Assembly: GCA_013792055.1 (NCBI GenBank)
Contig: VMSQ01000027.1
Coordinates: forward strand, 1-35,890
Origin: Desulfobacteraceae bacterium
GTDB taxonomy: Bacteria; Desulfobacterota; Desulfobacteria; Desulfobacterales; ETH-SRB1
Length of the DNA stretch: 35,890 bases
Direction: 5' to 3'
The position numbers and the translations under genes are program-made. The number at the start of each line of letters is the position of its first letter. Within the stretch, counting starts at the first letter, position 1. The notes beneath the pieces were generated by a model. It did not search any database, had not been told where the DNA came from, and saw nothing but the letters and a program-made list of their open reading frames with translations. This document shows positions 1 to 35,890 of the stretch, in pieces.

Positions 1-258
1 ATATCAAGATATAGTTCCAGCCATACAGAAGCAATTGTTACTTCAGATTATAATAGAGCGAGGCGATTTGTCCGCGAGGTGGATTCTTCAGTCGTTCTTG
101 TCAATGCTTCTACTCGTTTTAACGATGGGGGGCAGCTTGGGCTTGGAGCGGAAATAGGCATAAGTACCTCAAAACTTCATGCCTTTGGGCCTATGGGTGT
201 TAATGAACTAACAACAACCAAGTTTGTTGTTTTTGGTAATGGACAGATAAGAATATAG
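1..258 (+). CDS. proA: Glutamate-5-semialdehyde dehydrogenase (gamma-glutamyl phosphate reductase), C-terminal part
   Basis: The window opens inside this gene; 85 C-terminal residues are visible, ending with TAG at 256-258. ProA reduces gamma-glutamyl phosphate to glutamate semialdehyde with NADPH in cytoplasmic proline synthesis. The visible part carries the family's C-terminal signature: an ASTRFxDGG-type segment (STRFNDGG), then [10 protein letters not shown], a KLHAFGPMG segment and the LTTTKFVV tail. The next gene is nadD, and proA-nadD-rsfS is a familiar order in Desulfobacterota. The N-terminal and catalytic Cys region lies outside the window. Confidence 0.93.
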
Positions 259-267
259 GTAATAGTT

Positions 268-367
268 CACAGTTCACGGTTCACGGCCTAAACGCCTGAG
301 TAGTTGCCATGCTTCGATCATTACAAAATTCACTAAAAAAACCGTGAACCGTGAACCGTGAACTGTG
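268..367. repeat. Inverted repeat of TTCACGG units between proA and nadD
   Basis: A perfect 19-bp inverted repeat: the left arm at 268-286 reads CACAGTTCACGGTTCACGG and its reverse complement lies at 349-367, with a 62-bp centre. The arms are built from tandem 7-mers (TTCACGG / CCGTGAA), and the right arm has one extra copy at 342-348. It fills the proA-nadD gap and could fold in RNA, but there is no U-run to make it a classical terminator. It resembles dispersed low-complexity repeats rather than a regulatory site. Confidence 0.75.
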
Positions 368-392
368 GACCGTTACATAAGAGGTCTGTTTT

Positions 393-1073
393 TTGGAACA
401 TATAGGGCTGTTTGGAGGGACTTTTAACCCGATTCACGTAGGGCATCTTAGAGCTATTCAGGATGTGCAAAATCGTTTTGCCTTGGATAAATGCTATCTG
501 ATTCCAGCAGCTCTTCCTCCCCACAAGGAGCCGGGTGATGTGGTTGATGCAAAATATCGCCTTGAGATGATTCGGCTTGCTGTCTCAGAGTATTCTGATC
601 GTTTAAATTCAGTTATTATCTCCGATGTTGAGCTAAAGCGTTCAGGCCCATCATATACTGTTGATACTGTTAACCACTTTAAATCCATTCTGCCATATAA
701 TTCCAGGCTTTACTTTATACTTGGCATTGACGCCTTCCTTGAAATAGATACCTGGAAATCCTACTCAGATCTTTTTTATCTTACAGCTTTTATTGTTATG
801 GCGCGGCCGAGAGGTGTAGATACTGAGGGATCGTTTAAATGGAAAGTTCTTGAAGATTATATTAAGGGAAAAATATCCGGCAGCTATAAATTTTCCATTT
901 CCCGATCATGTTTTATTCATGACGAAAAGCAGACAATTTTTTTTGTTGATATAGATTCAGTTGACATTTCATCAACTCAAATTCGCAATCTTATTAAAAA
1001 AGGCAGACCCATTAAACTTTTCGTTCCTAAGAAAGTAGAAGACTTTATAATCAGCAAAGGACTTTATGTATGA
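393..1073 (+). CDS. nadD: Nicotinate-nucleotide adenylyltransferase
   Basis: Adenylates nicotinate mononucleotide to deamido-NAD in cytoplasmic NAD synthesis. At 226 aa it is of normal length. Residues 8-18 hold the nucleotidyltransferase motif GGTFNPIHVGH, with the HxGH-type ATP-binding histidines, and the C-terminal ISSTQIR segment matches the family SSTxxR motif. The start is TTG at 393, placed directly before the EHIGLFGGTF motif; an AAGAGG ribosome site lies at about 378-383. The end overlaps rsfS by 4 nt (ATGA), so the two genes are probably translationally coupled. Confidence 0.95.
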   Translation: MEHIGLFGGTFNPIHVGHLRAIQDVQNRFALDKCYLIPAALPPHKEPGDVVDAKYRLEMIRLAVSEYSDRLNSVIISDVELKRSGPSYTVDTVNHFKSILPYNSRLYFILGIDAFLEIDTWKSYSDLFYLTAFIVMARPRGVDTEGSFKWKVLEDYIKGKISGSYKFSISRSCFIHDEKQTIFFVDIDSVDISSTQIRNLIKKGRPIKLFVPKKVEDFIISKGLYV

Positions 1074-1423
1074 TTTGTAACCATGATCCTTCTCTCGATG
1101 TTTATATTAAAGCGGCCTTGAACAAAAAGGTTATAGGGCTGGTTGCCCTTGATGTTCGGGGGCTGACTTCTATTGCGGATTATTTTATAATTTGCAGCGG
1201 GCTTTCTAATCGTCAGGTTGGAGCGGTTGCTGAATATATTCAGATAGATCTGAAGAAGAATGGAATAAAACCACTTAGCATTGAGGGTCAACAAGAAGGG
1301 CACTGGGTCGTTATGGATTACGGCCATGTTATTATTCATATTTTTTATGAACCAATACGTACTTTATATGATCTCGAAGGCCTCTGGATAGATGCGAAAA
1401 GGATAGTTGACTATAATGAGTAA
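1070..1423 (+). CDS. rsfS: Ribosomal silencing factor RsfS (YbeB/Iojap family)
   Basis: Binds ribosomal protein L14 and blocks subunit joining when nutrients are scarce (family knowledge). The 117-aa protein shows the family hallmarks: an ADYFIICSG segment, SNRQVGAVAEYI, then GHWVVMDYGHVIIHIF and a C-terminal YDLEGLW. It overlaps nadD by 4 nt and gpmI by 8 nt, so proA-nadD-rsfS-gpmI is probably one operon. Nothing is odd about its length or start. Confidence 0.95.
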   Translation: MICNHDPSLDVYIKAALNKKVIGLVALDVRGLTSIADYFIICSGLSNRQVGAVAEYIQIDLKKNGIKPLSIEGQQEGHWVVMDYGHVIIHIFYEPIRTLYDLEGLWIDAKRIVDYNE

Positions 1424-2963
1424 TACAAAATTTTGTATGCTTATTATCCTGGATGGATGGGGAATTAGTTCTAATAGCGAAGGCAATGCTGTTATGCTGG
1501 CCAAAACTCCTTATCTTGACAGGCTTGAGAAAGAATATCCACACACCAGCCTTTTGTGTTCAGGGGAAGCTGTGGGACTTCCAGAAGGAATTATGGGAAA
1601 TTCCGAGGTCGGGCATCTTAATATCGGAGCTGGAAGGGTGGTATATCAGGATCTTCTAAGAATAGACAAATCAATAAGATGCGGAGAATTTTTTGAAAAT
1701 CATGTTTTAAAGTCTGTAATATCAAAAGTTAAAGCAAATGATTCTGCATTGCATTTGATGGGACTTGTTTCAGATGGCGGCGTTCACAGCCATCTCAGCC
1801 ATTTACTGGCTTTGCTGGACATGGCAAAGAAAGAAGATATCAAAAATGTTTACATCCATGCCATACTTGATGGTCGGGATACTCCTCCTGACAGCGGAGC
1901 TGATTACATAAAAACCTTACAGAATTATATAAATAAAATCGGCTTTGGGACCATTGTTAGCATTTGCGGTCGATATTATGCAATGGATCGCGATAAAAGA
2001 TGGGACCGCATTGAAAAGGCCTATCGTCTATATACGTTAGGTGAAGGTGTTAAGGAAAAGAATTCCGTTGAAGCTGTAAAAAATGCATACAGCCGGAATG
2101 AAACCGATGAATTCATACAACCGGTTATTATTACAGATGAACGCGGGAAGCCGCTTAGAACTGTTCAGGAAAATGATGGTATCATCTTTTTTAATTTTCG
2201 GGCAGACCGTGCGCGGCAAATTATACAGGCGTTTACAGATCCGGAATTTACATTTTTCAATAGAACTTCCTTGTCCAAGCTTTGTGATTTTGTGTGTATG
2301 ACGATTTACGATGAAAAATTTCCACTTCCAGTTGCTTTTCCTCCAATTCATATGGATGGAATACTTGGTGAAGTTATAAGTAAAAATAATTTAAAACAGC
2401 TCAGAATAGCTGAAACAGAAAAATATGCTCATGTAACTTACTTTTTTAATGGCGGTGAAGAAAAGGCTTTTCATCTTGAAGACAGATGTTTGATACCATC
2501 ACCGCGCGAAGTTCCAACATATGATCTAAAACCGGAAATGAGCGCTTTTGAAGTAACAGAAGAAGTTATTTCCCGTTTGCAGTCAAAAAATTATGATATT
2601 ATTATTCTTAACTTTGCCAATATGGATATGGTGGGACATACAGGAGTTCTTGAAGCTGCAATCAAAGCCTGCGAAACAGTTGATAAATGTGTGGAAAGAG
2701 TTGTGAGCCAGGCAAAGGCCCAGGGAGGTACGGTATTAATTACCGCCGATCACGGAAATGCAGAAAAGATGATTGAAACCAATGGACATATACATACAGC
2801 CCATACACTCAACCCTGTTCCATTTATACTGGTCGATGACGAACGAAAAAATATAAATCTAAGACCAGATGGCGTATTGGGAGATATCGCCCCTACCATT
2901 CTTCATATCATGAATATCGACAAGCCTGAACAGATGACAGGAAGCTCTTTGATCAAAAGTTAA
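1416..2963 (+). CDS. gpmI: 2,3-bisphosphoglycerate-independent phosphoglycerate mutase
   Basis: Interconverts 3- and 2-phosphoglycerate using two Mn ions (alkaline phosphatase superfamily). The 515-aa length is normal. Motifs in order: LDGWG near residue 11, GNSEVGH with the phosphorylated Ser62, a DGRD segment, GRYYAMDRDxRW, NFRADRARQI, a MDMVGHTG metal site and ITADHGNAE near the C-terminus. I chose ATG 1416 over an in-frame TTG at 1407, because the AAGGA site at about 1398-1403 is well spaced only for 1416. The start overlaps the rsfS stop. Confidence 0.96.
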   Translation: MSNTKFCMLIILDGWGISSNSEGNAVMLAKTPYLDRLEKEYPHTSLLCSGEAVGLPEGIMGNSEVGHLNIGAGRVVYQDLLRIDKSIRCGEFFENHVLKSVISKVKANDSALHLMGLVSDGGVHSHLSHLLALLDMAKKEDIKNVYIHAILDGRDTPPDSGADYIKTLQNYINKIGFGTIVSICGRYYAMDRDKRWDRIEKAYRLYTLGEGVKEKNSVEAVKNAYSRNETDEFIQPVIITDERGKPLRTVQENDGIIFFNFRADRARQIIQAFTDPEFTFFNRTSLSKLCDFVCMTIYDEKFPLPVAFPPIHMDGILGEVISKNNLKQLRIAETEKYAHVTYFFNGGEEKAFHLEDRCLIPSPREVPTYDLKPEMSAFEVTEEVISRLQSKNYDIIILNFANMDMVGHTGVLEAAIKACETVDKCVERVVSQAKAQGGTVLITADHGNAEKMIETNGHIHTAHTLNPVPFILVDDERKNINLRPDGVLGDIAPTILHIMNIDKPEQMTGSSLIKS

Positions 2964-3024
2964 TCCTGACGGCTTCTTAAAAAGTCCATTTTATTTTTCC
3001 ATTGTAGGGGAAGGCTGGTGATGC

Positions 3025-3450
3025 ATGGCGGCAGGAATAAACAAAATGGATAAGCAGTTTGAGAGAATAAAAGAGATTTTAGGAAAAGATTGTGAGCGTA
3101 ACAGCCAAAACGCAATCAGGTATCTGACATATCTAAGAAAAACAGTGAAAACACCTTGCCTCCTTACGGGCATAGAGGACTTCCTATGGGAAGAACCATA
3201 CGTGCTTGGCGGATGGGATAATCGTGAATATCAAGAATTAAAAAAGAATAATCCATCTTTTACGGATCAATTCGAATTATTAGAATTGCTGCCTCCAAAT
3301 TCAGGAGATGATGATATTATCGCTAAAGTCAAAAGAATCTCTGACCAAAAGATTTTTGAAATAGGACTTTCATGGTTGGAGTGTGCTGATTTTATGGATG
3401 TAAATTACCAATTTATACATGATTATGCTGTATGGCATACAAATTATTGA
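3025..3450 (+). CDS. Conserved hypothetical protein (possible CcbP-like calcium-binding family)
   Basis: A 141-aa soluble protein without signal peptide or membrane segment. It is rich in acidic and aromatic residues: the middle reads CLLTGIEDFLWEEPYVLGGW, then a DDDIIAKVKRISD segment and a C-terminal YAVWHTNY. This pattern is reminiscent of small bacterial proteins annotated as Calci_bind_CcbP, but that is recall and not a search result. An AGGGGAAGG site at about 3006-3014 precedes ATG 3025; ATG 3046 is an alternative start. It sits alone between gpmI and ettA. Confidence 0.7.
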   Translation: MAAGINKMDKQFERIKEILGKDCERNSQNAIRYLTYLRKTVKTPCLLTGIEDFLWEEPYVLGGWDNREYQELKKNNPSFTDQFELLELLPPNSGDDDIIAKVKRISDQKIFEIGLSWLECADFMDVNYQFIHDYAVWHTNY

Positions 3451-3543
3451 ATTTATATACCGAACATCTGTATCCACTTGGAGAACTTGGGCCAATCCAC
3501 CTTTGTTGAAAACTATCCGACTAAAAATTGAAAGAGACTTCCA

Positions 3544-5229
3544 ATGAGTAACGAACCGGAAAAAATTATTTATACAATGACGAAAGTCAGCAAGGCATAC
3601 CATAACAAACCTGTGCTAAAAGACATATCCCTTTCCTATTTTCTTGGTGCCAAAATTGGCGTCTTAGGATTAAATGCCGCGGGGAAAAGTTCTCTTTTAC
3701 GTATTATGGCAGGTGTTGATCAGGAATATGACGGACAAGCCGTACTTTCCCCGGGGTACACTTTAGGGTTTCTTGAGCAGGAACCTTTGCTTGATTCAGA
3801 TAAAACCGTAAAAGCTGTAGTTGAAGAAGGCCTGCTGGAGGTTGTAAATCTTGTTGAGGAATACAATAAAATCAGTGAAAAATTTGCTGAGCCCATGTCT
3901 GACGATGAAATGAATCAACTTGTTGAGCGCCAGGGCGAATTGCAGGAAAAAATTGATCATCTTGATGCCTGGGATATTGACGCGCGTTTAGAAATGGCAA
4001 TGGATGCGCTGCGCTGCCCTCCGGGAGATACTCCAATTAATGTTATTTCCGGTGGTGAAAAAAGACGCGTGGCTTTATGCAGACTTTTATTGCAGAAGCC
4101 GGATATCCTGCTATTGGATGAACCGACAAATCATCTGGATGCCGAAACTGTCGCCTGGCTCGAACATCATCTTCAGCAGTATAAAGGTACGGTGATTGCT
4201 GTCACGCATGATCGTTATTTTTTGGATAACGTGGCGGGTTGGATTTTAGAGCTCGATCGAGGACACGGCATCCCGTGGAAAGGCAACTATTCTTCATGGC
4301 TTGAACAGAAACAATTACAGCTTAACCAGGAAGAAAAATCAGAATCAAAACGGCAGAAGACCTTGCAGCGGGAATTGGAATGGATCAACATGTCACCAAA
4401 AGGCCGCCAGGCAAAGGGAAAGGCACGCATTAATGCTTATGAAACACTCTTAAGCCAGAATTATGAAAAAGGGGCCAAAGATCTTGAAATATATATTCCA
4501 CCAGGACCACGTCTTGGAAAGGTAGTTATTCAAGCAGAAAATCTGAGCAAAGCATATGGCGATCGTCTTCTCTTTGAGGGAATGACATTTGCTTTACCTG
4601 CGGGAGGTATTGTCGGCGTTGTTGGTCCTAACGGCGCAGGCAAAACAACACTCTTTAAAATTATAACTGGTTTGGAAAAACCTGATTCCGGGATCATTAA
4701 GATCGGGGACACTGTTAAACTCGCTTGCGTTGATCAGGAACGCGATATTCTTAAACCCGACAAGACAGTATGGGAAGTGATTTCCGGGGGCATGGAGATG
4801 GTTGAGCTTGGGAAAATAGAAGTGAACTCAAGGGCCTATGTTGCCCGTTTTAATTTTTCGGGATCAGACCAGCAGAAAAAAGTAAGCATGATTTCAGGCG
4901 GCGAGCGTAATAAAGTCCATCTTGCGTGTATGCTCAAAGAGGGCGCCAATGTGTTGCTTTTAGACGAACCTACAAATGATCTTGATTTGAATACAATGCG
5001 TGCCCTTGAAGAAGCGTTGGAACATTTTGGAGGCTGTGCGGTTATTATCACTCATGATCGCTGGTTTCTCGATCGCATCGCCACCCATATTCTTGCTTTT
5101 GAGGGAGACAGTACTGTCATGTGGTTTGAAGGCAATTATTCAGATTATGAAGCGGACAGAAAAAAGAGGCTTGGAACGGCCGCTAAACAGCCCCATCGGA
5201 TCAAATACAGACATTTGACAAGAGGATAA
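3544..5229 (+). CDS. ettA: Energy-dependent translational throttle protein EttA (ABC-F ATPase)
   Basis: ABC-F proteins bind the ribosomal E site and gate entry into elongation according to ATP/ADP (established for E. coli EttA). The 561 aa hold two ABC domains and no membrane segments. Domain 1 has Walker [10 protein letters not shown] at residues 42-50, signature [11 protein letters not shown], and [11 protein letters not shown]; domain 2 has [21 protein letters not shown] and [11 protein letters not shown]. The linker contains the EttA-type WILELDRG and SSWLEQKQ segments, which favour EttA over Uup or YheS. It appears monocistronic. Confidence 0.93.
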
Positions 5230-5460
5230 AGGGCGCATTGGTATTCGCTTTTTTCAGCTTACCTCATACGCTCCGGTCACCTTTTATGACTTTATCATTT
5301 ATGTCTCTACCTGTTATCCCGAAACTGAAGCTTACCGACAGAGGATTATTCGACGTAGAAAAATTTGAATATCAAGACCTTTGAATTCAGGAATACATCG
5401 TTGCCCGGCACTCACAGGGTAGCGTGGGGTCTCAGGCATAATGCTATCGCAGGACTTGGT
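5230..5460. other. Intergenic region between ettA and the lipoprotein gene
   Basis: These 231 bases lie between converging genes. I see no convincing gene, RNA or strong terminator hairpin. An open + frame at 5365-5625 runs into the opposite-strand lipoprotein gene and has no ribosome site or recognisable product. Confidence 0.5.
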
Positions 5461-5835
5461 TTATTCTTCTGCTTTTTCCGGTTCGGAATAATAACCTTCG
5501 GGCCACGAACGGCCAAAGCCCCAGCGAAACGGGGTCGGCAACCAGCCGTGGCCGGTGATTCTAACTCCAATATACATAAATATCGGCAGGATAGTATGAC
5601 CCTTCTCAGATATACATTTCATTAATCTTAGATCTGATTCTTTCCTTTCCTGAGGTGTTCCGCCCCACCAGTAGTCTTTATCATGGTTATAGCAACAGTC
5701 GTAATAGTCCCAATCCGGCCAGCATGAACACCCGTCGCTGGCAAAAGGCTTTTCAGGAGGTTCCGTGGGTTTTGAGGGAAAGGAACAGCCAGATATTATT
5801 ACAAGCAATAGTGATGTGATAACAAGAAGTCTCAT
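5461..5835 (-). CDS. Small lipoprotein with a phospholipase A2-like CC..HD segment
   Basis: A 124-aa protein with a lipoprotein signal peptide: MRLL, a hydrophobic stretch, then lipobox ISGC, with Cys17 as the predicted lipidated residue. The mature part has DGCSCWPDWDYYDCCYNHD followed by DYWWGG, which resembles the DCCxxHDxxY active-site helix of small secreted phospholipase A2-like proteins. The motif and the His-Asp pair are seen directly; lipase activity is inferred. The C-terminal part is rich in Gly, Trp and Pro. Location should be periplasmic, membrane-anchored. It is a single gene with no functional neighbours. Confidence 0.75.
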   Translation of the reverse strand: MRLLVITSLLLVIISGCSFPSKPTEPPEKPFASDGCSCWPDWDYYDCCYNHDKDYWWGGTPQERKESDLRLMKCISEKGHTILPIFMYIGVRITGHGWLPTPFRWGFGRSWPEGYYSEPEKAEE

Positions 5836-6015
5836 AGTAACCCGCTTTTCTGCCTCTAAGTGTATAAAAATCCATAATAGCCAAAATTTAATAATAAGCT
5901 TTGTTTGATAAGGTTTGATTAAACCAATATTTTTCTACCAATTTTATATAGCTATGATATAATTACTTATATTTCAAGGAAATTAAACACTGTTATCAAA
6001 ACCGCAAAATCACAA

Positions 6016-9000
6016 ATGAAAAATGACCGAATAAAAAAATTAGAATCACTTTTACCAGAGGCTCTTTGTGCTGACAGGCAGGCTGTAAGGCGTGAAATTC
6101 TACGCATAAAATACTCTAAAACAAAAACTTTGACTGATAACGATGTAAAAGGGGAATTTCTCAGGCTTGAAAAACAGCTTCATGCCTCTATCAAAAAAAA
6201 GTCATGGAGAAAACAAAACCCGCCCAGGCTAACCTATAATCCTGATCTTCCAATTACCGACAAGAAGGATGAAATAATTGATTCAATTTCAAAAAACCAG
6301 GTATTAATAATTTCCGGCGAGACAGGTTCAGGCAAGACTACCCAGATACCAAAGTTCTGCATTGCAGCAGGAAGAGGTGTGGACGGCAAGATTGGATGCA
6401 CCCAGCCCAGAAGGATCGCTGCCACAACTGTTGCCACGCGCATAGCAGAAGAACTCGGAGAAGAGCTTGGCAGGTCTGTGGGTTACAAAATAAGGTTCAA
6501 GGATGAAACCGGCGATGATGCATTTATAAAGATTATGACTGACGGCATACTTCTTGCCGAAACACGGAACGATAAATATCTGAACGAATACGACACAATA
6601 ATAGTGGACGAGGCGCATGAAAGAAGCCTTAATATTGATTTTATTTTAGGCATTTTAAAGACCCTTTTAAAGAAAAGGAAAGATCTTAAAGTAATAATAA
6701 CATCCGCAACCATTGATACGGAAAAGTTTTCAAAAGCATTTGATAATGCCCCTGTTATAGAAGTATCAGGACGTATGTACCCGGTTGATGTGCAATATTT
6801 TACTATGGAACAGGAACCTGAAGGCAGTGATGAACGGACACATGTTGAGATGGCGGCATTTGCTGTTGACAAATTACAGAAAAAAAGTCCCTACGGCGAT
6901 ATTATTGTATTTATGCCCACAGAGCAGGATATCCGTGAAACCTGCGAGATCCTGGAAGGAAGAAACTATAAGAGTGTGATTGTTCTTCCGCTGTATGCAA
7001 GACTTTCATCCCCAGAGCAGTCAAAAGTCTTTTCACGCCAGGTTGGCAGAAAGATCATTGTTGCAACAAATATTGCCGAAACTTCAATAACAATACCGGG
7101 TATAAAATATGTGATAGATACGGGGCTTGCGCGTATTTCACGTTATACTCCCAGATCAAGGACCACCTCTCTCCCTGTTGTTCCCATATCCAGAAGCAGC
7201 GCTGACCAGAGAAAAGGCAGATGTGGACGGGTTGAAAACGGGATTTGTATAAGATTGTTTCCTGAACAGGATTTTTTGTCCCGTTCTCTTTTTACACCTC
7301 CGGAAATCTTAAGGGCAAATCTTGCTGAAGTTATTTTGAGAATGATTGCCTTAAAACTTGGAGATATAGAAAATTTTCCCTTTATAGACAGACCGGCCGC
7401 AAGCAGTATACGCGACGGATTTGATCTTCTATTAGAACTGGGAGCTATCAAACCCGTAAAAAGAAGTAAGGAATCAAGGAGCAAAAATTTTTTTCTTACT
7501 GAAAAAGGCAGGCTTATGGCCCAAATGCCGGTCGATCCAAAACTTTCCAGGATGCTTATTGAAGCAAACCAGGAGGGATGCTTAAATGAAATAGCCGTTA
7601 TCGCCTCTGCCCTGAGTATTCAGGACCCTCGTGAAAGACCTGTCGAGAAAACTCAGGAAGCCGACCAGACACACGCACTCTTTAGAGATCCTTCGTCTGA
7701 CTTTATTACTCTTCTTAATATCTGGAAAAGATATCATGATACCTGGCAACAGGAAAAAAGCACAAACAGAATGAAGAAATTTTGTAAAAAGCATTATCTT
7801 TCCTTTAAAAGGATAAGGGAATGGCGTGATATCCATGCACAGATTTTCGCTATACTTCAGGAATCCGGGATCAATAGTCAGAAGTCAGAGGACAGAGATC
7901 AGAAGTCAGAGGTCAGAGGACAGAAGTCAGAGGTCAGAGGACAGAGGGCAGGTAAGCTAAATAATTCAGAACAGGAATTTTATAGCAAACAATACGAAGC
8001 GATCCATAAATCCATATTGAGCGGTTTTTTATCTAACATTGCCGTAAAAAAGGAAAAGAACATCTTTCAGGCTGCAAAAGGTAAAGAGGTGATGATATTC
8101 CCTGGTTCAGGGCTTTTCAACAAAGCAAAAGCATGGATAGTTGCTGCTGAAATGGTGGAGACATCCAGGCTTTTTGCCAGAACGGTTGCCAATATCGACA
8201 GCAACTGGTTTGAGGCCCTGGGCGGAAATCAGTGCAAATATACTTACATGAAGCCGCACTGGGAAAGAAGCAGAGGAGAGGTAGCAGCTTATGAGCAGGT
8301 AAGCCTGTATGGCCTCATAATAGTACCCGAAAGGCCTGTATCCTATGGCAGGATTAATCCTGAAGAAGCTTCGGAAATTTTTATCCGCAGTGCGCTGGTT
8401 GAAGGAGATATTAGAAAACCCCTTTCATTCATGGAGCATAATAGAAGGCTCATTGATGAAATCAGTAACATGGAAAACAGGTTAAGGAGAAGGGATATTC
8501 TAATAAGCGATGAGGATATTTTTGCTTTTTATCAAAAAAGACTTGAAAAAATTTATGATATCAGAACCCTTGAAAAATATCTTAAGAAAAAAGGCAGTGA
8601 CAGATTCCTTAGAATGAAAAAAGAGGATCTTCTCCGATATTTGCCTGATGAAGAACAACTGTCTCTTTTCCCGGAGAACATTACCCTTGGAGCACACAAA
8701 TTCAAATGTAATTACAGTTTTGAACCTGGAAGCCTCGATGATGGTGTAACCATTAAAGTTTCGTCAGCGATTGCGGCAACTGTTCCTGCAGAATCTGTTG
8801 AATGGCTTGTACCCGGCCTGTACAGGGAAAAAATAGCCGCACTTATTAAAGGGCTTCCCAAAGATTACAGAAAACAGCTTGTCCCTGTAGCAAATACCGT
8901 AGATATAATTGTGAATGAAATGCCTAAGGAATCAACTTCTCTGATAGCGGATCTAAGCAAATTCATTCTTAGACGCTTCAGGGTGGACATACCTCCTTTG

Positions 9001-10068
9001 ATATGGCCTGAGGCTCAACTGCCCGATCACCTTAAAATGCGGATATCTATTACAGGTCCAAACGGCGAGGTTATATCTTCCGGCAGAGACAAGACCATTC
9101 TGAGCCGAGATATATTCAGCATGGCGGATCAGGATAAAATTGACGAATTTGAATGCGCAAAAAAAGAACAAGAAATAATCAACATAACAAAATGGAACTT
9201 TGGCGATCTGCCCGACACCATCACCATAACAGGGAAATACGGCACAAAATGGGTTGTATATCCAGGCCTTGAATTAGAAAAAAAAGATAATAAAAGCATA
9301 AAGTTACAACTTTTCCAAAAAAGGGACGAAGCTGTAGAATCTCATAAAAAGGGCGTTGCTGCACTTTTCAGCATATATTTTTCAAAAGATTTGAAATTTT
9401 TAAAAAAGAGTCTGACTCCGCCTAAAGACAAAAAAAAGATAGCCAACTATTTTGGTGGGGCAAGGATTTTTGAGCAAAGGCTTTATGATAGTATTATTAA
9501 CATATTATTCGGCAGAAACATAAGAACAGAAGATGACTTTTACTCATATGCCGGATTCATAGGACCAGACATACTTAAAAAAGGGCAGGAGTTAATAGAC
9601 AGAATATTACCAGTTCTTGAAGTCTATCATGAAACAAGATTAGCTATTTATAATTTGGAAAATGCAAACAAACCAGGCAGCAATACTGCACAGTTTTTTA
9701 ATGGCCTGAGAAACGAACTGTCAAGGCTTGTTCCTGAAAGATTTATGAATTTATACGATAATGAAAGGCTGACCCATATTACAAGATATATCAAGGCAAT
9801 TGGTATCCGGGCACAAAGAGCATCTGTAAATTTTGAAAAGGATGAGTTAAAAGCAAAAAAACTTAAGATTTATGTTGACAGACTTGATGAAATGTTAAAA
9901 AAGCTTTCTACTTTTGTATCGGAAGAAAAAAAGCTGGCAATTGATGAATACTTCTGGCTAATCGAAGAATACAAAGTATCTATTTTTGCCCAGGAACTTA
10001 AGACAGCTTTTCCTGTTTCTGAAAAAAGGCTTGATAAAAAGTTAAAGGAAATTGAAAGAATGGTTTAA
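6016..10068 (+). CDS. hrpA: ATP-dependent RNA helicase HrpA (DEAH box)
   Basis: A large DExH helicase of 1350 aa (E. coli HrpA is about 1300). HrpA acts on RNA and has been linked to mRNA processing and rescue of stalled ribosomes. Motif I GETGSGKTT lies at residues 101-109, DEAH at 198-201, motif III TSAT follows, and motif VI QRKGRCGR is near residue 395. The helicase-associated, OB-fold and HrpA-specific C-terminal regions follow and are full length. A run of short SEVRGQ-type repeats lies in frame at residues 621-646, between conserved domains. It is followed by a glycosyltransferase gene 13 nt downstream. Confidence 0.95.
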   Translation: MKNDRIKKLESLLPEALCADRQAVRREILRIKYSKTKTLTDNDVKGEFLRLEKQLHASIKKKSWRKQNPPRLTYNPDLPITDKKDEIIDSISKNQVLIISGETGSGKTTQIPKFCIAAGRGVDGKIGCTQPRRIAATTVATRIAEELGEELGRSVGYKIRFKDETGDDAFIKIMTDGILLAETRNDKYLNEYDTIIVDEAHERSLNIDFILGILKTLLKKRKDLKVIITSATIDTEKFSKAFDNAPVIEVSGRMYPVDVQYFTMEQEPEGSDERTHVEMAAFAVDKLQKKSPYGDIIVFMPTEQDIRETCEILEGRNYKSVIVLPLYARLSSPEQSKVFSRQVGRKIIVATNIAETSITIPGIKYVIDTGLARISRYTPRSRTTSLPVVPISRSSADQRKGRCGRVENGICIRLFPEQDFLSRSLFTPPEILRANLAEVILRMIALKLGDIENFPFIDRPAASSIRDGFDLLLELGAIKPVKRSKESRSKNFFLTEKGRLMAQMPVDPKLSRMLIEANQEGCLNEIAVIASALSIQDPRERPVEKTQEADQTHALFRDPSSDFITLLNIWKRYHDTWQQEKSTNRMKKFCKKHYLSFKRIREWRDIHAQIFAILQESGINSQKSEDRDQKSEVRGQKSEVRGQRAGKLNNSEQEFYSKQYEAIHKSILSGFLSNIAVKKEKNIFQAAKGKEVMIFPGSGLFNKAKAWIVAAEMVETSRLFARTVANIDSNWFEALGGNQCKYTYMKPHWERSRGEVAAYEQVSLYGLIIVPERPVSYGRINPEEASEIFIRSALVEGDIRKPLSFMEHNRRLIDEISNMENRLRRRDILISDEDIFAFYQKRLEKIYDIRTLEKYLKKKGSDRFLRMKKEDLLRYLPDEEQLSLFPENITLGAHKFKCNYSFEPGSLDDGVTIKVSSAIAATVPAESVEWLVPGLYREKIAALIKGLPKDYRKQLVPVANTVDIIVNEMPKESTSLIADLSKFILRRFRVDIPPLIWPEAQLPDHLKMRISITGPNGEVISSGRDKTILSRDIFSMADQDKIDEFECAKKEQEIINITKWNFGDLPDTITITGKYGTKWVVYPGLELEKKDNKSIKLQLFQKRDEAVESHKKGVAALFSIYFSKDLKFLKKSLTPPKDKKKIANYFGGARIFEQRLYDSIINILFGRNIRTEDDFYSYAGFIGPDILKKGQELIDRILPVLEVYHETRLAIYNLENANKPGSNTAQFFNGLRNELSRLVPERFMNLYDNERLTHITRYIKAIGIRAQRASVNFEKDELKAKKLKIYVDRLDEMLKKLSTFVSEEKKLAIDEYFWLIEEYKVSIFAQELKTAFPVSEKRLDKKLKEIERMV
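7877..7952 (+). repeat. Low-complexity tandem repeat inside hrpA
   Basis: About 76 bp made of near-identical 7-14 bp units (GTCAGAG, GACAGAA, AAGTCAG). They translate in frame as QKSE and VRGQ units. The base composition is purine-rich and unlike the flanking hrpA sequence. It looks like a dispersed intergenic-type repeat that has landed in, and is tolerated by, a coding region. Confidence 0.85.
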
Positions 10069-10081
10069 GAGGTAAAATTTA

Positions 10082-11344
10082 ATGGGGAAAAACATCGGGT
10101 TTGTTTCAACACGCTTTGCGGGAACAGACGGGGTTACATTAGAATCGAGCAAGTGGGCACAGGTTATAAAAAAAAGCGGACATTCCTGTTTCTGGTTTGC
10201 CGGCGAACTGGACAGAAATTCCCAAAACAGCTTTCTGGTCACAGAAGCTTTCTTTAAGCATAAAGATAATAAATGGATCAATGACCAGATTTTTGGTAAA
10301 AATAGAAGAAGTCGCGCTGCAACCAATGCAATTCATTCCTCAAGATCTTTTTTAAAAGCAGAACTCTATGAATTCATAGAAAAATTTAAAATCGACATGT
10401 TGATTGCTGAAAATGCTTTAACCATTCCCCTGCATGTCCCTCTTGGACTGGCTTTAACAGAAATCATTGCTGAAACTCAGATTCCAACTATTGCACACCA
10501 TCATGATTTTTACTGGGAAAGGGTACGTTTTACAGTCAATGCGGTGAGCGACTATATCCGTATGGCATTTCCGCCCACTCTGTCTAATATTGAACACGTG
10601 GTAATTAACTCTGCTGCCAGGGAAGAACTGGCTCTCCGTACCGGAATTTCGTCAACCATTATTCCTAATGTTATAGATTTTGAAAATCCACCCTTTGTGG
10701 ATGAAAAACGTACAGAGGATTTCCGTAATAAAATTGGATTAAAGCCGGATGATGTTATGATTTTGCAACCATCCAGGGTCGTTCAGCGGAAAGGAATTGA
10801 ACATGCTATTGATCTGGTCCACGAATTGAAAGATCCGCGCTATAAGCTCGTAATATCACACGAAGCAGGAGATGAAGGATTTGAATATGCCGAATGGCTT
10901 GTAGAAAATGCAAAAGATCGCGGGGTAGACCTTCGCCTGTTTGATACAGGTATAGCTGATCCAGCCAACGATGGGCTGAAAAGTCCTAATCAATATTCGC
11001 TCTGGGATATTTACCCTCATGCTGACTTTATCACCTATCCCAGCCTGTATGAAGGTTTCGGGAATGCCTTTCTCGAAGCTGTTTACTTTAAAAAACCCTT
11101 GTTGATAAACCGTTACGCCACATTTGTAAGAGATATAGAACCAAAGGGTTTCGACCTGATAGTCATGGATGGATTTCTGACCAAAAAAACAGTTCAGAAA
11201 GTAAGAGAAATCCTTGAATCGACTGAAAAAAGAGAAGAAATGGTAAATCACAATTACGAGATTGCAACTCGTTACTATTCTTATTCTGTGCTAAGAAAAT
11301 GGCTCAATTCTCTTATAATAAATTTCTTTGGAATAGAGGTGTAA
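10082..11344 (+). CDS. GT4-family glycosyltransferase (GT-B fold)
   Basis: A cytoplasmic sugar transferase of 420 aa with an N-terminal acceptor domain beginning NIGFVSTRFAG and a C-terminal nucleotide-sugar domain. The latter shows QPSRVVQRKGIEHAI and PSLYEGFGNAFLE, the ExxxxxxxE motif of retaining GT4 enzymes. The HHHDFYWERVR segment in the middle is distinctive, but I cannot assign the substrate. A GAGGT site precedes ATG 10082, and the gene follows hrpA by 13 nt. It converges with the polyamine operon, ending 10 nt from it. Mannosyl or glucosyl transfer to a small solute is possible but unsupported. Confidence 0.85.
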   Translation: MGKNIGFVSTRFAGTDGVTLESSKWAQVIKKSGHSCFWFAGELDRNSQNSFLVTEAFFKHKDNKWINDQIFGKNRRSRAATNAIHSSRSFLKAELYEFIEKFKIDMLIAENALTIPLHVPLGLALTEIIAETQIPTIAHHHDFYWERVRFTVNAVSDYIRMAFPPTLSNIEHVVINSAAREELALRTGISSTIIPNVIDFENPPFVDEKRTEDFRNKIGLKPDDVMILQPSRVVQRKGIEHAIDLVHELKDPRYKLVISHEAGDEGFEYAEWLVENAKDRGVDLRLFDTGIADPANDGLKSPNQYSLWDIYPHADFITYPSLYEGFGNAFLEAVYFKKPLLINRYATFVRDIEPKGFDLIVMDGFLTKKTVQKVREILESTEKREEMVNHNYEIATRYYSYSVLRKWLNSLIINFFGIEV

Positions 11345-11354
11345 AAAATTGTCT

Positions 11355-12377
11355 TTATTTCATGAAAAGGGAAGAAAGATTCCCCGGCGGTCTATCTTTC
11401 CAGGCACCTCGGTGAAAGGCATCGCTGGCAAGCAGAGGAAGTGTAATGGTAGCTTCACCAAATACCATCTGCTGGTACTTCAAGTCTACTTTACCCCATG
11501 AGCACGCCTCTTTGAGCGTAGATCCTGATAGTCCACCATCCCGCTCGTCAGCCACGGTGAGTTGAATGGCGTATTTGTGCATGGGCTTTTCTTCTCCTAA
11601 AATATCTGTAGCTACTACGATGTCCTGAGTGAAATTCTTGGGTACTCCACCGCCTACCATGATAATACCGGTCTCTTTTGCGTCAAGCTTGATCTCTGTC
11701 AGTTCGCGGAAGTCGCGAACAGAATCGATGGTCAGATGTTCTTCCTTTTTGTGCCACTGGTGATAGACCAGCCCAAAACCAGCGGAGCAATCTGAAAATG
11801 CGGGCACAAAGATTGGGACACCTTTCTTATAAGCACTGTAAATTACGGACCGTTCTGCTTTTAGCCCTTCCTTTTCTAAGTAGGTTCCCATGGCATGGAT
11901 GAATTCTCTTGAGGAATGAGGTCTCGGAGGCAACGTATCAGCAATGTCTGCTATAGTCATGTCACAGATTCGCAGTTCGTCTTCGTCAATGTATGTATCA
12001 TAAATCCGGTCAATGGCAAGTTTTTGCAATGCCATGTCGTCCGCATATGGGCTGCCGATGTAATGCTTGAAACCGAGCGCTTCGAAAAAATCCTGATCTA
12101 CAATGATAGCACCTGTAGATACGATGCTATCCACCATGTTGTGATCGATCATATCTGCTACAACATGCTTTAAACCAGCGCTGAATAGAGAGCCCGCGAG
12201 TGTGAGAATGATTTTACAGTTGTGATCTGACAGCATGCGGTTGTAAATTTCTGCCGCAACAGAAAGATTTCGCGCCTGGAAAGCCATTGAAGCGTAGGCG
12301 TCTACGATCGGCCTGGCATCAAATGTCTTAATGTCGATATGCTCGACTGATTTCCTTAAGAGATCTTTTTTCCCCAT
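11355..12377 (-). CDS. Deoxyhypusine synthase-family protein (aminobutyl transferase, perhaps homospermidine synthase)
   Basis: A 340-aa NAD-dependent deoxyhypusine-synthase-family enzyme; bacteria lack eIF5A, so a polyamine product is more likely than hypusine. Visible motifs are TLAGSLFSAGL and VDSIVSTGA (NAD/spermidine site), VPAFSDCSAG, VGGGVPKNF, and SWGK at residues 293-296, where K296 matches the imine-forming Lys329 of human DHS. ATG 12377 is chosen over an in-frame TTG at 12380, because an AAGGA site sits about 5 nt before the ATG. Its start touches the speB stop. SpeB supplies putrescine and SpeD supports spermidine, so the product may be homospermidine or a related polyamine; the substrate is not shown by sequence. 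Confidence 0.88.
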   Translation of the reverse strand: MGKKDLLRKSVEHIDIKTFDARPIVDAYASMAFQARNLSVAAEIYNRMLSDHNCKIILTLAGSLFSAGLKHVVADMIDHNMVDSIVSTGAIIVDQDFFEALGFKHYIGSPYADDMALQKLAIDRIYDTYIDEDELRICDMTIADIADTLPPRPHSSREFIHAMGTYLEKEGLKAERSVIYSAYKKGVPIFVPAFSDCSAGFGLVYHQWHKKEEHLTIDSVRDFRELTEIKLDAKETGIIMVGGGVPKNFTQDIVVATDILGEEKPMHKYAIQLTVADERDGGLSGSTLKEACSWGKVDLKYQQMVFGEATITLPLLASDAFHRGAWKDRPPGNLSSLFMK

Positions 12378-13252
12378 CAACTTTCCTTTTTCTTTGTAAA
12401 GATCATGCTTAAGACCCGATAGACCAATTTGGCGGCCATGAAATCCGGGGATCTGTTGGCGGGATTTGGCAATAGCTCGGTTACGTCCATTCCGACTACA
12501 TCTTTCTCCCTTACAACCAATTTTATCAGTTTTATCAAACTATACCAATCCAATCCTCCTGGTTCAGGAGTTCCGGTAGACGGCATGATTGAAGGATCAA
12601 AAACATCCAGATCAATCGTGATATATACATTGTGTGTTAATGCTTTCAGGATTTTATTGGTCACATTTGAGCCATTGAGGATTTCATGGGCAAAAAATGT
12701 GCGATCGCGATTCAACCTTTCGAGTTCAGAGGAATCCATACTTCGAATACCCGCCTGAACATAAGGGCAGATTTCAGCAATTCTGGACATGACACAGGCA
12801 TGATTATACCGGCTGCCCTCATATTCATTTCGGGTATCGGAGTGAGCATCGAACTGCAGAACAGAAAGATCGGAAAATCTCTCTGCCGCAGCTCGAACTG
12901 ATCCAATGGAAATGGTATGTTCACCACCTATGCCAACTATAAATTTGCCATCGTTTAAGATGGATCTTGCACGGTCACAAACAACATCGACCATTGCTTC
13001 CGGGTCATCTGGGCAAGAAACTGGATCAATGGTAACAATCCCGCGTTTGAAAACTTCTGAATCGGTCTCAATGTCGTACAGTTCCATGTTCGCAGAGGCA
13101 TCCAGTAAGGCTTGTGGACCAAGGTTTGAGCCTTTCATCCAGGTGGATGTGCCATCGTAAGGGATTGGCAAAATTGCAATGGATGCCTCTTTGTACCGGC
13201 AGAACTCTTCAGGAATGCAGCCATAAAGGCCAGGATATATACTAAATTCCAT
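12377..13252 (-). CDS. speB: Agmatinase-family ureohydrolase (SpeB)
   Basis: A binuclear-Mn ureohydrolase of 291 aa that would convert agmatine to putrescine and urea, or aminopropylagmatine to spermidine. Metal and active-site motifs are complete: GGEH at 109-112, DAHSD at 135-139, YNHAC with H151, and DLDVFDP at 214-220, followed by GTPEPGGLDW. The EYEGSRYNHACV segment resembles archaeal and Thermus-type enzymes acting on aminopropylagmatine more than E. coli SpeB, so substrate choice is open. It is 12 nt downstream of speD and joined to the DHS-like gene. Confidence 0.92.
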   Translation of the reverse strand: MEFSIYPGLYGCIPEEFCRYKEASIAILPIPYDGTSTWMKGSNLGPQALLDASANMELYDIETDSEVFKRGIVTIDPVSCPDDPEAMVDVVCDRARSILNDGKFIVGIGGEHTISIGSVRAAAERFSDLSVLQFDAHSDTRNEYEGSRYNHACVMSRIAEICPYVQAGIRSMDSSELERLNRDRTFFAHEILNGSNVTNKILKALTHNVYITIDLDVFDPSIMPSTGTPEPGGLDWYSLIKLIKLVVREKDVVGMDVTELLPNPANRSPDFMAAKLVYRVLSMIFTKKKES

Positions 13253-13264
13253 AAGAACAAAAAC

Positions 13265-13666
13265 CTATGATGCAATTCGAATGGCTGAAGGAAAGGCAGC
13301 GCCGCGTTCCTGAACATGAAACACAGGGGATTTTGATTGGAAGAATTGGACAATATGGTCTTTGGCCCCATCCACATCAAATGGTTTGCATGAAAACAGG
13401 TCAACAAATGCGAAGCGCTTCCTGGGATAAGTATGAATTGAGATATGACTCTCAGCGATAATAGTTACGCCAGTAATACCTTCATCTTCGGGTACGGGTG
13501 CGCTGTAGCGAAACACATAGGGCTGTGTTATCTTTGTCATCCCGATTTTCTCTGGCAACTCATTCAACAGTTTAAAACAAGCCTCAAGATTATCCAAGAT
13601 TGCTGGATTGCAGTCATTCAAGTCCAGCATTAGATGGGGGCCATATCCACATGTCAGATTCTTCAT
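13265..13666 (-). CDS. speD: S-adenosylmethionine decarboxylase proenzyme
   Basis: Makes decarboxylated SAM, the aminopropyl donor for spermidine. The 133-aa protein is of the short prokaryotic class and self-cleaves at AE|S: Ser73 becomes the pyruvoyl group. His78 and Cys93 fall at the same spacing from it as the catalytic His68 and Cys83 of the Thermotoga enzyme (S, +5, +20). It is the first gene of the operon speD-speB-DHS-like. No aminopropyltransferase (speE) and no arginine decarboxylase is found in this window, so they must be elsewhere if present. Confidence 0.95.
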   Translation of the reverse strand: MKNLTCGYGPHLMLDLNDCNPAILDNLEACFKLLNELPEKIGMTKITQPYVFRYSAPVPEDEGITGVTIIAESHISIHTYPRKRFAFVDLFSCKPFDVDGAKDHIVQFFQSKSPVFHVQERGAAFPSAIRIAS

Positions 13667-13786
13667 TTTTCATAAATCCTCCTTCCTTCCCAATAATGGT
13701 TTCAATCTTGGCCTATGTAAAGAACCATAAAATATGTCGCAACTGTTTTGCCATGACACCTTTATTTATTCTATTAAGCCCAAAAA

Positions 13787-14062
13787 TCATAAGATTGCGT
13801 TTTTTAGGGCCTTGCCTGCTTTAAACTTTACCGCATTACGGGCCTCAATGGTTATTTTTTTGCCGGTTGCAGGATTTACTCCCTGGCGGGCTTTACGATA
13901 AACTTTTGAAAAGGTACCAAAACCAGTGAGTGTAATTTTGCCATCTTTCGCCTTGATTGCTTCCGTAATACCGTCAATAAACGAGTTAAAGGCCTTACCT
14001 GCTTCGGTCTTTGAGATGCCGGCATCATTTGCCATCTGCTCAATAAGTTGTGTCTTTGTCAT
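13787..14062 (-). CDS. hup: HU-family DNA-binding protein
   Basis: A 91-aa nucleoid protein. It begins MTKTQLIEQMANDAG, has the conserved GFGTF turn, the DNA-bending arm RxGxNPATGKKI (here RQGVNPATGKKI), and ends KFKAGKALKNAI. This is full length for HU; the IHF-specific pattern is not evident. It is transcribed alone, with about 145 bp upstream before the next gene. Confidence 0.95.
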   Translation of the reverse strand: MTKTQLIEQMANDAGISKTEAGKAFNSFIDGITEAIKAKDGKITLTGFGTFSKVYRKARQGVNPATGKKITIEARNAVKFKAGKALKNAIL

Positions 14063-14207
14063 TATATTTTTCTCCTTTGTTTGTCTGAATAAAGAGTTTT
14101 GTCTAAAACCCAGAAGCCTTAATAATAATGTAGTGAAAAGTCAATAATAATATTTAAAGCTCTTCTTTTCATTTTTTTTCAAAAATGGCGAAAGAAAGGA
14201 TTCTATA

Positions 14208-14507
14208 TTAGTGATTTTCACTTGTTTTTAACCTGCAACTTTTTACTGTAATGGTCTTGCGATCTTTGTTTGCCTTTCTCACCATGCCGCTGACCTCAAC
14301 CTCTTGCCTTATGAGCCCTATTAATTCTTTCCCCTTTTCATCTTGTTCAATCAGATATTCCTGCTCATCCGGACTAGAGATAGCAACAGCAAGAGCGTTA
14401 CCTTCCTTATCCCAATCAACTGGGATTACAATGCCTCTCACCATGGTCAGTTTGTCAACTGTTCTCCTTTTTTTCTTCACCTCCTTTCCAGTTGACGCTA
14501 TTCTCAT
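14208..14507 (-). CDS. Hypothetical small basic protein, possible OB-fold
   Basis: A 99-aa soluble protein I do not recognise. The first 17 residues are rich in Lys and Arg. The rest alternates beta-like stretches: VRGIVIPVDWD, LAVAISSPDEQEYLIE, LIRQEVEVSGMVRK and RKTITVKSCRL. This is the pattern of a small OB-fold (nucleic-acid or oligosaccharide binding) protein, which is inference only. An AAAGG site 6 nt before ATG 14507 supports the start. Confidence 0.6.
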   Translation of the reverse strand: MRIASTGKEVKKKRRTVDKLTMVRGIVIPVDWDKEGNALAVAISSPDEQEYLIEQDEKGKELIGLIRQEVEVSGMVRKANKDRKTITVKSCRLKTSENH

Positions 14508-14834
14508 GATAAGCCTTTACCGACCTTTTATTTGATCACGCTTTGTAGTATGAATATCCACAGAATTTATATTCTGACTTACAATCCAAAGCACTACCCG
14601 TGCCAAAGCTATAATACGTTGACATTTAAAGGTTTATTAGGGTAGGTACAAATTGATATCGGAACTATACGTTCTTATTAAATCGAAAATAGGAATCGAT
14701 AGTGCCGATTTAAAATTATATATATTTGTAAAAGTTAATGTTTCAAGCAGTTGTAATTTTGGTAAGGAATTTGCTTATAAAATAAGGATAAGCATTGACA
14801 GCAAGTGTAATATAATCAATTATTGAGAGAATAT
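14508..14834. other. AT-rich intergenic region between divergent small genes
   Basis: About 330 bp upstream of both the hypothetical gene on the - strand and the zinc-ribbon gene on the + strand. It should contain both promoters. TTGACA hexamers occur at about 14619 and 14795, but neither has a good TATAAT at 16-18 bp, so I do not assign them. No RNA gene or long repeat was seen. Confidence 0.5.
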
Positions 14835-15011
14835 ATGAAACAGGGTTTTCTTATGAAAAAGCAAGTTGAAAAAGATTATAAGAGACAGATAAAAAAGAAA
14901 AATAATACAGGCAGAAAATGTAAGATTTGCGGGAAGGATCCTTCCCCCAACTATTTCTTTTGCCCCGCTTGTCATCATAAAATTAGTCTTCAAGGTGAAG
15001 ATGAAAGATGA
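14835..15011 (+). CDS. Small zinc-ribbon protein
   Basis: A 58-aa protein with a Lys-rich N-terminus and a C-terminal four-cysteine zinc ribbon, CKICG followed 11 residues later by CPACH. Such proteins commonly bind nucleic acid or a protein partner, but no function can be given. ATG 14835 (after GAGAGA) is chosen; TTG 14823 and ATG 14853 are alternatives in the same frame. It converges on the OB-fold gene, with a 13-bp-arm inverted repeat between the two. Confidence 0.6.
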   Translation: MKQGFLMKKQVEKDYKRQIKKKNNTGRKCKICGKDPSPNYFFCPACHHKISLQGEDER

Positions 15012-15047
15012 TAAGATTATAAGATTATTTAGGGCATTTTAACTTTT

Positions 15048-15097
15048 GGTAATTGCACACGAAAATTATAAATGTTATGAATTTGTGTGCAATTACC
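15048..15097. terminator. Inverted repeat, probable bidirectional terminator
   Basis: Perfect 13-bp arms: GGTAATTGCACAC at 15048-15060 and its complement at 15085-15097, with a 24-nt AT-rich centre. It lies between convergent genes and T-rich/A-rich stretches flank it, so termination in both directions is the simplest reading. The long loop is less usual for an intrinsic terminator; it could also be a small mobile repeat. Confidence 0.5.
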
Positions 15098-15105
15098 TTA
15101 AATTA

Positions 15106-15408
15106 TTATTCTTTAGCTTCAACTTCAGCTTCAACTTCATATGAGATAACAGTAATGATTTTATCTCCCTCATCGCTCTCTTCAATTGTTCCACTTATTT
15201 TTACAATTTTGCCAATATTTTGAAGAACAACCTCATCACCTTTTTCACTCTCCGCTACTTCATAAATCTGTCCGTCTTCGCTTACAATTTGATATTTATC
15301 ATTAACCGTACCTCTGATGGTGATTTCTTCAGCTAATACATTTGTTGAAAGAAATATTGAAACCATTAGAAAGGCCATAACGCTAACTACAAAGGATGTT
15401 TTTTTCAC
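15106..15408 (-). CDS. Periplasmic small beta-strand protein (OB-fold-like)
   Basis: A 100-aa protein with a clear Sec signal peptide: MKKTSF, a hydrophobic core, then a VLA|EE cleavage site at about residue 26. The mature 74 aa are acidic and beta-rich: ITIRGTVNDKYQIVSEDGQ, GKIVKISGTIEE and KIITVISYEVE. This is the layout of small periplasmic OB-fold stress proteins of unknown ligand. The start is GTG at 15408, supported by GGAGG 7 nt upstream. A short palindrome lies about 40-60 bp upstream. Confidence 0.75.
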   Translation of the reverse strand: MKKTSFVVSVMAFLMVSIFLSTNVLAEEITIRGTVNDKYQIVSEDGQIYEVAESEKGDEVVLQNIGKIVKISGTIEESDEGDKIITVISYEVEAEVEAKE

Positions 15409-15447
15409 AATATTACCTCCGTTATTTATAATTATAATTGATGGTGA

Positions 15448-15467
15448 TTCTGAAAGATATTTCAGAA
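15448..15467. promoter_or_regulatory. Short palindrome upstream of the periplasmic protein gene
   Basis: TTCTGAAA, a 4-nt GATA spacer, and TTTCAGAA form a perfect 8-bp-arm dyad about 40 bp before the GTG start at 15408. This is a plausible operator for a dimeric regulator. No regulator can be named. Confidence 0.35.
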
Positions 15468-15570
15468 GTTATTTTCTAAAATAAAAAGCAACAGTTGTGC
15501 CATTTTGTTAAGATTGGAACAAATATCATTAAACCCATTGAAACTATAAATAATTTAAATTGTTTCAATA

Positions 15571-15599
15571 TTGTTTAAGCAGGTTTTCGGTGATATAAT
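15571..15599 (+). promoter_or_regulatory. Predicted sigma-70 promoter of the sigma-54 activator gene
   Basis: TTGTTT at 15571-15576, a 17-bp spacer and TATAAT at 15594-15599. A transcript starting near 15606 would have a 5' leader of about 140 nt before ATG 15749. Confidence 0.5.
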
Positions 15600-15748
15600 T
15601 AATATATATAAGAACAAATAGTTCTGTTTTTTTTATTGAAGGCTTTAGGCTTTTCATGTAATATGCGAAAAAAGGACTTGAGGTTTTTGAGCCGCGATAA
15701 TGAATCGATCTGATATCAATCACTATTGATACTAGCGTGGAGGTATGG

Positions 15749-17158
15749 ATGAAAGGCGTTCTGGTTGCTTCTAATAATCAATCGGCCTGTAATGCGATAC
15801 GTGCCAGCTTACGATCCGAATACAGGATCGATGCTGTATCCAGCAAGGATGGCTGTTTGGAGATGTTCCGGAAAAAGCGGTATGAATTCCTATTTATAGA
15901 TATAGAAGTTCTTCGTGAGTCAATGCTTAACAACAACTATAAGACGGCTTTACAACCATTTTGGCATGCGTATCCGACAGCTCAAATCATTGCCATGTCA
16001 TCCCAGGAAATGATCAGAGAGGCTGTAGGGGCTGTTAAGGCTGGAGCCAGCGATTACCTCACCTATCCCATCAATCCAGATGAAGTGAACCATATCACTC
16101 AAAGCATCTATGCAACTATAATCATGGAATCCGAGCTCGATTACCTTCGGGACAGATTCTGGCAGGAGGATTCACTTGAAATCGTGCGCACGAGAAGTCC
16201 CTTGATGAAAAGACTCTTTGATAAGGTGAGGGCTGTTGCGTCAACCAAAAGTACGGTTCTTCTGAACGGTGAAACAGGAACAGGGAAAGGTGTGCTATCA
16301 AGACTGATTCATCAGCATAGCAACCGCAAGGATGGGCCGTTTATCAGTGTTCATTGTGGAGCCATCCCAGATACCCTTTTGGAAAGTGAGCTGTTTGGAC
16401 ATGAGAGGGGGGCATTTACAGGTGCTATCCGGAGAAAGTTGGGCAAGTTTGAAATAGCCCAGGGGGGCACAATTTTCCTTGATGAGATCGGCACTATTAC
16501 TTCTTCTGCACAGATCAAGCTCTTGGAGATACTTCAGGATGGGACTTTTCATCGCGTTGGCGGAGAAGAGAGAATCGAGGCAAATGTGAGAGTGATAGCA
16601 GCCACGAATACGGATCTAAAGAAAATGTGCGAAGCCGGCCAATTTAGAAGAGACCTCTATTACCGATTAAATGTCTTTCCACTAGAGATTCCACCTCTCA
16701 GAGAACGAATGGAAGATATTGTGTATATTGTCGAGATCATTCTTAAAAGGCTGAAGAAATTTGATGTAAAAGAGATTCACGATGTTCATCCCCATGTCAT
16801 AGATGCTTTTGGAAAGTACTCATGGCCAGGGAACATCCGTGAGATGGAAAACCTTATTGAGCGTGCTTACATACTGGAAAAGTCTTCAATCCTAACGCCC
16901 GAAAGCTTCCCAAACGAGCTTTTCGCATCAAATCCTTCGCCGATTCAGATGAAGCCGAACATTTCACTCAGCTTGGCAGAAGTGAGACGCACGGACATAG
17001 AACATACCGAAAAGTCTTATTTAAAGGAACTCTTAGCTGTAAACAAAGGCCGAATAAAAGAAAGCGCCGAGGTTGCTGGAATCAGCACTCGTCAACTACA
17101 TAAATTGATGAAAAAATATAGCATTACAAAGGAGGAGTTCAAAACCCTCCCCTCCTAG
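15749..17158 (+). CDS. Sigma-54-dependent transcriptional activator with a degenerate receiver domain (NtrC family)
   Basis: 469 aa in three parts: an N-terminal receiver-like domain (1-120), a sigma-54 AAA+ domain and a C-terminal Fis-type helix-turn-helix ([20 protein letters not shown]). The AAA+ domain has Walker A GETGTGKG at 174-181, the sigma-54 loop GAFTGA at 221-226 and Walker B FLDEIG at 243-248. The receiver keeps Asp51, but the usual acidic pair is ASNN at residues 7-10 and the conserved Lys is Tyr106, so phosphorylation control is doubtful. ATG 15749 is preferred over GTG 15737 because GGAGG lies at 15739-15743. No histidine kinase is adjacent and the target genes are unknown. 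Confidence 0.9.
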
Positions 17159-17212
17159 CCAATGTTTCATAAGTATAAATAAGCTTTCTTGCAGATACTT
17201 CTTTAAATATGA

Positions 17213-17575
17213 TTATATTCCAATTACCCTCTCAAATTTTTCTTCCTTTGTTTTACATTCAATACATAGAGTTGTAACTGGCCTTGCCTTTAAACGTTTA
17301 ATAGAAATTTCTTCACCACACCTTTCGCAAATTCCAAACACACCGTCTTCAATTCGTTCAAGGGCTTTTCTAATTTTCCTTATAAATCTGCTCTCTCTGT
17401 CTCTAATACGGAGCATCAATGACCTGTCTATCTCAAATGCAGCCATGTCAACAGGATCACCATAACTACCGATCTCCTTCCTCATGTCAGCGACTGAATA
17501 ACCAGCCTGTTTCAGAAGCTCTTCCAGTTGGGTATTTAGGAGCTCTTTAAAAAAATCAAGTTCTTTTTCCTTCAT
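17213..17575 (-). CDS. DksA/TraR-family zinc-finger regulator
   Basis: A 120-aa DksA-type protein that would bind the RNA polymerase secondary channel. It has an N-terminal coiled-coil part, a GDPVDMA segment matching the DxxDxA coiled-coil tip of DksA, and a C4 zinc finger (CERCG and CIEC, 17 residues between the pairs). It is shorter than E. coli DksA (151 aa), so it may be a paralogue. AAGGAT 8 nt before ATG 17575 supports the start. It converges with the sigma-54 activator gene. Confidence 0.9.
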   Translation of the reverse strand: MKEKELDFFKELLNTQLEELLKQAGYSVADMRKEIGSYGDPVDMAAFEIDRSLMLRIRDRESRFIRKIRKALERIEDGVFGICERCGEEISIKRLKARPVTTLCIECKTKEEKFERVIGI

Positions 17576-17676
17576 TATTATATCCTTTGCAATAATTTTT
17601 GGATTCTAAATAAATGATTTAAAATAAATAACCTAATTATCAGGTAAAAATATATTATAGATTTGTTCTGTAACTA

Positions 17677-17838
17677 ACTTGAGAGTCCAAAGTTCTGCCG
17701 TCATGCCGGACTCGATCCGGCATCCAGCTTTATTATGCTCTTGGAATTATTCTGGATTCCGGCTTTCGCCGGAATGACGTCACGAATGAATCAAACCCAT
17801 GAATATCAATGCGTTAAAAGAACTTTGGACTCTCAAGT
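17677..17838. mobile_element. MITE-like element with nested inverted repeats
   Basis: A 162-bp element bounded by perfect 20-bp inverted repeats (ACTTGAGAGTCCAAAGTTCT at 17677-17696, complement at 17819-17838). Nested inside is a second, imperfect pair at about 17699-17727 and 17752-17779 of the widespread CGTCAT-CCGG...CCGG-ATGACG type. No coding capacity is present. It lies just downstream of the biotin operon. It resembles a non-autonomous transposon end pair, but I cannot see clear target-site duplications. Confidence 0.7.
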
Positions 17839-17930
17839 GAGAAGTAGTTAGATAATAAGACAATTGCTGTATGTATATTAAGAAAAAGTGGCTTTAAATA
17901 ACTGATAGGATAAAAAAAGCAACAAAAAAA

Positions 17931-18635
17931 TTAATTGCTTTTAAATATTTTTTCAAAAGGCTTATAGTATTTTTTCAATGGGCACATAAAATTATCAATT
18001 TTCCCAATTATTCCAATTGGTTTTATGCCCGAGTGGCTCTCAACAGCTTCAATATTTTCGCTTATCATATCCTGAGGCGTAGCCTTTTCTCCAGCATCTA
18101 TAAAAACTACTCCGAGCGGTTTAATATGCCTTTTATGCATAGCCTCTATTGTAAGGAGAGTATGGTTTATTGTACCCAATCCTGCACGGGCGGCAATAAT
18201 TGGTTTTGCGTCGGTAATTTTGATCAGATCGATTATTAATGTATTTTCGTTGACCGGTACAAGAAGCCCGCCGGCAGCCTCCATTATAACAGGAGAATAA
18301 ATACGGGCTTTATTGTCCAGCGTATCCTTTATTGCCGTTATATCAATATGTTTTCCCTCATCGCGGGAAGCAAAATAAGGGGCTTTAGGCTCTCTGAAAC
18401 AATAGACTATTGAATCAGCGGGATCTTTTTTAGATAGCTGTTTTACATGGTTATAAATGAATCTTGCATCACTGTCTTTATCGTAAGGATCGCTGCATCC
18501 TGTTTGAATCGGCTTTATATAGAAAGGAGCATAACCTTTTGCATAAAAGAATTGCATAAGCAAAAGAGATAGAACCGTTTTTCCTACGCCGGTATCGGTT
18601 CCAACAACAAAAATTTTATCTGTCTGCTTTTTCAA
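17931..18635 (-). CDS. bioD: Dethiobiotin synthetase
   Basis: ATP-dependent closure of the ureido ring: diaminopelargonate plus CO2 gives dethiobiotin. 234 aa with the P-loop GTDTGVGKT at residues 12-20, a second KPIQTGC substrate motif and EAAGGLLVPVN. Last gene of the biotin operon; it overlaps bioF by 20 nt, which suggests translational coupling. Confidence 0.95.
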   Translation of the reverse strand: MKKQTDKIFVVGTDTGVGKTVLSLLLMQFFYAKGYAPFYIKPIQTGCSDPYDKDSDARFIYNHVKQLSKKDPADSIVYCFREPKAPYFASRDEGKHIDITAIKDTLDNKARIYSPVIMEAAGGLLVPVNENTLIIDLIKITDAKPIIAARAGLGTINHTLLTIEAMHKRHIKPLGVVFIDAGEKATPQDMISENIEAVESHSGIKPIGIIGKIDNFMCPLKKYYKPFEKIFKSN

Positions 18636-19773
18636 ATTTTCCAGTTACCTCTTTTAAAGAACTAACTAACTTTTTTACATCTCCCTCAGTATGAAGAGCA
18701 GTCATGCCTATCCTTAATATGGCTTTATGCAGCGGCACAGTGGGATACCGTGCAGGTAAAACAAAAATATCTTCTTCAAGCAACTTCCGAGATATCTCCA
18801 TAGCCCTGCTTTCATCTCCAATCACTATGGCAAGAATATGAGCGGCTCCTTTTACACAAAAACCCTCGCAAACAAGGCTTTCTTTAGTAAGACTGCTTAT
18901 CTTAGACAGATGTTTTCTTTGTTTTTCGCATTGAGAAATAATTTCTAAAAGGTCTATGGCTGATGCGGCATGAGCTTCAGGAAGGGCGGTTGTGTAAATT
19001 AACGGCGAAGAAAAATTGAAAAAATATTCTTTGAAGCCTGCAGGCATTAGTACAAAAGCACCAAAAAGACCAAAGGCTTTCCCAAAAGTTCCAATACTGA
19101 TATCGGCCACATCACGAGCAATGCCTCTGCCATTTGTACCCACAGCACCGAAAGCATGTGCCTCATCAACTATACTGAAAAAATCGAAGCGTTTTTTGAG
19201 AGCTTTAAAACCCTGAACATCAAGAAAATCACCATCCATGCTGAAAAGAGACTCTGTCAGCACTGCAGGGTTCTTTCCGCTGGTTTTTTCAAGCCATTTG
19301 CAAAGATGCGACATGGAGTTATGGTTATATCCATGGAAATCAGCGCTACTTAATAGCATACCCTTCACACTGCTGGCATGCATATGCTTGTCGAAAATTA
19401 ACAAATCACCCTTTTCAAAAAGAGCGGAAAGAATGCCTATATTTGCCTGATAGCCGCTGGGGAAAAACAGAGCATCATCATAACCAAAAAAACGGGCGTA
19501 TTCTTTCTCAGCCTGGTTGATGACGGAATAATTCCCTGAAACAAGGCGCGAAGACGAGGAGGATGTATTGTACTTAAGAAAATTTCGAGACACCTTCTGT
19601 CTTAATTTTTCTGAAACGCTTAGACCAAGATAATCGTTGGACGCAAAGTTTAATACCTTTCTGCCCTCAATTAAAAGAAATTTCCCTTCCCTGCTTTCTA
19701 TTTCTATGGGTTTTCTGTAAAGACCTGTCTCTTTCTGAGCAGTCAATTTATTTATTATTATTTTCTTAAACAC
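18616..19773 (-). CDS. bioF: 8-amino-7-oxononanoate synthase
   Basis: A PLP enzyme that condenses pimeloyl thioester with alanine. 385 aa; NFASNDYLGLS near residue 42, SSSSRLVSGNY, FPSGYQANIG, the DEAHAFGAVG cofactor motif and GTFGKAFG with PLP-binding Lys232. It overlaps the upstream hotdog-protein gene by 16 nt and bioD by 20 nt. Its pimeloyl substrate is presumably made by the fatty-acid-like enzymes encoded just upstream in the same operon. Confidence 0.95.
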   Translation of the reverse strand: MFKKIIINKLTAQKETGLYRKPIEIESREGKFLLIEGRKVLNFASNDYLGLSVSEKLRQKVSRNFLKYNTSSSSSRLVSGNYSVINQAEKEYARFFGYDDALFFPSGYQANIGILSALFEKGDLLIFDKHMHASSVKGMLLSSADFHGYNHNSMSHLCKWLEKTSGKNPAVLTESLFSMDGDFLDVQGFKALKKRFDFFSIVDEAHAFGAVGTNGRGIARDVADISIGTFGKAFGLFGAFVLMPAGFKEYFFNFSSPLIYTTALPEAHAASAIDLLEIISQCEKQRKHLSKISSLTKESLVCEGFCVKGAAHILAIVIGDESRAMEISRKLLEEDIFVLPARYPTVPLHKAILRIGMTALHTEGDVKKLVSSLKEVTGKFEKADR

Positions 19774-20201
19774 GAAAATACTCTGCGGTAGTGTTTTTCC
19801 AATATTTTTTTGTTGAAATTATTATTATATTTTAGAGTTGAAAACAAAAACTCTCCCTCAATCTGAATTTGATCTTCTTTTTTAGCCCTTAAGAAGTAGG
19901 AGTAAGAAGATTTGCTTTGATTAATAAGTCTTCCATCAATCAGATATTCACCATGTAAAATCTTGCTTCCAATAACATGGCAATGGGTTATTTTTAAAAG
20001 AAAGGCGTGTATTTCAAAATCATTAATAAAACGGACATGAAAGGCTCCTAATTGTGCAAGAGATTCTATTCCCAGATAAACCGGATCATTAAAATATCTT
20101 CTTTCACCTGTAATTATTTCATCTTTAGCTTCTGATATTCTGTCCAAAAGGACAAAATCTTCTAAGCCCGAATTTATTTTTATATTCATCGTATCCAACA
20201 A
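19758..20201 (-). CDS. Hotdog-fold FabZ-like protein carrying the catalytic Glu but not the His
   Basis: A 147-aa protein related to 3-hydroxyacyl-ACP dehydratases. The N-terminal FVLLDRI segment aligns with FabZ FLLVDRV, and IESLAQLGAF aligns with FabZ LEAMAQATG, so the catalytic Glu is present. The HFPG histidine segment is replaced by RYFNDP, so the catalytic His is missing. The other hotdog protein of the operon (23164-23460) shows the reverse pattern. I infer that the two form a heterodimeric dehydratase. It lies directly between the ketosynthase and bioF genes. Confidence 0.75.
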   Translation of the reverse strand: MLDTMNIKINSGLEDFVLLDRISEAKDEIITGERRYFNDPVYLGIESLAQLGAFHVRFINDFEIHAFLLKITHCHVIGSKILHGEYLIDGRLINQSKSSYSYFLRAKKEDQIQIEGEFLFSTLKYNNNFNKKILEKHYRRVFSCLRK

Positions 20202-21407
20202 TTAATACTTTCTTACAATCAGAGCACTGTTCTGTCCGCCAAAACCAAAATTTTCTAACAATATACTTTGTATTGGATATTCCCGTTCTTCACGAACAAA
20301 GTTAAGTCTATCATGGCACGGTTCATCAAGATTTCTTATTTTTGGAAGATAACTGTTTTGCATACAGGCAAGACATATTGCAAGCTCAACAGCGCCACAT
20401 GCCGCAGCTATGTGTCCAATCCATGATTTAAGTGCAATGATAAAGGGAGCCCTTTTCCCGTAAACCCGATCAATTAAATCTGCTTCCATTGAATCATTTA
20501 ATAGGGTCCCGGTTCCATGAGATGAAACAACGTCTATATCGGATGAAGTAAGTCCTGCCTCCTGTAAAGCCGCATTCACCGACCTTTCCGCCCATTTCCC
20601 TTCTGGTTCTGGAGCAGTCATTGAATATCCATCAATAGAAGCACCATAGCCACAAATTTCACAATAGATTTTTGCGCCACGACTTTTTGCATGTTCGAGC
20701 TCTTCCAGCAGAAAAAAAGCACCGCCTTCACCGGGAACAAATCCAGCTCTGCTCTTATCAAAAGGTCGACTCGCCTTATCCGGATCATCCATTCCATTAA
20801 AAAGAGCCTTAGCTTTTTTATAAGCTAAAATAGCGCTTTTGCTTAACCTTGAATCACCCCCTCCTGCAAATGCAAGGTCAATGTAACCATGCTTAATTTT
20901 GCGGAAAGCTTCTCCAATAGCCTGTATTGAAGCAGAACATGCTGTAGTTAATGTGTGATTCTCACCGTGGATTCCCACCAGCCTGGCGATAACTGAGGCA
21001 GCAGTATTCGGCAGGAATTTCAACATCCAGAGAGCCATAAGATCTTTTCTATCTATTTCTCCATCCTTAATTTCAGGGAATTCTCCACCTATATCGAGAT
21101 TTGGCCCTGTCCCGAGGAATAGGCCTGACTCTGCTAATAATTTCTTGTCTATTCCTGCTTTTTTTACGGCTTCAATGGCCGAGGCAACACAAAACTGCGC
21201 GCCTCTATTGAGATAGCGTTTATCTTTAAAACGACCCGCAAAATTTTTGACATCAAACTCTTTTATGGGACTTACAACTACTTCATCATCAAAAATTGAT
21301 TTCTCAAATGAAGTGTTCTCATTTTTCAAATTACAGATTATCTCTTCTGCTGTAAAACCCAGAGATGATATAACTCCAACAGAGGTAATGACGACTCTTC
21401 TTTGCAT
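20202..21407 (-). CDS. Beta-ketoacyl-ACP synthase (FabF-like) of the biotin operon
   Basis: A 401-aa condensing enzyme with the full Cys-His-His set: TTACSAS with Cys157, SSHGTGT with His297, and KSWIGHIAAA with His332. The N-terminus RRVVITSVGVISSLG and C-terminus ENFGFGGQNSAL are standard for KAS I/II. Predicted role: decarboxylative condensation of malonyl-ACP onto a dicarboxylic starter (malonyl or glutaryl) on the way to pimeloyl-ACP. This role is inferred from its place between bioA and bioF. It is immediately followed by the Glu-type hotdog gene. Confidence 0.9.
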   Translation of the reverse strand: MQRRVVITSVGVISSLGFTAEEIICNLKNENTSFEKSIFDDEVVVSPIKEFDVKNFAGRFKDKRYLNRGAQFCVASAIEAVKKAGIDKKLLAESGLFLGTGPNLDIGGEFPEIKDGEIDRKDLMALWMLKFLPNTAASVIARLVGIHGENHTLTTACSASIQAIGEAFRKIKHGYIDLAFAGGGDSRLSKSAILAYKKAKALFNGMDDPDKASRPFDKSRAGFVPGEGGAFFLLEELEHAKSRGAKIYCEICGYGASIDGYSMTAPEPEGKWAERSVNAALQEAGLTSSDIDVVSSHGTGTLLNDSMEADLIDRVYGKRAPFIIALKSWIGHIAAACGAVELAICLACMQNSYLPKIRNLDEPCHDRLNFVREEREYPIQSILLENFGFGGQNSALIVRKY

Positions 21408-21413
21408 ATCTAT

Positions 21414-22082
21414 TTATATTTCACTGATAATCTCTGCAATGCTCTTTCTTGGCGGCATATCTGGTTTTTCGCCCGGAAATCCTGCTGTAATAAAACATTT
21501 TATTCGAACATCATGAATCCCGAGGATTTCTTCAATGTTTGGAATAAACACCATCGGACCGGTAAGGATGCATGTTCCAAGCCCCAGTTCTTCTCCTTTA
21601 AGTATAAATCCTTTCAAAGCCAGTCCCACAGTAATGTCAAGGCTGGTTTCTTCTCGTCTGTCGTGCCTGATTATTCCCTCTTCAAACATTCTTTTTGAAA
21701 AGCTCTTATAGGACGTAATTGTCCCAACAGCAAAAAGGATAGGTGCTTTAAACATGAACTCAGAATATCGGTAATAGGTATTTATCCAGTTTTTCAGCTT
21801 CTTTGCTTCTTTCTTGTGTTGTATGGCCCTCAAGAATTCCTCTTTACCTGAATTCAATCCTTGATAAAGCTTTTCTCTTTTTCCGGTAGAGCTGATTCTG
21901 ATAAATCGAACAGGTTGACTGTTTGAAGGCGAAGGAGCCATTAAAGCGCAGTGCAGCATGGTTTCAATCCATTCTTTCGGCGGATTATCCGGTTTATACT
22001 TTCTTATGCTTCTTCTTTTATTTATAAGATCTTCCAGAAACGATTTGTCGGGTTTAATTCCCATTGCGCTGCATTTCCACAT
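21414..22082 (-). CDS. Nitroreductase-family flavoprotein in the biotin operon
   Basis: An FMN-dependent nitroreductase-like protein of 222 aa. RRSIRKYKPD near the N-terminus and APSPSNSQPVRFI are the usual flavin-binding segments, and GLALKGFILKGEELGLGTC forms the conserved helix. Because no enoyl reductase of the FabI/K/L/V type is in the operon, it may reduce the enoyl-ACP intermediate; this is inference. ATG 22082 overlaps the ACP gene by 29 nt; ATG 22064 is an alternative start and would leave an 11-nt overlap. Confidence 0.85.
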   Translation of the reverse strand: MWKCSAMGIKPDKSFLEDLINKRRSIRKYKPDNPPKEWIETMLHCALMAPSPSNSQPVRFIRISSTGKREKLYQGLNSGKEEFLRAIQHKKEAKKLKNWINTYYRYSEFMFKAPILFAVGTITSYKSFSKRMFEEGIIRHDRREETSLDITVGLALKGFILKGEELGLGTCILTGPMVFIPNIEEILGIHDVRIKCFITAGFPGEKPDMPPRKSIAEIISEI

Positions 22083-22425
22083 AAGCCATTAAATCTTTAA
22101 CCTTAAGAGTTGGACCTCCTTCGAGATCTGTTATTATATCTTCCAGCCTTTTCCGCGTTAGAAACGGAATCTTTTCAGCCAGGTATTGCAATATATCCTT
22201 ATTCTGTTGCCCTGCTTTTGTTATGTACTGCCTTAGTTTTCTTAAAAATATTTCATCGTCATTTACATCTATTTTAAATCTGGAGTTCAATGCTACTGCC
22301 AGCTCCAGAAGATCAATGGATTCGGCGCCCAATTCTCTTATCAGATAAGTTTCAGGAGAAATATTACGGTCATCTATATCAAGAATATCGGATAGAATTT
22401 TTGTTATTTCTTCTAAAATATCCAT
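22054..22425 (-). CDS. Acyl carrier protein with an enlarged middle part
   Basis: 123 aa; the phosphopantetheine site is Ser36 in LGAESIDLLEL, with a typical acidic helix II. It is about 45 residues longer than usual ACPs (75-80 aa) because of extra sequence between helix II and the C-terminal VKDLMAYVE segment. The insert is rich in Lys, Arg and Gln. It is probably a dedicated carrier for pimeloyl intermediates. It lies 4 nt downstream of the SDR gene. Confidence 0.88.
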   Translation of the reverse strand: MDILEEITKILSDILDIDDRNISPETYLIRELGAESIDLLELAVALNSRFKIDVNDDEIFLRKLRQYITKAGQQNKDILQYLAEKIPFLTRKRLEDIITDLEGGPTLKVKDLMAYVEMQRNGN

Positions 22426-22429
22426 AACT

Positions 22430-23167
22430 CTACTTACCGGCCGTCAGCCCGCCGTCCATTGAAATTTCTGTGGCATTAAAGCCGGCAGCGCTGTCGGAAA
22501 GATAAAAAAGTATAGCCTCTGCAACTTCTTTTTTTGTCAGGGCTCTTTTTATAGGCACCTTATCAACAACTTCCTTACTATGGGTTTGAATGAATTCTTT
22601 GCCTCGCCCTGAATCTATATAACCGGGACGCAACGTTACAGTTGTAATACCTTGCCCACCAAGTTCCAGACCCAGATTTTTATAAATGGCTTCAGATGCA
22701 AGCTTTGCCGCTGCATAAAATCCCTGGCCATGATTGGGTCTTGCTGCCGCTGATGAAGAAATATAAACAAGACGGCCTCTTTTGTTTTTCAGCATTATCC
22801 TTGCAACTCTTTTTACGACCTCTGCGCGAAAGGAAACATTTTCAGCAAAATAACTGTAAATTCTGTCCGCATCAGCAGAGGCAACAAGACTTTCAAAATT
22901 TCCATGTACAAAATCTACCATGTAATTGATGTCATCACCTATTTGGCTAAAAAGAGAATTCATTGAATCGCGGGTGCCGAATTCAAGGTAAAAGGAGCTG
23001 AACTTTTTCGGAGAGTTCTCCATATTTTCTAATATATAATCTCTGCCTTTTTCGTTCCTGTAAGTTAATATGGGGAACAAATTTTCTTCAATCATGCGCC
23101 TTGCAAGAGTAATAGCGATATCACAACTTCCGCCTAAAATAAGAGCCCGGTTGCCTGTAAATTTCAT
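22430..23167 (-). CDS. Short-chain dehydrogenase/reductase (FabG-like ketoreductase)
   Basis: A 245-aa SDR. The nucleotide site is LGGSCDIA at residues 11-18 (Ala18 where Gly is usual), and catalytic Ser138/139, Tyr151 and Lys155 are present in ISSSAAARP and YAAAKLASEA. The usual NNAG is replaced by FVHGN. The C-terminal ISMDGGLTAGK is typical of FabG-like enzymes. Predicted role: reduction of 3-oxoacyl-ACP in the biotin-operon synthase. It overlaps the next upstream gene by 4 nt. Confidence 0.9.
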   Translation of the reverse strand: MKFTGNRALILGGSCDIAITLARRMIEENLFPILTYRNEKGRDYILENMENSPKKFSSFYLEFGTRDSMNSLFSQIGDDINYMVDFVHGNFESLVASADADRIYSYFAENVSFRAEVVKRVARIMLKNKRGRLVYISSSAAARPNHGQGFYAAAKLASEAIYKNLGLELGGQGITTVTLRPGYIDSGRGKEFIQTHSKEVVDKVPIKRALTKKEVAEAILFYLSDSAAGFNATEISMDGGLTAGK

Positions 23168-23460
23168 TTTCTTATTGTTCCTGTAACAATTGGTTTTGTT
23201 AAATCCAAATTATTTTTAAACAACTTGCATTTCATTTGATCCTGTAACATTTCGATATTAAAAGTGTATTCTCCTGGAGAAACAAATTCTTTAAACTTAA
23301 AATTCTCTATTATGTAATGCTCTTCGTTAATTCCTTCTTCTTTCAATGCTTTCAGAAAAGCATGAATTATAAGACTCCCCGGAACAACGGGATTGCCTGG
23401 AAAGTGCTCCGCATAAATTCTGTCAGAAGGATCAAAATAAAATGTTCCTTTAATATTCAT
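23164..23460 (-). CDS. Hotdog-fold FabZ-like protein carrying the catalytic His but not the Glu
   Basis: A 98-aa short FabA/FabZ-type protein. HFPGNPVVPG at residues 19-28 contains the catalytic His19. At the place of the catalytic Glu/Asp (FabZ xEAMAQ) it has His33 (LIIHAFLK), so it should not be a complete dehydratase alone. In FabZ the active site lies at the dimer interface with His from one chain and Glu from the other. The partner at 19758-20201 has the Glu. It is the first non-bio gene after bioA and overlaps the SDR gene. Confidence 0.82.
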   Translation of the reverse strand: MNIKGTFYFDPSDRIYAEHFPGNPVVPGSLIIHAFLKALKEEGINEEHYIIENFKFKEFVSPGEYTFNIEMLQDQMKCKLFKNNLDLTKPIVTGTIRK

Positions 23461-23502
23461 AAAATTATCTTACTCTGTGTTCTCAGTGTGCTCTGTGGTG
23501 AA

Positions 23503-24876
23503 TTATACTTTTTCTGTAACAACCCGGATAGATTCGTATGTAATGTCACAAAGTCTGTCGAGCTCATCAATTGAAATGCTGAGCGGAGGCATAAGAACAA
23601 TTACATCCCCAAGGGGTCTTATTATAAGGCCCTGCTTCCGCGCCTCTTTTATTACCCTGTGTCCGATCCTTTCTTCGGGAGGAAAAGACTCTTTTGTATC
23701 TTTATCAGCTACCAGCTCTATGCCGACCATAATTCCACATTGCCGCACTTCACCGACATTGCCCAGCAATGTGAATGCCTTGAGCCTTTGTTTGAAATGC
23801 TCAATTTTTGCCTGAAGTTTATCCAGAACCTTTTCTTTTTCAAAAATTTCAAGGGTTGCTATTGCTACAGCACAGGCCAGTGGATTTCCCGTATATGTGT
23901 GGCCGTGGAAGAATGTCTTGAACTCTTCATATTTCCCCAAAAAACCTCTATAAATTTTCTCAGTTGTCAGGGTGGCTGCTAATGGCAGATAACCTCCTGA
24001 AATACCCTTTGCGAGAGCCATAATGTCCGGTGTTACATCTTCATGCTCACAGGCAAACATCTTCCCTGTCTTCCCGAATCCAACCGCAACTTCATCTGCT
24101 ATCATAAATATATTGTATCTATCGCAGAGCTCTCTGACTTTTTTTAAATAGCCTGGAGGTTGAATCAGCATTCCGGAAGCTCCCTGAACCAGAGGCTCAA
24201 TCACCATTGCTGTGACTTCATGCGCATGAGTACTCATAATTTCTTCCAGTCTGCTTAAGCATTCAAGATTGCAGCCAGGATAAGATTTTCCAAATGCACA
24301 TCTATAACAATAGGGTGACTCAGCTTTTATGGATTCAAAGAGAAGATTTTTATACATTGAATGAAAAAGATCGATGCCTCCAACACTCACGGAACCTATG
24401 GTATCTCCATGATATGAATTATAAAGAGAGATGAATTTCTTTTTTTCCGGATCTCCATCTTCAGCCTGCCGTTGATATTGGAATGCTATCTTAAGCGCTA
24501 TTTCAACAGCAGTTGAACCACTATCCGAGTAAAATACTCTGGTTAAATCTTTGGGTGCAATTTCGACAATTTTTTTTGCGTATCTGATAGCAGGAACATT
24601 GGAAAGCCCCAGCAGAGTTGAATGAGCTATCTTATCCAGTTGCTTTTTAATGGCGATATCCAGTTCTTTTTTTTTGTGTCCATGAACATTCGTCCATAAA
24701 GAAGAAACTCCATCAATATATTCATTTCCATAGATATCCGTTAAAATGCATCCATTCCCTTTCTCAATTATAAGAGGCTCTTCTTTCTCATAATCCTGCA
24801 TCTGCGTGAATGGATGCCAGATATATTTTCTGTCATCAATCTCTAACTGCTTGTTCCGATCTTCAATTGACTGCAA
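23503..24876 (-). CDS. bioA: Adenosylmethionine-8-amino-7-oxononanoate aminotransferase
   Basis: A PLP aminotransferase using SAM as amino donor to make diaminopelargonate. 457 aa; IWHPFTQMQDY at residue 19 is a BioA signature, SDSGSTAVE and YHGDTIG bind PLP phosphate, and Lys290 in ALAKGISGGYLP is the PLP lysine. A four-Cys cluster at residues 190-206 (CYRC then CNLEC) is seen in many BioA proteins of this type. The start is TTG 24876, supported by GGGGGA 5 nt upstream. A repeat element separates it from bioB. Confidence 0.95.
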   Translation of the reverse strand: MQSIEDRNKQLEIDDRKYIWHPFTQMQDYEKEEPLIIEKGNGCILTDIYGNEYIDGVSSLWTNVHGHKKKELDIAIKKQLDKIAHSTLLGLSNVPAIRYAKKIVEIAPKDLTRVFYSDSGSTAVEIALKIAFQYQRQAEDGDPEKKKFISLYNSYHGDTIGSVSVGGIDLFHSMYKNLLFESIKAESPYCYRCAFGKSYPGCNLECLSRLEEIMSTHAHEVTAMVIEPLVQGASGMLIQPPGYLKKVRELCDRYNIFMIADEVAVGFGKTGKMFACEHEDVTPDIMALAKGISGGYLPLAATLTTEKIYRGFLGKYEEFKTFFHGHTYTGNPLACAVAIATLEIFEKEKVLDKLQAKIEHFKQRLKAFTLLGNVGEVRQCGIMVGIELVADKDTKESFPPEERIGHRVIKEARKQGLIIRPLGDVIVLMPPLSISIDELDRLCDITYESIRVVTEKV

Positions 24877-24926
24877 ATTAATCCCCCATAACTAATATCG
24901 TAACATCTTGCCTTACGTAACATTGA

Positions 24927-25149
24927 GCTTCAGGTATAATCAAATTCAAATCAGGACACGAAGTGAAGCATTAGCGCTAAACTGTTTGAGCGCATTAGAA
25001 AGCGTTAAGAAAGAACCTCGCAGGATCCTGTTCATTGTTTATTAATGGCTTGTTGAACTGTTAATATTATTTTCATTCGGGGCAAGTTCTTTCTTTACGA
25101 TATCTTATGCGTGAGTTTTTCATGGTTTTAATTTGATTATACCTGAAGC
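24927..25149. mobile_element. MITE-like inverted-repeat element between bioB and bioA
   Basis: Perfect 20-bp terminal inverted repeats (GCTTCAGGTATAATCAAATT at 24927-24946, complement at 25130-25149) enclose 183 bp without coding capacity. Inside are further complementary pieces (AAGAAAGAAC and GTTCTTTCTT; GCGCTAAAC and GTTTGAGCGC). It lies in an otherwise compact operon. It could fold into a long RNA hairpin within the bio transcript and affect readthrough or stability. Confidence 0.7.
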
Positions 25150-25175
25150 GAATATATCTCCAACAAGCTATAATA

Positions 25176-26156
25176 TTAGCAAATATTAAATCCCATTTGT
25201 CTGATCATATCCATATCCATTTCAGCGCTTCTTCCCTTTGTAGTAAGATAATTGCCAATCATAATCCCGTTAGCACCTGCCATGAAAATCCATGACTGAA
25301 AATCACCAAGAGTTTTTTCCCTGCCGCCGCATACGGTTATGTCTTTATCAGGATTTATAAATCTGAAAATAGCTATACATTTGAGAGCATCCACAGGTGG
25401 AAGCAAGGATCTGTTTTCCATTCTTGTGCCTGGGATAGGATTTAAAAAATTTATTGGAATTGAATCTACATCCAGTTCTTTAAGGGTAAAAGCCAGTTCC
25501 ACACGTTGTGCCCACGTTTCACCTAATCCTAAAATCCCTCCGCTGCAAACCTTAAGTCCTGCTGATTTTGCTATTTTGACCGTGCGAATATCTTCGTTAT
25601 ATTCATGAGTTGTGCATATTTGATCAAAATAGCTTCCGGCTGTTTCCAGATTATGATGATAAGTGGCAACTCCTTTTTCTTTGAGCTTTATTGCCATGGG
25701 TTCAGTCAACTGCCCCAATGATGCGCAAATTGAAAGATCTGTTTTCTTGTTTATCTCTTCTGCCGCATGTCCAATAGAATCAATCTCTCTGCTGGAAAGT
25801 GAATGACCGCTTGTTACCATTGAATATTTTGTTGCCCCTGATTTTTCCATGTATATGGAATTATTTAATATTTTTTCTTTGTCTAATAATGGATAAGTTT
25901 CAATCCCTGTTTTATGGTGAGCTGACTGTGCACAAAAAGCACAGTCCTCTGGACAGCGACCGGACTTGGCATTAATGATAGAACATGTGAATATATTGTT
26001 TTTTTTATACTTTTCTCTGATCTTATTTGCACACATTATCAAATCAACTGTATTGTCCTGAGAAACAGCGAGCTTACAGGCATCTTCATAAGGAATAGAG
26101 TAGCGTGGATCTTTAATAATCTTTTCAGTTATGCTAAGTAACATTTTATTGAACAT
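25176..26156 (-). CDS. bioB: Biotin synthase
   Basis: A radical-SAM enzyme inserting sulfur into dethiobiotin. 326 aa with the cluster motif CPEDCAFC (Cys68, Cys72, Cys75), a [2Fe-2S] environment including YHHNLETAGSYF and CSGGILGLGET, and IPINFLNPIPGT. First gene of the biotin operon. It lies behind a promoter whose -35 box is inside the BirA operator; the leader is about 120 nt. Confidence 0.96.
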   Translation of the reverse strand: MFNKMLLSITEKIIKDPRYSIPYEDACKLAVSQDNTVDLIMCANKIREKYKKNNIFTCSIINAKSGRCPEDCAFCAQSAHHKTGIETYPLLDKEKILNNSIYMEKSGATKYSMVTSGHSLSSREIDSIGHAAEEINKKTDLSICASLGQLTEPMAIKLKEKGVATYHHNLETAGSYFDQICTTHEYNEDIRTVKIAKSAGLKVCSGGILGLGETWAQRVELAFTLKELDVDSIPINFLNPIPGTRMENRSLLPPVDALKCIAIFRFINPDKDITVCGGREKTLGDFQSWIFMAGANGIMIGNYLTTKGRSAEMDMDMIRQMGFNIC

Positions 26157-26280
26157 TGCTTTTCCGTAATTATTTAGGTACTTAATAAAGACTTTTTTGA
26201 TTAACAGGATATTCAGGATTTAAATATCAAAACTCATCACGTTATCCTGCCAGATTTTTTTCAAAGGTTTGATGAATTTT

Positions 26281-26309
26281 GCTATATACAGTGGGGAATT
26301 AATTGTCAA
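26281..26309 (-). promoter_or_regulatory. Predicted bioB promoter
   Basis: Read on the - strand: TTGACA (26309-26304), 17-bp spacer, TATAGC (26286-26281). The -35 box lies inside the left half of the BirA operator, so repressor binding would exclude RNA polymerase. The expected transcript start is near 26274, about 118 nt before the bioB ATG. Confidence 0.65.
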
Positions 26310-26336
26310 CCCTTCTATTATAAAATGGGTTTACAA
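26303..26336. promoter_or_regulatory. BirA operator of the biotin operon
   Basis: Half-sites TTGTCAACC (26303-26311) and GGTTTACAA (26328-26336) are separated by 16 bp, the same 9-16-9 layout as the E. coli bio operator. The palindrome has one mismatch (C for A at the fifth base). The BirA protein encoded at 30781 has the needed N-terminal DNA-binding domain. Holo-BirA carrying biotinyl-AMP is expected to bind here when biotin is plentiful. Confidence 0.85.
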
Positions 26337-26423
26337 TACCAATTAATCTTGATTTTTTGTATTAAATATAGCATACTAAAAACATTAAAATAACATTTAA
26401 TTTAATGCTGAGAGGTGATTATT

Positions 26424-26702
26424 ATGTCATTGAGCATAACTCAGGATATACGTTCAATTACTGACTTAAAGAGGAATACAAACTCGGTTTTGAAACAAAT
26501 CCATAAGACCAAGCGGCCTGTGATTCTGACAGTGAATGGTAAAGCCGAGGCCGTACTTATAGACGCAAAGGAATACGAGAAGATTACTAATGCCTTTAAT
26601 TTGCTCAAGCTGCTTGTACTGGCTGAAGAGGATATAAGCAACGGCAAATACAAAGAAGCTCAAGCATTTTTTAAGGAATTTAAGATTGAAAAAGAGATAT
26701 GA
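26424..26702 (+). CDS. Type II antitoxin, Phd/YefM family
   Basis: A 92-aa antitoxin: N-terminal DNA-binding part with SITDLKRNTNSVLKQI and RPVILTVNGKAEAVLI, typical of Phd/YefM, and a charged C-terminus that would wrap the toxin. ATG 26424 is chosen over GTG 26415, because the AGAGG site at 26411-26415 suits the ATG. It overlaps the toxin gene by 17 nt. The pair lies just outside the biotin operator, transcribed away from bioB. Confidence 0.9.
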   Translation: MSLSITQDIRSITDLKRNTNSVLKQIHKTKRPVILTVNGKAEAVLIDAKEYEKITNAFNLLKLLVLAEEDISNGKYKEAQAFFKEFKIEKEI

Positions 26703-26985
26703 GGTAAATTTAACTCAACACGCACAAGATGATTTAGAGAGAATCTATTATTATATTGCGGCTGACAACCCTAATAATGCTGCCAATTTTGTGCTTCAAC
26801 TTGAGAAAAAAGTTTATTTACTTAATACTTTTCCTGAACGCCATCCATTGATACTTGAAAATGAGTTTTTCGGAACTGACTACCGCCATTTAGTTTATAA
26901 AAAGTATCGAATCATATACCGTGTCATTGGGGATTCAATTTTTATTCTAAGAATTATTCATGGAGCAAAGATTTTACAGGTTTAA
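26686..26985 (+). CDS. Type II toxin, RelE/ParE family
   Basis: A 99-aa RelE/ParE-fold toxin. QHAQDDLERIYYYIAADNP, LLNTFPERHPLI, YRHLVYKKYRIIYRV and the end ILRIIHGAKIL are typical. The start is TTG 26686, with AAGGA 8 nt upstream inside the antitoxin gene. Whether it cleaves mRNA (RelE) or poisons gyrase (ParE) cannot be told from sequence. It appears intact. Confidence 0.9.
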   Translation: MKKRYEVNLTQHAQDDLERIYYYIAADNPNNAANFVLQLEKKVYLLNTFPERHPLILENEFFGTDYRHLVYKKYRIIYRVIGDSIFILRIIHGAKILQV

Positions 26986-27041
26986 GCCAGTATGATGCCG
27001 GCGGTTATGATTTTTTATTTTGCTATTAAACGAAGCCATAA

Positions 27042-27131
27042 AAAATAGCCGTTGAAGAAGTCGGGCTGTCCAAACAGACGGCAAAAAATACATTAAAAGC
27101 CCTGAATGCACTTAAAAGTGAAAAAAATTAG
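27042..27131 (+). pseudogene. Fragment with a winged-helix-like segment
   Basis: An open stretch ending TAG at 27129-27131 encodes VEEVGLSKQTAKNTLKALN, which looks like a recognition helix of a winged-helix domain, with no start or upstream domain. It is probably the C-terminal remnant of a lost gene; the parent family is uncertain. Confidence 0.35.
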
Positions 27132-27181
27132 TTCACGGATTAGTATTTTGAAAGATAATAATATCCAGCTTAAAAACAGAG

Positions 27182-27296
27182 ATGATTACCAACCTTTTTC
27201 ACAAATGAACCAGGCTATGCATTGCTTGATCGATTCAAAAGGACACTGAAACATGTTCAGTGCTTTGATGTTTTAGTGGGATATTTCCGCAAATAA
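27182..27296 (+). pseudogene. Remnant of the N-terminus of a PLD-domain helicase-like protein
   Basis: ATG 27182 starts MITNLF, after which the frame must shift by one base to give TNEPGYALLDRFKRTLKH and then FDVLVGYFR, ending TAA at 27294-27296. The FDVLVGYFR segment resembles the start of phospholipase-D-like domains at the N-terminus of some SNF2 helicases of defence islands. About 38 residues survive. Family assignment is from recall. Confidence 0.4.
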
Positions 27297-27381
27297 TCCG
27301 GCACCTGTCACACAGGATGGCGGTCTGGATTGGGCAAACGTTACCGAAATCGAAATTGTTGAGATCGCCGACACACATTAA
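27277..27381 (+). pseudogene. C-terminal remnant of a HigB-type toxin
   Basis: About 34 codons ending TAA at 27379-27381 encode NNPAPVTQDGGLDWANVTEI followed by EIVEIADTH. The PDGGLDW-(T)xIxI-DTH ending is typical, as I recall it, of RelE/ParE-fold toxins paired with HigA-ImmA antitoxins. The N-terminal two thirds are missing and are replaced by unrelated sequence. It lies 17 nt upstream of the intact antitoxin-like gene. Confidence 0.5.
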
Positions 27382-27398
27382 ATTAGGGAGAAAAAAAC

Positions 27399-28487
27399 AT
27401 GTTGACGGCAAAAAAAAATTACGAGTTTGAGCCTGATTATGCGATTCCTCCGGGAGAAACACTTAAAGAGGTTATGGAATCCCTGGATATGACTCAGAAA
27501 GAACTGGCCATTCGCACCGGCCTGACAGTCCAGTCGTTTAACCGCATTTTTAAAGGGGAGCAGCCTATTACATATGATACCGCCAACAAACTTGAACTGG
27601 CCACCGGGGTTCTGGCACGCATGTGGAACAATCTGGAGGCTCAATACCAGGAACAGTTGGCAAAAATTAAGGAGCGTAAACTGCTTGAGGCCGATCTTGA
27701 CTGGCTGAAGACAATTCCCACACATGAGCTTATCCAGCGTGACGCGATTGAGAACCAAAAGAATAAGGCGTTACTCCTAAGGGAAGTACTAAAGTTCTAT
27801 GGTGTTAGTAGTGTTGCAGCTTGGCGGGATATTTGGTCAAAACCGGCAGTGGCGGCGCGGCGCTCACAGTGTTTTGAGACCTGTCCGGGTCCGGCATCTG
27901 CGTGGATCAGGCTTGGTGAAATTCAGGCGCGTCAGATTGATTGCGGGCAGTTTGACAAAAACAAATTCGCCAGGGCCGTAAAAGCAATTCATTTGCTGAC
28001 TGTTAAAGATTCTAAAGAATTTGTTCCTGAGATGCTTTCACTGTGCGCAGAATCCGGTGTTGCCTTGTCCCTGGTTCCGGAAATGAAAAAAGTGCCTTGG
28101 CATGGCGCAACAAAATGGCTGTCTGCATCCAAGGCGATGATTCTGCTGAATCTTCGAGGCAAGATGGAAGATCAGTTCTGGTTTTCTTTTTTTCACGAAG
28201 CAGGCCATGTCCTTCATGACAGCAAAAAAGACCTCTATATCAACGATGGAAGCAGCGATGATCCGCGTGAGCACAAGGCAAATGAATTTGCTGCTGAAAC
28301 ACTCATACCGAGTGACCGAAACCCTGAAATTGCTTCGTTGCGGGCAAAAGCGGATGTAATTCGCCTTGCGGCCGAGCTTAAGATTTCCACTGGAATTGTA
28401 GCCGGGCGTTTCCAGCGCCTGACCGAAAAGTGGAGCTATTTCAACGGGCTTAAACGCAGATTTGAGTGGGTAGTCACCAATAAATGA
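27399..28487 (+). CDS. HigA-type XRE helix-turn-helix fused to ImmA/IrrE metallopeptidase
   Basis: 362 aa. The N-terminal XRE domain (about 15-75) reads ETLKEVMESLDMTQKELAIRT, and the C-terminal ImmA/IrrE domain has the zinc motif HEAGH at 266-270 and the third ligand in the NEFAAE segment near residue 296. Such proteins act as antitoxins or repressors with peptidase control. A GGGAG site at about 27386-27390 precedes ATG 27399. Its likely toxin partner upstream is reduced to a C-terminal fragment, so this antitoxin appears orphaned. Confidence 0.88.
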   Translation: MLTAKKNYEFEPDYAIPPGETLKEVMESLDMTQKELAIRTGLTVQSFNRIFKGEQPITYDTANKLELATGVLARMWNNLEAQYQEQLAKIKERKLLEADLDWLKTIPTHELIQRDAIENQKNKALLLREVLKFYGVSSVAAWRDIWSKPAVAARRSQCFETCPGPASAWIRLGEIQARQIDCGQFDKNKFARAVKAIHLLTVKDSKEFVPEMLSLCAESGVALSLVPEMKKVPWHGATKWLSASKAMILLNLRGKMEDQFWFSFFHEAGHVLHDSKKDLYINDGSSDDPREHKANEFAAETLIPSDRNPEIASLRAKADVIRLAAELKISTGIVAGRFQRLTEKWSYFNGLKRRFEWVVTNK

Positions 28488-28817
28488 TGAGGGGAGAACC
28501 GGGAACCGTTAGTTCAGAATGGAAGGGCCGGTAAGAATGTCACAATGTTAAGGATGACCCCATCGCTCCCCTTTAAAATTTGTGATATACAAACACTATC
28601 TGCATGAAATTTATTGAATTCTTGAGTTGCTCTGCTGGCAAGCTGTACTTCAAAACTTCTGGATAGATAGCCTTTAAGTGGGTTATCCGGTTTTCTGTTT
28701 AATATCCAAATTGTTGAAATATACAGTTAGAAAAACTGTTTTTTTACTAATTTTTGGACAATAATCATGAAATCTGTGGAAATAGTCAGAAACTATATAA
28801 GAACTGGAGGTCTATAT
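28488..28817. other. Intergenic region of the accessory island
   Basis: About 330 bp without a convincing gene. It is AT-rich towards the 3' end and should contain the promoter of the next gene, though no clear -35/-10 pair stands out. A short dyad ACAGTTAG-AAAA-ACTGT is present near 28721-28740. Confidence 0.4.
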
Positions 28818-29432
28818 ATGGACAAGTACTCCAACTTCGCAGAGCTGCAAGGTGCAGAGCGCGAGGACAAAGATTACCGTGTTGTGATATGCGAGCGTGA
28901 GACGTCCTCCACGGTTATTATAGCGCCCCACGGTGGAGGCATTGAACCAGGGACCTCAGAGATTGCGTTAGGCATTGCAGCAGATGACCTTTCGGTAGCC
29001 CTGTTCAAAGGCACTAAAACCAAAGGCAACGGCAATCTGCATATCACCAGCACCAACTTTGATGAGCCCAAATGCATAGCTCTTGTTCAAACAGCTCAAA
29101 ATGTCATTGCAATTCACGGTGAAGGAAGCAATAACAAAATAGTTTGCATAGGTGGCGCAGATACTAAGCTCGGGGCATTCATTCGCGCCTCGCTCGAAGC
29201 CAACGGATTTCAAGTTAAGGAACATCACAACTCCATGTTACAAGGCAAGTCAAGTAACAACATATGCAACCGAGGAATTAGAAGAATGGGTGTGCAGCTC
29301 GAACTTGCTGCTGGACTTCGTGAGACATTTTTTGAGTCACTTACTGCGAAAGGTAGAGGGAAACCCACTGAAAACCTGTGCAACTTTTCACACGGCGTCC
29401 GGGAGGGTTTACGTAGTGCAGGCGCGCTCTAA
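28818..29432 (+). CDS. Poly-gamma-glutamate hydrolase-family protein
   Basis: A 204-aa zinc peptidase-like protein of the phage PghP type. APHGGGIEPGTSEIA holds His38 and Glu43, VIAIHGEG holds His100, and GVQLELAAGLR holds Glu162, the pattern expected for the carboxypeptidase-like metal site and general base. No signal peptide is present. ATG 28818 is used because GGAGG lies 7 nt upstream; ATG 28767 in frame is unsupported. The family is common in phages and plasmids; here it may degrade poly-gamma-glutamate or another gamma-linked polymer. The stop overlaps an attC-like sequence. Confidence 0.85.
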   Translation: MDKYSNFAELQGAEREDKDYRVVICERETSSTVIIAPHGGGIEPGTSEIALGIAADDLSVALFKGTKTKGNGNLHITSTNFDEPKCIALVQTAQNVIAIHGEGSNNKIVCIGGADTKLGAFIRASLEANGFQVKEHHNSMLQGKSSNNICNRGIRRMGVQLELAAGLRETFFESLTAKGRGKPTENLCNFSHGVREGLRSAGAL

Positions 29433-29499
29433 CGCCGTTGAGTCCGACGCCCAAACTCGCTATGCTAATTTGTTCGCGGCTCACGGCCATCGGTTATAC
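29427..29499 (+). other. Candidate integron attC-like site
   Basis: 73 bp between CTCTAAC (29427-29433) and GTTATAC (29493-29499), which pair partly like attC R boxes. The inner arms GCCGTTGAGTCCG (29434-29446) and CGGCTCACGGC (29477-29487) pair with two single-base bulges, as attC stems do. The preceding gene stops inside the site and the next begins 14 nt after it, as in gene cassettes. The R boxes do not match the consensus fully and no integrase gene is in the window. Confidence 0.35.
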
Positions 29500-29512
29500 A
29501 AAGGAATAATAA

Positions 29513-29914
29513 ATGATAAACATAATATTAGCATCAATTGCCACGTTTGCTATCTCATTAATAGCTGTTCCAATATTCACATTGGTTTATATGTTTACCA
29601 TTGGATTCTTAACTTCAATAGCAGAAAATAAAACATTTAAAGACATTGTAATAGTTGTCATGCAATTATTAACATATCTTACTGCTGATTTCTGTGGTTT
29701 GGCATTAGGTATAAAGATATTAAAAAACCAAAACAATGAAAGTTATTACCCTTTGTTAATAGCGATAGTTATCTTTTCTAGCATAAGCTATTTTATTAAA
29801 CGTTTCACTTTTTACACAAAAGAAGCGGAAACGCTAAATATTCGTCAAAAAGTATTAAATATTATCGGTACGTTGCTGGCTTCAGGCATTGCTGTTAAAT
29901 TATTTATATACTAA
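29513..29914 (+). CDS. Small integral membrane protein, function unknown
   Basis: 133 aa with about four predicted membrane helices (roughly residues 3-33, 45-67, 79-95 and 114-132). There are few charged residues outside the loops and no recognised motif. An AAAGGA site lies 9 nt before ATG 29513. It is AT-rich compared with the housekeeping genes, consistent with transfer. It lies directly after the attC-like site. Confidence 0.65.
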   Translation: MINIILASIATFAISLIAVPIFTLVYMFTIGFLTSIAENKTFKDIVIVVMQLLTYLTADFCGLALGIKILKNQNNESYYPLLIAIVIFSSISYFIKRFTFYTKEAETLNIRQKVLNIIGTLLASGIAVKLFIY

Positions 29915-29924
29915 AAAGTATAAC

Positions 29925-29940
29925 AATCGCCGCGGCGATT
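29925..29940. repeat. 16-bp perfect palindrome after the membrane-protein gene
   Basis: AATCGCCGCGGCGATT is fully self-complementary and GC-rich in an AT-rich setting. It may act as a weak terminator or as part of a recombination site. Confidence 0.4.
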
Positions 29941-29975
29941 ATATTATAAAAATAAGGCTATAGGAGTTAATTAGT

Positions 29976-30260
29976 ATGTTGATAATTTTAGTATCTTTAT
30001 ATCTGACAATAGGCACAGGTGTACTCATTGATGATATGAGGCAGCCATACTATAATCAACCAATGTATCTTAATAAGGGTAGTTTTTTTACAAAGTTTAT
30101 TCCAATTTTCTTATGGCCAATTACTGTTTTTGAAATATTAAAAATGGAGAAATTTAGACCAAGATATATCATATCAATAATCGCTAAAAACATTTTCATA
30201 GGGATAGTTATTTTTCTAATATATTACTTCTGTATTAATTGGATATTTTCTCAATTCTGA
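29976..30260 (+). CDS. Small membrane protein, function unknown
   Basis: 94 aa with a hydrophobic N-terminus (residues 1-17), a hydrophobic segment around 41-53, and a C-terminal helix at about 68-91 (IFIGIVIFLIYYFCINWIF). Strongly AT-rich. An AGGAG site lies upstream of ATG 29976. No homologue is recognised; it could be a cassette-borne or phage-derived membrane protein. Confidence 0.55.
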   Translation: MLIILVSLYLTIGTGVLIDDMRQPYYNQPMYLNKGSFFTKFIPIFLWPITVFEILKMEKFRPRYIISIIAKNIFIGIVIFLIYYFCINWIFSQF

Positions 30261-30306
30261 AATTCTTTATAACCAAATTACTTGATTAGGCGGCAGACAC
30301 CGGAAG

Positions 30307-30579
30307 TTGAACATAGATAGAGTGCAGCTACTCGGTTCATGCGGTATATTCCCGAATTTAGAGATGACACAGTTTGAAGAAAAATATAGTGAGCATATTT
30401 TTCGGCGTCTTTATGTGGTTCGTAATGCTGCAAATTATCTTAGCTTGATGAAGTACAAGGATGACTTTAATCAGGATTATTGGATTTTAGTTTTTAATAA
30501 TTTTTATGATACCGCTATGTTAGAATGGGGACTTGCGGGACGTACATTAGTTTATAAGTTGACGTGGGAATTGAACTGA
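30307..30579 (+). pseudogene. Probable truncated gene, possibly an AbiU2/HEPN-like fragment
   Basis: 90 codons with a weakly supported start (TTG 30307, or ATG 30364). The middle, FRRLYVVRNAANYLSLMKY followed by DYWILVFNNFYDTAMLEW, is a helical pattern I associate with hypothetical abortive-infection-type proteins. After MLEWG the sequence changes character and soon ends, so the 3' part appears lost. The downstream 200 bp look like scrambled insertion debris. Confidence 0.4.
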
Positions 30580-30780
30580 AGAACGTAGTTGACCCCAGTT
30601 AAATAAAAGCAAACATGATTTCACCCCAGTACCATCTGCCGGAGCTACGGGGCAGGGCAGGCTATGTTGAATAATTGTAAGGATAAAGGGAAAAATCAGG
30701 AAGAATTTCCCTGTTGGCATATTTATCAAGCAGCATATGGGCATCTCCTGCGCGGACACTGGTAATACGGTTGTTGAGTA
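30580..30780. other. Non-coding junction between the accessory island and birA
   Basis: About 200 bp with repeated GACCCCAGTT / CACCCCAGTA motifs. A short open piece on the - strand (about 30681-30767, DAHMLLDKYANREILPDF) has no start or known family. It probably marks the island's right boundary. Confidence 0.4.
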
Positions 30781-31773
30781 ATGACTACTAAAGATCAATT
30801 ATTATTATACCTGAAAGAAAATCAAGGGAACTGGGTTTCCGGCGAGCTGATAAGTAATAATTTATCAGTAAGCCGCGCTGCCATATGGAAGCATATCCGT
30901 AACTTAAAAGAAGAAGGTTATGTTATAGAATCTGCTTCAAAAAAGGGATATCTTCTCAGCGAATCTTCAGACCCGATCACGGCTGATGAGATAAGGCAGG
31001 GTCTTTGCACCAAAGTTTTTGGGAAGAAAAATATTATTTTTCTGAATGAAACTGATTCGACTAATACAAGGGCAAAAGAACTTGCAGCACAGGGAGCACC
31101 TGAAGGAACTCTGGTTATTGCGGAAAAACAGACAGAAGGAAGAGGGAGGAGAGGAAGAAGCTGGTTTTCACCTCCGGGAGGTGGAATTTACTTTTCCCTT
31201 ATCCTAAGGCCGGTTATATCTCCTGGTGAAACCCCAAAAATAACGCTGATGACCGCTGTTGTTTTAGCGGAAACTCTGATTTCTCTGATGAAATTAAAAT
31301 TAAGAATCAAGTGGCCTAATGACATTCTTGTAAATGGAAAGAAGCTGGCAGGGATTCTCACTGAGATCAGCACTGAAATGGATGCAGTAAATTATATCAT
31401 TGTCGGTCTTGGATTGAATGTAAACACGCAATTCGAAAAATTCCCCCAAGATATAAAGGGAAATGCAACCTCAATTCTAATAGAAAACGGAAAGCAGTTC
31501 CCAAGAGTCAAGCTTATTCAACACTATCTAAAATTGTATGAAATATACTATGACATGTTTAAGAACAATGATTTTGAGCCAATTATGAAACGATGGAGAG
31601 AACTTGCAGATATCATAGGAAAGCAAATCAGAGTTGATGTTATAGGAAAAACTCATATTGGAAAAGTTGTGGATGTTGATAATGATGGAGTATTAATACT
31701 GAAAGACGATCAGGGGAGATTGCAAAGGATATTTTCAGGAGATGTAACTTTGGCAAGACAAATTACCCTTTAA
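30781..31773 (+). CDS. birA: Bifunctional biotin-protein ligase / biotin operon repressor
   Basis: 330 aa with an N-terminal winged helix (about 1-60; SGELISNNLSVSRAAIWKHI), the catalytic GRGRRGR loop at 120-126, KWPNDI at 177-182 followed by GKKLAGIL, and a C-terminal SH3-like domain. Having the DNA-binding domain, it should repress the bio operon through the operator at 26303-26336 and biotinylate carrier proteins. It starts the + strand run birA-aspS-gatA-gatB, with 30 nt before aspS. No strong ribosome site is seen. Confidence 0.95.
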   Translation: MTTKDQLLLYLKENQGNWVSGELISNNLSVSRAAIWKHIRNLKEEGYVIESASKKGYLLSESSDPITADEIRQGLCTKVFGKKNIIFLNETDSTNTRAKELAAQGAPEGTLVIAEKQTEGRGRRGRSWFSPPGGGIYFSLILRPVISPGETPKITLMTAVVLAETLISLMKLKLRIKWPNDILVNGKKLAGILTEISTEMDAVNYIIVGLGLNVNTQFEKFPQDIKGNATSILIENGKQFPRVKLIQHYLKLYEIYYDMFKNNDFEPIMKRWRELADIIGKQIRVDVIGKTHIGKVVDVDNDGVLILKDDQGRLQRIFSGDVTLARQITL

Positions 31774-31803
31774 TCCCAAAAAACAGGAAACAGAGAAGAA
31801 ATT

Positions 31804-33933
31804 ATGAATTATCGTGATCGATCGGAATGTGGGCGATTAAATTTATCTGATGTTGGACGGCAGGTCCATTTATTTGGCTGGGTTGATTCTTTGCGCGATC
31901 ATGGCGATGTGCTGTTTATTCATCTGCGGGATCGAAGCGGCATTGTTCAGGTTGTTTTCAGCCCTGAATTTACAGATAAAGCAATTTGCAGCCTGGCTGC
32001 CGGCCTTAGAAATGAATTTTGCATTAATGTTTCAGGACAGGTGGTTAAGCGAGCCGAGGGTACGGAAAATCCCTGTATCGAAACAGGGAAGCTGGAAGTC
32101 ATTACAACCAGCATGACAATTTTCAGTAAATCAAGCGCCCTGCCGTTTTCCATTTCCGAAAAGGCCATGCTTGCCGGAACCGATAACCCTGTTCATCAAT
32201 CAGTATCAGTGGCAGTATCAGAGGATTTGAGGCTTCAGTACCGTTATCTTGATCTGCGCCGGCCGACCATGCAGAATTTTATCATCAAACGGCACAAAAT
32301 CAACAAATGTATCCGGAAGTATCTTGATGACAAGGGATTTATAGACATAGAAACACCGATGCTTACCAAAAGTACTCCCGAAGGTGCCCGTGATTACCTG
32401 GTACCAAGCCGGCATTTCCCGAAACGGTTTTATGCCTTGCCCCAGTCACCCCAGTTGTTTAAACAGCTTTTAATGATCAGCGGTTTTGAAAAATATTACC
32501 AGATCACCCGCTGTTTTCGAGATGAAGATCTACGCCCCAATCGCCAGCCCGAATTTACCCAGCTGGACATTGAGGTTTCTTTTATTGATGAGACTTTTAT
32601 CTATGAGCTCATCGAAGAGCTGCTTATACGGATTTTTGAAATCAACGGCATAACACTTCCCCGGCCATTTCCATATATTACATGGCAAGAGGCCATGGAA
32701 AGCACTGGAACCGACAGGCCGGATTTGCGCTTTGGTTTAAGATTTGTTGAAGCCACCGACATTTTCACTAATACCAGTTACACAATTTTCAAACAGATTC
32801 TGCAGCGCGGCGGGCATATCAAAGGTATCAATGTCAAGGGCGCATCAGAGCAGTTGAGTAAAAATATTCTTCAAAATGAATATGCAAAGGAAATTGTGCC
32901 TGGTTTCGGAGCCAAGGGAATGACATGGATGCGTATAACCAATGGAAAGCTGGACTCCAATATCGTGCAGTTTTTTACTGAAGATGAAAAACGCCTGATA
33001 ATAGAACGCTTTGGCGCTGGAGACGGAGATGTGATTTTAATGATTGCCGATCCATCCCGCAGCCTGGTGAATAATGTTTTAGGCCAGCTCCGGCTTCACG
33101 TGGCCAACCGTCTGGGGATGATTCCCCAGGACAGCTACTGCCCGGTCTGGGTTACGGACTTTCCGCTTTTCGAGATGACTGAAAGCGGTATTACTTCCAG
33201 CCATCACCCCTTTACAGCTCCGGATCGAACCGACTTTGATCCAAAAGATATGGAAGCGCTTTTGTCTTTAAAGTCGCGCGCCTATGATATAGTTATTAAC
33301 GGAGAGGAGCTTGGCGGCGGCAGTATCCGTATTCATGAAAAAAAACTTCAGCATAAGATTTTTCAGGCACTGGCGCTTTCCGAGAAGGAAGTGGAGGAAA
33401 AATTCGGGTTTTTTTTAAATGCATTTGATTATGGACCCCCGCCACATGGAGGGCTTGCACTCGGCATGGACAGGGTAATCGCCATGATCCTGAAAACACC
33501 GTCGATCCGTGAAATCACGGCTTTTCCAAAAAATCGCAGTGCTTTTTGTCCTTTGACTCAGGCACCTTCCGAAGTCGATTATGAGCAAATAGCCGAATTG
33601 GGCCTGCTTGATATTAAAGGAAAAGAAGAACTTCCCGGTGCCTCACAACAAAAGGAACAGATAGACAATCTTTCCTGGTTGTCGCGTATTGGCATACTGG
33701 AAGGCGAGCGTCCTGCAATCAAAGCTGTTGTTGCGGATGCAGTCAAGATGGCCGGACATGTGAATAAAAAAGCAGGTTCAAGCGAACCGATGTTTTCGGT
33801 TTTTGCCCTGAAAAACCGTTTCAGGGACAACACATCTTCCAAAATCAGCAACAAGGTCGAAAACAGGGATCTTTTTAAAAATGCACCTGCTGTAAAGGGC
33901 GATTTTTTCAAGGTGGACACAATTCTGGAGTAA
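31804..33933 (+). CDS. aspS: Aspartyl-tRNA synthetase fused to GatC
   Basis: 709 aa. Residues 1-604 are a bacterial AspRS: anticodon-binding OB domain, class II motif 2 (FRDEDLRPNRQPEFTQLD at 238-255), a GAD insert and motif 3 (GLALGMDRV at 550-558). Normal AspRS ends about APSEVD; here about 95 more residues follow. Residues 617-709 match GatC: DNLSWLSRIGILEGE (GatC WLARLELSEEE), RFRDN (GatC FREDV) and the ending LFKNAP then FFKVDTILE (GatC LxNAP-FFKVPxIxE). His33 and Gly86 match the H31/G82 positions of non-discriminating AspRS. Predicted to charge tRNA-Asp and tRNA-Asn with Asp. Confidence 0.92.
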   Translation: MNYRDRSECGRLNLSDVGRQVHLFGWVDSLRDHGDVLFIHLRDRSGIVQVVFSPEFTDKAICSLAAGLRNEFCINVSGQVVKRAEGTENPCIETGKLEVITTSMTIFSKSSALPFSISEKAMLAGTDNPVHQSVSVAVSEDLRLQYRYLDLRRPTMQNFIIKRHKINKCIRKYLDDKGFIDIETPMLTKSTPEGARDYLVPSRHFPKRFYALPQSPQLFKQLLMISGFEKYYQITRCFRDEDLRPNRQPEFTQLDIEVSFIDETFIYELIEELLIRIFEINGITLPRPFPYITWQEAMESTGTDRPDLRFGLRFVEATDIFTNTSYTIFKQILQRGGHIKGINVKGASEQLSKNILQNEYAKEIVPGFGAKGMTWMRITNGKLDSNIVQFFTEDEKRLIIERFGAGDGDVILMIADPSRSLVNNVLGQLRLHVANRLGMIPQDSYCPVWVTDFPLFEMTESGITSSHHPFTAPDRTDFDPKDMEALLSLKSRAYDIVINGEELGGGSIRIHEKKLQHKIFQALALSEKEVEEKFGFFLNAFDYGPPPHGGLALGMDRVIAMILKTPSIREITAFPKNRSAFCPLTQAPSEVDYEQIAELGLLDIKGKEELPGASQQKEQIDNLSWLSRIGILEGERPAIKAVVADAVKMAGHVNKKAGSSEPMFSVFALKNRFRDNTSSKISNKVENRDLFKNAPAVKGDFFKVDTILE

Positions 33934-33945
33934 AGAGGAGTTTGC

Positions 33946-35199
33946 ATGCAAGAAACAATTTTCAGTTATATGGATCCGGCGCCTCCATGCGCGTCTGAAA
34001 ACAACATACTTACAGGATTGACCGTAGCAATACAGCCGAACCTCTCTGTCCGGGGATGGCCGGCACAGGCCGGTTCCAGAGCGCTTGAAGGATTTACTGC
34101 CATTGAAGATGCCACCGTTGTCGAGCGGCTTCGACAGGCCGGGGCAACCATTAAAGGTGCTATATACATGAGTGAACTTGGTCTTGGTTTAACAGGCAAC
34201 ACAGGCGCCGACGCTCTTAAAAATAATAAAGCGGATATTGTATTAATAACCGATAACCTGGGTGAATCACGTGTTTCCGCATGTGCTGCCGGTGTTTTTG
34301 GATTCAAGCCCAGCTATGGAATTGTATCCCGTTTTGGTCTGATCGGCCTGATCCCGTCAATGGAATGCTGTGGGATTCTGGCAAAAAAACTTGCAGATGT
34401 TTCCAGGGTAATGAGTGTGATCGCGGGAAATGACAACAGGGATTTGTCCATGCCTGATTTTGGGCCCGATTTTGGGCCTGAATCCGGGTTTGAATTTGAG
34501 TCTGGGCTTAAACTGCCTGATTTTTCACGGGTGTTTGAAGCAAAAAAACCGGCCCGCTCCTGCGGCGTGATCAAGGAATGCCTTGAAATCATGGAAAAGG
34601 ACGAACAAAGCGCCTATGAGGCGGCAATATCAAAACTTGCCAAACGCGGCATTCAACCCATTGAAGTCAGTTTAGAAGATTTTAACATGGTACGGACAGC
34701 GCATAATATAATCGGCGCCGTTGAGGCGTCATCCAGCGCCGGTAAATATGACAGCGTACGCTATGGGCACCGGGCAGCAGGCAGTAAAAACTGGAATGAA
34801 ATGTATCTTAATTCCCGCGCCGAATCTTTTGGCATGCCGATCAAATCTTATCTTTTTCAGGGAGCATATTTCCAGCACGAAAACTATAACGCTTTTGTTG
34901 ACGCGGCCCGTATTCGAAGACGTCTTTCAGCAGGGCTGGACCAGGCGCTGGAAAATGCGGATTTTATCATGCTTCCCACGATACGCAAGGCGATTGATCC
35001 TTTTACGGCAGACACAGTCAATGAAATTTATGACAGCTTTCCATGGACGCCAATCGCAAATATTACCGGGCATCCGGCCATTACGCTGCCGAATATGCTA
35101 ACGTGCAAGGATATGGATCTTGGAATGCAAATTATCGGCCCACGCTTTAAAGATGCAAACATTCTTTCCCTGTCAGCCCAACTTAAGGATCAGGCATAA
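33946..35199 (+). CDS. GatA-like amidase-signature protein, catalytically degenerate
   Basis: 417 aa against about 485 for GatA. The amidase fold is recognisable: GLTVAI, FGFKPSYGIVSRFGLIGLIPS, KYDSVRYGHRA and ANITGHPAITLPN. But the triad is gone. The catalytic Lys of AIKDN is Gln30 (AIQPN). The GGSSGGSA loop with the cis-Ser is deleted near residue 90. The nucleophile Ser of DTGGSIRQP aligns with Glu107 (DNLGESRVS). About 45 N-terminal residues are also missing. A linker of PDFGPDFGPESG-type repeats lies at 170-190. The frame is open and GAGGAG precedes ATG 33946, so it looks maintained; a structural role in GatCAB is inferred. Confidence 0.85.
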   Translation: MQETIFSYMDPAPPCASENNILTGLTVAIQPNLSVRGWPAQAGSRALEGFTAIEDATVVERLRQAGATIKGAIYMSELGLGLTGNTGADALKNNKADIVLITDNLGESRVSACAAGVFGFKPSYGIVSRFGLIGLIPSMECCGILAKKLADVSRVMSVIAGNDNRDLSMPDFGPDFGPESGFEFESGLKLPDFSRVFEAKKPARSCGVIKECLEIMEKDEQSAYEAAISKLAKRGIQPIEVSLEDFNMVRTAHNIIGAVEASSSAGKYDSVRYGHRAAGSKNWNEMYLNSRAESFGMPIKSYLFQGAYFQHENYNAFVDAARIRRRLSAGLDQALENADFIMLPTIRKAIDPFTADTVNEIYDSFPWTPIANITGHPAITLPNMLTCKDMDLGMQIIGPRFKDANILSLSAQLKDQA

Positions 35200-35213
35200 G
35201 GAGAATACACACT

Positions 35214-35890
35214 ATGGCTTACGAAGCTGTCATAGGTCTTGAAATACATGTTCAACTCAATTGTACCAGCAAAATGTTTTGCGACTGTCCAAACAGACCC
35301 GGAGATGATCCGAATACGAATATCTGCCCGATCTGCCTCTGGCTGCCGGGCGCTGTGCCTATGTTCAGCATGGAAACCCTTGAAAAGGCCACGCTGGCCT
35401 GTCTGGGACTGAACTGCGAGATTCAGCCGCAAAGCACATTTGATCAGAAGGTTTATTATTATCCTGATCTGCCTAAAGGATTTCAGCTTTCCCAGCACCA
35501 CATGCCCCTGGCCAAGGGCGGGTATGTGGAAATTATCGATGAAAATAAAAAACCCGTAAAACTTCGGCTGCATCACGTTCATATGGAAGAAGACGTTGCC
35601 AAGCTCGTCCATGAAACCGAAGGCCGCACTCCGATCAGTCTGGTTGACTTTAACAGGGCAGGAACCCCTTTGATTGAAATTGTTACCGAACCGTGCATAC
35701 GAAATCCCCATGACGCCATGGAATTTTTAAAAACGCTGCGACGCGAAATTCGATATACAGGAAGTGCCGAGTGCAGCATGGAACAAGGAACCATGAGATG
35801 TGACGCAAATATTTCCCTGCGGCCTGAAGGTAGCGACGAGCTTAATACCAAGGTCGAAATCAAAAACATGAATTCCCTCCACCATGTCGG
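35214..35890 (+). CDS. gatB: Aspartyl/glutamyl-tRNA amidotransferase subunit B, N-terminal part
   Basis: The first 225 codons; the gene runs out of the window. GatB phosphorylates the side chain of misacylated Asp- or Glu-tRNA and transfers ammonia. Motifs are normal: YEAVIGLEIHVQL, zinc cysteines FCDC and CPIC, YYYPDLPKGFQLSQ, VHMEEDVAKL, LVDFNRAGTPLIEIVTEP and CDANISLRP. AAGGAG lies 10 nt before ATG 35214, 14 nt after the gatA-like stop. Unlike its neighbour, this subunit keeps its key residues as far as visible. Confidence 0.95.
   Translation, partial: MAYEAVIGLEIHVQLNCTSKMFCDCPNRPGDDPNTNICPICLWLPGAVPMFSMETLEKATLACLGLNCEIQPQSTFDQKVYYYPDLPKGFQLSQHHMPLAKGGYVEIIDENKKPVKLRLHHVHMEEDVAKLVHETEGRTPISLVDFNRAGTPLIEIVTEPCIRNPHDAMEFLKTLRREIRYTGSAECSMEQGTMRCDANISLRPEGSDELNTKVEIKNMNSLHHV

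Follow-up and report, generated by a model that had tools for sequence, protein, structure and literature searches.

A GatA relative without a glutaminase active site is retained in an aspS-gatC, gatA and gatB cassette of Desulfobacterota

Results

Gene content of the locus

The window, i.e., the whole 35,890-nucleotide stretch of DNA analyzed here (contig VMSQ01000027.1 of Desulfobacteraceae bacterium assembly GCA_013792055.1), ends in a three-gene cassette. A gatA relative is preceded by an aspartyl-tRNA synthetase (AspRS) gene fused to gatC and followed by gatB, and we refer to its product and that of the following gene as cassette GatA and cassette GatB.

31804..33933, forward strand: aspS-gatC fusion, 709 amino acids, with a bacterial-type AspRS, a GAD domain and a GatC-like C-terminal tail (Pfam tRNA-synt_2, GAD and a weak GatC match)
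33935..33940, forward strand: GAGGAG, ribosome-binding site of cassette gatA, five bases upstream of the gene (sequence reading)
33946..35199, forward strand: cassette gatA, a glutaminase-dead GatA relative, 417 amino acids (open reading frame, Pfam, NCBIfam and alignment to Staphylococcus aureus GatA)
35214..35890, forward strand: cassette gatB, first 225 codons, cut by the contig end

An earlier sequence-only reading of this DNA had described gatA as an open frame with a good ribosome site between the fusion and gatB, and this description held: the frame opens with ATG, runs for 417 codons, starts 12 bases after the fusion and ends 14 bases before gatB. The only Pfam match of the protein is Amidase (PF01425; 185.7 bits). 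Its closest NCBIfam relationship is to GatA (TIGR00132), with a score of 244.5 bits where the cut-off is 481.1, and its relatives likewise stay under this cut-off (158 to 215 bits). Membership in TIGR00132 is supported by homology over the fold and by the genetic link to gatC and gatB but not by the score, the catalytic triad or the glutamine ligands. Elsewhere in the window, an open reading frame at 27399-28487 begins with what resembles a helix-turn-helix and carries an HEAGH motif of the HExxH type; by reading only, it is reminiscent of an XRE/ImmA-type regulator-metallopeptidase.

Loss of the amidase triad and the glutamine pocket

To compare active sites, we aligned 41 cassette GatAs with 24 canonical GatAs taken from genomes in the order that carry the cassette, using S. 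aureus GatA as the reference. Five sites of the window gene are altered.

34033..34035, forward strand: Gln30 codon, replacing the catalytic Lys (S. aureus Lys79); Lys in 24/24 canonical GatAs, Gln in 34/41 and Lys in 0/41 cassette GatAs
34206..34207, forward strand: approximate site, after about Gly87, of the deleted cis-Ser loop (PGGSSGGS; S. aureus Ser154); deleted in 41/41 cassette GatAs
34264..34266, forward strand: Glu107 codon, replacing the nucleophile Ser (S. aureus Ser178); Glu in 41/41 cassette GatAs, Ser in 24/24 canonical GatAs
34849..34851, forward strand: Tyr302 codon, replacing the glutamine-carboxylate-binding Arg (S. aureus Arg358); Tyr, Phe or Leu in 40/40 cassette GatAs reaching the site
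35038..35040, forward strand: Phe365 codon, replacing the glutamine-amide-binding Asp (S. aureus Asp425); Phe in 36/41 and Asp in 0/41 cassette GatAs

In the alignment, the Lys-cisSer-Ser triad is complete in all 24 canonical GatAs and in none of the 41 cassette GatAs. The claims that Lys had become Gln30, that the GGSSGGSA loop with the cis-Ser was deleted and that the nucleophile Ser aligned with Glu107 were all borne out, with the same sites altered in 41/41 relatives; a triad conserved at shifted positions, which would have refuted them, was not present in the sequence of any of the 41. The glutamine pocket is lost as well, a point that had not been made before. In yeast GatA, the Arg binds the carboxyl group of glutamine, and the Asp binds its amide group (PMC4027206). 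Since the triad, the loop and the glutamine ligands are gone in every member, cassette GatA can, by its sequence, neither act as a classical amidase nor hold glutamine in the established manner; a glutaminase's chemistry is lost, and so is its means of binding the substrate.

The protein is not featureless. Among 76 conserved columns of cassette GatAs, 45 hold the residue that is invariant in canonical GatAs (scaffold), whereas another residue has become fixed in 15. The pocket has been rewritten, with Glu107 and His253 invariant and residues 302 and 365 aromatic. An AlphaFold model built from only three sequences was unusable (pLDDT, 28), and the loss of the triad thus rests on sequence alignment.

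Distribution and selection

We found the cassette in 41 sampled genomes representing 21 family codes: 26 of 291 genomes in the order sample and 17 of 395 in the phylum sample, of which two had already been counted, adding 15. In the profile search for the family, run with a limit of 1e-70, every match above the limit scored 5e-158 or better, which makes the cassette GatA family a discrete one without intermediates in our sample. Full-length frames (at least 380 codons) were present in 38 of the 41 genomes. Pairwise dN/dS ratios were 0.17 to 0.35 for cassette gatA, 0.05 to 0.25 for cassette gatB and 0.07 to 0.19 for the fusion; cassette GatA is constrained, yet more loosely than its partners in nearly all pairs. 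These ratios, well under 1, indicate that cassette GatA is under purifying selection. The search for the same operon in relatives, which the sequence-only reading had put forward as a check, also yielded no relative with an intact GatA at this locus among the 41, contrary to what a recent pseudogene would predict. Most sampled members of the source genome's family lack the cassette. That the gene is a recent pseudogene, an assembly error or part of a mis-binned contig can be set aside with hardly any reservation: the source genome is fragmented (340 contigs) and the cassette was not found in the other sampled members of its genus, but the identical losses in 41 homologs, 38 of them full length, the purifying selection and the tetranucleotide usage of the flank and the adjoining contig C192, which matches the genome's other contigs (a measure on which related genera are not far behind), all speak against it.

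The AspRS-GatC fusion and cassette GatB

The best full-length match of the fusion is NCBIfam PRK12820 (NF009460), with 1186.7 bits and thus below the cut-off of 1379; its residues 1 to 709 match positions 18 to 723 of the 723 in the model, so that the architecture agrees over the full length and the score falls short. The fused AspRSs keep 204 of 265 canonical invariant columns, including the catalytic residues that we checked. We take His and Gly at two specificity positions of the anticodon domain to be the mark of a non-discriminating AspRS. His is found in all fused AspRSs that cover the site and Gly in nearly all, and the canonical AspRSs of the same hosts also have His and mostly Gly. 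AspRS specificity was therefore rejected as the reason for a second set, as both types carry much the same signature. Two genomes, G095 (L223) and G031 (L224), have an extra fused-type AspRS outside the cassette that is 66 to 73% identical to the fusions and ends before the GatC tail.

An exact overlap of 141 bp joins the contig end to contig C192, where the rest of cassette gatB lies; the complete protein has 477 amino acids. Nearly complete cassette GatBs reach 463 to 522 bits against TIGR00133, above the cut-off of 314.8. They keep the catalytic residues, the cysteine pairs and the tRNA-binding tail, and 106 of 153 canonical invariant columns, including Glu10, His12, Glu125 and Asp192. In the tree, the cassette GatBs group together (SH-aLRT, 100), none of the canonical GatBs of these genomes falls among them, and the stem leading to the group measures 2.1 changes per column; this was a quick tree with long branches, so the outer position of the group is uncertain. 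Cassette GatBs (L065-L093 and L208-L222) are without the DYRYFPDPD loop, a conserved element of canonical GatBs.

The cassette as a unit

The order aspS-gatC, gatA, gatB is maintained in nearly all genomes with contigs reaching far enough, while the genes on either side mostly vary. Distances among the three cassette genes are strongly correlated (r = 0.84 to 0.94), compared with 0.51 to 0.61 against the canonical gatA and gatB of the same genomes; as judged from these distances, the three genes share one history that is distinct from that of the canonical genes. Between the source genome and G011, which belongs to another genus, dS is 0.23 to 0.29 for the cassette and 2.9 for canonical gatA, a difference that points to horizontal transfer. 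Higher GC content was rejected as a sign of transfer, the cassette being on average 5% GC-richer than its flanks across hosts.

No dedicated tRNA was found near the cassette (one tRNA-Glu among 41 loci), nor was a conserved biosynthetic gene found beside it among the neighbors compared. A search of viral contigs found no relatives of cassette GatA, a plasmid search returned only GatA-like matches of about 30% identity, and a PADLOC defense-system search gave no match. The cassette is broken in two genomes. In G262 (L086), the reading frame of the fusion is interrupted and gatB contains an in-frame TGA; in G012 (L075), a deletion has connected the beginning of gatA with the end of gatB.

The canonical pathway in cassette hosts

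The source genome also carries canonical gatC-gatA (contig C51), gatB (C139) and aspS (C95), together with asnS, glnS and two asnB-like genes. The proposed search for another gatA, asnS, asnB and glnS thus found an intact gatA, asnS and glnS and, for asnB, the two asnB-like genes. Of the ammonia sources that the sequence-only reading had considered (free ammonium, another amidase or a second GatA), the second GatA does exist, in an intact gatC-gatA on another contig; which source is used is not established. In the order, asnS is present in 25 of the 26 genomes with the cassette, and an intact canonical gatA likewise in 25 (the gatA exception is 80% complete); glnS was found in 37 of all 41 cassette genomes. 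Compensation for a missing asnB was rejected, since asnB was absent (at threshold) from 17/41 cassette genomes and 3/12 controls (P = 0.5). From the combined evidence, we infer as the best reading that the cassette is an accessory element that moves horizontally and, in most hosts, duplicates what canonical GatCAB, AsnRS and GlnRS already provide.

One host departs from this pattern. In G172 (L069 and L184), estimated to be 100% complete, no canonical aspS or gatB was detected, and AspRS and GatB are encoded by the cassette alone. An intact canonical gatC-gatA is present, followed by mutL and then by other genes where G247 has gatB. If this loss is real, AspRS and GatB of the cassette have to be catalytically active, and cassette GatB may also accept ammonia from canonical GatA. 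Two less complete genomes, G109 (L091/L187) and G011 (L074/L186), similarly have a canonical gatA and only the cassette AspRS and GatB. Assembly gaps are not excluded in any of the three.

Discussion

A proposed tethered amidotransferase

With confidence that stands at about even, we propose that the cassette is a second, self-tethered Asp-tRNA(Asn) amidotransferase in which the glutaminase became a structural or ammonia-admitting subunit and nitrogen is drawn from free NH4+/NH3; the activity, the complex and the use of ammonia are inferred. Judging by its family, the fused AspRS would be of the non-discriminating type and would charge both tRNA(Asn) and tRNA(Asp) with Asp. The GatC tail would hold cassette GatA and GatB on the synthetase, where GatB would activate the Asp side chain with ATP and amidate it to Asn-tRNA(Asn). 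Cassette GatA, which its sequence marks as no classical amidase, would act as a scaffold. In the uncertain step, the incoming nitrogen would be free NH4+/NH3, possibly admitted by the rewritten GatA pocket. A stable AspRS-GatCAB-tRNA(Asn) transamidosome is suggested only by the predicted AspRS-GatC fusion and the operon.

As the active site and the glutamine pocket are lost and yet the gene is kept by selection, the nitrogen of the cassette must come from elsewhere than cassette GatA. Free ammonium would, by analogy, be the simplest source, because a yeast GatFAB mutant with impaired glutaminase used NH4Cl well, anoxic sediments, should these be the habitat, are often ammonium-rich and human CPS1 offers a precedent; ammonia use itself has not been shown. 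The amidotransferase reading is supported by the loss of triad and ligands in 41/41 cassette GatAs, the selection on them, the catalytic residues kept in cassette GatB and AspRS, the fixed gene order amid changing neighbors, the agreement of distances within the cassette and the cassette-only AspRS and GatB of G172. Against it, a canonical GatA, and with it a possible ammonia supply, is present in nearly all hosts, and the broken cassettes of G262 and G012 imply that it is dispensable in such hosts. The substrate of cassette GatB may also differ, given its long stem and the absence of the DYRYFPDPD loop, and a special role for tRNA(Asn) remains unproven, as both AspRS types carry the same specificity signature.

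More tentatively, the GatA pocket may have been rebuilt, with an invariant Glu for Ser and aromatics for the glutamine ligands, to bind and let in ammonium or some other nucleophile; the cassette would then need no amide donor or would make a different amino acid on tRNA.

Alternative readings

Cassette GatB could instead obtain ammonia from canonical GatC-GatA, through subunit exchange or a larger assembly, leaving cassette GatA as a competing or regulatory subunit. We find this unlikely but not negligible, as all but one of the order's 26 cassette genomes have an intact canonical GatA, the exception being incomplete, and the intact GatA of G172, without canonical gatB, has no GatB partner other than that of the cassette. 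In G172, however, the canonical gatB may merely be missing from the assembly; cassette GatA moves together with its cassette and shows conservation of its own, and a GatC is already supplied by the AspRS fusion.

It is less probable still that the chemistry has changed, with cassette GatB making the acyl phosphate of Asp-tRNA and a nucleophile other than ammonia in the GatA pocket yielding a different modified amino acid on tRNA. The pocket does look remodeled and not simply eroded (Glu107 and His253 are invariant, and 302 and 365 hold aromatics), the GatB stem is long, and AsnRS already provides asparaginyl-tRNA in 25/26 hosts; but the catalytic residues of cassette GatB are ordinary ones, and the cassette has neither a dedicated tRNA nor an accompanying biosynthetic gene conserved beside it. 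We give equally little weight to a noncatalytic complex that binds Asp-tRNA or canonical subunits as a regulator or decoy and so controls the canonical pathway. Hosts that already have the whole pathway, and a cassette that is patchy and sometimes broken, would suit such a role; the strong constraint on the catalytic residues of cassette GatB and AspRS counts against it, as does G172, where only the cassette supplies AspRS and GatB.

Relationship to known systems

To our knowledge, the partner of GatB or GatE in known tRNA-dependent amidotransferases is an active amidase. A form that is widespread and under selection although its amidase is dead would allow what GatA does as a scaffold to be told apart from its chemistry, and one fusion plus two genes would provide a compact natural cassette for work on nitrogen source, subunit exchange and ammonia channeling. 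Our literature search, with most subscription papers outside its scope, found no account of a dead GatA, no paper on the AspRS-GatC fusion and no account of the cassette. What is already known is the fusion, which is catalogued as PRK12820, second AspRSs for tRNA-dependent Asn synthesis (PMC4206432) and the dead glutaminase domain of CPS1.

The cassette shares with canonical GatCAB the same three subunit families, the GatB catalytic residues and tail and the GatA scaffold residues; it differs in that its GatA lacks the triad, the cis-Ser loop and the glutamine ligands, its GatC is fused to AspRS and its GatB forms a separate clade without the DYRYFPDPD loop. PRK12820, a bifunctional AspRS/GatC, has the full-length architecture of the window fusion, which is nevertheless under its cut-off, and the model is silent on an adjacent dead GatA. 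Thermus and Deinococcus likewise have a second, non-discriminating AspRS beside AsnRS, GlnRS and GatCAB that is suited to tRNA-dependent Asn synthesis, but theirs is archaeal-type and works with an ordinary GatCAB, whereas the cassette AspRS is bacterial-type, fused to GatC and accompanied by its own GatA and GatB (PMC4206432). In yeast mitochondrial GatFAB, impairing the glutaminase left or raised NH4Cl-dependent activity, and a mutant with impaired glutaminase used NH4Cl better than the full-length enzyme did; there, however, GatA is intact, and the novelty is that GatF replaces GatC (PMC4027206). The cassette would be a tRNA-level counterpart of the ammonia-using AsnA or CPS1. Human CPS1 keeps a dead glutaminase domain beside an intact synthetase part and uses external ammonia (PMC4655335), and the cassette meets the same logic in sequence, with the glutaminase site lost and the synthetase site kept. 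Fold and substrate are unrelated, and CPS1 has lost a single Cys, whereas cassette GatA has lost the whole site, including the loop (PMC4655335).
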